This document shows, one piece after another, positions 1 through 50,586 of a stretch of 50,586 nt of DNA (position 1 is its first letter; each line of letters begins with the position of its first letter). This stretch comes from Flavobacteriales bacterium (lineage in GTDB: Bacteria > Bacteroidota > Bacteroidia > NS11-12g > UBA955), in the NCBI GenBank assembly GCA_947487175.1, contig CANKVM010000006.1:1-50586 (forward strand), written 5' to 3'. The notes beneath the pieces are model-generated. The model was not told the origin of the DNA. It did no database searches and saw nothing but the letters and a program-made list of their open reading frames with translations. A program made the position numbers and the translations under genes.

Positions 1-2333
1 AAATTCAAATCGATATTTGAAAGCTTCACAATCAATTCTTTGTATGTGGTAATTTCAATAGAAGGTTTAGCAACAAAAACTTCCAATTTCTCCTTAGGTG
101 ACAACCCTTTCTGGCTGCGAATATTTCTTATTTCAGAAACGAAAGCAATTGGCAAATCTAAATTCAATGCCGACAAATCTTGGGCAGTTGGATACTCGCT
201 GATGGTACACGCCTTTTCAGGGGTTCCATTATTCAACGCCTGGAATATTTCTTCGGTAATGAACGGCATGTAAGGATGAATTGCCTTCATCAATATTTCG
301 AAAATTTCAACTGTTTTTTGTTTCGCCGCTTCGGAAATTTTCTCTCCAAATGCAGGTTTTACTACCTCCAAATACACGCTGCAGAAATCATCCCAAATCA
401 ATTTGTACAAATTCATGAGGGCATCGCTGAGTTTGAATGCTGCAAAATGCGCTTCATTTTCTGCCAATACTGCCGAAATTCTGCTGTGCATCAATTCAAT
501 TCCTTGTTTTTCATAGGGACGCATGTCGGTATCAACCGTTTCAAACCCATGAACCAAACGGAAAGCATTCCAAATTTTATTACAGAAATTTCTACCTTGT
601 TCAATTTGCGATTCATCGAACAAAATATCATTTCCCGCTGGAGAACACAACAGCATTCCCAAACGCACCGCATCGGCACCAAATTGCGCAATCAAATCCA
701 AAGGATCTGGACTGTTGCCCAAGCTTTTGCTCATTTTGCGGCGTTGCTTATCTCTAACAATACCAGTATAGTAAACGTTTTTGAATGGCAATTCTTTTTT
801 GTACTCATACCCTGCCATGATCATTCTGGCAACCCAGAAAAACATGATTTCAGGGGCTGTTACCAAATCGTTTGTTGGGTAATAGTAATCCAACTCAGTT
901 TGATTGTCTTTGTCAAAACCATCAAATACAGAGATTGGCCACAACCAGCTACTGAACCAAGTATCCAAAACATCTTCGTCTTGGGTGATTTGGTTTTTGT
1001 TCACGGTTATTCCTTTTTCAACGAACTTATCAAAAGCAGCATCTACATTGTGCGCCACAACAAGTTCACCACTTGGTACATACCAAGCAGGGATTCTATG
1101 TCCCCACCACAACTGACGAGAAATGTTCCAATCACGGATATTTTCAATCCAATGGCGGTAAGTATTCTTTAATTTTTCAGGATAGAATTTAATTTCATCG
1201 TTCATTACCGATGATAAAACCTCAGGATTTTTCTCCATGAATTTCTTCATGTCTAAAAACCATTGGGTACTAATTTTCGGTTCCACAACGGCATCGGTTC
1301 TTTCAGAGAAACCTACGTTGTGGGTATATTCTTCCACTTTCACCAAAAGGTCATTCTCGGTTAAATCTTTCACCCAAAGTTTGCGGGCTTCAAAGCGGTC
1401 TTTGCCAACAAACAACTCCCCTTGTTCTGAAATTGTTCCATCGTCGTTTAATGTATCAATAACGGGAAGGTTGAATTTCAATCCAATTTCATAATCGTGA
1501 ATGTCATGGGCTGGCGTAACTTTCAATACACCGGTACCAAATTCAATTTCAATATAATCATCGGAAATGATGGTTACTTCTCTATTGATCAGTGGCACCC
1601 TCACCTTTTTACCAATCAAATGACTATAGCGTTCGTCGTTTGGATTTACGCAAACGGCAACGTCGCCGGCAATTGTTTCAGGACGGGCAGTGGCAACTTC
1701 CAAATGTCCCTCAAAATCAACGCCCACATATTTTACGTAATACAATTGATCTTTCACTTGGCGAAAAATCACCTCTTCGTCACTTAAGGTAGTTTTTCCT
1801 TGGGGATCCCAGTTCACCATTTTGGTACCGCGGTAAACGAGTCCTTTGTTATGCAAATCAACAAACACATCTACAACTGCTTCGGAGAGTTTAGGCTCCA
1901 TGGTAAAACGGGTACGGTTCCAATCGCAGCTGGCACCCAATTTTTTCAATTGTTCAAGAATGATGCCGCCGTACTTTTCTTTCCATTCCCAGGCATGCTT
2001 CAAAAAATCTTCACGGGTGAGGTCAGTTTTTTTAATTCCTTGCGACTCGAGCAATTTCACCACTTTGGCTTCGGTGGCAATACTTGCGTGGTCGGTACCT
2101 GGCACCCAGCAAGCGTTAAATCCTTGCATTCTTGCCCTGCGAATCAACACGTCTTGGATAGTGTTGTTCAACATATGTCCCATGTGCAAAACACCGGTTA
2201 CGTTTGGAGGAGGAATAACAATTGTATAAGGAGTTCGGTGATCGGGTTTGCTTTCAAAATATTTTTGAGAAAGCCAATATTGATACCATTTATTTTCTAT
2301 TTCTGAGGGATTATATTTTGAGGAAATTTCCAT
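1..2333 (-). CDS. valS: Valine--tRNA ligase (partial, C-terminus beyond left edge)
   Basis: Class I aminoacyl-tRNA synthetase that charges tRNA-Val in the cytoplasm. Reading the minus strand from the ATG at 2333 gives an open frame of about 777 codons running off the left edge. The N-terminus contains the HIGH-type motif in PPPNVTGVLHMGHM (near residue 49, DNA about 2170-2205). The KMSKS motif appears as RRKMSKSLGNSPDPL (near residue 531, DNA about 715-745). The connective editing region between them has the ValS-typical TARPETI and DHASIAT stretches. The anticodon-binding end and C-terminal coiled coil are missing only because the window stops. An exact Bacteroidota -7 box lies 5 nt upstream of the ATG and there is no SD, so a leaderless message is likely. 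The gene is separated from the act operon by a terminator and is probably its own unit. Identification is very secure. Confidence 0.97.
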   Translation of the reverse strand, partial: MEISSKYNPSEIENKWYQYWLSQKYFESKPDHRTPYTIVIPPPNVTGVLHMGHMLNNTIQDVLIRRARMQGFNACWVPGTDHASIATEAKVVKLLESQGIKKTDLTREDFLKHAWEWKEKYGGIILEQLKKLGASCDWNRTRFTMEPKLSEAVVDVFVDLHNKGLVYRGTKMVNWDPQGKTTLSDEEVIFRQVKDQLYYVKYVGVDFEGHLEVATARPETIAGDVAVCVNPNDERYSHLIGKKVRVPLINREVTIISDDYIEIEFGTGVLKVTPAHDIHDYEIGLKFNLPVIDTLNDDGTISEQGELFVGKDRFEARKLWVKDLTENDLLVKVEEYTHNVGFSERTDAVVEPKISTQWFLDMKKFMEKNPEVLSSVMNDEIKFYPEKLKNTYRHWIENIRDWNISRQLWWGHRIPAWYVPSGELVVAHNVDAAFDKFVEKGITVNKNQITQDEDVLDTWFSSWLWPISVFDGFDKDNQTELDYYYPTNDLVTAPEIMFFWVARMIMAGYEYKKELPFKNVYYTGIVRDKQRRKMSKSLGNSPDPLDLIAQFGADAVRLGMLLCSPAGNDILFDESQIEQGRNFCNKIWNAFRLVHGFETVDTDMRPYEKQGIELMHSRISAVLAENEAHFAAFKLSDALMNLYKLIWDDFCSVYLEVVKPAFGEKISEAAKQKTVEIFEILMKAIHPYMPFITEEIFQALNNGTPEKACTISEYPTAQDLSALNLDLPIAFVSEIRNIRSQKGLSPKEKLEVFVAKPSIEITTYKELIVKLSNIDLN

Positions 2334-2338
2334 TGTTA

Positions 2339-2346
2339 CAAATTTA
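2339..2346 (-). promoter_or_regulatory. Bacteroidota -7 promoter element upstream of valS
   Basis: The minus strand reads TAAATTTG, an exact match to TAnnTTTG, with only 5 nt before the valS ATG. I see no TTG -33 element at the usual 17-23 nt spacing. If used, transcription would begin at or within a few bases of the start codon. Confidence 0.6.
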
Positions 2347-2391
2347 GGTTTTTTAATTTAGTGAATAAAGTGATGTATTGAAAATTAGGCA

Positions 2392-2428
2392 TAAAAAAAG
2401 GCTGTTCCGAAAGAAACAGCCTTTTTAA
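2392..2428 (-). terminator. Rho-independent terminator of the act operon
   Basis: Inverted repeat GGCTGTT (2400-2406), loop of 8, AACAGCC (2415-2421), flanked by an A-run on the left and a T-run on the right. Read on the minus strand the hairpin is followed by a run of T. It lies directly downstream of the actF stop and upstream of the valS promoter. The A/T symmetry would make it work in both directions. Confidence 0.88.
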
Positions 2429-2443
2429 TATGAACGTTAAAGA

Positions 2444-3865
2444 TTAAACCCCAACGTCGTGATGAGCTGATTCTTCAATGAAAGGATGATTGACTGGAAC
2501 CAATCCACGTTTTGTCAACGCGGTTAATGTCCATATCAAGAACAATCCAGCAAAGAACATGAACACACCAATTTCAAGCAATCCAACTTGCATACCTGGT
2601 CCAAAAACACCTGGGAATACCATGAACCAAACGTCGTGATAGTGACCTAAGATCATAATTGTACCAACGATACCCAAAACGTAGCGGTTTCTTTTAGCAG
2701 AACGCATTAACAACAATGCGAAAGGCAAACAGAAGTTCATTACAAGGTTGGTTAAGAAATTGGCTTTGTATTGTTCAAAACGGATTTGGTAGTAATACAT
2801 TTCTTCAGGAATTTGTGCATACCAGATCAACAAGTATTGAGACAACCAAATGTATGCCCAGAAAATGGTGAAGGCGAACATAAATTTACCTAAGTCATGG
2901 ATATGTTCATTCGAAACCAGTTTCAAGTAACCAAGGCTCTTTAAATAGGCGACCAACAATGCCATGATGGTAATTGCGGTAACCCAATGGGTAATGAAGT
3001 TGTATACACCAAAGATGGTAGAATACCAGTGAGCGTCAACACTCATGATAAAGAACCAAGCCAAAAAGCTAATGGTGAAACCAAATATTACAGCAAATAT
3101 TGCAGAAGTTCTGATGCTTTTGTTGTGGAAAGTGATATCCCCTTTTGTTCCGTTGTCTTCTTGAACAGATAAATTTCTCAATCTGCGACCTAGAATCATC
3201 CAAATTGTAACAAGTACAATAGGGAAAACAAAGAACATGGTAGAGTTCAAGAAACCTGATTTACCGTCAAGTATTTTGTCATATCCTTCTTGTCCTGGCT
3301 TTAAACCTAAGTGTTCGTAGTGTGCCCAGTGGTAGATATCGTTTTTCGCGATAAATACAGAGATCAACAATACGATAAACCCAACAGGTATAAAGGTTGA
3401 CATTGCTTCAGGAATTCTTTTGATGGCAGCAGACCAACCTGCGTTTGCAGCGTATTGGATGGTTATCCAAAACATTGATGCCAAAGAAATCATTAAGAAG
3501 AAGTAACCAGCAACCAATAAGTTTGCCCATATTTTGGTTTGCCAAGGATGTTCAATTGTGTGATACTCCATTCTTGGACCAAAATTTTCATTAGGAACGT
3601 TTCCATGCTCTTCTGTGTGGTGTTCTTCAGCAGCTGCAGCGGTATGTTCTTCGTGACCTTTAGCAGCCTCGTGAGAATCATGTCCTTCAGCTTTCACTTC
3701 AACTTTAGCATGTTCGTCGTGACCAGCAGCAGATTTGTCAATTTTGGCAATTCCAATACCAGCTAAAATCAATCCCACAACCATAAAGATCATTGAGAAT
3801 TGTTTTGCTCTAGCAGGAACAACAAATGTTTCCTGTTTAATTTCAATATGATGTCCGTGTCCCAT
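2444..3865 (-). CDS. actF: Alternative complex III subunit ActF (second NrfD-like quinol:cytochrome c oxidoreductase membrane subunit)
   Basis: Polytopic membrane subunit of alternative complex III (ACIII), the enzyme that replaces the bc1 complex and passes electrons from menaquinol to cytochrome c or an oxidase. The 473-residue protein has about ten hydrophobic segments and is a paralogue-like partner of ActC. It is the last gene of the operon, 20 nt after actE and followed by a terminator. After the first membrane helix (about residues 22-41) comes an unusual His/Glu/Ala-rich stretch (about residues 48-95) with repeated GHDEH, GHDSHE, GHEEH and EEHHTEEH motifs. This stretch lies in the loop before helix 2, and the N-terminus itself begins MGHGHH. 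Family and role follow from operon position and the ACIII literature; the function of the His-rich loop is unknown. Confidence 0.93.
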   Translation of the reverse strand: MGHGHHIEIKQETFVVPARAKQFSMIFMVVGLILAGIGIAKIDKSAAGHDEHAKVEVKAEGHDSHEAAKGHEEHTAAAAEEHHTEEHGNVPNENFGPRMEYHTIEHPWQTKIWANLLVAGYFFLMISLASMFWITIQYAANAGWSAAIKRIPEAMSTFIPVGFIVLLISVFIAKNDIYHWAHYEHLGLKPGQEGYDKILDGKSGFLNSTMFFVFPIVLVTIWMILGRRLRNLSVQEDNGTKGDITFHNKSIRTSAIFAVIFGFTISFLAWFFIMSVDAHWYSTIFGVYNFITHWVTAITIMALLVAYLKSLGYLKLVSNEHIHDLGKFMFAFTIFWAYIWLSQYLLIWYAQIPEEMYYYQIRFEQYKANFLTNLVMNFCLPFALLLMRSAKRNRYVLGIVGTIMILGHYHDVWFMVFPGVFGPGMQVGLLEIGVFMFFAGLFLIWTLTALTKRGLVPVNHPFIEESAHHDVGV

Positions 3866-3885
3866 ATTATTTCTTTTCCTTGGAA

Positions 3886-4524
3886 TTAATTCTTTTTAGT
3901 AGAATCTTGGGTGGTAGCAGCGGCAGCGGGAGCAGCAGCGGCAGCACTCAATTGTTTAACATATTTTATCACTCTCCATCTATCAACTGGTTTCAAAACA
4001 GAAGCATGGCTACCCATGTTGTTTTTACCATAAACCAGTGTATGATAGATTTTACCTTCAGGCAAAGTTTTGATATACTCGTCGGTATAACCTTTCCAAG
4101 CTGGTTTCAATGTAGCAACTTTCTTGAACACTTCACCATCGTTGTTACCTTGGTAACCGTGGCAAGGGGTACAATAAATTTCGTAAAGGTATTTACCTCT
4201 TCCGTCTGCATCGGTTAAATCGGCAGGCGCTGCAATTTGAGTTGCAGAAGCTTCATAACCTTCACCTGAGTTTGGAAGTGCATATTTGTAATCGGCTTTT
4301 CCGTAAGCTACTGTACCTGCAACAGGTTCACGCATAGACATACCGTAAGGACTTACACTGTTTGAATCAGCTTGGTTATATGGTTCGTAACCTTTAGAAT
4401 AATACATATCAGGAGCATATTCCCAACCGGTATTTTCACCTCTACTTACGCAGCTTGTAACAAGTGATGCAGTAGCAATGGTACCAATGATTATTTGAAT
4501 TTTTTTACTCATTCTTTTAGACAT
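3886..4524 (-). CDS. actE: Alternative complex III monoheme cytochrome c lipoprotein ActE
   Basis: Monoheme c-type cytochrome subunit of ACIII on the periplasmic face. The 212-residue frame starts at 4524 with the ATG sharing one base with the actD TAA (TAATG), which suggests translational coupling. A second ATG four codons in (4512) is also possible. A short hydrophobic signal ends in the lipobox VTSC with Cys25, so the mature protein is probably a lipoprotein. One heme-binding CxxCH (CTPCH, residues 118-122) is present, and the Met of NNMGSH (about residue 170) is a plausible distal ligand. The C-terminus is an Ala/Pro-rich tail. Length and position between actD and actF match the family. 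Confidence 0.93.
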   Translation of the reverse strand: MSKRMSKKIQIIIGTIATASLVTSCVSRGENTGWEYAPDMYYSKGYEPYNQADSNSVSPYGMSMREPVAGTVAYGKADYKYALPNSGEGYEASATQIAAPADLTDADGRGKYLYEIYCTPCHGYQGNNDGEVFKKVATLKPAWKGYTDEYIKTLPEGKIYHTLVYGKNNMGSHASVLKPVDRWRVIKYVKQLSAAAAAPAAAATTQDSTKKN

Positions 4525-5090
4525 TAGATTGTTGTTTGAACACCGTTAATTAATTCTCTTAACTCAACAGCGCCATTAGATTTCATCGTATTTAAAACAT
4601 CAGACTCGTTCATACCTTCAACACACTCAATTGCAATAACCATGCGATCATCAGTTTGTCTATCGTCTAACAAATCATTTTTAACTCCCAATAACAAGCG
4701 GTTTCTCCAAAAGAAGAAGAATCCCATACCGTAAGCTGTGCACAATACAGTACCTTCAAACATTACTGGAATCCAGCTTGGGGTAAAACGTACAGGTTTG
4801 TTACCAACGTTTACTGGCCAATCAAGAACGTACATATACCAAATCATGGTAGTCATCAAAATAAAACCGGTTAAACCGCAAAAGAATGCAACTCTAGCCA
4901 ATCTACTTCTACGTGCACCAATAATTCTTTCTAAACCGTGAACTGGATAAGGTGTGTAAATATCATGGATATGAACGCCATCGTGCACCAAAGCACTTGT
5001 AGCTTCAACCAATTTATCTTCGTCTTCCCAAATACCCACAAGCATTTTGCTGCGGTTTCTAAGACTTAATTTTTTATCTAAAATTCCCAT
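4524..5090 (-). CDS. actD: Alternative complex III subunit ActD (DUF3341 family)
   Basis: Small membrane subunit of ACIII, 188 residues. The first ~75 residues form a soluble domain (KMLVGIWEDEDKLVEATSAL). Two transmembrane helices follow, around residues 70-90 and 105-130 (FFCGLTGFILMTTMIWYMYVL and VLCTAYGMGFFFFW). A short soluble C-terminus ends the protein. This arrangement is typical of DUF3341/ActD. It sits 19 nt after actC and overlaps the actE start by one base. Its precise role in the complex is structural as far as is known; no redox cofactor motif is visible. Confidence 0.93.
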   Translation of the reverse strand: MGILDKKLSLRNRSKMLVGIWEDEDKLVEATSALVHDGVHIHDIYTPYPVHGLERIIGARRSRLARVAFFCGLTGFILMTTMIWYMYVLDWPVNVGNKPVRFTPSWIPVMFEGTVLCTAYGMGFFFFWRNRLLLGVKNDLLDDRQTDDRMVIAIECVEGMNESDVLNTMKSNGAVELRELINGVQTTI

Positions 5091-5109
5091 TTTATGAATC
5101 TCCTATCGA

Positions 5110-6459
5110 TTATTCGCGGTTACGCAAAATTGATTTAATTTCAGCCATGTTGATTACTGGCATATACTTAGCAAATAGGAAGAAGCATGTAAAGAAGATA
5201 CCAAAAGTACCCAAGAACAAGCCTATTTCCGTTAATGATCCTGAATACATAACCCAGCTACTTGGCAAATAATCACGGTGCAACGAAGTTACAATGATTA
5301 CAAAACGCTCAAACCACATACCTACGTTTACCACGATACTCATGATAAAGATAAACCAAGGTGTAGTTCTAGCCCATTTGAACCAAAATACTTGAGGTGC
5401 AAGAAGGTTACAACTCATCATACTCCAATAAGCCCACCAATATGGTCCAGTAGCACGGTTAATGAACGCGTATTGTTCGTATTCAACACCTGAATACCAA
5501 GCAATAAAGAATTCTGTTAAATATGCAATACCTACAATAGAACCAGTTACCATGATAATTTTTGTCATCGCTTCTAAGTGTCCAATTGTGATGTAGTTTT
5601 CGTAGTTCATTACTTTTCTAGCCACAACCAACAATGTAGCAACCATACCGAAACCAGAGAAGATTGCACCGGCAACGAAATATGGAGGGAAGATTGTTGT
5701 ATGCCAACCTGGTACAATAGATGTAGCAAAGTCAGTTGATACAATGGTGTGTACAGAAAGTACCAAAGGAGTACTCAAACCAGCCAAGATCAGAGAGATC
5801 AATTCATAACGAGCCCAAGTTCTAGTAGAACCTGTCCAACCCATTGAGAAGAAACCATACCAAAATTTAGCTGTTTTTGTTTTTACTTTATCACGAATTG
5901 TAGCGATATCAGGAATTAAACCAATATACCAAAACAACAACGAAACGCTAAAGTATGTAGAGATCGCAAATACGTCCCACAACAATGGCGAGTTAAAGTT
6001 AACCCATAAAGAACCAAAAGCATTTGGCAATGGCAAAGCCCAGTAACCTACCCAAACACGTCCCATGTGGAATACAGGGAACATAGCAGCACAAACAACG
6101 GCAAAGATTGTCATTGCTTCTGCAGAACGGTTAATAGACATTCTCCATTTTTGTCTGAATAGTAATAACACTGCAGAAATCAAAGTTCCCGCGTGACCAA
6201 TACCTACCCAGAATACGAAGTTGGTAATATCCCAACCCCACATAACTGTTTTATTAATGTTCCAAACACCAATACCTGTCCAAATTGTGTTAAATAAACT
6301 GATACCAAATATTCCTAAGAAAATTAGGGATAAAGTAAATCCAATTTTCCAAGATTTGGTAGGTTGATTTAAAATGGGACGCGCAATGTCGCGGGTAACG
6401 TCGGCAGCAGTTTTGTCGCCGGTTACCAATCTTTCCCTTATTAATGAATCGTGTATCAT
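5110..6459 (-). CDS. actC: Alternative complex III quinol-oxidising membrane subunit ActC (NrfD/PsrC family)
   Basis: Polytopic NrfD/PsrC-type subunit that provides a quinol site of ACIII. The protein has 449 residues with about ten transmembrane helices. Conserved-looking family segments include the WGWDITNFVFWVGIGHAGTLISA stretch near residues 75-95, the GRVWVGYWALPLPN stretch, and HTIVSTDFATSIVPGWHTTIFPPYFVAGAIFSG. The soluble N-terminus (about 40 residues) matches the Bacteroidota ActC pattern. The gene lies 17 nt downstream of actB and 19 nt upstream of actD. It differs from actF by lacking the His-rich loop. Identification rests on family features plus complete operon context. Confidence 0.94.
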   Translation of the reverse strand: MIHDSLIRERLVTGDKTAADVTRDIARPILNQPTKSWKIGFTLSLIFLGIFGISLFNTIWTGIGVWNINKTVMWGWDITNFVFWVGIGHAGTLISAVLLLFRQKWRMSINRSAEAMTIFAVVCAAMFPVFHMGRVWVGYWALPLPNAFGSLWVNFNSPLLWDVFAISTYFSVSLLFWYIGLIPDIATIRDKVKTKTAKFWYGFFSMGWTGSTRTWARYELISLILAGLSTPLVLSVHTIVSTDFATSIVPGWHTTIFPPYFVAGAIFSGFGMVATLLVVARKVMNYENYITIGHLEAMTKIIMVTGSIVGIAYLTEFFIAWYSGVEYEQYAFINRATGPYWWAYWSMMSCNLLAPQVFWFKWARTTPWFIFIMSIVVNVGMWFERFVIIVTSLHRDYLPSSWVMYSGSLTEIGLFLGTFGIFFTCFFLFAKYMPVINMAEIKSILRNRE

Positions 6460-6476
6460 TCCTTTTGCTTTTGGGG

Positions 6477-9400
6477 TTAAATGTTTTCAGTATTACGAAT
6501 CTTTGTCATGTACATTACAGAAGATTGAACGTTCAATTCTTCCAATACACCAAATCCTCTTTCGTTTTTGTATAATTTGCTCACTTCACTATTTTCGTTG
6601 TGTAAATCACCAAATACAATAGCGTTTGAAGGACAAGCTTTTTGACAAGCTGTTTTCACTTCAACTTCATTTGGAGATTTGCCATCACGTTTTGCTTTCA
6701 ATTTACCTTCTTGGATACGTTGAACACAGAATGAACATTTTTCCATCACACCACGGGTTCTAACTGTTACGTCAGGGTTGATTACCATTTTACCCAATGG
6801 ATTGTTGAAGTGGAAATCAAATGCATCATTGTCGTTGTATCTAAACCAGTTGAAACGACGTACTTTATAAGGACAGTTGTTTCCACAATATTTAGTACCA
6901 ATACAACGGTTATATGTCATTTGGTTCAAACCTTCAGAACTATGTGTGGTTGCCAATACAGGACAAACTGATTCACAAGGAGCAGCTGCACAATGTTGAC
7001 ACATCATAGGCTGATGAATCACATTTACATTCTCCCAATGAGCAAATTCACCTTTGTCTTGACTATCTACTTCCGCAATTTGTTTTTCACGGGTAATATA
7101 GTTAGCACCTTCAAATTGATCTTTGTGTGTGTTTGCAAAAGAATAGTAACGGTCAATACGAATCCAATGCATTTCACGACGCAAACGAATTTCATCACGA
7201 CCTACAACTGGAACGTTGTTTTCAATTGAACAACTTACTACACAAGATCCACAACCTGTACAAGCATTCAAGTCAATTGCCATTGCCCACAAATGGTTTG
7301 GAGAACCATCTTTGCGGTAATCGCGTTTTTCCCAAATTGTATAAACGTGTGTTTTTGCTTTGTCGTTTCCAGCTTTTGGATTTTTTTGCCAAGCTGCGAA
7401 AGTTGACTCACGAACAATGTCACGTCCCTCAATACTATGATGCGTTTGAGTTTGTGCCAAGTGATATGTTTCGTCACCTTTTGTAATTTTAACATCACCA
7501 ATCACGTAGCTACGGTCTGTAGGATTTACAAAGTTGAATGCATTCACACCCACTGATTTGAATCCTTTTTCAACAGAACCACCTACTTTACCGGCGTGTG
7601 TACGTCCAAATCCAACTGCCAAAGAAACGGTATTATTTGCTTGACCTGGCTGAATTAATGCAGGAACGTTATTTAACTTAACTCCGTTAACTTCAATAGT
7701 TACAGTATCGTCTTCAGCGATGCCTAATTTCTCTGCCAATGATTTTGGAAGAGCAACGTAGTTATCCCAACAAACTTTACTTACTGAATCTGGTAATTCG
7801 TATAACCAAGGGTTATTTCCGCTAGCACCATCTCTCATACCCACTGATTGGTAAAGTACCAAATCAATACCTGTAGATTTAGATGATTTCATAGCAGCTT
7901 CTGCAACTGATGCAAGGTTACCTGCATAAGCTGAAACTGAAGCCAAAGGAGCTTCTTGGTAGATACCCATTTCCAACGCTTTGTTGAAAGCTTCGTCTGA
8001 ACCAAATTTAGCCATCCAATTGTTTTTGATAAACAAATAGAATGCTGCTGCATGAGGTTTTTGAGAAAGGATACCTTTAGATTTCAATGAATCGCCATCT
8101 GTTGAAGGAAGAGCGTTAGCCCAACTCAACAATGACTCTTGTGCTTGACGTGTGTTGAATACGTTAGAAATGGTAGGCTGAGTAAAGTGGAATACTCCGT
8201 TTACTGGTTCAGCATCAGACCAACTTTCTAGGTAATGATTATCAGGACAAACATAACCACAAACTGCTGCTGTTTCATCTTTGCTTTGAGAGAAAGAAAC
8301 AGACAATTTTGCTTTTGAAATTGCCACTGACCATTCTTTGTTGTGGTTAAATACTGGATTTGCGTTGTAGAAAATTACAGCAGCAATAGATCCATTTTTC
8401 AAACCATTCAATGTATTTGTCATTGCAGTATCATCACCTTTGAATTGGTTACTAGAATTCACCATATCGATGGTAGAACCATAGTTATTCAACAAAGCGT
8501 TGATTGCATTGATTACTTTTTGAACTTCAACATTGTTGCTTCCAGAAATTACGATTGAACTTCCTTTTTGCGCCAACAAAGCTTTTGCTGCTTTTTCAAT
8601 TGAGTTACCAGCCAATTCAGAATTGGTAGGAACTGCAACTTCTTTAGCTCCAGAAGCACGCGCAATTACATTGTATAAAGTTGTTACATATGCCAATTCT
8701 CTTGAAGATTGCATTGGGAAACGATAATCGGCATTAGTACCGGTCATGCTCAATGAACTTTCGAATTGGATATGAATAGACATTCCACCTTCTACAGTTG
8801 GAATTCTGTGTTTTGTATAACCTTTGGTAAATTCAACAGGCGACAACCAAGTACCTAAGAAATCAGCACCAAAACTTACTACAGTTTTTGCTTTCTCGAA
8901 GTTGTAACGTGGCAATGCGCGTTTTCCAAAATCCGCAAGGTTTGCATTCAACATACCGTTGTAAGATACAGCATCATAAGATACATGTTCTGTAGTTGGA
9001 TATGCTGTTTTGAATGCTTCAATTGATTTTAATGTTGAAGGACTATTGATAGATCCTGAAACCAAGGCAATTTTACCACCTGCAGTTTGAATTTTTTTCA
9101 ATTCAGCTACGATATCAGCATCCATTTTTGTCCAATCGGTAACTTCAGCACCTTTAGACAATGGGTTAGCCAATCTTTCAGTATCGTAAAGCGACAAGAT
9201 AGAAGCTTGACCTGATGCACACAATCCACCGTTTGAAATAACTGAGTCAGGGTTACCGTCTACTTTAATTGGACGCCCTTCTCTCACTTTTACTTCAATA
9301 CCGCAACTTACAGAGCAACCTCCACAAGTAGAACGGAAATAGTTTGCTACACCTGGTGTAATATCTTCTGGCTTCACTAAATAAGGCACGGCATGCCTTA

Positions 9401-9617
9401 CTTTTGTTTTATAACAAGCAGCTAATGTTACCGCTGTTACGCTAAATCCAAAATACTTAAGGAAATCACGACGATTAGAATTTAATTCAAATCCATCTTC
9501 CGATAATACTTCCTCTAAGGGCAATGCCTCGTTAAACTCATTTTTTTGAGCTGCAATAAAACTTGCATCTCTGTTTAACTCCTCTTCGCCTTTCCAATAT
9601 TTTATATTATTTGACAT
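6477..9617 (-). CDS. actB: Alternative complex III iron-sulfur/molybdopterin-like subunit ActB (fused)
   Basis: Large extracytoplasmic subunit of ACIII, 1046 residues. Around residues 47-58 there is a Tat-type twin-arginine motif (SNRRDFLKYFGFS), followed by a lipobox-like LAAC at Cys68, so Tat export and lipidation are both plausible. The middle resembles the molybdopterin oxidoreductase fold but is not expected to hold the cofactor in ACIII. The C-terminal part is a ferredoxin-like domain with four cysteine clusters: CTGCGSCVVSC, CQHCAAAPCESVCP, CIGTKYCGNNCP and CSFCVQ...CQKACP. It passes electrons to the ActA/ActE hemes. The fusion of the two domains in one chain is normal for this family. 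It is 21 nt after actA. Confidence 0.96.
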   Translation of the reverse strand: MSNNIKYWKGEEELNRDASFIAAQKNEFNEALPLEEVLSEDGFELNSNRRDFLKYFGFSVTAVTLAACYKTKVRHAVPYLVKPEDITPGVANYFRSTCGGCSVSCGIEVKVREGRPIKVDGNPDSVISNGGLCASGQASILSLYDTERLANPLSKGAEVTDWTKMDADIVAELKKIQTAGGKIALVSGSINSPSTLKSIEAFKTAYPTTEHVSYDAVSYNGMLNANLADFGKRALPRYNFEKAKTVVSFGADFLGTWLSPVEFTKGYTKHRIPTVEGGMSIHIQFESSLSMTGTNADYRFPMQSSRELAYVTTLYNVIARASGAKEVAVPTNSELAGNSIEKAAKALLAQKGSSIVISGSNNVEVQKVINAINALLNNYGSTIDMVNSSNQFKGDDTAMTNTLNGLKNGSIAAVIFYNANPVFNHNKEWSVAISKAKLSVSFSQSKDETAAVCGYVCPDNHYLESWSDAEPVNGVFHFTQPTISNVFNTRQAQESLLSWANALPSTDGDSLKSKGILSQKPHAAAFYLFIKNNWMAKFGSDEAFNKALEMGIYQEAPLASVSAYAGNLASVAEAAMKSSKSTGIDLVLYQSVGMRDGASGNNPWLYELPDSVSKVCWDNYVALPKSLAEKLGIAEDDTVTIEVNGVKLNNVPALIQPGQANNTVSLAVGFGRTHAGKVGGSVEKGFKSVGVNAFNFVNPTDRSYVIGDVKITKGDETYHLAQTQTHHSIEGRDIVRESTFAAWQKNPKAGNDKAKTHVYTIWEKRDYRKDGSPNHLWAMAIDLNACTGCGSCVVSCSIENNVPVVGRDEIRLRREMHWIRIDRYYSFANTHKDQFEGANYITREKQIAEVDSQDKGEFAHWENVNVIHQPMMCQHCAAAPCESVCPVLATTHSSEGLNQMTYNRCIGTKYCGNNCPYKVRRFNWFRYNDNDAFDFHFNNPLGKMVINPDVTVRTRGVMEKCSFCVQRIQEGKLKAKRDGKSPNEVEVKTACQKACPSNAIVFGDLHNENSEVSKLYKNERGFGVLEELNVQSSVMYMTKIRNTENI

Positions 9618-9638
9618 GATTTGTTTTTTTAATAGTTA

Positions 9639-10955
9639 TTAATAATGACATTTTGCACACTCTAAACCACCATTCATTGCAGGCGTGATTTTCACCTTAC
9701 CATCTGGACCAAAATATTGGCTGTGGTTACTGTTAGCTTTAATATCTTTTTTCGCTTTATCGTGTAATGCCAAATAATAATTATTATTTGCTACATCAAT
9801 TCCAGTGTTTCTGTGACAATCAATACACCAACCCATTTGCAAAGTGTTCCATTGTTGAACCTTTTCCATTTTTTCAATTGGTCCGTGACAGTTTTGACAC
9901 TGTAATTTACCAACTTTAACGTGTTGTGAGTGATTAAACACAGCGTGATCTGGAAGATTGTGAATTCTTACCCAACGAACTGGAGAAGGATTGTTACCAT
10001 ATTCTTCACCTGGTTTCGCTTCAGGATTATAATCCAAAGCTTTATAGATTTTTTTGATTTCTGGAGAAATTTCTCCGTTGTATTTGTCTGTTAACTGTAC
10101 ACCTTTGTGACAGTTCATACAAGTATTCAATGCAGGAATACTTGCACTCTTGCTTTCTTCAACTGTTGAGTGACAGTATTTACAATCAATTTTCAAGTCC
10201 CCACCATGTAATTTATGAGAGAATGCAATTGGTTGAGTTGGAGCATAACCTTTTTGAACACCTACTTCTGTAATGGCAAATTTATATCCATAATATGTAC
10301 CTGGTAAACCTATTGCCAATACTGTAAAGATTGCCAATACTGTAGGATTCATATTTGCCAAAACGCCAGGAAGAACTTTTTGGTAGAATTTGCGATGGTC
10401 CTCATGCATGTCATCAAAATCTTCTGGATTTTTTTCAGCAGCAACACGCTTAAGTGTTTTATTAACTTTAGCTAATACAAATAGGATAATTCCAAATACA
10501 GCTACAAGAATCAACAAAATGTATTTAGTTGAAGGATCTTCCTTATCAGCAGAAGCATTAGGATCAACAACTGGTCCTTTGTTTGCTGAAGGAGCTGGTG
10601 CGGTTTTGATGTACTCAACTATATTCAAAACTTGAGCAGGTGTCAAGTTTTCGAAAATATTCATTGCAGCACCACCGTATTCCTGATACAATTTGTTTGC
10701 ATCTGGATCGCCACTCTCTCTAAATTTCTTGTTGTTTCTTACCCATTGGATAATCCACTCATTTGTTCTTCTTGTGTCCACGCCACGTAATGCAGGACCA
10801 ACAACTTTCTTGTCTAATGCATGACAGCTGCCACAATTGTTTGCTTCATAAAGCTTTTTGCCTTCATCGGCATTTGGCTTGTCTTGGGCAAAACTTGGTA
10901 CTGAAACAGCTAAAAGCGCTGCCAACGCCCAAAATTTGAATCGATTTATGCTCAT
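9639..10955 (-). CDS. actA: Alternative complex III multiheme cytochrome c ActA with extra N-terminal monoheme domain
   Basis: First gene of the act operon; the protein is 438 residues from the ATG at 10955. That start gives a clean signal peptide (MSINRFKFWALAALL...PSFAQ). A longer reading from a GTG at 11009 is unlikely because the -7 promoter box lies between the two. Domain order is a monoheme cytochrome c domain with CGSCH (about residues 41-45), a Pro/Ala linker, and a transmembrane helix (about residues 143-165). A pentaheme domain follows with CKYCH, CMNCH, CQNCH, CIDCH and CAKCH, the last almost at the C-terminus. Together with ActE the complex would carry seven c-hemes. The five-heme part is the canonical ActA; the N-terminal heme domain is an addition that I cannot confirm as universal. 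Confidence 0.93.
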   Translation of the reverse strand: MSINRFKFWALAALLAVSVPSFAQDKPNADEGKKLYEANNCGSCHALDKKVVGPALRGVDTRRTNEWIIQWVRNNKKFRESGDPDANKLYQEYGGAAMNIFENLTPAQVLNIVEYIKTAPAPSANKGPVVDPNASADKEDPSTKYILLILVAVFGIILFVLAKVNKTLKRVAAEKNPEDFDDMHEDHRKFYQKVLPGVLANMNPTVLAIFTVLAIGLPGTYYGYKFAITEVGVQKGYAPTQPIAFSHKLHGGDLKIDCKYCHSTVEESKSASIPALNTCMNCHKGVQLTDKYNGEISPEIKKIYKALDYNPEAKPGEEYGNNPSPVRWVRIHNLPDHAVFNHSQHVKVGKLQCQNCHGPIEKMEKVQQWNTLQMGWCIDCHRNTGIDVANNNYYLALHDKAKKDIKANSNHSQYFGPDGKVKITPAMNGGLECAKCHY

Positions 10956-10983
10956 GTCTTTTACGGAATCTTTTATCGCGTCG

Positions 10984-10991
10984 CAAATATA
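10984..10991 (-). promoter_or_regulatory. Bacteroidota -7 promoter element of the act operon
   Basis: The minus strand reads TATATTTG, an exact TAnnTTTG. It implies a short leader of roughly 20-25 nt before the actA ATG at 10955, with no SD. No TTG is seen at 17-23 nt upstream; instead a perfect palindrome occupies the adjacent upstream DNA. Confidence 0.65.
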
Positions 10992-10994
10992 GAT

Positions 10995-11010
10995 AGTGAA
11001 ACGTTTCACT
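10995..11010. promoter_or_regulatory. 16-bp perfect palindrome, candidate operator of the act operon
   Basis: AGTGAAACGTTTCACT is identical to its reverse complement. It begins 3 bp upstream of the act -7 box and fills the region where RNA polymerase would contact DNA upstream. The TGAAACGTTTCA core with a central CG step resembles operators of LacI-family regulators such as E. coli Cra. The regulator, and whether it represses or activates, cannot be told from this window. Confidence 0.55.
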
Positions 11011-11208
11011 TAAAACATTTTGTTAACATCATTTGCAATTTGAAATCTATCTAAATTATATTAATATATGATTGAACTACTACTATTTACACTAAACAAT
11101 ATTTTGTGATAAATTCTAAAATGTGTATTTTTCGATACACTTTTCGCATTATCTACCGCGGAATTAATGAATAACTGCAGTGAATACTGCATGAAAACGT
11201 AAGAAAAA
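11011..11208. other. Intergenic region upstream of the act operon with two small inverted repeats
   Basis: About 200 bases with no convincing ORF or RNA gene. It contains TGCAGT-N4-ACTGCA at 11176-11191 and GTGTAT-N6-ATACAC at 11123-11140. Either could be a weak terminator after the lytic transglycosylase gene or a regulator site, but neither has a good T-run on the minus strand. Confidence 0.4.
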
Positions 11209-12189
11209 TCACTTTCCAACGTTGGTTTTTAGAAATTCTTTATAGCCAAGATAGCTTGCTAAGCATACCTGAGAATAGTTTTGAGAACTATTTTGAAATG
11301 CTCCAATATTTGTGTGCCATAACCTTTTGATTAACTCATTTCCATTGTCAACATCTGTTACATGTTTTACAGCATTTGCTACATTACCAGCGCCCGCATT
11401 GTAAATATGCAAAACAAGTAAATTAAACCATAATGCGTCTTTATCAAATTCAATGTTGTTTTTGATGCAAATTCTCTGAGCTTGAGGGACACAGTATTCC
11501 TTTACTAACCTCGCAGCAGCGTAGGCACTTTTGCTAAAAACCAACCGGTCGTCTACCCCATTTCTAATTCTCAATCCATATTTTCGCGCAACAGATGGCA
11601 TAATTTGAAAATGACCTGCAGCACCAGAATGTGAAACTCCTTTATTATTGCTAGGGCTTTCAATTAGCAATAGCAATTGTGATACCATAGGATTTACGCC
11701 CACCGATTCGAAAACCGAATTTGCAATTTTTAACTTCGGCCCCACCACTGAATAATTGAAAAACTCTTTACGTCCTCTTACAAACTTTATTTTATGGTTT
11801 GAAGGAACTGAATGCTTTAATGCATACAAAGATCCTAAGGAAGTTAAATTTTGTCCCCTGTCAATCTTTTGAATTGCGTCTTTATGTACCACATCTATTA
11901 CCTGTCTCGTGGTTTGATTCACCACCAAAAAAGAATCAGCCGACAACATAATGTCCTTCATCCAAAAAATCACATTTGGCGAACTTAAAAAGCCAAGCGC
12001 ATTTGAATCATCTTCTATGGACAAAAAATGGAATGTGTCATTATGAATGATGTAATGACTATCGTTTTTGAAACTAAAATCGTTGTTTCTTTCTTTACTT
12101 ACTCTCGATGGATTATTTCCAAAGGTAAATGATAACATTAACCCTGAAAATATCCCTCCAAACAAAATAGACTTAATAATTCTCTTCAT
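11209..12189 (-). CDS. Lytic transglycosylase, SLT/GH23 family, secreted
   Basis: Predicted periplasmic or outer-membrane-associated enzyme that cleaves peptidoglycan to anhydromuropeptides. The 326-residue protein starts with a basic residue pair and a hydrophobic signal (MKRIIKSILFGGIFSGLMLSFTFG). The SLT domain begins near residue 160. The catalytic glutamate is probably Glu177 in LLLIESPSN, followed by the classic SHSGAAGHFQIMPSVARKYGL segment, and later YNAGAGNVANAVKH. The N-terminal ~150 residues have no obvious domain, and no LysM repeats are seen. It lies 5 nt downstream of the TPR gene and is probably co-transcribed with it. The family call is secure; the specific MltX type is not. 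Confidence 0.9.
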   Translation of the reverse strand: MKRIIKSILFGGIFSGLMLSFTFGNNPSRVSKERNNDFSFKNDSHYIIHNDTFHFLSIEDDSNALGFLSSPNVIFWMKDIMLSADSFLVVNQTTRQVIDVVHKDAIQKIDRGQNLTSLGSLYALKHSVPSNHKIKFVRGRKEFFNYSVVGPKLKIANSVFESVGVNPMVSQLLLLIESPSNNKGVSHSGAAGHFQIMPSVARKYGLRIRNGVDDRLVFSKSAYAAARLVKEYCVPQAQRICIKNNIEFDKDALWFNLLVLHIYNAGAGNVANAVKHVTDVDNGNELIKRLWHTNIGAFQNSSQNYSQVCLASYLGYKEFLKTNVGK

Positions 12190-12194
12190 ATCTC

Positions 12195-13235
12195 TTACTT
12201 ACAATGTTTTTCAATGTAGATGGCTGCATTTTTCTCGCCCATCAATAAACTCCTATCCCAATCTTGGCAAGCCAAACCCAATTTACCTAAATTGAATCTT
12301 GCAATTCCTCTTCCCAAATATACGTAAGATAAATTACCCGTTTTCATTTTAATTGCTTGGGTGAATTTCTTTTCGGCATCTTTCCACTTTTTGGTTTGTA
12401 ACAAAACATGTCCATAGTCGGCCAAATATGTTCCATTCTTCGGATTATCGTCAATGAGTTCTTCAATTATTTTGATTGCCAAGTCAAAGTCCTTTGAAAA
12501 AAAGCAATTGTCGAATTTCAGTTTTAATGCATCCACATTTTTAGGTTCTGACAATAAAAACCTATCTATATCCGTATTAGACTGTGAATATTTCTCCATT
12601 TCATGCAAGCAAACCGCTCTGAAATAATACATTTTTGAATTCCCTGGATTTTGAGTAAGCTCATAATTTAAAAAATTGAACTTGTCTTTGCTTTTCTTTT
12701 GGGCATCATAAATAGAAAGCAACTGAATTTTTACGGTATCGCTGCCAATATTATTTTTTACCATCCAAACAGCATCCAATTCAGCATATTCGTATTCCTT
12801 CATTTGAAGTGAAAGTGCATATCTAGATTTGTGCGATTCTACATCATTCGGAAAGGCAATCAAATAATGAGAAATATCGGCCAAGGCAAATTGGAAGTTC
12901 GAAGTGAATTTATACGCCAAGTGTCTGTTATAATAGGCTTCAATGATTGAAGTATCTAAATAAATGGCTTTATTTAAATCAACCACTGCATCACCGTAGT
13001 TTTTCACTTGCAATTTTACAACACCTCTATTGTACCAATAGTTTGCATTTTGAGGCGCAACAGAAATTAATTGATCATAGGTTTTAATGGCATTAGAATA
13101 ATCGTTGTCTTGCTGCTGTTGCATGCCTTTTTTAACCAACTGATTTTCTGATGAACCAGGCTGTGCAACAATTGTTCGATGCAACAATGTCAAGAAACAT
13201 ATTGTAAATATGTGTTTGTTAAAAATGAATTTCAT
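12195..13235 (-). CDS. Secreted TPR-repeat protein
   Basis: Tetratricopeptide-repeat protein of 346 residues, probably a periplasmic protein-protein scaffold. I chose the ATG at 13235, which gives a signal peptide (MKFIFNKHIFTICFLTLLHRTIVAQ). Longer readings of the frame would run back into the divergent transporter gene. Repeats are visible from about residue 30 onward: AIKTYDQLISVAPQNANYWYNRGVVKLQVKNYGDAV, then DLNKAIYLDTSIIEAYYNRHLAYKF. Weaker copies follow, and the C-terminus ends ARFNLGKLGLACQDWDRSLLMG. The gene directly precedes a lytic transglycosylase, so a role in the envelope is a reasonable inference. No specific function can be assigned. Confidence 0.82.
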   Translation of the reverse strand: MKFIFNKHIFTICFLTLLHRTIVAQPGSSENQLVKKGMQQQQDNDYSNAIKTYDQLISVAPQNANYWYNRGVVKLQVKNYGDAVVDLNKAIYLDTSIIEAYYNRHLAYKFTSNFQFALADISHYLIAFPNDVESHKSRYALSLQMKEYEYAELDAVWMVKNNIGSDTVKIQLLSIYDAQKKSKDKFNFLNYELTQNPGNSKMYYFRAVCLHEMEKYSQSNTDIDRFLLSEPKNVDALKLKFDNCFFSKDFDLAIKIIEELIDDNPKNGTYLADYGHVLLQTKKWKDAEKKFTQAIKMKTGNLSYVYLGRGIARFNLGKLGLACQDWDRSLLMGEKNAAIYIEKHCK

Positions 13236-13313
13236 TTGCTCTTGCAAGTTAATTCTTGTGGAAATATTAATTAAAAAGGGTTTTACACATTTTTTTGTGT
13301 GTCTAATTTGAAT

Positions 13314-13321
13314 TAGTTTTG
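13314..13321 (+). promoter_or_regulatory. Bacteroidota -7 element upstream of the VUT transporter
   Basis: TAGTTTTG is an exact TAnnTTTG, ending 5 nt before the ATG at 13327. A TTG at 13295-13297 (16-nt spacer) is a possible, slightly short -33 element. This predicts a leaderless transcript. Confidence 0.6.
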
Positions 13322-13326
13322 ATTTT

Positions 13327-14061
13327 ATGTCTACCGAATTTGATAAACGCAAAAACAAACTCTTTCTGATTTTAGGTACTTTTTTCTTAACGAATGCAAT
13401 TGTTGCTGAATTTATTGGTGCCAAAATATTTTCGCTAGAAGCTACACTGGGTTTCAATCCAGCCAATATTACATTATTTGGAGAAACCAATAGCTTTAAC
13501 ATGACAGCCGGTGTTATTCTTTGGCCTTTTGTATTTATTATGACCGACATCATCAATGAATACTTTGGAAAAGATGGGGTTCGCAAATTGTCTTATTTAA
13601 CGGTTATTATGCTCATTTATTCATTCATAATGGTAAGGGTGGCAATGGGATTGAAGGGTGCCGACTTTTGGATAGGTTCAGGAAGCAACAAAGGAATATC
13701 GGATATGTCGAGTGCCTATAATTCAGTTTTTGGCGCGGGCTTGATGATTATCATTGGATCGTTGGTGGCCTTTTTGGTAGGCCAAATGGTAGATGCGTTT
13801 ATTTTTACCAAAATCAAGGACAAAACGAACAACAAATTTATTTGGTTACGGGCAACAGGAAGTACCGTTGTGAGTCAATTTATTGACAGTTATGTGGTAC
13901 TTATTATTGCTTTTTATATTGGAGGGACATTTTCTTTCAAACAAGTGATGGCCATAGGAACTATCAATTACATTTATAAGCTCATTATGTCAGTTGTGTT
14001 GTTGCCCCTGCTCTATTTTGTGCATGGTATCATTGACAGATACTTAGGAAAAGAAAATTAA
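13327..14061 (+). CDS. VUT family queuosine-precursor transporter (YhhQ-like)
   Basis: Inner-membrane transporter of 244 residues with six or so hydrophobic helices, belonging to the VUT/YhhQ family that imports queuosine precursors for tRNA modification. Family-like features are the N-terminal LFLILGTFFLTNAIVAEFIGAKIF, the WPFVFIMTDIINEYFGKDGVRKL segment, and the C-terminal TVVSQFIDSYVVLIIAFYIGG with YKLIMSVVLLPLLY. The length is typical. It is transcribed divergently from the TPR gene and stands alone. The substrate (preQ0, preQ1 or queuine) cannot be decided; no queuosine synthesis genes are nearby. Confidence 0.88.
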   Translation: MSTEFDKRKNKLFLILGTFFLTNAIVAEFIGAKIFSLEATLGFNPANITLFGETNSFNMTAGVILWPFVFIMTDIINEYFGKDGVRKLSYLTVIMLIYSFIMVRVAMGLKGADFWIGSGSNKGISDMSSAYNSVFGAGLMIIIGSLVAFLVGQMVDAFIFTKIKDKTNNKFIWLRATGSTVVSQFIDSYVVLIIAFYIGGTFSFKQVMAIGTINYIYKLIMSVVLLPLLYFVHGIIDRYLGKEN

Positions 14062-14081
14062 GTAATTCGAGATTGAATTTC

Positions 14082-14720
14082 TCAGAATAAGAGCATTATA
14101 CCCGATAAAATAATTACCGCACTGGTAATGATTCCCGAATTATGTTCCCATTTGTGGGCATCTAATTTTTTCATTCCTTGGTAACCAATAAATACGCCGG
14201 TTAAAATGCTAATCCATGTAGAGATTGCATATACCAAAATCAATGCAATGATGGTTGGAAAACCTGAAGGCGCCAAGGTGAAAAAATAACCTACAATTTC
14301 CATACATGGTGATAAGAACATAGAAAGTAATATGGCCCCAAAAACCCATTTGTGTGTACCTGAAGTTACAGGATCCAAATGAAAATGGTGGTGTTTGTAA
14401 TGTCTGTATAAAAACCATATACCCAATAATACGAGTATGATTCCCCCAATTTTTTCAAAAGGCAAATTGAGTAAAAAGTCATTGTTTTTATTTGCGCTGT
14501 TTTTGAATTTCGTTAGAAATCCATTGGTAACGAAATAAATGATTAATCCAATGATAATTGTTCCTATGGAATGCGCCCAAGCGGCCATGGAAGCATATCT
14601 GTAAGTGGTGAACTTACTCCATTTCATTTTATGCGCCAAAGATGCTAAGGGCAACCAATGGCTAGGAATAAATCCATGCAATAAACTAATAAAGAAAGCG
14701 AGAAATAATTGGGCCCTCAT
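14082..14720 (-). CDS. Polytopic membrane protein with His-rich loop, possible metal transporter
   Basis: Integral membrane protein of 212 residues with about six transmembrane segments. The first helix contains HGFIPSHWLPL, reminiscent of the histidine-bearing first helix of NiCoT/RcnA and UreH-like metal transporters. Between helices 3 and 4 (about residues 105-120) lies a His-rich loop, YRHYKHHHFHLD, which could bind a divalent metal. I do not recognise a specific family with certainty. A heavy-metal or nickel/cobalt efflux role is an inference from the histidines only. An exact -7 box is 7 nt upstream of the ATG. Neighbours give no functional hint. Confidence 0.75.
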   Translation of the reverse strand: MRAQLFLAFFISLLHGFIPSHWLPLASLAHKMKWSKFTTYRYASMAAWAHSIGTIIIGLIIYFVTNGFLTKFKNSANKNNDFLLNLPFEKIGGIILVLLGIWFLYRHYKHHHFHLDPVTSGTHKWVFGAILLSMFLSPCMEIVGYFFTLAPSGFPTIIALILVYAISTWISILTGVFIGYQGMKKLDAHKWEHNSGIITSAVIILSGIMLLF

Positions 14721-14727
14721 AAAAGTG

Positions 14728-14735
14728 CAAAGTTA
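14728..14735 (-). promoter_or_regulatory. Bacteroidota -7 element of the His-rich membrane protein gene
   Basis: The minus strand reads TAACTTTG, an exact TAnnTTTG, 7 nt before the ATG at 14720. It lies between the rpsA terminator hairpin and the gene. No -33 TTG is evident at standard spacing. Confidence 0.55.
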
Positions 14736-14740
14736 GTATA

Positions 14741-14773
14741 AAAAACAAAAGCACCGCATTGAGCGGTGCTTTT
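14741..14773 (-). terminator. Rho-independent terminator of rpsA
   Basis: GCACCGC (14751-14757), 5-nt loop, GCGGTGC (14763-14769). Read on the minus strand the hairpin is followed by TTTTGTTTTTT. It sits 21 nt beyond the rpsA stop. T residues on the plus side too would allow some function in the other direction. Confidence 0.9.
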
Positions 14774-14794
14774 ATTTATGTTTTAGTATTTAGA

Positions 14795-16948
14795 TTAAGC
14801 GTTAGCTTCAGTCATCCATTTGTTCCACTGTTCTGCAGAAATCTTGCTATCAGTTTCAACCATAGTAGTGATTTTATCTTCAGTTAATGAAGTTAATTCT
14901 TCTACAGAATTCACACCAAGTGCATTCATTCTTTTCACCATAGCTGGACCAACTCCTGCCAATGATTTCAATTCAGTGATTCCACCACTTTCGGCAGTTG
15001 ATTTAGTTGCTTTAGATGCATCTGCTTCAACTTTTGCTGCTGCTGCATCGGCTTCCGCTTTTGCTGCTTTTTTGTTGCCTTTTTCAGCTTCTGCAAATTG
15101 TGCTCTCAATTCAGTGAAGGCATCCAATTCACCCAAAGTAGATCTCTCTGAAGAATTACCAGATTTCTTAACTGGTTTTCCGCCAGTAGTTTTGCGAGAT
15201 TTATCTCCGCCTCTAGATTTATCATCAGAATCATTCTTAGCTCTTTCAGCACCTTTCCAGATGTTTGTATGAGAAACAATGATACGTTTAGAATCTTTGC
15301 TAAATTCGATTACTTCAAACTCAAGAACTTCGTCTTCTTTCAACGGCTTGTTGTCTGCTTTCTTAATGTGACGGGTTGGAGCAAATGCCTCAACACCATA
15401 CTGCATTTGAATAGTAGCACCTTTGTCGTTGATGTTCATTACAGTTCCTTCGTGAATAGAACCGATAGTGAAGATAGTTTCGAAAGTTTCCCAAGGATTT
15501 TCTTCCAATTGTTTATGACCCAAACTCAAACGTCTGTTATCAGAATCAACTTCCAATACAACAACATCTAATTTTTCGCCTTTTTTCACAAATTCAGAAG
15601 GATGCTTGATCTTTTTGTTCCAACTTAAGTCAGAAACGTGCACCAAACCATCAATACCCTCTTCAAGTTCCAAGAACAAACCATAAGAAGTTAAGTTTTT
15701 AACTACTCCAGAATGCTTGCTTCCCAAAGGATATCTGTCGGTGATGCTAATCCAAGGATCGGAATTCAATTGTTTGATACCCAAGCTCATTTTGTGCTCG
15801 TTACGATCAAGTGACAATACCAATGCTTCGATTTCTTCACCCACTTTTAGGTATTCAGAAGGGTTACGTAGGTGTGAACTCCAGCTCATTTCACTTACGT
15901 GCACCAAACCTTCAACACCAGGTTTAATTTCAATAAATGCACCGTAATCAGCTACAGATACAACTCTACCTTTAACTGTAGAACCTTCAGCGATGTCGGC
16001 TTCTAAATTATCCCAAGGGTGAGAAGACAATTGCTTCAAGCCTAAAGAAATACGTTTTTTGGTATCGTCGTAGTCTAAGATAACTACGTTAATTTTATCA
16101 TCTAATTTTAATACCTCTTCTGGGTGATTGATTCTACCCCAAGAAATATCAGTAATATGCAATAATCCATCAATTCCACCCAAATCAACGAACACACCAA
16201 AGCTTGTCATGTTTTTCACAACACCTTCTAGTATTTGTCCTTTTTCTAGGCGAGATAATATTTCAGATTTTTGAGCTTCAATATCATCTTCAATTAATGC
16301 TTTATGAGAAACAACTACGTTTTTGTAAACATCATTGATTTTAACAATTTTAAAATCCATGTTTTTGCCCACGTATTGGTCGTAATCTCTTACTGGCTTA
16401 GTATCGATTTGAGAACCTGGTAAGAAAGTATCAATGCTAAATACATCAACTACCAATCCACCTTTGGTTCTAGAGCGCACAAAACCTGTAACAACAGTAT
16501 CATTTGCATGAGCTTCAACAATTTTTTCCCACGCAGTTTCTTGTAATGCTTTTCTTCTGCTTAGGATCAGTTGACCCATTTTGTCCTCAGCTATGTCAAC
16601 AAATACTTCTACTTCGTCGCCAACTGCCAATTCTGGTCTGTCTCTGAATTCTGTTCTTGGAACTAGTCCATCACTTTTGAATCCGATGTTTACTACTACG
16701 TCTTTATCGTTAATAGCAACAACTAGACCTCTAACCACTTGTTTTTCAACAACTGGGCTAAATGTTTTAGAGTAAGACTCTTCTAATACGTTTCTTTCGT
16801 CTGAAGAATACGATTGAAAACCTGCATCATCTGCATCCCAATCGAAATCATCGTGTCCTGAAACTTTTGAAATTGCCTTTTGTTTTGGGGCAATTTCGGA
16901 AACTGCTTGAGTTTCTTCAATGTTGTTTTCGTTTTTTTCGTTAGTCAA
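14795..16948 (-). CDS. rpsA: 30S ribosomal protein bS1 with C-terminal helix-hairpin-helix extension
   Basis: RNA-binding ribosomal protein that helps load mRNA on the small subunit. The 717-residue protein has six S1 OB-fold repeats between about residues 65 and 560 (for example SFGVFVDLGGIDGLLHITDISW, DYGAFIEIKPGVEGLVHVSEMSW and SYGLFLELEEGIDGLVHVSDLSW). After them comes a basic/Ser-rich stretch and an Ala/Lys/Glu-rich probable coiled coil. The last ~55 residues form a helix-hairpin-helix-like domain (LKSLAGVGPAMVKRMNALGV). The start codon is TTG at 16948, supported by a strong SD (AAAGGAGG) 10 nt upstream. An unusually strong SD and a weak start codon on this gene suggest autogenous control. 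It is monocistronic with its own terminator. Confidence 0.96.
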   Translation of the reverse strand: MTNEKNENNIEETQAVSEIAPKQKAISKVSGHDDFDWDADDAGFQSYSSDERNVLEESYSKTFSPVVEKQVVRGLVVAINDKDVVVNIGFKSDGLVPRTEFRDRPELAVGDEVEVFVDIAEDKMGQLILSRRKALQETAWEKIVEAHANDTVVTGFVRSRTKGGLVVDVFSIDTFLPGSQIDTKPVRDYDQYVGKNMDFKIVKINDVYKNVVVSHKALIEDDIEAQKSEILSRLEKGQILEGVVKNMTSFGVFVDLGGIDGLLHITDISWGRINHPEEVLKLDDKINVVILDYDDTKKRISLGLKQLSSHPWDNLEADIAEGSTVKGRVVSVADYGAFIEIKPGVEGLVHVSEMSWSSHLRNPSEYLKVGEEIEALVLSLDRNEHKMSLGIKQLNSDPWISITDRYPLGSKHSGVVKNLTSYGLFLELEEGIDGLVHVSDLSWNKKIKHPSEFVKKGEKLDVVVLEVDSDNRRLSLGHKQLEENPWETFETIFTIGSIHEGTVMNINDKGATIQMQYGVEAFAPTRHIKKADNKPLKEDEVLEFEVIEFSKDSKRIIVSHTNIWKGAERAKNDSDDKSRGGDKSRKTTGGKPVKKSGNSSERSTLGELDAFTELRAQFAEAEKGNKKAAKAEADAAAAKVEADASKATKSTAESGGITELKSLAGVGPAMVKRMNALGVNSVEELTSLTEDKITTMVETDSKISAEQWNKWMTEANA

Positions 16949-16958
16949 TTTAAGGGTT

Positions 16959-16966
16959 CCTCCTTT
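16959..16966 (-). promoter_or_regulatory. Strong Shine-Dalgarno sequence of rpsA
   Basis: The minus strand reads AAAGGAGG, complementary to the canonical 16S rRNA anti-SD, 10 nt before a TTG start codon. It supports the TTG start. Most starts in this window lack any SD, so this site stands out. Confidence 0.85.
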
Positions 16967-16976
16967 GAATAGGGCG

Positions 16977-16984
16977 CAAATTTA
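16977..16984 (-). promoter_or_regulatory. Bacteroidota -7 promoter element of rpsA
   Basis: The minus strand reads TAAATTTG, an exact TAnnTTTG. The predicted transcript would begin around 16970, only a few bases upstream of the SD, giving a leader of about 20-25 nt. Confidence 0.6.
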
Positions 16985-17025
16985 TATTGCATAAATCAAT
17001 TTTCCTAATGTTTATTTTTTGTTTT

Positions 17026-18033
17026 TTAGAGAATTATCGTCTCTCCACGATTGATCAAGCTTTTCTGAGCAGCTTCGAGAATTGTAACCACATTTAAACC
17101 GCTATTTGCATTGCCCAATGGTGTTGTTTTTTCAGAAATCGACTTAACAAAATCTTCAGCTACACCCTTCAATGCTTCAATTTGAGGCAACTTTGGAATA
17201 TAAATATCGCCAAATCTGTAATCTATCAGCCATTTATGCATGTCTTCCGGAGTACTCACAGAAAAACCTGAATCGTAAATTTTAATTTTTTCAGTTGGCT
17301 CCACGTCATCATAAATAATCATCTTTTTTGTGCCCCCAATTAAGGTTTTCCTAATTTTTACAGGACTTATCCAACTCGATGTAATATGGGCAAATGTATC
17401 GTCGTCAAAAAACAAAGAAATATAAGCCAAGTTTTCAATTCCCATTTTTGTATGGGCAATTCCTGTTGCACTCACCGCAACTGGCTTCTTCCCTCCTGAT
17501 ATGTAATCAAAAATTGATAAATCATGTACTGCCAAATCCCAAATAACACTCCAATTTGGATTAAATAGCCCCAAATTAATTCGTGTACTATCGAAATATT
17601 GAAGTTGACCCAATTCCCCACTATCTATTACATTTTTGATTTTTTGAACGGCACCTGTATATAAAAATGTGTGATCAACCATCAAACTCAATCCCCTTGC
17701 ATCGGCAATTTCCATTAATTCCAAAACTTCAGCTCTGCTTGTTGCAAGTGGTTTCTCAACCATTACACTTTTGTTTTTAAGCAATGCTTTTTTTGCCAAA
17801 TCGTAGTGAGTATTAATAGGAGTAGCCAAAACCACCGCATCAATTTCTGGATTTTCAAAAATCTCATTTGCATCGTTGCAAAGATTAATTTTAGGGTATA
17901 GCTGATGGATTTTTTGCAATCTGTTGTTGTCGAAATCTGCTACTGAATGAACTTCAGCGCCATTTACCGATTGAAAATTTCTTACCAAATTTGGACCCCA
18001 ATAGCCCAAGCCAACAATTCCAACATTTATCAT
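17026..18033 (-). CDS. Gfo/Idh/MocA family NAD(P)-dependent oxidoreductase
   Basis: Cytoplasmic sugar or nucleotide-sugar dehydrogenase of 335 residues. The N-terminal Rossmann fold starts GIVGLGYWGPNLVRNF (residues 5-20), followed by the family EKPLA motif (MVEKPLATSRAEV, about residue 93). The GYWGPN form of the nucleotide loop is common in WlbA-like UDP-GlcNAc(A) 3-dehydrogenases involved in surface polysaccharides, so that is the best guess. The substrate remains unproven. It is divergent from a membrane glycosyltransferase-like gene at 18101, and together they may serve cell-surface glycan synthesis. Upstream DNA contains only an imperfect -7 box. Confidence 0.87.
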   Translation of the reverse strand: MINVGIVGLGYWGPNLVRNFQSVNGAEVHSVADFDNNRLQKIHQLYPKINLCNDANEIFENPEIDAVVLATPINTHYDLAKKALLKNKSVMVEKPLATSRAEVLELMEIADARGLSLMVDHTFLYTGAVQKIKNVIDSGELGQLQYFDSTRINLGLFNPNWSVIWDLAVHDLSIFDYISGGKKPVAVSATGIAHTKMGIENLAYISLFFDDDTFAHITSSWISPVKIRKTLIGGTKKMIIYDDVEPTEKIKIYDSGFSVSTPEDMHKWLIDYRFGDIYIPKLPQIEALKGVAEDFVKSISEKTTPLGNANSGLNVVTILEAAQKSLINRGETIIL

Positions 18034-18082
18034 AACTGTTCTGCAAATTAAAAAGATTAATCCTGAATTTGTGAAGATTTCT

Positions 18083-18090
18083 TATGTTTG
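18083..18090 (+). promoter_or_regulatory. Bacteroidota -7 element upstream of the GT-C/TPR protein gene
   Basis: TATGTTTG is an exact TAnnTTTG, 10 nt before the ATG at 18101. The alternative ATG at 18071 lies upstream of this box, so if the box is used translation must start at 18101. No good -33 TTG is seen. Confidence 0.45.
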
Positions 18091-18100
18091 TAATGAATTT

Positions 18101-20935
18101 ATGGCAAAAAAGACACAAAATACAGTTGAAATTAAAAATCCAACAGTAAAAAAGACAATTTCTTTGGGTTTCATTTCAGAAAGTCAGTCATTCAATACTG
18201 AATTAACTTCAAGCTACCAATACGTTTCATCCCATTCTGGAATTGAAATGTTGCATGACCTTAAAAATCAAACGTCTGATTGGTATTTAATAGCATATAA
18301 TCCATCTTGCTTAAAGGCCAACCAAACCAATAAGGCTCTCTCATTAGTCCCTCAAAATCCTAAAAATGGAAGTTATTGCGTTGCCACTACTTTCAAAAAG
18401 GGAAAAGCCTTGAAAGATTTATTGCTAGGAAGTAATGCGCAACACGATTTGGCATCCTTTATTTTGATGGATGCAGAAACGCTAAGCAGATTCATTGATC
18501 AAAATTACATTCCAAAAAGCCAGGCAGAATTGGCTTACGCAGTTGAAAAAACATGTTCTAAAGAATATGTGCTTCAATTGGATGCTCTAGAGTCGCCAAA
18601 AAGTAGTTGGAAAGCCGATTTAAATACCAAACATTCAAAAATTGCAAATTACTATTTTAAGTCATTTACCAATATTTCAAAACTCGCATTTGTGCTCGTT
18701 TCCCTTATCGGATTGTTTTTCTTGGTTGGAATGAGTAAAAAAGCAGGTATTTCTGGTGATGAATTTACACAATACGAATATTCAAAATTGACAGCCAATT
18801 ACTATTTAGATAAAATTGGACAGTCAATTCCTATTGATACAAATTTATTAAAGGGCCAAAAAATGAAGACTTTGGCATCTGTTTATCAAAACGAAGGTGT
18901 AAACACCGCAACTTTGGTAGACCCAGAAAAGTTAATGCACTTGTACGGATCTAGTTTTGATACATTTACCACCATTTTGGCACATTTCTTCGGAACCGAT
19001 GACATTATGGGATTCCGACATTTCTGGAACGCCATTTTTGGATTCTTTATCATTCTATACAGTTCATTGATTGTTCGCCGACTTACCAAAGGAAGCTGGT
19101 TCTGGGGTGCCGTTGCATTTGCCATTTTGATATTTACCCCTCGCCTTTTCGGTGAATCTTTGAACAATCCAAAGGATGTTCCTTTTGCTTTGGGTTATAT
19201 CATGTCGTTGTATTATGCTATTAAAGTATTCTCTAACTTCCCGAATTTCAGATGGTCTAGTATTTTGGGATTAATCGTTGGAACTGCTTTGGGCATTAGC
19301 ATTCGTATTGGGGGATTATTATCAATTGCCATTTTCATTATGTATGCCGGTTTGAAATTCATCGAAACAATTGGTCTTAGTAACTTCTTGAAATTAAAAT
19401 GGAATCAATTTGGCAAATGGATTATTTGGCTAGGTGGAATTTCATTGGGCAGTTACCTATTGGGTGTTTATGTTTGGCCATATGGATGGGATCAACCTTT
19501 TACCAATCCTTTCGTTGCATTGAAATCTTTCACAAATTATGCGGGCAGTATTCGTCAGCTTTTTGAGGGACATATGTTCGATTCAGATGTTTTACCTGCT
19601 TACTACTTAACAAAGTATGTATTCATTACTTTGCCTTTAGTGAGTTTGGTGGGATTTGTAATATTCATGATTACTACACTTATCAAACGCAAAGAATTCA
19701 CAATTGAAGAATTCTTAATCGTTTTTGCCGCTATTTTCCCAATTTTGTACATTTATATCAATCATTCTCAAGTGTATGGCGGTTTGCGTCAAGTATTGTT
19801 TACCATTCCATGTTTTGTGATGGTGGGTGTTTTGGGATATGCCAAGTTGCAAAAAATGATAAAAATAAAGTTGCCAGTTTCTGCAATTTTAGCGGTTTTG
19901 TTAACTGCCTTACCTGCTAAGTTTATTTTCGCAAATACCTCCCTCTCCTATATTTATTTCAATGAAACCATTGGAGGAACTAAGGGTGCATACGGTAAAT
20001 ATGAAATGGATTATTATTTGGCTGGTTTGCGTCAAAGTGCAGAATGGTTCTTAGAGAATGTAGCGAGAAAGAATCCCTCAAAAAAATACGAAGTATTGAC
20101 ATATGGAATGGATCAGGTGAAATACTACTGCAGAAACGACAAAAATGTGCATGTTGGATTTACGAGATTTGACGACCGTGGAAGTAAAAAATGGGATTAT
20201 GCTATTTTCTACAATGCTTACTTTGATAAGGATAGACTCGCATCTGGAGAATTCCCTCCAAAAGGAACCGTGTTTTCTCCAATGGTTGATGGAAAGCCAA
20301 TGGGCTGTGTGATTGAAAGACTTTCCTTAGATAATTTTGAGGGAATCAAAGCCATTGAAAAAGATACAAACTATAGATTTGGAATCGACAAATTACAGTC
20401 TTATTTGAAAGTTGATCCAATTTCTAGCGAAACCCAGTTTTATTTGGCAAATGGTTATGCAAATCTTGGAATGCTCGACTCTGCAATAATATGCGCTAAA
20501 AAGAGCATAGAATCTTATCCCGAATACAGCAAAGGATTGTTTTCATTGCATCAGTTTTATATGAACTTAAAAAAGTACGATGAAGCGGTAAAAGTAATGG
20601 ATCAATATTTGGATGCCCGTCCTCAAGATGCGGAAGGTTATATCATGAAAGCCCAATCGCAATTGATGAAGAAAGACAATTCTGTTATGACAACCATTAA
20701 CAGGGCGGTTGAATTAAGTCCTTTGGATTCTAGATCTTATATGTTGGGAGCTCAGTACTACCAAAGTATCAAAGACCAAGGAAATTTAGACAATTGGTAT
20801 AAAGCAGCCATGTTGCAACAGGCTAAAACCCAAGATGATCAACAAAACAGCATTACTGCCATCCGATTCATTTATGAAAGCATTACAGGAATGGGAGTTG
20901 AAGAATTCGACAAGAAATTCTTAAAAATGGAATAA
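18101..20935 (+). CDS. Large membrane glycosyltransferase-like protein (GT-C type) with C-terminal TPRs
   Basis: Protein of 944 residues counted from the ATG at 18101; a 10-residue longer version from 18071 is possible. Three parts are visible. Residues ~10-180 are soluble and faintly resemble a decayed GT2 glycosyltransferase (QTSDWYLIAYNPS, SKEYVLQLDALESP). Residues ~185-610 hold about ten to twelve transmembrane helices of a PMT/ArnT-like GT-C fold, with an acidic first loop (GISGDEFTQYEYSKL) typical of the catalytic Asp/Glu in GT-C enzymes. The C-terminal ~200 residues contain tetratricopeptide-like repeats (FYLANGYANLGMLDSAIICAKKSIESYPEYSKGLFSLHQFY). It probably transfers a sugar from a lipid-linked donor to an extracytoplasmic acceptor; donor and acceptor are unknown. 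It converges with the MBL gene 8 nt downstream. Confidence 0.78.
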   Translation: MAKKTQNTVEIKNPTVKKTISLGFISESQSFNTELTSSYQYVSSHSGIEMLHDLKNQTSDWYLIAYNPSCLKANQTNKALSLVPQNPKNGSYCVATTFKKGKALKDLLLGSNAQHDLASFILMDAETLSRFIDQNYIPKSQAELAYAVEKTCSKEYVLQLDALESPKSSWKADLNTKHSKIANYYFKSFTNISKLAFVLVSLIGLFFLVGMSKKAGISGDEFTQYEYSKLTANYYLDKIGQSIPIDTNLLKGQKMKTLASVYQNEGVNTATLVDPEKLMHLYGSSFDTFTTILAHFFGTDDIMGFRHFWNAIFGFFIILYSSLIVRRLTKGSWFWGAVAFAILIFTPRLFGESLNNPKDVPFALGYIMSLYYAIKVFSNFPNFRWSSILGLIVGTALGISIRIGGLLSIAIFIMYAGLKFIETIGLSNFLKLKWNQFGKWIIWLGGISLGSYLLGVYVWPYGWDQPFTNPFVALKSFTNYAGSIRQLFEGHMFDSDVLPAYYLTKYVFITLPLVSLVGFVIFMITTLIKRKEFTIEEFLIVFAAIFPILYIYINHSQVYGGLRQVLFTIPCFVMVGVLGYAKLQKMIKIKLPVSAILAVLLTALPAKFIFANTSLSYIYFNETIGGTKGAYGKYEMDYYLAGLRQSAEWFLENVARKNPSKKYEVLTYGMDQVKYYCRNDKNVHVGFTRFDDRGSKKWDYAIFYNAYFDKDRLASGEFPPKGTVFSPMVDGKPMGCVIERLSLDNFEGIKAIEKDTNYRFGIDKLQSYLKVDPISSETQFYLANGYANLGMLDSAIICAKKSIESYPEYSKGLFSLHQFYMNLKKYDEAVKVMDQYLDARPQDAEGYIMKAQSQLMKKDNSVMTTINRAVELSPLDSRSYMLGAQYYQSIKDQGNLDNWYKAAMLQQAKTQDDQQNSITAIRFIYESITGMGVEEFDKKFLKME

Positions 20936-20943
20936 TTAAATTA

Positions 20944-21792
20944 TTAACCTAATAAATTGGCCAATTCTCCATGCTCAGTAGCATAGAATTGGCCTTTTTC
21001 ATTTATGGCAATCTTTGAAGCTTCAACGCTTAAATCGTGCTCATAAAAAAATATCCAATTTTCTTTTACAGCCAAATCATTCACCCACTTACGTTCGGTC
21101 ATTGTAACAAGAGGTTGAATGTCGTAAGCCATTACATAATTGGCAGGAATATGCGCTGAAGAAGGGTACAAATCAGCGGCATAAAGTATTTTTTTGCCGT
21201 TATCTAGGTGAATCAAAGGAGCAATCATACCAATGGTATGTCCGTTAAAAACTTTGATTTCGATGCAATTGGCAAAGATTTCATTTTCGCTTAGAAAATT
21301 CAATTTGTTCGATGTTTCAAGCAATTCAAAATTCTCTTTCAAAAACGAAGCTTTTTCTCTCGGATTGGGATTGTTGGCATGATTCCAATGCGCTTCATTC
21401 AAATGATAGATGGCATTGGGAAAGGTTAACGCCAAAGAATTGTCTTGTAAACGCTCAATTGCGCCTCCACAGTGATCGAAGTGCAAGTGAGTCAATAAAA
21501 CATCTGTAATATCCTCTTTATTGAATCCTGCGGCCTTTAATGAGTTCAATAACGAATGATCGCCGTTTAACCAGTAATGCCCATAGAACTTTTCACTTTG
21601 TTTGTTTCCAATTCCAGTGTCAATTAATATCAATTTAGATTCTGTTTCAACCAGCAAGCAGCGCATAGCCCAATTGCACATGTTGTTTTCATCGGAGGGA
21701 TTTAATTTATTCCAAATGGTTTTTGGAACAACGCCAAACATGGCTCCCCCGTCTAACTTGAAATTACCGGTAGGAATAACGTGAACTTTCAT
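20944..21792 (-). CDS. MBL-fold metallo-hydrolase
   Basis: Zinc-dependent hydrolase of the metallo-beta-lactamase superfamily, 282 residues. The metal motif HxHxDH is present as LLTHLHFDHCGGAI (near residues 100-112), preceded by the ILIDTGIGNK strand. Further ligands are likely the His of NGHTIGMI and the Asp of LYAADLYPSS. The overall pattern resembles the lactonase/YtnP-like branch, but the substrate is not predictable. There is no signal peptide, so it is probably cytoplasmic. It is the last gene of the serS unit, starting 1 nt after the map stop. Confidence 0.88.
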   Translation of the reverse strand: MKVHVIPTGNFKLDGGAMFGVVPKTIWNKLNPSDENNMCNWAMRCLLVETESKLILIDTGIGNKQSEKFYGHYWLNGDHSLLNSLKAAGFNKEDITDVLLTHLHFDHCGGAIERLQDNSLALTFPNAIYHLNEAHWNHANNPNPREKASFLKENFELLETSNKLNFLSENEIFANCIEIKVFNGHTIGMIAPLIHLDNGKKILYAADLYPSSAHIPANYVMAYDIQPLVTMTERKWVNDLAVKENWIFFYEHDLSVEASKIAINEKGQFYATEHGELANLLG

Positions 21793-21793
21793 T

Positions 21794-22558
21794 TTAGAAA
21801 TCTCCGTAAACGTCTGTCAAAGCTTCACAACCGGTTTCAGTAATCAAAATGGTATGTTCAAACTGAGCACTTAGTTTGCCATCAATGGTGCGGGCTGTCC
21901 AACCATCTTTTCTGTCTATTTTACAACGGGCTTTTCCGGCGTTTATCATTGGCTCAATGGTAAATATCATTCCCGGTTTCAATTTAGGTCCAGTATTTTT
22001 ATCGGCAATATGCGATACATCTGGTTCCTCATGGAATTTAATACCAACCCCATGTCCACAAAATTCATAAACAACGCTGTAACCGTGTTTGTGGGCATGT
22101 TCAGCAATGTGGAAACCTATATTGTTTAATTGATTGCCTGGAAAGCACTGCTGCATTCCTATTTTCAAACATTCTTTGGTTACTTCAACCAACTTTTTTG
22201 CATATTCACTCGGCTCACCCACATAATACATTTTGCAAGTATCGCCAAAGTAACCGTTTAATATGGTGGTTACATCTATGTTTACAATATCTCCAAATTC
22301 TAAAACAGTTTCATTGGGTACACCATGACAAATTACATCGTTTACCGAAATACAGCATGAATGCTTGAACCCGCGATAACCTTTTGTTGCAGGAGTTGCA
22401 CCATGACTTCTTACAAATTCCTCACAATTCCTGTCAAGTTCAATTGTTTTTACACCTGGTTTAATGAATTGCTCCATGTATTTCAGCGTTTCGGCTGCCA
22501 AGTGAGAACTCTTTCTAATTCCCTCGATTTGTTCTGGGGTTTTAATATTGATAGCCAT
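21794..22558 (-). CDS. map: Type I methionine aminopeptidase
   Basis: Removes the initiator methionine from nascent proteins. At 254 residues the length is typical. All five metal ligands are identifiable: Asp95 (NIDVT), Asp106 (GDTCK), His169 (GHGVG), Glu202 (IEPMIN) and Glu234 (FEHT). The conserved CHGVPN stretch is near residues 77-82. It lies 7 nt after the cystathionine beta-synthase-like gene and 1 nt before the MBL gene, so it is very likely co-transcribed with both. Confidence 0.96.
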   Translation of the reverse strand: MAINIKTPEQIEGIRKSSHLAAETLKYMEQFIKPGVKTIELDRNCEEFVRSHGATPATKGYRGFKHSCCISVNDVICHGVPNETVLEFGDIVNIDVTTILNGYFGDTCKMYYVGEPSEYAKKLVEVTKECLKIGMQQCFPGNQLNNIGFHIAEHAHKHGYSVVYEFCGHGVGIKFHEEPDVSHIADKNTGPKLKPGMIFTIEPMINAGKARCKIDRKDGWTARTIDGKLSAQFEHTILITETGCEALTDVYGDF

Positions 22559-22565
22559 CTATTTA

Positions 22566-23936
22566 TTATTCGGCAATTGCCCTTATAACATCTTGTTTTG
22601 TAATGATATGCCAATTCCCTCCCATGTCCATCACTAACAAAGCACTATTTTGCTTATTGATCATTGACGATAGTTTTTCAATGCTTTCAGAAAAAGCAAC
22701 TATTGGATAAGGCGGTTGCATGATATTGATTACGGTGTTTTTCATTAATGAACTATTTTTCAATAATTCAGCATAAAAATGATTGTCTTCAATACTTCCA
22801 ACAAACGCACCACTTTGATTCATCACTGGAATTTGAGAGATGCCATACTTCTGCATTTTTTCAAATACCGTTTCGCACAAATCATCTTCGTGGCAATAAA
22901 CCAACGGATGATGCATGTGATTCTGAATCAAATCTAATGCCGACTTGGTAACATTTGCAGGCAAAAATCCCCTGTCTCTCATCCAATCTTCGTTGAACAT
23001 TTTACCCAAATAACGGGTTCCATGGTCATGGAAAATAACCACGACTACATCGCCAGCTTTGAATTCATTTTGCAACTGCATAATTCCAGCCATGGCACTA
23101 CCCGCGCTGTTTCCTGCAAAAATTCCTTCTTCCCTCGGAATGCGTCTTGTCATAACAGCGGCATCTTTGTCTGTAACTTTTTCAAATTTATCAATCAATG
23201 AAAAATCGACATTGGCTGGTAAAAAATCTTCACCTATTCCCTCCGTGATATATGGATAAATTTCGTTCTTATCGAATTCTCCGGTTTCTAGGTATTTTTT
23301 AAATACAGACCCGTAGGTATCAATTCCAAATACTTTGATATTCGGGTTTTTCTCCTTTAAATATTTGGCTGTACCAGAAATAGTTCCACCAGTTCCAACG
23401 CCAACAACCAAATGGGTAATTTCCCCATCTGTTTGATCCCAAATTTCAGGACCCGTTTGCTCGTAATGAGCTGTAGAATTGCTTAAATTGTCGTATTGAT
23501 TGGGCTTCCATGCATTTGGTATTTCAGCGGCCAATCTTGAACTTACAGAATAATAGCTGCGTGGATCTGTTGGTTCAACATCGGTAGGACAAACAATCAC
23601 CTCAGCGCCGAATGCTTTTAGTGCATCAACTTTTTCTTTGCTTTGTTTGTCTGTTGTGGTAAAAATACATTTGTATCCTTTTATTACCGCGGCAATAGCC
23701 AATCCCATTCCTGTGTTTCCACTGGTTCCTTCAATAATGGTTCCACCAGGTTTCAAAGCACCAGATTTCTCTGCATCTTCAATCATTTTCAAGGCCATTC
23801 TATCCTTGATAGAGTTTCCAGGATTTGTGGTTTCAACCTTAGCCAAAACCGTACAAGGCAAATCTTTGGTAATTTTATTAATTTTCACCAAAGGGGTGTT
23901 GCCAATTGTATGGAGAATATTCTCGAAATATTTCAT
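22566..23936 (-). CDS. PLP-dependent cystathionine beta-synthase / cysteine synthase-like enzyme with CBS pair
   Basis: Cytoplasmic beta-replacement enzyme of 456 residues. The fold-type II PLP domain covers about residues 1-325. It has the PLP lysine Lys44 in NPGNSIKDR, the substrate-binding loop GTSGNTGMG (residues 70-78), and the phosphate-binding glycine loop GVGTGGTISGTAKYL. A tandem CBS (Bateman) module follows at about residues 335-456 (MQKYGISQIPVM and MINKQNSALLVMD). This architecture matches cystathionine beta-synthase rather than plain O-acetylserine sulfhydrylase, though in bacteria the two activities overlap. The start overlaps the end of the DinB/YfiT-like gene by 4 nt, indicating co-translation. 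The combination points to thiol/sulfur amino-acid metabolism. Confidence 0.9.
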   Translation of the reverse strand: MKYFENILHTIGNTPLVKINKITKDLPCTVLAKVETTNPGNSIKDRMALKMIEDAEKSGALKPGGTIIEGTSGNTGMGLAIAAVIKGYKCIFTTTDKQSKEKVDALKAFGAEVIVCPTDVEPTDPRSYYSVSSRLAAEIPNAWKPNQYDNLSNSTAHYEQTGPEIWDQTDGEITHLVVGVGTGGTISGTAKYLKEKNPNIKVFGIDTYGSVFKKYLETGEFDKNEIYPYITEGIGEDFLPANVDFSLIDKFEKVTDKDAAVMTRRIPREEGIFAGNSAGSAMAGIMQLQNEFKAGDVVVVIFHDHGTRYLGKMFNEDWMRDRGFLPANVTKSALDLIQNHMHHPLVYCHEDDLCETVFEKMQKYGISQIPVMNQSGAFVGSIEDNHFYAELLKNSSLMKNTVINIMQPPYPIVAFSESIEKLSSMINKQNSALLVMDMGGNWHIITKQDVIRAIAE

Positions 23937-24463
23937 GAATTATTTTTTAATGCAAATTGAATTTGTGCCAAATGATGTGGACCATGCCAAGCGTATAATG
24001 CAATTAATTGACTCAAAGACAAATGTCTTTGATCACCTGTATGATAAACAGATTTAGCCAAATGTTCGGTAGGATTTTTAAGGCATTCGAGTAAAAACAA
24101 ACTCCAACGCTGATGAACTCCCAACAAAATCATAAAGCTCGCTTCATGATGAAACGAATAATCTATTTGTTCAGCCCATTTGTTTTCATCATAAGGATGA
24201 ATTTCAGTGGTGTCTTGAGAAACTACATGTTTGGTTCTGATAAATGCCATCATGTGCGAATCCGCCAAATGGTGAATTATTTCTCTAATTGTCCAAGATT
24301 CGTCTCTATATGTTTTATTTAAGTCTTCTTCGGTTAAAGAAGGCAAAATTTTAGCCAATTGATTTGGGAATTCTTTGATTGCAATTACGCTTTGCAATAA
24401 TTCTTCAATTGAAATATCTCTATCCCAATCAAAATTATCAGCAACATAAACAGGTTTGTCCAT
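23933..24463 (-). CDS. DinB/YfiT-family putative metal-dependent thiol transferase or hydrolase
   Basis: Four-helix-bundle protein of 176 residues from the ATG at 24463; a GTG immediately before it is an alternative start. The pattern of metal-binding histidines fits the YfiT/BstA branch of the DinB superfamily: HHLADSHM (about residue 65) and WHGPHHLAQI near the C-terminus. In Firmicutes this branch includes bacillithiol S-transferases, and some Bacteroidota members make related thiols. The specific reaction here is not provable from sequence. It starts directly after the serS stop and overlaps the next gene, so it sits inside an operon. Pairing with a cystathionine beta-synthase-like enzyme fits thiol metabolism. 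Confidence 0.82.
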   Translation of the reverse strand: MDKPVYVADNFDWDRDISIEELLQSVIAIKEFPNQLAKILPSLTEEDLNKTYRDESWTIREIIHHLADSHMMAFIRTKHVVSQDTTEIHPYDENKWAEQIDYSFHHEASFMILLGVHQRWSLFLLECLKNPTEHLAKSVYHTGDQRHLSLSQLIALYAWHGPHHLAQIQFALKNNS

Positions 24464-24466
24464 CAC

Positions 24467-25738
24467 TTAATTGATTAAATCAAATCCTGTGTACTTTCTA
24501 AGAACTTCTGGCACAATAATACCTTCAGGAGTTTGATTGGCTTCTAACAAGGCCGCTACAATTCTTGGTAAAGCCAAAGCACTACCGTTTAGGCTATGTG
24601 CAAGCTCTGTTTTTCCTTCCGCATTTTTATACCTGCATTTCAACCTGTTGGTTTGGAAAGTCTCAAAGTTGCTCACAGATGAACATTCAAGCCACATTTC
24701 TTGCGCTGGCGACCAAACTTCCATGTCGTATGTTTTGGCACTAGTGAATCCCATATCGCCACCACAAAGCAATAAAACACGGTAATGTAAACCTAATTTT
24801 TGCAATAAGCTTTGAACGTAGTTTTGCATATTTTCCAATACCTCATAAGAACTTTCTGGTTTCACAATTTGTACAATTTCAACTTTATCAAATTGATGCA
24901 ATCTGTTTAATCCTCGAACGTGGGCACCATAACTTCCTGCTTCTCTTCTAAAGCATGGTGTATAAGCACAGTTTTTAATTGGCAATTGAGATTCATTTAA
25001 CATTACATTTCTGTATATATTGGTCACCGGAACCTCTGCCGTAGGAATCAAATATAAATCGTCAATGGTAGAATGATACATTTGCCCTTCTTTATCGGGT
25101 AATTGACCTGTACCATAACCACTCTCTGAATTCACCATCAACGGTGGTTGAATTTCCATGTAACCTTGACTTCCTGCCTCATTTAAGAAGAACTGAATCA
25201 GGGCACGTTGAAAAATAGCACCTTTTCCTTTGTATACGGGAAATCCAGCACCTGTAATTTTAACACCCAATTCAAAATCGATGATGTCATATTTTGCAGC
25301 CAATTCCCAATGAGGCAATGCGCCTTCATATAAATTAACTTTATCGCCATAAATAGATGAAACAAAATTATCATTTGCATCTTTTCCTTTAGGCACAGAA
25401 ATATTTGGGGTATTTGGCAAGGTTACCAATAAATTCTTCAGTTCTGTTTCTTTTTCTTCAACTGTAATTTCGAGGGACTTTAGCTCTTCTTTCAAACGGA
25501 CCGATTCAATTCGAATTGATTCAGCTTCTTCCTTTTTACCTTCTTTGAATAAGGAACCAACCTGCGCCGACAACTGATTGCCAAGTGCTTGATTCTGTTC
25601 CATATTGGTTCTAGCCTGGCGAGCTTGCTCGTCGATGCTCAATATTTCGTTGATTGTAGCAGTTGCATCAAAGCCTCTAATTGCTAATCTAGAGATGATT
25701 TCATCTTTATTTTGTCGAATATTTGAGATTAATAACAT
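24467..25738 (-). CDS. serS: Serine--tRNA ligase
   Basis: Class II aminoacyl-tRNA synthetase, 423 residues. Residues ~30-110 form the long antiparallel coiled coil that clasps tRNA-Ser (EQARQARTNMEQNQALGNQL...). Class II motif 2 is CFRREAGSYGAHVRGLNRLHQF, and motif 3 is NGSALALPRIVAALLEANQ. The C-terminus (EGIIVPEVLRKYTGFD) is characteristic of SerRS. It is the first gene of a five-gene unit (serS, DinB-like, CBS-like, map, MBL). The upstream DNA has only a one-mismatch -7 box, CAATTTTG. Confidence 0.97.
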   Translation of the reverse strand: MLLISNIRQNKDEIISRLAIRGFDATATINEILSIDEQARQARTNMEQNQALGNQLSAQVGSLFKEGKKEEAESIRIESVRLKEELKSLEITVEEKETELKNLLVTLPNTPNISVPKGKDANDNFVSSIYGDKVNLYEGALPHWELAAKYDIIDFELGVKITGAGFPVYKGKGAIFQRALIQFFLNEAGSQGYMEIQPPLMVNSESGYGTGQLPDKEGQMYHSTIDDLYLIPTAEVPVTNIYRNVMLNESQLPIKNCAYTPCFRREAGSYGAHVRGLNRLHQFDKVEIVQIVKPESSYEVLENMQNYVQSLLQKLGLHYRVLLLCGGDMGFTSAKTYDMEVWSPAQEMWLECSSVSNFETFQTNRLKCRYKNAEGKTELAHSLNGSALALPRIVAALLEANQTPEGIIVPEVLRKYTGFDLIN

Positions 25739-25841
25739 AATTACTGCAAAATTGCCAAAAAAAATCGGTTGTTTTATGATTAATTCAATTGTTTTTTAAC
25801 AAACTTGCTTTAATAGCGATTAATTATCAAAAAATCATATA

Positions 25842-27254
25842 TCAACCTTTATTCAATACACCAATTCCATTGGCGTATTTTTTTGCAAATTCAATTGCAA
25901 ATTCAATTTCATTTTGAATACTCCCATCTAAAATTGCTTCTCTAACCGCATCTTTAATCATGCCAATGTGTTTGGGGTTTTTAATATCAAACAACTCCAT
26001 AATATGATTTCCTGTAAATACGGGCTGCCAGTTTCTCAATTCATCTTTGGCAAGCACCGCTTCTATTTTTTGTGATACTACCGCAAGATTTTTAATGTGT
26101 TTGGCTACTTTTTGTTCATTCTTGCTGGTAATGTCCGCTGTACACAATATCATTAGATCTTGAATATCTTCACCTGCTTCAAAAATCAATCTACGAACAG
26201 CACTGTCCGTTACAATTTCCTTAGACAAAACAATTGGACGTAAATGCATCAAGACCAGTTTTTCAACATAGCGCATTTTTTCATCTAAGGGCAATCTCAA
26301 ACGCTTAAAAATCCCCTTTACCATTCTAGACCCTCTGTCTTCATGGCCATGGAATGTCCATCCTACTTTTGGGTCAAATCTTTTGGTTGGTGGTTTTGCT
26401 ATATCGTGCAAAATGGCAGCCCAACGCAACCACAAACTATCAGAAAGCGCACAAGTTTGATCCAAAACTTGCAAAGTATGGTAAAAATTGTCTTTGTGAC
26501 TTTTCCCATTAATGGTTTCAATACCATGCAATGCAACAAATTCAGGAAAGAAGCGAACGAGCAATCCAGTTTTATACATGATATCAAAAGCAATGCTAGG
26601 TTTCTCACCCAAAATCATTGCATTGATTTCGTCTGTTACCCTTTCTTGAGAAACAATATCAATTCTGTGCGCATTTTCGCAAATTGAAACATATGTTTTC
26701 GCTTCAATTTTGAATCCCAATCTTGCCGAAAACCTGATGGCTCTCAACATTCTTAATGGATCATCACTGAAAGTAATATCTGGATCGTTTGGCGTTTTTA
26801 TAATTCCATCTTGAATGTCTTGTACCCCATTAAATGGATCATACAATTCACCAAAATTATGTTTGTTCAAAGACAAATAAAGGGAGTTTATGGTAAAGTC
26901 CCTCCTATTTTGATCATCAATTAAACTACCATCTTCAACGATGGGTTTTCTCGATTCTTTTCTATAACTTTCTTTTCTGGCACCAATAATTTCGATGATA
27001 TAATCATTGAACTTAATTTGTGCCGTTCCAAAATTCTTAAATAAAGCAATGTGTTTATCGCCTTTTAGTGATTGAAAAAAATGTTGAGCAAAATCAACAC
27101 CCGAACCAATGCAAACCACATCAATATCTTTGTTTGATCTTTTTAAAAACAAATCCCTCACAAAACCACCTACAACATAAGCTTCGAGGTTCATTTCCTC
27201 GGCGGTATCAGATATTTTCTGAAATATGTCGTGATTCAAAGGGTTGTTATTCAC
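25842..27254 (-). CDS. CCA tRNA nucleotidyltransferase / poly(A) polymerase family protein with HD domain
   Basis: Nucleotidyltransferase of 470 residues that adds or repairs the 3' CCA of tRNAs. The head domain has GGFVRDLFLKRSNKDIDVV, with the Gly-Gly and DxD metal site. It is followed by RRDFTINSLYLSL and the DDPLRMLRAIRFSARLGF neck. An HD domain follows in the middle (LHDIAKPPTKRF). I place the start at the GTG at 27254, because an exact -7 box lies 4 nt upstream and an ATG 14 codons earlier would be outside the transcript. The protein then begins with NNNPLNHDIF, which fits family N-termini. It is divergent from a GT-C-like gene. Confidence 0.93.
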   Translation of the reverse strand: MNNNPLNHDIFQKISDTAEEMNLEAYVVGGFVRDLFLKRSNKDIDVVCIGSGVDFAQHFFQSLKGDKHIALFKNFGTAQIKFNDYIIEIIGARKESYRKESRKPIVEDGSLIDDQNRRDFTINSLYLSLNKHNFGELYDPFNGVQDIQDGIIKTPNDPDITFSDDPLRMLRAIRFSARLGFKIEAKTYVSICENAHRIDIVSQERVTDEINAMILGEKPSIAFDIMYKTGLLVRFFPEFVALHGIETINGKSHKDNFYHTLQVLDQTCALSDSLWLRWAAILHDIAKPPTKRFDPKVGWTFHGHEDRGSRMVKGIFKRLRLPLDEKMRYVEKLVLMHLRPIVLSKEIVTDSAVRRLIFEAGEDIQDLMILCTADITSKNEQKVAKHIKNLAVVSQKIEAVLAKDELRNWQPVFTGNHIMELFDIKNPKHIGMIKDAVREAILDGSIQNEIEFAIEFAKKYANGIGVLNKG

Positions 27255-27258
27255 GATA

Positions 27259-27266
27259 CAAAGATA
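27259..27266 (-). promoter_or_regulatory. Bacteroidota -7 element of the CCA transferase gene
   Basis: The minus strand reads TATCTTTG, an exact TAnnTTTG, 4 nt before the GTG start at 27254. It defines a probable leaderless GTG start. A second, oppositely oriented box begins 15 bp away. Confidence 0.65.
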
Positions 27267-27281
27267 AGCAAGGCTTTTGAT

Positions 27282-27289
27282 TATCTTTG
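27282..27289 (+). promoter_or_regulatory. Bacteroidota -7 element of the GT-C-like membrane protein gene
   Basis: TATCTTTG on the plus strand, 6 nt before the ATG at 27296. It is the mirror partner of the box at 27259-27266, giving back-to-back divergent promoters separated by only 15 bp. Confidence 0.65.
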
Positions 27290-27295
27290 TGAGCA

Positions 27296-28762
27296 ATGAA
27301 ACAAAAGGCTGTTCTCATTTTATTGATTTACGCGATATTTCGAATAAATTTCATCCCAATGGGTCATACCGGCGACGGATGGGGTTATGCCTGTGAAATT
27401 TTAAAACACGATTACTTTTCACCGCATCATATTCTTTACAAACCTTTTGTAGCATTTTGCTCTACCCCATTTGACCAATTTTTTCCATTTCTAAGTCCAA
27501 TAGTTTTTTATAGTCAATTAAATTTAATTTGGGGTGCAATTTCATTGTATATCCTATTTCTCATCTTAGAAATTATCAATCCCTCAAATGAAAAGAACAT
27601 TTGGGCGATGATGTTTGTGGCATTTGGATTCGGTTTTATTCGGTATTCAGGTGAAAACGAAACGTATATTCTTCCTATCCTTTTTAGTTTATTGGGGACA
27701 TTTTTTCATTTCAAGAAAGCGAATAAATTTTGGACATACTTATTTTTATCCATTGCAGTATTGTTTCATCAAATTCATATTTTTTGGCTATTGGGATTTG
27801 GCATTTCCGAAATCATTCAAAAAAAGAACTGGAAACCGTTATTGATTTCGTGTTTTGCAATTGTATTGTTTTACATAGGATATGCCATTCATTATCAAAT
27901 TACTTGGTATACTCTTCCTTTTTACGATGTGCAACAAAGACAGGTAACTACTTCACTTGGAATTAAAAACATCTTATTTACCCCTATAAACTTCATTCGA
28001 ACTTTTATTCAAATTCATGGAGATATTCTTCTGATAATTAATATCTATAAAATTTACATATTATCTATTTCAGGAATATTGATCACCATTTTATTACTGA
28101 ATTTCAAACGCGTTATCAAGTACTTTCAAAGCCTTCATTCTTTGTCCCTCAAAAAAACAAAAGGCAGTATTACAATTTCAAATCCGCTCATTATTGCCAT
28201 TTTGTTGCACTTTTCATTCGCATTTTACTCTGAAGGAAATGCAGAATTCATGGTAATGCTACCTTTGTTGTTAATCATCTGGTTTTCACAAAGCAATTTA
28301 CTGCACTTTCAACTTGTAAAAGGCCTCACCATATTCATTGCCATTTGGAATACCCTATTTTTCATTATCCCTTCACAACAATATGACTTCAAAGGAATTG
28401 CGTACATTACAGATAAAATCCAAGCCATTTCGCAATCAAAAACCAAACCCGTTAAATTCATAACCGATAATAATGTGTTGTTTAGCAATTATTTAGAATA
28501 TAAAAACTTAACAACATTATACGAAAAAATGAATTTTAAAATACAAAGTATTGAGGAATTCAACAACAAACCCAACAATGACCTATCAAAATTTATCATA
28601 GTAACAGATGCCATTGATAATATTTATTCAACAGATAGAAAATCAATTGTTTCTAAAGTAGAGAATCAAAACGGGTTATTTAATCAAAAATACAAATTGA
28701 GAACATTGGCCATTTTACAACCAAATACGGCTCAAAAAATAAAGATTACAGAATTGTACTAA
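27296..28762 (+). CDS. Polytopic membrane protein, probable GT-C-type glycosyltransferase
   Basis: Integral membrane protein of 488 residues with about ten hydrophobic helices and a soluble C-terminal part of roughly 110 residues. The first extracytoplasmic loop has an acidic pair in GHTGDGWGYACEI, the usual place for the catalytic Asp/Glu in GT-C glycosyltransferases. GFIRYSGENETYILPIL resembles a second conserved acidic loop of GT39-like proteins. There are no TPRs. Donor and acceptor are unknown. It stands alone, divergent from the CCA transferase gene, and its stop codon abuts the stop of the convergent ftsE-like gene. Confidence 0.72.
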   Translation: MKQKAVLILLIYAIFRINFIPMGHTGDGWGYACEILKHDYFSPHHILYKPFVAFCSTPFDQFFPFLSPIVFYSQLNLIWGAISLYILFLILEIINPSNEKNIWAMMFVAFGFGFIRYSGENETYILPILFSLLGTFFHFKKANKFWTYLFLSIAVLFHQIHIFWLLGFGISEIIQKKNWKPLLISCFAIVLFYIGYAIHYQITWYTLPFYDVQQRQVTTSLGIKNILFTPINFIRTFIQIHGDILLIINIYKIYILSISGILITILLLNFKRVIKYFQSLHSLSLKKTKGSITISNPLIIAILLHFSFAFYSEGNAEFMVMLPLLLIIWFSQSNLLHFQLVKGLTIFIAIWNTLFFIIPSQQYDFKGIAYITDKIQAISQSKTKPVKFITDNNVLFSNYLEYKNLTTLYEKMNFKIQSIEEFNNKPNNDLSKFIIVTDAIDNIYSTDRKSIVSKVENQNGLFNQKYKLRTLAILQPNTAQKIKITELY

Positions 28763-29452
28763 TTACCAATTTAATTGCGCAAAATCGTTGATTTGCGTCA
28801 ATTTTTGATCTTTCACTTGGTAGATGGTACCACCAAACTTTTGAATCAAACGATAATCGTGGGTTGCCATAATTACCGATGTACCTTCATTGCAAATTTT
28901 ATGCAATAAAGTCATCACATCATCGCTAATTTCAGGATCTAAGTTTCCAGTTGGCTCATCGGCCAATACTACTTTTGGGTCGTTCAATAGAGCACGGGCA
29001 ATAACCAATCTTTGTTGTTCACCACCACTTAATTCATTTGGAAACTTGTAGCTTTTGGTTTGTAAACCCACCTTTTCAAGGACTTCCAAAGCGCGTTGTT
29101 TCATTTCGAAATCATTCTTCCAACCGGTAGCTCTTAGCACAAAAAGTAAATTATCTAAGGCTGATCGGTCAGACAACAATTGAAAATCTTGGAATATGAT
29201 TCCCAACTTCCTACGAAGAAAAGGTATCTGACTTGGCTTTAATCCGTTTAGTTCAAAATCTGCAATTTTAGCATTGCCTTCAACCAATGGAATTTCACCA
29301 TAAAGTGTTTTTAACAATGATGATTTCCCAGATCCAGTTTTACCTACTAAAAATACAAACTCTCCAATACTTACATCTAAGGAAATAGATTGCAACACAG
29401 GAATTCGTCCCTGGTAAATTGTAGCATGATTAATTGATATTGGCAATTCCAC
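28763..29452 (-). CDS. ftsE: ABC transporter ATPase, FtsE-like
   Basis: Cytoplasmic ATPase of 229 residues, closest in feel to FtsE, which with FtsX controls peptidoglycan hydrolases at the septum. The Walker A is GKTGSGKSS, the Q-loop FQDFQLL, the signature LSGGEQQR and the Walker B VVLADEPTGNLDP, with the H-loop ATHDYRL. The TLYGEIPLVEG spacing and RRKLGIIFQDF are FtsE-like, although the related LolD-type ATPases share many features. No ftsX lies next to it. The start is a GTG at 29452, with an exact -7 box 4 nt upstream. Function is good at family level and moderate at gene level. Confidence 0.82.
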   Translation of the reverse strand: MELPISINHATIYQGRIPVLQSISLDVSIGEFVFLVGKTGSGKSSLLKTLYGEIPLVEGNAKIADFELNGLKPSQIPFLRRKLGIIFQDFQLLSDRSALDNLLFVLRATGWKNDFEMKQRALEVLEKVGLQTKSYKFPNELSGGEQQRLVIARALLNDPKVVLADEPTGNLDPEISDDVMTLLHKICNEGTSVIMATHDYRLIQKFGGTIYQVKDQKLTQINDFAQLNW

Positions 29453-29456
29453 AGAG

Positions 29457-29464
29457 CAAAACTA
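29457..29464 (-). promoter_or_regulatory. Bacteroidota -7 element of the ftsE-like gene
   Basis: The minus strand reads TAGTTTTG, an exact TAnnTTTG, 4 nt before the GTG start at 29452. It predicts a leaderless transcript with a GTG start and supports that start choice. Confidence 0.6.
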
Positions 29465-29531
29465 TAAAAATCTATTTAATAAGCGAATGAAACATATTCA
29501 CACTAAGTAAATAGTCCAATTCGATGGAAAA

Positions 29532-30209
29532 TCAATTCCTAAACCACTGAATAGGCTCCTTACCCATTTTGCGGAGAAGTTTGTTTGCCTTTTTAAAGTG
29601 GTTGTTGCCGAAAAATCCTTTGTGGGCCGACAAAGGACTCGGATGAACTGAGCTTAAAATGATATGCTTGGTTTCATCAATACATTGGATCATTTGATTG
29701 GCATTATTTCCCCAAAGCATAAAAATTATCTTTTCATGTTCTTCAGAAATTTTCCCAACACATAAATTAGTGAAGTTTTGCCATCCAATTCCTTGATGCG
29801 AAAGTGGTTGATCTTTTTCAACGGTAAGAATGGTATTCAATAATAGAACGCCTTGTTCTGCCCAAAACTGAATATCACCAGAGGTAAAAGGTTCACAATC
29901 AAACTCTGTTTCAATTTCCTTGAAAATATTTTTTAGAGACGGTGGAATTTTAACACCTTCATTCACCGAAAACGCCAAACCATTAGCTTCGCCAGTACCG
30001 TGGTATGGATCTTGCCCAATGATTACAACTTTTACATCATTGAAATCACACAATTCAAGGGCTTTTAAAATATCATTTTGTGAAGGATAAATAATTACAC
30101 CTTGCTTAACCTTTTGATTTAAAATATTATGAATTCTTTTCAACCCACTTAATTGGTGGGCATTTCTCAATATCTTATACCAAGCTTTTTCTTCTGATAA
30201 GCCAAACAT
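29532..30209 (-). CDS. ung: Uracil-DNA glycosylase, family 1
   Basis: Base-excision repair enzyme that removes uracil from DNA; 225 residues. The catalytic water-activating motif is GQDPYHGTGEANGLAFSV (about residues 64-81), and the minor-groove loop is HPSPLSAHKGFFGNNHF near the C-terminus. LLLNTILTVEKDQPLSHQGIGW is also characteristic. It begins 1 nt after the stop of the SNF2 helicase gene, so the two are almost certainly co-transcribed. Confidence 0.96.
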   Translation of the reverse strand: MFGLSEEKAWYKILRNAHQLSGLKRIHNILNQKVKQGVIIYPSQNDILKALELCDFNDVKVVIIGQDPYHGTGEANGLAFSVNEGVKIPPSLKNIFKEIETEFDCEPFTSGDIQFWAEQGVLLLNTILTVEKDQPLSHQGIGWQNFTNLCVGKISEEHEKIIFMLWGNNANQMIQCIDETKHIILSSVHPSPLSAHKGFFGNNHFKKANKLLRKMGKEPIQWFRN

Positions 30210-30210
30210 A

Positions 30211-33165
30211 TTAAGTTAACAAATCCTCCAATTCTTCAATATCTAGATTGGTCAATACCACATCTTCGTCTGGAATAATGCTTTCTGCCAATCTGGTTTT
30301 CTTCATTTGCAATGCCAAAATCTTTTCTTCAATTGTGTTTTTCGTAATGAATTTATAACTCATTACTGTTTTATTTTGACCAATTCTATGCGCCCTATCT
30401 TCAGCTTGCTTCATGGTAAAAGGATTCCACCATGGATCTGCCAAAAATACATAATCAGCTGCAGTTAAATTGATTCCACTATTTCCCGCTCTCAAACTCA
30501 ATAAGAAAATTTTAATTTCAGGTGTATTTTGAAACAAATCAATTTGATTCGCTCTTTCTTTTTCATCCATTGAACCGTCCAAGTAGCAATATTGAATTTT
30601 CGATTCTTTCAACAATTCAGCAATGTTTTTGAGATATCCTACAAATTGAGAGAACAATAATATTTTATGCCCATTCTCAATTGCACGTATCAACATTCTC
30701 GAAATTTCATCATCTTTTCCACTGCCCCCTTCGTAATTCTCATCCTTCAAACTCGGATTCAAGGCTAGTTGACGCAAATGCATCAAACCGTTAAAAATCT
30801 TCAACCTTGATTTGCTAATTCCAACTTGGTTTACATGATTCAAAATCTCGTTTCTATATTGACTTTTGACTTTCTCATATAACTCTTCTTGTGCTGGACT
30901 CATTTCACAATAGTGAATTTTTTCTATTTTTGGAGGAAGTTCCTTCACCACTTGACTCTTGGTTCTTCTCAATACAAATGGATCAATAAATTTCCTTAGC
31001 TCGTCTGCTTTTTTTGCATTTGAAGACTTTTCAATTGGTTTAATAAATTGATTTTCAAAGAATGAATAAGAACCCAATAAACCAGGATTCAAGAAATTCA
31101 TTTGGCTCCAGATGTCTAATAAAGTATTTTCAATTGGGGTACCCGTTAAGGCAATCCTATTGCGAGCATTTAATTTTAGTAAGTTTCGGGCTGTTAAAGA
31201 ACTTGGATTTTTAATTGCCTGACTTTCATCGAGAACAACACAACGGTATTCAAAACACTTCAGTATTTCAATATCGTTTCTCATTGTGCCATAGCTCATG
31301 ATAATCAAATCAATATCGGCAAATTCACTAATCAATTTATGTCTGTGAATTCCATTGTATTTTAATACTTTCAAGGTTGGGCAAAATTTATTTGCCTCTG
31401 ATTGCCAGTTATATAAAAGTGATTTAGGACAAATTACCAAGGTTGGACCCTGGTAGAATTGATTTGATGGAATAATGGAAGAACCATTTAATACTTTCTC
31501 AACCTCTTCAAACGCCATATGGCGATGAACAGTGGTAGGATGGTATTCATGATTGATCATGGATTGAATAACGGCAAGAGTTTGAATTGTTTTACCCAAA
31601 CCCATATCATCGGCCAATAACGCACCGAGTTTGTTTTCAAGTAAAAATTTAATCCAATTGTATCCTTCTTTTTGGTATTCTCTTAACTCCGCAACAAAAT
31701 TTAACGGCAATTCATAATCCGGCAGGTCAGTAGATAATATTTCGTTCCATTTTGATTTTGGCAGTTCTTCTTCAAATAAATCTTGAATATTATCTAACAA
31801 ACCAACATGTATATTTTTTAACCTGAGTGTTTTATCATCAAAATCAGCCAAATTCACAATCTGCGAAAATCTTGCAAACCATTCATCAGGTAAAATTGCA
31901 ATGCTCCCATCAGGCAATACAAATTCTTTTTTCTTTTGAAGGATGTTGTTTTTCAATCGGCTAAAAGGAATTTCGAAATCTCCAAATTTCACTACGGCCA
32001 TTACGTCAAACCAATCTTCAAATTGATTTACCTTGATTTTTAATTCAATCTTACCCAAATAATAATTTACTTCGGTAAAATCTTGTTCTACTTTAAATCC
32101 TTTGCGTTTTAAATCTTCAGTATGTTCGTTTATCCACTGAATTAAAGAATATGAAGAATCTTCCATTGGAACACAGAATAAACTTCCTTCGTTTACTTCC
32201 AATCCCAATTCCTTCAAAATTGAAATCTTTTCATTTTCTATTTGATAAGATCTTCGAATTCTATGGAAAGTAAATTTCCCATCAGTTTCTTCTAATGAAA
32301 CGTTCACACGTTTGTTTACGTGATAAGGAAACAACCAACTGCCATATTTGAAATAGAGTACGATATGACTGTCTTTGTCCCAAACTTTCGACAACCTTAA
32401 AACAGGTTGCACGTCTAACTGTTCGGTTACAATATCAAACCCCACTGCATATACATCGTGATTTTCCAATAAAGGAAGTACGAACTTTTGCATATAAACA
32501 GCCTCTTGAGCTGGCTCAATATGGATAAACTTTTTGGTTAAAAATGGTTTAATTTTTTGACCGTCTACCCTGTCGTTAAAAAACAATAATTTGGTATCCG
32601 TAAGCATCCACGCTGGTTTGTTTACCAACATAACACTCTCGTTTTCAAAAAACCTAACTTTTTCATCTTGGTGTTTTACGGTAGCGAAATAATTCATACC
32701 CTCTTCATCCCTTCTAAAATGAAACAACACCGATGCAGGTTCATTGACAAACGAAATTGGCGAACCCATTGGTTCTCCGGTTACACTTGACCAATAAATC
32801 TGATAATCTTTTACTATATTTAAAATATGTACAAGTTGACGCTCAATAAAGGCGCGAACTTGAATTTTCATTTCAGGTGTAAATTGTTTTAACAAGAAAT
32901 CCGCAGGACGCAATTTTTTAGTACCTGTGTAGAATTTCTTCATAATTGACTCAACCTCAAAGGTTTCTATCAGTTCAACCGCGGCATTTTGCCTTTCATC
33001 TAACCTAAAATAATCACTATTCTTTTCTCGAATTCGCTGATATGTTAATGAGGGTTTTCCATTTTCAAGCAGTTGGACTGCGTTTGCTTCAATGACAACT
33101 CCAAAATGAGCATGTTTTACAAAGGTAAATACTACTTCGAATTGTTTTGAATTGATTACTTCCAT
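30211..33165 (-). CDS. SNF2-family DEAD/DEAH-like helicase (HepA/RapA-like)
   Basis: Swi2/Snf2 ATPase of 984 residues. The first ~480 residues are a poorly defined N-terminal region. The ATPase core follows, with Walker A DDMGLGKTIQTL, motif Ia VICPKSLLYNW, Walker B VLDESQAIKN and motif III ALTGTPIEN. The second RecA lobe has LLFSQFVGYL, SLRAGNSGINLTAAD and the WWNPFTMKQAEDRAHRIGQ signature typical of SNF2 proteins. It is likely a DNA translocase acting on protein-DNA complexes or stalled RNA polymerase. Its tight coupling to ung, 1 nt apart, suggests a role in repair. No zinc-finger SWIM motif is obvious. Confidence 0.93.
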   Translation of the reverse strand: MEVINSKQFEVVFTFVKHAHFGVVIEANAVQLLENGKPSLTYQRIREKNSDYFRLDERQNAAVELIETFEVESIMKKFYTGTKKLRPADFLLKQFTPEMKIQVRAFIERQLVHILNIVKDYQIYWSSVTGEPMGSPISFVNEPASVLFHFRRDEEGMNYFATVKHQDEKVRFFENESVMLVNKPAWMLTDTKLLFFNDRVDGQKIKPFLTKKFIHIEPAQEAVYMQKFVLPLLENHDVYAVGFDIVTEQLDVQPVLRLSKVWDKDSHIVLYFKYGSWLFPYHVNKRVNVSLEETDGKFTFHRIRRSYQIENEKISILKELGLEVNEGSLFCVPMEDSSYSLIQWINEHTEDLKRKGFKVEQDFTEVNYYLGKIELKIKVNQFEDWFDVMAVVKFGDFEIPFSRLKNNILQKKKEFVLPDGSIAILPDEWFARFSQIVNLADFDDKTLRLKNIHVGLLDNIQDLFEEELPKSKWNEILSTDLPDYELPLNFVAELREYQKEGYNWIKFLLENKLGALLADDMGLGKTIQTLAVIQSMINHEYHPTTVHRHMAFEEVEKVLNGSSIIPSNQFYQGPTLVICPKSLLYNWQSEANKFCPTLKVLKYNGIHRHKLISEFADIDLIIMSYGTMRNDIEILKCFEYRCVVLDESQAIKNPSSLTARNLLKLNARNRIALTGTPIENTLLDIWSQMNFLNPGLLGSYSFFENQFIKPIEKSSNAKKADELRKFIDPFVLRRTKSQVVKELPPKIEKIHYCEMSPAQEELYEKVKSQYRNEILNHVNQVGISKSRLKIFNGLMHLRQLALNPSLKDENYEGGSGKDDEISRMLIRAIENGHKILLFSQFVGYLKNIAELLKESKIQYCYLDGSMDEKERANQIDLFQNTPEIKIFLLSLRAGNSGINLTAADYVFLADPWWNPFTMKQAEDRAHRIGQNKTVMSYKFITKNTIEEKILALQMKKTRLAESIIPDEDVVLTNLDIEELEDLLT

Positions 33166-33258
33166 CTTGCTTTTTCTACAAATAAACTTGCAAGTTATAG
33201 CAGATAAATCAAACTATTGACCTTTTTTTGTAAATAGTATAACTATTACGTAAATATT

Positions 33259-33744
33259 ATGGAAAATATACCAAATATGACCTATTCCGGGCTTTCTATC
33301 CCTCAAAAATATGAACATCTTCATACTTTTTGGAATGGAATTGCTGACAATCAAGTTGATTGGGTTGCCAATTTGAGCAATGCCACAGCTCTAATGAAAG
33401 AAATTTTCAATTGGTGGTGGGTTGGATTTTATCGCGTTCAAAACAATCAGTTAATATTGGGACCGTTTCAGGGTCCATCTGCTTGTACTAAAATCGACTT
33501 TGGAAAAGGCGTTTGTGGCAGCTGTTGGAAAAGTGAATACACCATATTGGTACCAAATGTTCATGAATTTGAGGGACATATTGCATGCAGCAGTATTTCA
33601 AATAGTGAAATTGTAATCCCAATTTTCAAAGACAATAAAATCTGGGGAGTTTTAGACGTTGATAGCGAACATTTGAATCATTTTAATGAAATTGACAAGA
33701 TAGAATTGGAAAAATTTTGTCAATCAATTTCAACGTTTTTATAA
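33259..33744 (+). CDS. msrC: GAF-domain free methionine-(R)-sulfoxide reductase (fRMsr)
   Basis: Single GAF-domain enzyme of 161 residues that reduces free methionine-R-sulfoxide. Typical fRMsr segments are WWWVGFYRVQNNQLILGPFQG, the cysteine motif GKGVCGSCW (about residues 82-90), VPNVHEFEGHIACSS with the second cysteine, and EIVIPIFKDNKIWGVLDVDS. These match the usual GVCG and HIAC sites. The gene stands before an MFS transporter gene on the same strand, about 70 nt away. No SD and no exact -7 box are seen upstream. Confidence 0.92.
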   Translation: MENIPNMTYSGLSIPQKYEHLHTFWNGIADNQVDWVANLSNATALMKEIFNWWWVGFYRVQNNQLILGPFQGPSACTKIDFGKGVCGSCWKSEYTILVPNVHEFEGHIACSSISNSEIVIPIFKDNKIWGVLDVDSEHLNHFNEIDKIELEKFCQSISTFL

Positions 33745-33813
33745 TCCCAATTATTAAAGAAATTCTCTGAATTCCTTTTTTTTTTGCATCTTTGGAAAAA
33801 TAATTTTTTTAGA

Positions 33814-35091
33814 ATGAATACACTTAAAACCAAGAAGAATATTATTCTGCTCATCATCGTAGCCTCTTTGGGCTATTTTGTTGACATATATGATTTGATA
33901 CTTTTTAATATAATTAAAAAAGAAAGTCTCGAGTCTTTGCATATTGATTACAACACCTATGAAACCGTTTTATTCCGTTGGCAAATGGCAGGAATGCTAA
34001 TTGGTGGAATTCTTTGGGGTGTTTGGGGCGATAAAAAAGGAAGGGTTTCAGTATTATTTGGTAGCATTTTAATATATTCTGTTGCCAATATTGCCAATGC
34101 CTTTGTTGAAACTCTTTGGGCATATAAAATGTGGCGTTTAATTGCAGGATTAGGTTTGGCCGGAGAACTTGGTGCAGCCATTACATTGGTTGCCGAGTTA
34201 ATGCCTCAAAAGAAAAGAGGTTTGGGAACTATGATCATTGTAACCTTCGGTGCATTGGGCGCTGTTGCGGCATTCTTGGTTTCAAAAAATGGTCAATTTA
34301 TTGGTGATTTTATTTCTGGAATTATTCACAAACCAGTTGCAAATTGGCAAGTTGCTTACATTGTAGGGGGCACATTGGGTCTACTGCTTCTGGCATTAAG
34401 GGCGAGTACATTTGAAAGTGGACTTTTTGAACAAGCAAAAGAACACAATGTAGAACGCGGTAATTTCTTTAGTCTATTTAAAGAAAAGAAAACCTTTGTG
34501 AAATACTTGGCATGTATTGTAATTGGATTGCCTGTTTGGTTTGTTGTGGGTGTTTTAATTGCTTTGGCGCATAGATTCTTGCCTGAAATTACGGGCAATA
34601 CGGATATCCTAAAAGTATTACCTACCAAAGAAATGGTACTTTGGAGCTATGTAGGACTTTCTATCGGTGATCTAACTAGCGGTACCTTGTCGCAAATTTT
34701 CAAAAGCCGCAAAAAAATAATGTTCTCAAATATTATAGGCATTATCATTATGACAGTGATTTATTTGTATGGACCCGTTGGTTCAGCAAATTATTATCGC
34801 TTTTTGGCAGTTATGCTTGGCATGGTAACTGGTTACTGGGCTTTGTTTGTTACAAACGCCAGTGAACAATTTGGAACAAATATTAGAAGTACTGTTGCCG
34901 CAACCGTGCCCAATTTTGTGCGTGGTGGTGTACTTTTAATCACCTCAGGATTCGAAATATTAGAGTCTCAAACACATTCTGCAAGTATTTCTGCACTTAT
35001 TATCGGATTAATTTGTGTTTCTCTTGCTATTTGGGGAACTTTGCACATAGAAGAATCCTTTCATAAGGATTTGAACTATTACGAAAAATAA
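33814..35091 (+). CDS. MFS transporter
   Basis: Inner-membrane major facilitator superfamily transporter, 425 residues and about 12 helices. I use the ATG at 33814. It follows a one-mismatch -7 box (CATCTTTG at 33787-33794), and the longer reading adds an odd extension. The conserved loop between helices 2 and 3 is WGVWGDKKGRVSVL, and GLGLAGELGAAITLVAELMPQKKRG resembles the metabolite:H+ symporter (ShiA/ProP-like) branch. The substrate is unknown. The rnr gene starts 6 nt after its stop and is likely co-transcribed. Confidence 0.88.
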   Translation: MNTLKTKKNIILLIIVASLGYFVDIYDLILFNIIKKESLESLHIDYNTYETVLFRWQMAGMLIGGILWGVWGDKKGRVSVLFGSILIYSVANIANAFVETLWAYKMWRLIAGLGLAGELGAAITLVAELMPQKKRGLGTMIIVTFGALGAVAAFLVSKNGQFIGDFISGIIHKPVANWQVAYIVGGTLGLLLLALRASTFESGLFEQAKEHNVERGNFFSLFKEKKTFVKYLACIVIGLPVWFVVGVLIALAHRFLPEITGNTDILKVLPTKEMVLWSYVGLSIGDLTSGTLSQIFKSRKKIMFSNIIGIIIMTVIYLYGPVGSANYYRFLAVMLGMVTGYWALFVTNASEQFGTNIRSTVAATVPNFVRGGVLLITSGFEILESQTHSASISALIIGLICVSLAIWGTLHIEESFHKDLNYYEK

Positions 35092-35097
35092 CTCCCC

Positions 35098-37197
35098 TTG
35101 AATTCAAATTATAAACTTTCGTTCATCGAAAAAATTGTTTTAGCCATATTAGAGGACTCTCCAAAAGGCGCATTAAATACCCAACGCGTTTTTAACAGGA
35201 TTCCCATTGATGCTAAAATAGATAAAGAATCTGTATATCAGGCTCTCCTATCCCTCACTCAAAAAAAACTAATCAATCAGCCTTCTAAAGGACAATTTGC
35301 GTTTGTAAAACCATCGCAAACCCTTCAAGGTAGATTAATTACAAGCAACAAAGGCGAATACTATGTGGTACTTGATGATGGACTATCCTATTTTATTCCA
35401 ACAGTTTACATCAAGCAATTATTGCCTGAAGATCGGGTTGAATGTGAATACAAAGTAAAAGGCAAACGGGTTGACATTGTTTATGTGAGGTTAATCGACA
35501 GAAAACCAACCAAAGTTGTAGGTTACTTAGACGTTTTTGAAAAAAATGCCTATTTACTTACTTCGAAAGCAGGTTTTAAAGACATTAAAATCAAAGGGGA
35601 AGTTGATCCTAAATTAGACGGCCAAAAAGCCATTGTTGAAGTATATGATTTCCCCCCAAACACAAAATATCCAATAGGTAGAATTTTAGAAGTATTTGGA
35701 ACTCCAGGGAATAATGAAACCGAAATGCATGCCATTGTGGGTGAATTTGGATTCAAAACGATATTCCCGAAGGATGTTTTGGAAGAAACAGAAGCCATTG
35801 AAGAAGTAATTTCGAACAATGAAATAAAATCGAGAAAAGATTTTAGAGACGTAACAACCTTTACAATTGACCCTGCAGATGCTAAAGACTTTGATGATGC
35901 AATTTCGTACCAAGAGTTAGAAAATGGAAACGTAAAAATCGGAGTACACATTGCCGATGTTTCACATTACGTTAAAGTTGGAAGTCCTTTAGATAGAGAG
36001 GCATTTGAAAGAGGTACTTCTGTTTATTTGGTAGACAGAACAATTCCAATGTTACCTGAGAAATTATCAAACAACCTTTGCTCATTGCGTCCTAACGAAA
36101 ATAGATTGGCCTTTTCAGTTGAATTTGAACTAAATGCACAATTTCAAATAGTGAAAAAATGGATTGGCAAAACCATTATTCATAGTAACCGCAGATTTTC
36201 ATACGAAGAAGCTCAAGAAATCATTGTTGCGGAAACCGGAGAATATGCGCATGAATTGGTTACCCTGAATAATATTTCTAAAATTTACGAAAAAGATAGA
36301 TTTGAAGATGGTGCATTGAAATTTGAATCTAAAGAATTGCGATTCAAATTAACAGAAAGTGGTGAACCCATTGAAGTTTATGAAAAAACTAGATTCGATG
36401 CGCATAAAATGATTGAGACATATATGCTTTTGGCTAACAAAGCAATAGCAGAACATGTTTACAAGTTAAAAATTCCAAATTTGCCTTTCATTTACAGAAC
36501 GCATGACAATCCCCCACAAGAAAAGTTAATTGAATTTGCTAAATTTTGCAAAATCATGGGTTATCCAATTCAAATTGACAATGAAAAAGTAATGAGAAAA
36601 TCATTCAATTCATTATTGGAAAGAGCCGAGAATAAACCAGAATTATCAGTACTCCAACAAATGGCAATTCGAACGATGGCGAAAGCGGTTTATACTGCCT
36701 ACAAAACGTCGCATTTTGGATTGGCATTTGAATATTATACACACTTCACATCTCCTATTCGCCGATATCCAGATTTATTGGCCCATAGAATGCTTTTCAA
36801 TTACTTAAACGATACTCCATCGCAGTATAACGAAGAAACCATAGAGAGCTTTGCAAAGCACTCTTCTTTGATGGAACAAAAAGCAGCCGAAGCCGAAAGA
36901 GCAAGTGTGAAATACAAAATGGCCGAATTAATGAAAAAACACGAAGGTGAAATTTTCGAAGCCCGTATTTCAGGTATCACAGAATGGGGTATTTATGCAA
37001 CCATTTTAGATTTACATGCTGAAGGATTAATTAGAGTAAGTGAAATTAAATCTGACCGATTCTATTACGTAGAAGACGAACGCAAATTGATGGGCAAAAG
37101 AACCAAAAAATCTTTCCACATGGGAGATATTATCACAATCAAAGTGAAATCAGCCAACCCTATAGCCAGACAAATAGATTTTTATTTATACGAATAA
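35098..37197 (+). CDS. rnr: Ribonuclease R
   Basis: 3'-5' exoribonuclease of 699 residues. N-terminal winged-helix and cold-shock-like regions cover about residues 1-220. The RNB catalytic domain has TIDPADAKDFDDAISYQELENGNVKIGVHIADVSHYV, with the metal-binding Asp cluster, and later HFTSPIRRYPDLLAHRML. A C-terminal S1 domain (GEIFEARISGITEWGIYATI...) ends the protein. No ATG is available in frame between the upstream stop and conserved sequence. The start is therefore a TTG at 35098, 6 nt after the MFS gene. The stop overlaps the next ATG (TAATG), so translation is coupled to the prenyl synthetase. Confidence 0.94.
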   Translation: MNSNYKLSFIEKIVLAILEDSPKGALNTQRVFNRIPIDAKIDKESVYQALLSLTQKKLINQPSKGQFAFVKPSQTLQGRLITSNKGEYYVVLDDGLSYFIPTVYIKQLLPEDRVECEYKVKGKRVDIVYVRLIDRKPTKVVGYLDVFEKNAYLLTSKAGFKDIKIKGEVDPKLDGQKAIVEVYDFPPNTKYPIGRILEVFGTPGNNETEMHAIVGEFGFKTIFPKDVLEETEAIEEVISNNEIKSRKDFRDVTTFTIDPADAKDFDDAISYQELENGNVKIGVHIADVSHYVKVGSPLDREAFERGTSVYLVDRTIPMLPEKLSNNLCSLRPNENRLAFSVEFELNAQFQIVKKWIGKTIIHSNRRFSYEEAQEIIVAETGEYAHELVTLNNISKIYEKDRFEDGALKFESKELRFKLTESGEPIEVYEKTRFDAHKMIETYMLLANKAIAEHVYKLKIPNLPFIYRTHDNPPQEKLIEFAKFCKIMGYPIQIDNEKVMRKSFNSLLERAENKPELSVLQQMAIRTMAKAVYTAYKTSHFGLAFEYYTHFTSPIRRYPDLLAHRMLFNYLNDTPSQYNEETIESFAKHSSLMEQKAAEAERASVKYKMAELMKKHEGEIFEARISGITEWGIYATILDLHAEGLIRVSEIKSDRFYYVEDERKLMGKRTKKSFHMGDIITIKVKSANPIARQIDFYLYE

Positions 37198-38153
37198 TGA
37201 ATACAATTGAAAAACTTCAAAACGATTATAATCAATTCTTAAACCAAAATTCTTTTAAGGGATCTCCCGACAACCTTTACAATCCAATGAATTACATCAT
37301 GTCATTGGGGGGAAAACGTGTTAGGCCCTTGTTGTCAATGATTGGAAATCAATTGGTGAATGGCGATGCCCAACACGGAATTTATATTGGTCACATAATG
37401 GAGGTATTTCATAATTTTAGCCTGGTGCATGACGACATTATGGACAAAGCTGATTCAAGGCGTGGTAAACCTACAGTGCACAAGAAATGGGATGAACCAA
37501 CGGCAATCTTAAGTGGCGATAATATGTTGGTTAAAGCATACGAATTGTTAATTAACTATACTGGGCCAAACAAGGATGCAATTTTGAAAACCTTTACCAA
37601 AACAGCTGCAGAAGTTTGTGAAGGACAACAAAATGACATGGATTTTGAAAGTCGCAATGATGTAGATATAGATTCTTATTTACACATGATTCAAAATAAA
37701 ACTGCGGTTTTATTGGGATGTAGCATCAAATGTGGTGCACTTTCTGGAAACTGCAATGAACAAACCAGCAATGAACTGTATGATTTTGCAATCAATATGG
37801 GAATGGCTTTTCAGTTGATGGATGATTATCTAGATACCTTTGGAAATTCAGATAATACCGGAAAAATCAAAGGAGGAGATATTCTGCAGGGAAAGAAAAC
37901 TTGGTTATTCTTAAATTCACAACATATTGATCAAGAAAAGCATCAAGAATTATTCAATGATGAAAATAACTCAACAAAAGTGAATGCCATTATAGCTCAT
38001 TGGCAAAAAATTGAACTTGATAAACAATGCCTTCAATTAATTGAAGATTACAATAAGAAAGCGCATTCAAATTTAGAACGCATTGAAAAAAATGGTGTTG
38101 ATACGGAATTATTGATTGAGCTTTTGAATTATTTGAGCGAAAGACAGAATTAA
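37197..38153 (+). CDS. Polyprenyl synthetase (trans-isoprenyl diphosphate synthase)
   Basis: Cytoplasmic prenyltransferase of 318 residues that makes a farnesyl, geranylgeranyl or longer-chain diphosphate for quinone or lipid carriers. It has GGKRVRPLL, the first aspartate-rich motif LVHDDIMDKADSRRGKPTVH and the second MDDYLDTFGN, both intact. Chain length cannot be read reliably. Its ATG shares one base with the rnr stop. It converges with the large secreted protein gene, the two overlapping by 4 nt at their stop codons. Confidence 0.93.
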   Translation: MNTIEKLQNDYNQFLNQNSFKGSPDNLYNPMNYIMSLGGKRVRPLLSMIGNQLVNGDAQHGIYIGHIMEVFHNFSLVHDDIMDKADSRRGKPTVHKKWDEPTAILSGDNMLVKAYELLINYTGPNKDAILKTFTKTAAEVCEGQQNDMDFESRNDVDIDSYLHMIQNKTAVLLGCSIKCGALSGNCNEQTSNELYDFAINMGMAFQLMDDYLDTFGNSDNTGKIKGGDILQGKKTWLFLNSQHIDQEKHQELFNDENNSTKVNAIIAHWQKIELDKQCLQLIEDYNKKAHSNLERIEKNGVDTELLIELLNYLSERQN

Positions 38154-41100
38154 TGCAATACCATTACGGTTCCTGTTTTCTGATAACGATTATCATTCCA
38201 ACCATCAAAATTAAGTAACCAAGCATAAACACCGTCTTGAACTTGTATGCCATTGATGGTTCCATCCCATTGCTTCTTTTTATCAAAAGACTCCCAAATT
38301 TTCTGACCCCAACGGTCATAAACTTTCATGGAATATCCTTTCACAAAGATTGGAACTGTACCCCAAACTTCATTTAATTTGTCATTATTTACGGTGAATG
38401 CATTTGGTACCCAGACTTCTGGCGGTTGATATAAGTAAACCCAATTACTCTCGGTAATTCCTTTAAAATAGATTCCTTTCGTTGGTGCTTCATATCCGAT
38501 GGCCCTATACCAATAGCCACCCCAATCATAATCTAATTTATCATCTTTGAATAAGCGGTTATTCTGGATAATAATAGACTTAAACTGTTCAATGTCATTT
38601 TTCCTTTGTAAATCCCAAATACTCACGCCAGAATCCCAACCTATATAATCAGCCCATTTCAAATTAAAATAATAATCTGGGGCCTCAATTGAAGTTCCAC
38701 TGATAATTACATTACATCCTTTGTTACTTGGTTTGCTGATATGTCCACACTTATCAATTACAATTACCTGGTAGCAAAACGCTTGTTTATCTACGTTGAA
38801 ACTAGAATCAGAAAGCGAAGTGTCTTTAATTACAAATTCAGGAACCGAACCAATAGAACCTGTAATAGGGAATTTGTAAATTTCAAATTCTTTGAATTTG
38901 GGCTCAGCACTCATAACCCATTTTACGTCAACTCTACGATCTTCAAAAACGCTTGCAGAAATTAAATGAACAGGGTCAATTGAATTATTTAATTCTCTAA
39001 CTGTACAAAAAACATTGATTGGTTGTACCCGCGTATCGCAAATATTCACACCAATCATTCCAAAACAATAATTATTTACTTGCGGATTTACAACATTATT
39101 ATCTATAAACTCGCCTGCTAAATTGTCGAAAATTGTATCTATAATTTGTTTGGAACCATCTGGATTGGTTCTTTCAATTAGAAAGTATTTAAAAAAATTA
39201 GTTGGAACAGTTGAAGAAGGCCACGAAATCTTCATTTGTTTTGTTACCCTTTCATAACTTACACAGATGGCATCTGGAGGGATAACTTTTGGAGGTTCTT
39301 CAATGAGTATTGAAATTATAGCATAGGTAGTATCTGATTTTGGACAACCGCAATCGTAAATCATAACCTGAAGTTTAATGGTGTCTTTTGAAAAACTCCC
39401 ACAGGTTGTTTGCCAGTTTAATTTTAACTGCGCCCTGTTTATTCCCATTATGGTTCTAACTGTTGCCGTATCTGTAAACTTCATGGCTCCTTTTTTTAAC
39501 CACTTCACTTTCAAATTCACCGTATCAAACACATCTGCATCGCGTGCAAACTTTTGAATATCTATCAATTCAGTAGCCGTCACTTTAATAAAAGTATCAG
39601 ACATCCAAGGCTTTTTATTCAAATTTTCAAAGTCAATTTTAAACAATGCATTGTTGCAATTTCTGCTATTCATTGTTGTACTAAATGCTGTTGGCGTAAC
39701 TGGAAATAATCCATTTTGACGACAACCAGCGCACACCGACTGATAAATAATACCCTTTTTATCAAACCGGCTTGTACCCCCATCAACATGTTCTTCCGCT
39801 TTTTTAAAACTCGTACTAACCCCTCCAAAAAATGTCCCAAAAGCCAAATTGTACATGTTTTTAGAAAACACCGCGATATAAAAATCACTACCATCTGTTG
39901 TCTTTTGTAAGGCATCGTTGGTGGTTTGAAGATTTCTCGTATTTCCCTTGTTTCGATGGATTTTTGAAGCACCTGTATTGACATCATATAAAGCTGTATT
40001 TGTTGCTCCACCCCAACCTGAGATAAAAATACGTTCACAACGGTCTACTAAAAATGCAGAAGGACTAATATTCGGCATATTGCCATTTGCACCAAATGTT
40101 GTTTGAATGAGAATTGTATTTAAATCCTGACTGTGTTTTGTAATAAATTGACCCGTATTTGCTTGGCTATACGGCGAATTTATGGTACTAATTTGACCTT
40201 CAGTTTGTCCAAAAATGTATGGATTTCCTTTTAAATCTGTTTGAACAAAATAAGCCTGCTCATAATTGGCTGTTCCATAATATTTCCCACTGAGTAATAT
40301 CCCATTTTTAGAATCAAATCGCAATAGCATACCATCAACATCGCCAATAAAATCATTTTGCCATGCACCCGGAAACTGAGATTTCAATCCCCTAGAATTG
40401 GTACCACCCGCAGCATACAAGTCATTGTTTTTTCCCAATGCAATTCCATAAATGGCATCGTAGTATTTATCTTCATCGCCTATTACTTGCGACCAATTTA
40501 AACTTTTTAGATCGCCAGTAAGTGAAAAAACAGTACCATCTTCTTCAACTGTTCTAATTCTACTTCCAACCGTTTGTGGAAAGTCATTGGAGTATGTTAC
40601 CCCACAAACATAAATCGTTTTATTATCGGTAATGATTTCTCCTCGAAACTCATCGGCATAGTTGTATAAAAGTGGAAAATTATCAACTGGGGTAACCGAC
40701 CTATCTGCGCCAACACCATCTTGACCGCTGCCACCAAAATAAGTTCCCGCCAAAATTTTTGTACCTGCCCAGCTAATTTTGGTAATGGTAAAATCATACG
40801 AACCATTCCATGTAACATCATAACTTCCTGCTGTTACTGGAAAATCGCTACTCTTTGTTGTGGACATAACATAAAGGTTATTCAATGAATCAACCACCAT
40901 CGAATGGGGTTGTTCGTTATCTGATCCCCCCAAATATGTACAAAAAACCAATTTACTCCCCGATTGATTGTATTTTAACAAAGCAATGTCTCTATCTCCT
41001 CCGTAACCCAAGTCTTCAGGAACCCCGCCGCCAAACTGAATTTGGAATGCGCCTGTTGTTACAGGCAACCCAACGTCGAATACTGTCCCTCCAGAATAAC

Positions 41101-41884
41101 CATTGCCAATTTCGTCATAAGTTCCTGTACAACCAAAATTGTCAGCACTAGAACCACTATAAGTGCTAAAAACAAGCACTGGATCAACCACAATCTTGGT
41201 GTTTCGCTTTAACGTTGTTTGCTTCTGGATTTTATATGTAATTTCATTGCCGTTTAGAACATATTGACAAGGAATTATTAAAGATGGATTCGCACTTTCA
41301 TAAACCAAAGGAATATTTTCATTCCAATTTAAAATGCTCGTTTCAAAACGAAGTTCAGTTTCACTGCTTTTAGAAACACCAGCTCCATTGACTTTTATTT
41401 TAATGAGGGACAATTTCTCGGCCGAACAAATCCAATTGTATTTGATACCCCCATTACTTGCTATAATTTCTAAATCAACATCTTTATAAATGTCCCTCAC
41501 AACTATTTTAGAAAATTTATACAATTCTGTTGCCCATCTTTTAGGGTTGTTTCCCTTAAAATAATTGACATAATAATCTGATTTGCTTCCCTCAAAATCA
41601 ATATTTGAATAATTGGCATTTACGAAGTTTAATTGAACACTGTGAGAAGCAATTTGGGTACTTTCAATGGCTCTGTCATGAATTTCCATCACATCATCTG
41701 TATTCCAAAAATGCAGCCACAAACCGTCATTACATAGCCAAACATTGCCAATATTTAGTGCAGCATAGGCTTTTACTTTATTTGGAAATTGACCTTTGTT
41801 TTCAATAAATATCTCCGATTGCCCATTCAAAAATTGAGGGATTATCATGAAAATATAGATTAAAAAAAGCAGGTACTTTTTCAT
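38150..41884 (-). CDS. Large secreted protein with type B T9SS (gliding-motility) C-terminal sorting domain
   Basis: Secreted surface protein of 1244 residues from the ATG at 41884, which gives a signal peptide (MKKYLLFLIYIFMIIPQFLNGQ). The beginning (ENKGQFPNKVKAYAAL) matches a family N-terminal domain seen in Bacteroidota propeller-like secreted proteins. From about residue 230 to 700 there are SBBP-like repeats (STYSGSSADNFG, TYLGGSDNEQPHSMVVDSLNNLYV). Fibronectin-like or PKD-like regions follow. The last ~85 residues (VWVPNAFTVNNDKLNEVWG ... GVYAWLLNF) form the gliding-motility-associated C-terminal domain, the type B sorting signal. Function is probably adhesive or structural; no catalytic motif is visible. 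No SD or exact -7 box is found. Confidence 0.88.
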   Translation of the reverse strand: MKKYLLFLIYIFMIIPQFLNGQSEIFIENKGQFPNKVKAYAALNIGNVWLCNDGLWLHFWNTDDVMEIHDRAIESTQIASHSVQLNFVNANYSNIDFEGSKSDYYVNYFKGNNPKRWATELYKFSKIVVRDIYKDVDLEIIASNGGIKYNWICSAEKLSLIKIKVNGAGVSKSSETELRFETSILNWNENIPLVYESANPSLIIPCQYVLNGNEITYKIQKQTTLKRNTKIVVDPVLVFSTYSGSSADNFGCTGTYDEIGNGYSGGTVFDVGLPVTTGAFQIQFGGGVPEDLGYGGDRDIALLKYNQSGSKLVFCTYLGGSDNEQPHSMVVDSLNNLYVMSTTKSSDFPVTAGSYDVTWNGSYDFTITKISWAGTKILAGTYFGGSGQDGVGADRSVTPVDNFPLLYNYADEFRGEIITDNKTIYVCGVTYSNDFPQTVGSRIRTVEEDGTVFSLTGDLKSLNWSQVIGDEDKYYDAIYGIALGKNNDLYAAGGTNSRGLKSQFPGAWQNDFIGDVDGMLLRFDSKNGILLSGKYYGTANYEQAYFVQTDLKGNPYIFGQTEGQISTINSPYSQANTGQFITKHSQDLNTILIQTTFGANGNMPNISPSAFLVDRCERIFISGWGGATNTALYDVNTGASKIHRNKGNTRNLQTTNDALQKTTDGSDFYIAVFSKNMYNLAFGTFFGGVSTSFKKAEEHVDGGTSRFDKKGIIYQSVCAGCRQNGLFPVTPTAFSTTMNSRNCNNALFKIDFENLNKKPWMSDTFIKVTATELIDIQKFARDADVFDTVNLKVKWLKKGAMKFTDTATVRTIMGINRAQLKLNWQTTCGSFSKDTIKLQVMIYDCGCPKSDTTYAIISILIEEPPKVIPPDAICVSYERVTKQMKISWPSSTVPTNFFKYFLIERTNPDGSKQIIDTIFDNLAGEFIDNNVVNPQVNNYCFGMIGVNICDTRVQPINVFCTVRELNNSIDPVHLISASVFEDRRVDVKWVMSAEPKFKEFEIYKFPITGSIGSVPEFVIKDTSLSDSSFNVDKQAFCYQVIVIDKCGHISKPSNKGCNVIISGTSIEAPDYYFNLKWADYIGWDSGVSIWDLQRKNDIEQFKSIIIQNNRLFKDDKLDYDWGGYWYRAIGYEAPTKGIYFKGITESNWVYLYQPPEVWVPNAFTVNNDKLNEVWGTVPIFVKGYSMKVYDRWGQKIWESFDKKKQWDGTINGIQVQDGVYAWLLNFDGWNDNRYQKTGTVMVLH

Positions 41885-41990
41885 TGATTTATACAAATTT
41901 CGTTGAAATAATGTATGTTTCAACTCTTAGACAATAAAATTATACTGAAAGTTTTCGCAAAAATGCGAATTATTCCGAATTAAGATTGCC

Positions 41991-41998
41991 TAAATTTG
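41991..41998 (+). promoter_or_regulatory. Bacteroidota -7 element upstream of fmt
   Basis: TAAATTTG is an exact TAnnTTTG, 7 nt before the fmt ATG at 42006. About 22 bp further upstream is a short inverted repeat, TTCGCA-N4-TGCGAA (41954-41969), which may be a regulator site. No -33 TTG at standard spacing. Confidence 0.6.
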
Positions 41999-42005
41999 CA
42001 TTTGA

Positions 42006-42917
42006 ATGAGAATATTGTTTTTTGGAACACCTGAATTCGCTGCAGCTTCATTGGAATTAATTGCACAAGAAGGATTTAATGTGGTTGCGGTAGTTACGGC
42101 CCCAGATAAACCTGCAGGGAGAGGTAGACAGTTAAAATCAAGTGATGTAAAAGTTTCTGCTGAAAAATTAAACATTCCCGTTTTTCAACCATCCAATTTA
42201 AAATCAGAGGATTTTCTTAATCAAATTAATAGTTTAAATATTGATTTGGGTGTTGTTATTGCTTTCAGAATGTTGCCTGAGAAAATTTGGTCGGCTCCCA
42301 AACTTGGAACCATCAATTTACATGCATCGTTATTACCTAATTACCGAGGTGCTGCCCCTATTCAACACGCCATTATTCAAGGCGAAACTGTAACCGGTGT
42401 GAGTACATTTTTCCTAAAACATGAAATTGATACTGGCGATTTGATTGATCAACAGGAAGTTCAAATTAATGAGAATGAAACGGGTGGATCATTGCACGAC
42501 AAATTAATGGATGTAGGTGCCAATTTGATGATTCAATCTTTGAGGAAAATTGAAGCATTTGGAAATCAAACCCCAACCTTTCCTCAAATTTATACCGATG
42601 ATTTAAAAATGGCCAGTAAAATCAACCGTGACTTTTGCCATATAGACATAAATCAAACGGCAATTGAAGTTCATAATAAAATCAGAGGTTTAAGTCCTTA
42701 TCCAGGTTCATGGATTGAAAGTTCTTTCGGTGAGTTGAAAATATACACTTCTCAGATTGTAACAGAATCCGTAAAAAATGAATCGACAGATGTGATTTTC
42801 ATCGATAATAAAAAACTATATATAGAATGTGAAAATTCTTTTTTGGAGATTTTGGAGCTTCAACCCCAAGGAAAACAAAGGATGTCGGCGATTTCCTACC
42901 TAAATGGCTTGAGATAA
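42006..42917 (+). CDS. fmt: Methionyl-tRNA formyltransferase
   Basis: Formylates initiator Met-tRNA using 10-formyl-tetrahydrofolate; 303 residues. The N-terminal formyltransferase fold starts ILFFGTPEFAAASLE, and the catalytic loop contains NLHASLLPNYRGAAPIQHAI with the Asn-His-Ser/Asp triad region. It is followed by EIDTGDLIDQQEV. A C-terminal OB-like domain (INQTAIEVHNKIRGLSPYPGSW) completes it. Length and order are normal. About 150 nt separate it from the ECF sigma gene, in which a hairpin is visible. Confidence 0.96.
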   Translation: MRILFFGTPEFAAASLELIAQEGFNVVAVVTAPDKPAGRGRQLKSSDVKVSAEKLNIPVFQPSNLKSEDFLNQINSLNIDLGVVIAFRMLPEKIWSAPKLGTINLHASLLPNYRGAAPIQHAIIQGETVTGVSTFFLKHEIDTGDLIDQQEVQINENETGGSLHDKLMDVGANLMIQSLRKIEAFGNQTPTFPQIYTDDLKMASKINRDFCHIDINQTAIEVHNKIRGLSPYPGSWIESSFGELKIYTSQIVTESVKNESTDVIFIDNKKLYIECENSFLEILELQPQGKQRMSAISYLNGLR

Positions 42918-42970
42918 TTCAAAAAATATTTTATAATTTTCTTGCATTTCACAATAATGTTGTGTTTATT

Positions 42971-42997
42971 GCGTTTTCAATATCATAAAGAAAACGC
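42971..42997 (+). promoter_or_regulatory. Inverted repeat between fmt and the ECF sigma gene
   Basis: GCGTTTTC (42971-42978), 11-nt spacer, GAAAACGC (42990-42997): a perfect 8-bp inverted repeat. There is no T-run after it, so it is not a clean terminator. It could be a binding site or a leader structure for the downstream sigma factor. Confidence 0.4.
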
Positions 42998-43054
42998 CTA
43001 TAGCTATAAAAATACTCAACTAAAAAACGTATTAACAATTAAAGTTTAATCCGC

Positions 43055-43061
43055 AAGGAGG
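43055..43061 (+). promoter_or_regulatory. Strong Shine-Dalgarno sequence of the ECF sigma gene
   Basis: AAGGAGG (continuing as AAGGAGGAG) lies 9 nt before the ATG at 43071. Together with the rpsA site it is one of only two strong SDs I found ahead of a gene in this window. Confidence 0.85.
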
Positions 43062-43070
43062 AGTATTATT

Positions 43071-43652
43071 ATGGCAACAACAATGATAGCAGATGGTGTG
43101 TTAATAAAACACTACACAGAAGGCAACCAAGGCGCTTTTGAAACCCTTCTCAAAAGACACAAAAATCGCATTTTCTCGAGCATTTATGCTCTGGTTGGTG
43201 ATCGTTATATTGCTGAAGACATATTTCAGGAAACTTTCATTAAAATCATACACTCTATTAGAACTGGCAAATACAACCATGAAGACAAATTTCTTCCTTG
43301 GGCGATGCGTATTTCTAGAAATATGTGTATTGATTCAATTCGTCAAAGAAAGCGTTTACCAATAGTTGTAGACAGTGAAGGCAATGATATTTTAAACAAC
43401 CTTGGAATATTCGAAAAAAGCCAGGAAGAGTTGCATATTGAAAACGACGAAATTACCATGCTAAGAAAATGGATTTGGGAATTACCTGAAGAGCAGCGCG
43501 AAGTACTGGTTTTGAGGAATTATGCAGATTTAAGTTTCAAAGAAATTGCAGTTGTAACAAATACAAATATCAACACTTGTATTGGTCGAATGCATTACGC
43601 TTTAATTAATCTTAGAAAAATGACGCAAAAAAATTCAGTTAGAGTAAAATAA
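43071..43652 (+). CDS. ECF-type RNA polymerase sigma factor
   Basis: Sigma-70 family extracytoplasmic-function sigma factor, 193 residues. Region 2 is visible as YIAEDIFQETFIKIIHSIRTGKY, then FLPWAMRISRNMCIDSIRQRKR. Region 4 is LPEEQREVLVLRNYADLSFKEIAVVTNT, followed by the helix RMHYALINLRKMTQ. There is no region 3 and no anti-sigma domain in the same chain. The gene has a near-perfect SD, rare in this genome, and is followed 42 nt later by a 76-residue ORF that may be its partner. Which stress it answers cannot be told. No -7 box of the housekeeping type was found in its upstream region. Confidence 0.93.
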   Translation: MATTMIADGVLIKHYTEGNQGAFETLLKRHKNRIFSSIYALVGDRYIAEDIFQETFIKIIHSIRTGKYNHEDKFLPWAMRISRNMCIDSIRQRKRLPIVVDSEGNDILNNLGIFEKSQEELHIENDEITMLRKWIWELPEEQREVLVLRNYADLSFKEIAVVTNTNINTCIGRMHYALINLRKMTQKNSVRVK

Positions 43653-43666
43653 AAATCAAAGTAATG

Positions 43667-43686
43667 CGTTATTAACTAAAATAACG
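43667..43686 (+). repeat. Short inverted repeat before the small ORF
   Basis: CGTTATT-N6-AATAACG (7-bp arms) in the 42-nt gap between the sigma gene and the 76-residue ORF. It could fold in the mRNA and moderate read-through translation, or be a regulator site. Significance is uncertain. Confidence 0.3.
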
Positions 43687-43694
43687 TAAGGCTT

Positions 43695-43925
43695 ATGATT
43701 TATAACATTACCAAAAATGAATTGCTAAAATACTTTTACAATGAATGCTCTCCTAGCGTGAGGCAATTGATTGAAATGGAGTTAGACGCAAATCCTGAAT
43801 GGAGGAATTACTTAAATTATTTAGAAACGGTTCAAAATTCAACCAAAATTGATTTTAAGCCTAATGACACTTTGGTAAGTATGATCTTAGAAGAAAGTGC
43901 AGCTACCGAACACCAATCATTATAA
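43695..43925 (+). CDS. Small protein downstream of the ECF sigma factor, possible regulator
   Basis: Protein of 76 residues without a transmembrane segment or signal. The sequence LLKYFYNECSPSVRQLIEMELDANPEWRNYLNYLE resembles the N-terminal helices of anti-sigma factors that hold a small sigma, but there is no zinc-binding HxxxCxxC motif. It is in tandem with the sigma gene, with a good ATG and a hairpin terminator directly after its stop. I do not recognise a named family. An anti-sigma or sigma-modulating role is inferred only from position and size. Confidence 0.65.
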   Translation: MIYNITKNELLKYFYNECSPSVRQLIEMELDANPEWRNYLNYLETVQNSTKIDFKPNDTLVSMILEESAATEHQSL

Positions 43926-43943
43926 AATATCTTCATTCATAAA

Positions 43944-43977
43944 ACAAAAAAACCTTCATTTATGAAGGTTTTTTTGT
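43944..43977 (+). terminator. Bidirectional rho-independent terminator
   Basis: AACCTTCAT/ATGAAGGTT (43951-43970) flanked by an A-run on the left and TTTTTTTG on the right. It follows the small ORF on the plus strand and faces the end of the thioesterase gene on the minus strand, serving both. Confidence 0.9.
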
Positions 43978-43999
43978 TTTTAATATGTATATAATTTAA

Positions 44000-44518
44000 C
44001 TATACGAATAAATTCTTTAGTTCTTTTGCGTCTTCTGGTTTCATTTTTCCCGCCAAAATTAACCTTACCTGACGGCGTCTTAACGCGCCATCAAATTTAT
44101 TTTGCTCTTCTGGGGTTTGAGGTTCTATTTGAGGAACCGCTACTGGCCTATTGCGGCTATCTAAGGCAACGAAAGTATAATAAGCCTCATTGCTCTTAAT
44201 CTTTTCACCACGTGGAATGCTGTGGGCATAAACCTCTATAAAAACCTCCATTGATGAATTGAATGCCCTGGTAACATAAGCGGTTAAGGTAACAACATCA
44301 CCTAAACGAATACTTTCTTTGAAAGAAACACTATCTACCGCGGCAGTAACCACAATTTGATTGCTATGTTTTTGAGCGGCAATTGCTGCACAAATATCCA
44401 TCCAATGCAACATTTTCCCTCCCATTAAATTATTTAATGTATTTGTATCGTTTGGCAATACAATTTCATTCATTTCGGTGAGAGAATGACTTGGGAATTT
44501 TGTATTATTTTCTTGCAT
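44000..44518 (-). CDS. Acyl-CoA thioesterase, hotdog fold (YciA/BFIT-like)
   Basis: Cytoplasmic thioesterase of 172 residues. The hotdog domain has NTLNNLMGGKMLHWMDICAAIAAQKHS, with the conserved GG and Asp region, then VDSVSFKESIRLGDVVTLTAYV and EVFIEVYAHSIPRGEKI. This matches YciA/ACOT-like acyl-CoA hydrolases. The substrate chain length is not predictable. It follows a terminator hairpin after rpmA, so it may be read through or have its own promoter; no exact -7 box is seen just upstream. Confidence 0.91.
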   Translation of the reverse strand: MQENNTKFPSHSLTEMNEIVLPNDTNTLNNLMGGKMLHWMDICAAIAAQKHSNQIVVTAAVDSVSFKESIRLGDVVTLTAYVTRAFNSSMEVFIEVYAHSIPRGEKIKSNEAYYTFVALDSRNRPVAVPQIEPQTPEEQNKFDGALRRRQVRLILAGKMKPEDAKELKNLFV

Positions 44519-44530
44519 GTTATTATAAAA

Positions 44531-44554
44531 TAAAAAAGGGCGATAAAATCGCCC
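44531..44554 (-). terminator. Rho-independent terminator of rplU-rpmA
   Basis: GGGCGAT (44538-44544), 3-nt loop, ATCGCCC (44548-44554); on the minus strand it is followed by TTTTTTATTTTAT. It lies downstream of rpmA and just before the thioesterase start. Confidence 0.9.
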
Positions 44555-44580
44555 TAAATATAAGTTGTTTTTTAATTCAA

Positions 44581-44841
44581 TTATGCTTGGGCTTCAACAA
44601 CAGAAACAAAGCTTCTGCCATCTTTACCTTTTCTGAATCGAACTACACCATTTGACAAAGCGAACAAAGTATGGTCTTTACCAATACCTACGTTAACTTC
44701 TGGATGATGTTTAGTACCTCTTTGACGTACAATGATATTTCCAGACTGAACAACTTGTCCACCGAAAATTTTCACGCCTAGACGTTTACTGTGCGACTCT
44801 CTACCGTTTTTGGTGCTACCCGCACCTTTTTTATGTGCCAT
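44581..44841 (-). CDS. rpmA: 50S ribosomal protein bL27
   Basis: Large-subunit ribosomal protein near the peptidyl-transferase centre, 86 residues. It begins [16 protein letters not shown], so there is no cleavable N-terminal extension of the Firmicutes kind. [36 protein letters not shown] is diagnostic. It is 18 nt after rplU in the standard two-gene unit. Confidence 0.98.
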
Positions 44842-44859
44842 ACTTTCTAATTTATATTA

Positions 44860-45168
44860 TTAAGCCTTGATACTTTCGATTTTCAAACAAGTGTGTGAAT
44901 GTCTGAAACCATTCTTCACTGTATACCCTTTTCTTCTTTTCTTTTTGAAAACGATAATCTTATCGCCTTTTCCGTGCTCCGCAACAGAACAAGTTACTTT
45001 CGCACCTGCTACTGTTGGAGAACCCACCTGGATCTTGTCTCCACCTATGAATAAAACATTTTCAAACTCAATTTTTGAACCTGTTTCGGCGTCCAAACGA
45101 TTTACAATAAGAAAGGTATTTTCCGAAACCTTATATTGTCTTCCTGCTATTTCTACTATTGCGTACAT
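44860..45168 (-). CDS. rplU: 50S ribosomal protein bL21
   Basis: Large-subunit ribosomal protein of 102 residues, beginning MYAIVEIAGRQYKV and ending with the FKKKRRKGYTVKNGFRHSHTCLKI signature. It is the first gene of the rplU-rpmA unit, and the upstream region has the best promoter in the window (TTTG-N19-TATCTTTG). The leader is short and lacks an SD. Confidence 0.98.
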   Translation of the reverse strand: MYAIVEIAGRQYKVSENTFLIVNRLDAETGSKIEFENVLFIGGDKIQVGSPTVAGAKVTCSVAEHGKGDKIIVFKKKRRKGYTVKNGFRHSHTCLKIESIKA

Positions 45169-45185
45169 GACGTAAAATTGGGTTG

Positions 45186-45216
45186 CAAAGATAGTGATAT
45201 TATTTTACCAAACAAA
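45186..45216 (-). promoter_or_regulatory. Full Bacteroidota promoter of rplU-rpmA
   Basis: On the minus strand: -33 TTTG (45216-45213), 19-nt spacer, -7 TATCTTTG (45193-45186). Both elements match the consensus at ideal spacing. The -7 box is 17 nt from the start codon. Confidence 0.8.
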
Positions 45217-45320
45217 CCTTAATTGAGATTTTTTATTTAAATATAGTTGTGTTGCTTTTTGTATACACTCCCAAAACTGGTGTTTATCTATTGAACTTCT
45301 ACGCGCATTTTTGTATTGCA

Positions 45321-47027
45321 ATGAAAAAAGGATTTCTTACAGCAGCCATTTTGTTTAATGCCATTATACTTGTGGCACAACCCGACAAGCCAAAAGGGTT
45401 CGAAAATAGCAGTCATGATGTAATTTCTGGTACAAATATAAAACTTATCCCGGCTTCAAAGCTATCAATCGAGCCGGTTGTACCTAAAACAGAAACACCG
45501 AAAATTACCCTAAAATACGAAACCCCTGAATTCAATTGGAATACTCCTAAGCTAATTCAAACCATTGACCCCGACAAAATCAAAGAAAAAGGAATCGATT
45601 CTATTTCCCTTTCAAATTATATCCGTTTGGGTGGTGGTAACAATACCCACATTCTTGGTGAAGTGTATTTATCTAATAAGCCCAATACAAAATGGTCTTA
45701 TCATTTGAACGCAGCTCAACTTCAAGCAAAAAACAAATCCACATTGCAAGAATTTGCAAACACCCGCATTCAATTGGGCGGTGCAAGATTTTTTAATAAC
45801 TCAAGTTTAAATGCTTCCTTGTTTTATAACAGAGATCATGTTGCATTTTTTGCAAAAGATTCTAATTTAAAATCTGAAGGAAAATCAACTGCCATTGATT
45901 TATTCAATTCAGGCAAAATTGCAAATACTTATGGAGTAAACATTGATTATGTTTCATTGGCAACCAACAAAAAGCCTGAAATTAAATGGTTAAATAGACT
46001 TTCATCTTTCAACACCAATACAAATCACGATGAATTGGAAGTAAATAGCACGCTAAGAATGTTGAAAACCCACAAAAACTTAACAATTTGGGGTGATTTG
46101 GCCTTCACGAATATCCAATCTACACAAAAACGAGATACCGCCAAAATCCAATCGGTAGTGAATCAAATGTTTGTGGATTTCAAACCCCGTGTCCAATTCA
46201 TTCACAAAAAAACGGACTTAAATGTTCAAGTTGGATTAAATATCACATATAACAAATTTAATACTTTGAGCAGCAGTAAAAATTATATAAATCCATTTAT
46301 TTATCTAGAAAAAGGAATTACCGGATTAGAAATGAAGTTATTCGGTTCAATAGATGGCGGATTAATGAAAAATTCTCTGAGAAGAATGAATGAAACCATG
46401 CCCTATTTCGCTGATACTTTACAGTTAAAGAATCAATACGAACAATTGAATGGGTATATTGGAATCAAAGGTAAGATTTCTGGGAATTCTCAATTTAGCT
46501 TAGATTTTGGTGGAAATTCGGTTTCAGATATGTTGGTGTTTGTAAGTGCGAAAGAATCGAACAAATCTACTTATGATAGTTTAAATTTAATGAGATCTAC
46601 CTACTTAAATAATGTGAGCAGCTTTTACTTTAGAGCCTTTGCGCAATACAACTTAGGTGAATCGTTTAAGATATTGGGTAATTTGAAAGTAATTCAATAT
46701 AGCCAAACTGTATATCATTTGCCAAGCTTTACTTTTAATCTAAGTGCAGAATATTCTCCAATTTCAACCGTTCTTATTAAATTGGGTATGCAAGGTGTTG
46801 GAACCAGGTACAATAGTTTGATGACAGATGCAATTACAAACAAATTCACAACTTTAGCATTAAAAAATTACACTGATATCTATGCCCGTTTAGACTACAG
46901 ATTTAGCGGAGCCGGGAGAATTTGGATTCAAGGTTCTAACTTGTTAAACCAAAATTACCAAACATATTACGGTTACAAAGCTTTTGGCTTAACTGTAATG
47001 GGTGGAATAAGTATTGCTTTATTCTAA
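45321..47027 (+). CDS. Outer-membrane beta-barrel protein
   Basis: Outer-membrane protein of 568 residues from the ATG at 45321, which gives a signal peptide (MKKGFLTAAILFNAIILVAQ). A longer reading from 45249 is unlikely. After a ~100-residue N-terminal stretch the rest alternates hydrophobic and polar residues as in a beta-barrel. It looks like the barrel half of a TonB-dependent receptor: RLDYRFSGAGRIWIQGSNLLNQNYQTYYGYKAFG is like the last strands. No plug domain is recognised. Its ligand is unknown. A TonB-like protein is encoded two genes downstream, which fits an outer-membrane transport or assembly role. Confidence 0.78.
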   Translation: MKKGFLTAAILFNAIILVAQPDKPKGFENSSHDVISGTNIKLIPASKLSIEPVVPKTETPKITLKYETPEFNWNTPKLIQTIDPDKIKEKGIDSISLSNYIRLGGGNNTHILGEVYLSNKPNTKWSYHLNAAQLQAKNKSTLQEFANTRIQLGGARFFNNSSLNASLFYNRDHVAFFAKDSNLKSEGKSTAIDLFNSGKIANTYGVNIDYVSLATNKKPEIKWLNRLSSFNTNTNHDELEVNSTLRMLKTHKNLTIWGDLAFTNIQSTQKRDTAKIQSVVNQMFVDFKPRVQFIHKKTDLNVQVGLNITYNKFNTLSSSKNYINPFIYLEKGITGLEMKLFGSIDGGLMKNSLRRMNETMPYFADTLQLKNQYEQLNGYIGIKGKISGNSQFSLDFGGNSVSDMLVFVSAKESNKSTYDSLNLMRSTYLNNVSSFYFRAFAQYNLGESFKILGNLKVIQYSQTVYHLPSFTFNLSAEYSPISTVLIKLGMQGVGTRYNSLMTDAITNKFTTLALKNYTDIYARLDYRFSGAGRIWIQGSNLLNQNYQTYYGYKAFGLTVMGGISIALF

Positions 47028-47043
47028 AAACACATTATATTTG
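47014..47043 (+). promoter_or_regulatory. Full Bacteroidota promoter of the HU/SPOR protein gene
   Basis: TTG (47014-47016), 19-nt spacer, TATATTTG (47036-47043), then 5 nt to the ATG at 47049. It starts inside the last codons of the upstream barrel gene. Both elements and the spacing are consensus, and the mRNA would be essentially leaderless. Confidence 0.8.
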
Positions 47044-47048
47044 TATAG

Positions 47049-48143
47049 ATGATAGATGGCAAATTCATAGCAACCATTCAACAATTACTCACTCAAGAAC
47101 ATTGTGTGATTGTGCCTAATCTAGGCGCATTTGTTTTGAGGGATACTGACGCTACAATGAATTTTTTCACCAAAGAAATTAAACCTCATCACTCAACTGT
47201 TTATTTCAATAAAGATATAATCCAAGATGATGGCTTGTTCACAAATGCCTTAAAAGAAGCGTTAGGTTTATCTTATAAAGAAACAAACGAATATATTCAA
47301 ACTGTAATTGACTTTATTAAAAGAAAAGTTACCGAGAAAAAAATATGTTCTTTTGCTCCTATCGGTAATTTCTTTATCAATTCTGAAAATGAAATTTTCT
47401 TTATTGGAAACAATCAACTCAATTTAAATATTGATACTTTTGGACTAAAGCCAATCAAGTGGAATATTCAAAATCAACAACAATTTGTTCCTGAAATTAA
47501 AGTACTAGACCCATCAACCATTCATTCTAATGAATTAAATGATGCGGTTATATTAGAATTATCTGCTTCAGAACAAGGACATGCTGAATTACATACGCGC
47601 AAAAATGCATTTTGGAATATTGCTGCAAATGTTGCTTTAATAACACTTTCTGTGGGAGTACTGTATTTAAACTCCATTGCAATTAAATCTGTTTTTACAA
47701 GCAAAGCCAAAGCTGAAGCATCTTCTCTTATGTCTATAATGCCCGCTGAAGTTAAACCAGTTGAAGAGGATGAATCTGTTATGATGGTTATTGGCGGTAA
47801 AGTTGTTGCTATCGATAAAAATGGGATTCAACACCACGCTGCTAAAGATTCTACAACCAAAATTGCTTCACTAGATGAAGTTAGAAATGAAATTGCTCAT
47901 AGTAAAGGTAAATATTTTGTAGTTGGCGGTTCATACATAACCGAAGCTGCTGCAAAAATGGAATGCCAAAAATGGAGTCAATTTAATTATAAATCAACTT
48001 TCATTAAAGTAAAAGGAAGCAGTTTAATTAAAATTGTTTTGAAACGATTTGTTAGCGGTAGAGATGCTAGCAATTTTGCAATATCTGTAAAAACATTACC
48101 AACCAATACAATTTCAGTTCAAGAACTCAATATAGCGAAATAA
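47049..48143 (+). CDS. HU-CCDC81 and SPOR domain protein (envelope/peptidoglycan)
   Basis: Protein of 364 residues. The N-terminal ~125 residues form tandem HU-like (HU-CCDC81) units (QQLLTQEHCVIVPNLGAFVLRDTDATMNFF, YIQTVIDFIKRKVTEKKICSFAPIGNFFI). A single transmembrane helix lies at about residues 185-205. A C-terminal SPOR domain at about 285-350 (GKYFVVGGSYITEAAAKMECQKWSQFNYKSTFIKV) would bind denuded glycan in septal peptidoglycan. The HU part probably faces the cytoplasm. This domain pair is a known Bacteroidota architecture of unclear function. The TonB-like gene follows 3 nt later, so they are co-expressed. Confidence 0.87.
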   Translation: MIDGKFIATIQQLLTQEHCVIVPNLGAFVLRDTDATMNFFTKEIKPHHSTVYFNKDIIQDDGLFTNALKEALGLSYKETNEYIQTVIDFIKRKVTEKKICSFAPIGNFFINSENEIFFIGNNQLNLNIDTFGLKPIKWNIQNQQQFVPEIKVLDPSTIHSNELNDAVILELSASEQGHAELHTRKNAFWNIAANVALITLSVGVLYLNSIAIKSVFTSKAKAEASSLMSIMPAEVKPVEEDESVMMVIGGKVVAIDKNGIQHHAAKDSTTKIASLDEVRNEIAHSKGKYFVVGGSYITEAAAKMECQKWSQFNYKSTFIKVKGSSLIKIVLKRFVSGRDASNFAISVKTLPTNTISVQELNIAK

Positions 48144-48146
48144 ACT

Positions 48147-48986
48147 ATGTCACATTACGTTATTGAAAAAAACTTAAGTACGAGTCCCGGACAAAAAGTT
48201 ACATCTGCTATAATTAGTTTATTTATTTCATCGCTATTGATTTTCGCTTTGTGGTTTATGAAAATCACGGTGCCTAATCCACCCTTTCAAAACAAAACAG
48301 GTGAGCTAGAATTAGATTTTGGTGTAGTTGAAGAAGAAAAAAGTTTTGGTGCCCCAGATCAAGGTGGACCATCTTCAACACCGCCTGCAAAAGGTGGAGA
48401 AAATGTTGAAGCTTCATCTCCTACTCCTTCTCAAACTACTACAGGTGGACAAGGCCAAGTAGTAAATACGTCAGATCCAACTGCAGAAACATCCCTTCCC
48501 CCAATTGATCCTCCAGAAAGTAAAACACCTCAGGTTAATTCTAGGTTGGCAGGTGCTTTGAAAGTTGGCAAACGTGGAAATGGAAAAGATGGTTTGGAAA
48601 CTGGAATTGAAGGTGGAAAAGGAAATCAAGGTTTTGGTGATGGCGGAAAAGTTCCAGGAATTACTGGTGCTGGCGGCTCTAAAGTGACCAATAACCGTGG
48701 AAATAAACTATTTGACTATAAATTCAATAAATACACGTTTACTTCTGAAGTTAGGCAAGTGAATGCAGACGGTGAAGGAGATATTATTGCTTATGTTCGT
48801 GTATTATCTAATGGCAAAGCAAGAGTTCTAAGAATTGACCCGAGCAGTACCTATACCGGAGGAGATGCCAACGCAAAAGAAGTAATGCAAAATTTTATTG
48901 ACAGATCGAAGTTTTTACCAATTGGCGATATTTCTGAAGACCAAGGTAAAATTAAACTTACTGTTACAAAAAGATCTTTAAACTAA
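48147..48986 (+). CDS. TonB/TolA-like energy transducer
   Basis: Inner-membrane-anchored protein of 279 residues. One transmembrane helix lies near residues 20-38 (IISLFISSLLIFALWFM). A long Pro/Gly/Ser-rich periplasmic linker follows (about residues 55-190), then a globular end (DGEGDIIAYVRVLSNGKARVLRIDPSSTYTGGD) with a TonB/TolA C-terminal feel. It could link inner-membrane energy to an outer-membrane protein, perhaps the barrel encoded upstream. No exbB/exbD is in the window. It precedes folC by 35 nt, an order often seen in Bacteroidota. Confidence 0.8.
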   Translation: MSHYVIEKNLSTSPGQKVTSAIISLFISSLLIFALWFMKITVPNPPFQNKTGELELDFGVVEEEKSFGAPDQGGPSSTPPAKGGENVEASSPTPSQTTTGGQGQVVNTSDPTAETSLPPIDPPESKTPQVNSRLAGALKVGKRGNGKDGLETGIEGGKGNQGFGDGGKVPGITGAGGSKVTNNRGNKLFDYKFNKYTFTSEVRQVNADGEGDIIAYVRVLSNGKARVLRIDPSSTYTGGDANAKEVMQNFIDRSKFLPIGDISEDQGKIKLTVTKRSLN

Positions 48987-49021
48987 TTATTCGCTAAACC
49001 CTTAATTCAACATTCAATCTA

Positions 49022-50287
49022 ATGTTGTTAAACTATCAACAAACACTCAATTATTTATTTGAGAAATTACCTATGTTTCAAAATATAGGCAAATTTGCAC
49101 TTACCAAAGATCTAACCAATACTATAAAACTACTTGAATTTATTGGAAATCCACATCTACATACCAAATGGATTCATATTGGTGGTACGAATGGTAAAGG
49201 GTCTACATCGAGCATGGTTGCTGCAGCATTAACTGCAAATGGATATAAAACTGGTTTGTATACATCTCCTCACCTAGTTGATTTTAGAGAGCGAGTTCGA
49301 ATTGACGGTGAAATGATAACAGAGCAATTTGTAATTGATTTTACAAATAAAATTGCTCCTGCAATTGATGAATTTTCGCCATCATTTTTTGAAATCACAT
49401 TGGCAATGGCATTTGAGTACTTTAAAATATGTAAGATAGACATTGGTGTAATCGAAGTTGGATTAGGCGGAAGATTAGATAGTACAAATGTCATTACACC
49501 CATCATATCTGCCATTACAAGTATTGGATTAGACCATACAGATATTCTTGGAAATACAATAGAAGAAATTGCACTTGAAAAAGCAGGAATACTAAAATCT
49601 AATATTCCCTATGTTTTAGGAGAAATGCCAAAAAACGCAAATCAAGTAATTTACAATTACGGTGAATCTGTAAATGCCAGTTACATAACCAACCTACCTA
49701 CACCTTCGGATTGGGTAGTTAATGCATCGTTAAAAGGCAGCTATCAAAAAAGCAATATCAATTTAGCATTCAATATTTTACAAATAATTAAAGGATTAAA
49801 TGTGCCATTAAATGAACAAAAAAATCTAAATGGGATTTCCAATGTAAACGAATATTCAGGTTTACGTGGTCGCTGGGAAATAATCAATAATCATCCCCTA
49901 ACTATTTGTGATACTGGGCATAATTATGATGGAGTACAATTTATTGTTGAACAGTTAAAGACATACAACTGCGAAAAAATGCATATTGTTTGGGGAATGG
50001 TAAAAGACAAAGATGTAACAGCTATTTTAGAGTTACTTCCCGAAAATGCAATATACTATGTTTGCAAACCATCAGTAGTGAGAGGTCAAGAAAGCGCTAT
50101 AATGACAGCAATGCTAGATAATCAAGGATTTGATGCTGTTGATTGCGAAAACGCCTCAGATGCCTTTAAAATGGCTTCAAGAGCTTGTAAATCAAATGAA
50201 CTCATTTTTATTGGGGGAAGTACTTTTGTTGTTGCAGATTTTTTAAAGCTATTCTATGATGTGGTCGGAAAAAACTGGACTTGTTAA
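49022..50287 (+). CDS. folC: Bifunctional folylpolyglutamate synthase/dihydrofolate synthase
   Basis: Cytoplasmic Mur-ligase-like enzyme of 421 residues that adds glutamates to folates. The P-loop is GGTNGKGSTSSM (about residues 57-68), followed by YTSPHLVDFRERVRIDG. The omega-like loop GVIEVGLGGRLDSTNVI and DHTDILGNTIEEIALEKAGI are diagnostic, with CDTGHNYDG in the C-terminal domain. The last three residues (Trp-Thr-Cys) and the stop may come from the end of the inserted IS element. Otherwise the length is normal. Confidence 0.94.
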   Translation: MLLNYQQTLNYLFEKLPMFQNIGKFALTKDLTNTIKLLEFIGNPHLHTKWIHIGGTNGKGSTSSMVAAALTANGYKTGLYTSPHLVDFRERVRIDGEMITEQFVIDFTNKIAPAIDEFSPSFFEITLAMAFEYFKICKIDIGVIEVGLGGRLDSTNVITPIISAITSIGLDHTDILGNTIEEIALEKAGILKSNIPYVLGEMPKNANQVIYNYGESVNASYITNLPTPSDWVVNASLKGSYQKSNINLAFNILQIIKGLNVPLNEQKNLNGISNVNEYSGLRGRWEIINNHPLTICDTGHNYDGVQFIVEQLKTYNCEKMHIVWGMVKDKDVTAILELLPENAIYYVCKPSVVRGQESAIMTAMLDNQGFDAVDCENASDAFKMASRACKSNELIFIGGSTFVVADFLKLFYDVVGKNWTC

Positions 50288-50586
50288 AAATCTAGAAAAA
50301 ACCGAAATTACACATCGAAATGAAACGCGAACGCAGAAAATTCACGAACGACTTTAAGGCAGACGTTGCACTTGAAGCAATTAAAGAGAAGCTAACCATT
50401 GTGGAATTAGCTCAAAAATTCAAAATTTCTCCTGTTCAGATCAAAGTCTGGAAGAAAGAGTTTTTAGAAAACAAAGCCAATGTTTTCAATGGAGTTAGTA
50501 ACAAAACCAGGCGTGAAGAAGAGGATCACAGCCGTCAGGAACAAGAGCTTTTTGAACAAATTGGTCGCTTAAAAATGGAAAATGAA
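50276..50586 (+). mobile_element. Left end of an IS3-family insertion sequence (partial)
   Basis: An IS3-type orfA begins 33 nt after the folC stop and runs off the window. A terminal 5'-TGGACTTGTT at 50276 is a candidate left inverted-repeat end (IS3 elements begin with TG), which would put the boundary inside the last codons of folC. The right end and target duplication are outside the window, so the exact border is inferred. Confidence 0.6.
50320..50586 (+). CDS. IS3-family transposase OrfA (partial at right edge)
   Basis: Open frame of 89 codons from the ATG at 50320 to the window end. It begins MKRERRKFTNDFKADVALEAI, a typical N-terminus of IS3/IS911 OrfA. The helix-turn-helix follows (TIVELAQKFKISPVQIKVWKKEFL), then a Glu/Arg-rich leucine-zipper-like region (QEQELFEQIGRLKMENE). 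In this family OrfB with the DDE core follows by a -1 frameshift; that part is outside the window. The richer use of C/G-ending codons compared with neighbouring genes fits acquired DNA. Confidence 0.88.
   Translation, partial: MKRERRKFTNDFKADVALEAIKEKLTIVELAQKFKISPVQIKVWKKEFLENKANVFNGVSNKTRREEEDHSRQEQELFEQIGRLKMENE

Follow-up and report, generated by a model that had tools for sequence, protein, structure and literature searches.

In enterobacteria, the rpoH thermometer and the rpoS leader both fold into a helix that covers the start region of the alternative sigma factor gene they precede, and the rpoH and fourU leaders are RNA thermometers, in which warming melts the stem and exposes the start site. 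Bacteroidia ribosomes largely disregard Shine-Dalgarno (SD) sequences. The autoregulation of rpsU by bS21 in Flavobacterium johnsoniae involves a strong SD, in a phylum in which the ribosomal anti-SD (ASD) is hidden (McNutt et al. 2023, PMC9976891); messages with a strong SD are translated better by F. johnsoniae ribosomes that lack bS21, and in Flavobacteriales rpsU is typically the only gene of this kind (PMC9976891). Structure in the start region is also reported to lower translation in Flavobacterium (PMC6847099). Among the ECF sigma factors of the phylum, SigP (PG0162/PGN_0274) of Porphyromonas gingivalis is controlled by PorX/PorY and serves type IX secretion (PMC4800418, PMC8265659).

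The locus described here lies in a window (the whole stretch of DNA analysed) of 50,586 nucleotides from a Flavobacteriales bacterium. Like the rpoH and rpoS leaders, its leader would place a helix, in this case a predicted one, over the start of an alternative sigma factor gene. It differs from them in sigma family and phylum, in the position of one arm near the putative 5' end, in a loop measuring about 30-60 nt, and in arms whose sequences change from clade to clade but remain complementary, with no Rfam match. Compared with F. johnsoniae rpsU, the gene concerned is a sigma gene, the SD is shorter (7 bp) and predicted to be masked by a stem, and most families that have it lack an SD on rpsU. 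We found no description of such a leader in Rfam or in the literature searched. The features of the locus are as follows.

42995 to 43004, forward strand: promoter-like block CGCCTATAGC, a putative -10 region, conserved among leaders
43011 to 43017, forward strand: 5' arm AATACTC of the leader stem, a perfect 7-bp complement of 43061 to 43067, backed by coevolution and by covariation at the core flanks
43050 to 43059, forward strand: local hairpin TCC-GCAA-GGA in the MFE fold, overlapping the first half of the SD
43055 to 43061, forward strand: Shine-Dalgarno sequence AAGGAGG, pairing with the ASD at -11.3 kcal/mol; GGAGG in 18/21 same-family loci
43061 to 43067, forward strand: 3' arm GAGTATT of the leader stem, overlapping the SD end and stopping 3 nt before the ATG
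43071 to 43652, forward strand: ECF sigma factor gene (Pfam, NCBIfam), with a single orthologue per genome in 230/295 sampled Bacteroidia
43695 to 43925, forward strand: small partner protein of 76 aa, with a partner ORF in most loci examined, a four-helix model and weak Foldseek matches
43946 to 43976, forward strand: terminator-like inverted repeat AAAAACCTTCATTTATGAAGGTTTTT with A and T runs, after the partner gene, read straight from the sequence

An ECF sigma factor gene and its small partner

The 193-aa product of the gene at 43071-43652 matches Pfam Sigma70_r2 (57.6 bits, 1.1e-15) and Sigma70_r4_2 (35 bits, 1.1e-8), both above cut-off, and reaches 89 bits against a cut-off of 42.9 for sigma70-ECF (TIGR02937, NCBIfam). 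It has sigma-70 regions 2 and 4, lacks region 3 and is about 190 aa long, as the ECF class demands, and 35/38 relatives carry one orthologue each. An fmt-like formyltransferase gene is the upstream neighbour and the 76-aa ORF the downstream one, and in most loci examined an ORF of about 60-90 aa follows the sigma gene. The 76-aa partner has no Pfam match; its predicted four-helix model has a pLDDT of 83, and Foldseek against the PDB returns weak matches (E 0.8 and worse), mostly to the anti-sigma chains ChrR, RsiW, RslA and MucA. Going by this model, the partner is probably a soluble anti-sigma factor, and a sigma/anti-sigma pair beneath a single masked leader would be the simplest reading. 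The inverted repeat at 43946-43976, which was not reported by the terminator scan, looks like a terminator and would close a two-gene unit of sigma and partner.

SigP is also a 193-aa Bacteroidota ECF sigma factor, and its upstream intergenic region of 149 bp, with a PorX site at -97 to -75, would accommodate a leader of this sort (PMC4800418, PMC8265659). The likeness is one of length and class-wide distribution, the parts of these sources drawn on here reporting no leader structure for SigP (PMC4800418, PMC8265659). A search of the present leaders for a PorX-like motif found none.

A Shine-Dalgarno sequence conserved by family

An earlier note on this DNA had pointed to a near-perfect SD lying 9 nt upstream of an ECF sigma gene in an SD-poor genome, and the coordinates, the domains and a comparison of 322 gene starts all bear this out. 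Nine nucleotides separate AAGGAGG at 43055-43061 from the ATG at 43071, or seven if the count starts from that note's AAGGAGGAG. The 322 gene starts comprise 400 kb of a congener plus the window, and pairing is that with the 16S tail; the 16S gene is absent from the MAG itself, and two same-family genomes have a CACCTCCTTT tail. On this background the sigma start ranks third at -11.3 kcal/mol, with AAGGAGG alone supplying 7 consecutive base pairs, while pairing of -8 kcal/mol or better occurs at 9 of the 322 starts vs 16 in a mock window. This makes the sigma SD an unusual site in an SD-poor genome.

The AAGGAGG string by itself is within chance, and one genome cannot demonstrate selection. 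The earlier note had proposed a genome-wide list of AAGGAGG starts; by string count the list stays at chance (25 AAGGAGG-N3-12-ATG strings in the whole genome vs 30 with the reversed control), and only about five of the 25 strings stand at plausible gene starts, namely those of the sigma gene, rplR, a 183-aa ORF, a transhydrogenase-like gene and little else. In rplR, coding for ribosomal protein L18 (L022, G000 contig C44, about 16738-16754), AAGGAGG lies 7 nt 5' of the ATG, and in the transhydrogenase-like gene (L024, G000 contig C66, about 705-726) it lies 12 nt 5' of it.

The evidence that carries the SD comes from relatives. The same note had suggested looking for the SD in orthologues, and it is indeed kept across its own family as the rest of the leader changes, which is why we judge it real. 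Beyond the 18/21 loci of this family (f1), GGAGG precedes the sigma gene at 5/5 loci in f39, 5/5 in f40, 3/3 in f22, 4/6 in f4, 2/2 in f7 and 2/2 in f32, and at 0/6 in f55 and 0/9 in f10. It is found before 28/132 sigma genes vs 1/248 other genes of the same loci, both counts including near-identical species. We fetched over 200 leaders, of which 184, all from Bacteroidia, were non-redundant; of these, 40 pair with the ASD at -11 kcal/mol or better, vs 0 in the mock window, and 144/184 have no GGAGG. The sigma starts of some other families reach -13 to -16 kcal/mol with the ASD. Even where the leader has diverged, the SD persists in orthologues with as little as about 50-70% protein identity.

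Coevolving arms of the leader stem

The two arms of the stem differ between clades yet stay complementary, as in ATACCTT/AAGGTAT and CTCCTTT/AAAGGAG, and further matching pairs in other clades are AATACCTAT/ATAGGTATT, ACTTCTAC/GTAGAAGT and TACTCTTTT/AAAAGAGTA. In a register-free swap test, we scored every upstream region against the start region of the same leader and against those of other species. Across the 184 leaders, own partners exceed swapped ones with z 11.2 by helix score and 12.8 by RNAduplex (0/5000 permutations as high), and an earlier run on 48 clade representatives had given a z of about 7 that was never reached in 5000 permutations. The signal is maximal at -12..0. Reversed start regions and a mock upstream window gave z 0.4-1.3, and the coding-region control gave 2.9-4.4, so a minor composition effect remains. 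The pairs that flank a TAC:GTA core change among A-U, C-G, U-A and G-C, and the helix is thus backed by covariation both in the swap test and in the change of pair type at the flanks. The mean stem energy is -10.1 kcal/mol in leaders with an SD vs -7.4 in those without.

Methods that work by column recover little of this. RNAalifold gave zero consensus pairs for the mixed alignments A3, A5 and A7 and, for alignment A6, only a 7-pair stem, with one compensatory column; the covariance model built from A3 contained no base pairs, and a fixed-register column test of the leaders gave no signal. We attribute the failure of RNAalifold and of the fixed columns, without claiming proof, to arms that slide several bases relative to the TAC and the ATG. 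In short Cytophagales-type leaders, the 5' block is present and the stem signal is not significant.

The promoter-like block and the putative 5' end of the transcript

Most leaders have a block like GCCTATAG 14-16 bases upstream of the 5'-arm TAC, and TATA[G/A] stands about 14-16 bases 5' of the conserved TAC in most anchored leaders. In same-family genomes, the pattern CGCCTATA-N8-13-TACY mainly finds the sigma leader, its other matches not exceeding the reversed-pattern control. Taking 42995-43004 as the -10, we infer a transcript 5' end at about 43007-43011. If the block is a -10 element, then the 5' arm sits at the 5' end of the mRNA.

Two further arrangements were seen around such blocks. 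Leaders L254, L256, L265, L273 and L281, from several families, have GGAG or AGGAGG directly upstream of a CTATAG block, and the Cytophagales-type leaders L084, L090 and L136 are short, with ACAATATGATATA-GACCTCTACGTTAAC strongly conserved near the ATG, possibly as promoter plus start site.

Predicted occlusion of the start site

In the leader of this genome, positions -14..-1 have a predicted pairing probability of 0.81, of which 0.66 is with the 5' part, a value attained by 9/285 genes of the congener. Across leaders, pairing of the start region with the first 25 nt is 0.51 vs 0.21 in shuffled leaders (n=119, p 1e-17). The folding z-scores of single leaders are modest (-1.1 for this one). 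When leaders were swapped within the SD-bearing set, SD accessibility did not differ (0.17 vs 0.20), because the 5' arms of SD-bearing leaders are alike. The local hairpin at 43050-43059 has counterparts in close relatives, where CC-GNRA-GG with a GCAA, GAAA or GTAA loop is retained at 9/24 family loci listed, near-identical species included. The loop between the arms often has a second hairpin of its own (L061, L121, L192, L193, L245 with GACC-GAAA-GGTC, L310, L321).

A proposed translational lock on the sigma gene

Taken from the sequences alone, the conservation of the SD, the coevolution of the arms and the predicted occlusion suggest that a leader stem masks the sigma start and acts as a translational lock, the SD providing a foothold in certain families, a reading to which we give a probability of roughly two in three. 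The sigma mRNA probably starts just upstream of the short arm, and this 5' arm would fold back on the bases right before the start codon, part of the SD included, so that the stem would mask the start site and sigma translation would remain low for as long as the stem is closed. In this and several other families, the independently conserved SD would be an extra strong landing site, letting a ribosome with a free anti-SD compete against the stem; elsewhere, the stem would operate without an SD. Transcription of the arm, repression of translation by the stem and its opening under some condition are all parts that we infer, and candidate triggers for the opening are a bound factor, a small RNA, temperature or the state of the ribosome. 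Sigma production is probably controlled at translation. The idea of a translational switch on this sigma gene, raised in the earlier note, has become more plausible because the SD and the start region lie in a leader stem backed by coevolution, but its link to ribosomes limited in bS21 is unsupported.

Alternative explanations

If ribosomes lacking bS21 expose an anti-SD that pairs with AAGGAGG, the sigma gene would be turned on when bS21 is scarce. The sigma SD is strong and conserved in the family, loss of bS21 in F. johnsoniae raises the translation of strong-SD reporters (PMC9976891), and a stem over the start would increase reliance on SD pairing. Tyr is kept at position 54 of bS21 in this genome, which makes occlusion of the ASD itself plausible. 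The rpsU genes tell against it. Here, the rpsU start (L034, G000 contig C14) reads ...AAGAAAAACACAATACC-ATG and lacks the extended SD described as typical of rpsU across the phylum, and a strong rpsU SD is absent in nearly all sampled relatives and lacking also in f4, f22, f39 and f40. Genomes with the sigma SD mostly lack the one on rpsU: across 78 genome comparisons, 23 have the sigma SD only, 4 have both, 13 have the rpsU SD only and 38 have neither, and the rank correlation between the two pairing energies (-0.19, p 0.10) shows no significant association. In f55, rpsU has an SD that matches the published Flavobacterium case and the sigma genes have none, which agrees with rpsU as typically the sole strong-SD gene in Flavobacteriales (PMC9976891). 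The -11.3 kcal/mol over 7 bp at the sigma start also falls short of the published rpsU mark of -13 kcal/mol with 9-13 consecutive bp, a mark computed with another program than ours (PMC9976891). The stem is kept in most leaders although the SD is absent, and with 144/184 leaders lacking GGAGG while the stem signal spans the set, ribosomes with an exposed ASD cannot be the general trigger. We regard this explanation as unlikely; judged on sequence, exposed-ASD control may apply in the SD-bearing families.

Temperature is a doubtful trigger as well. A stem that is AU-rich in many lineages could melt on warming and free the start site, and many leaders do have U-runs paired with A-runs beside the SD, with the start region predicted to be occluded. 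Searching Rfam with this leader and 20 other loci, however, gave no match over threshold, to a thermometer or otherwise, and a shared heat cue is not obvious among orthologues from very varied organisms. A Flavo-1 match in L243 lies on the opposite strand and is weak, well under threshold.

The stem and the ribosome might also act as two keys: the stem would keep out normal ribosomes, which have a hidden anti-SD, and only ribosomes that expose theirs would be admitted by the masked SD, a combination that we think quite unlikely. If it were true, ribosome composition would gate this class-wide sigma factor in the families that have the SD.

We consider it improbable that the arms are inverted half-sites of a DNA operator, covarying through drift in the specificity of a DNA-binding regulator and not through RNA pairing. 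The 5' arm does adjoin a promoter-like block that is conserved even in stemless short leaders, and G-U pairs are not clearly preferred, the coevolution score being 12.5 with Watson-Crick pairs only and 10.7 with G-U counted as pairs; however, adding A-C lowers it further, to 8.7. The arm span varies widely (27-92 nt) and shows no clear 10.5-bp helical phasing, which speaks against a fixed operator, and one arm holds to the ATG, not to the promoter. The CC-GNRA-GG hairpin of close relatives, with its variable loop base, also points away from DNA.

A plain, slightly strong ribosome binding site, inherited by descent, with no regulatory role and only incidental complementarity, would fit the lack of genome-wide over-representation of AAGGAGG near ATG and its presence at few other genes (rplR), but the survival of the SD to about 50-70% protein identity despite leader divergence and the swap test (0/5000) make this highly improbable.

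Significance

On the sequences compared, the finding is real and larger than the earlier note had stated, extending to a class-wide sigma gene, to leader ends that coevolve and to an SD that is conserved within particular families. Since many other families also have the SD before this sigma gene, within a coevolving stem, the gene would provide a second testable gene for the purpose of the hidden anti-SD. More broadly, the leader points to translational control of an ECF sigma factor present in 230/295 sampled Bacteroidia, one that may possibly be tied to protein secretion.
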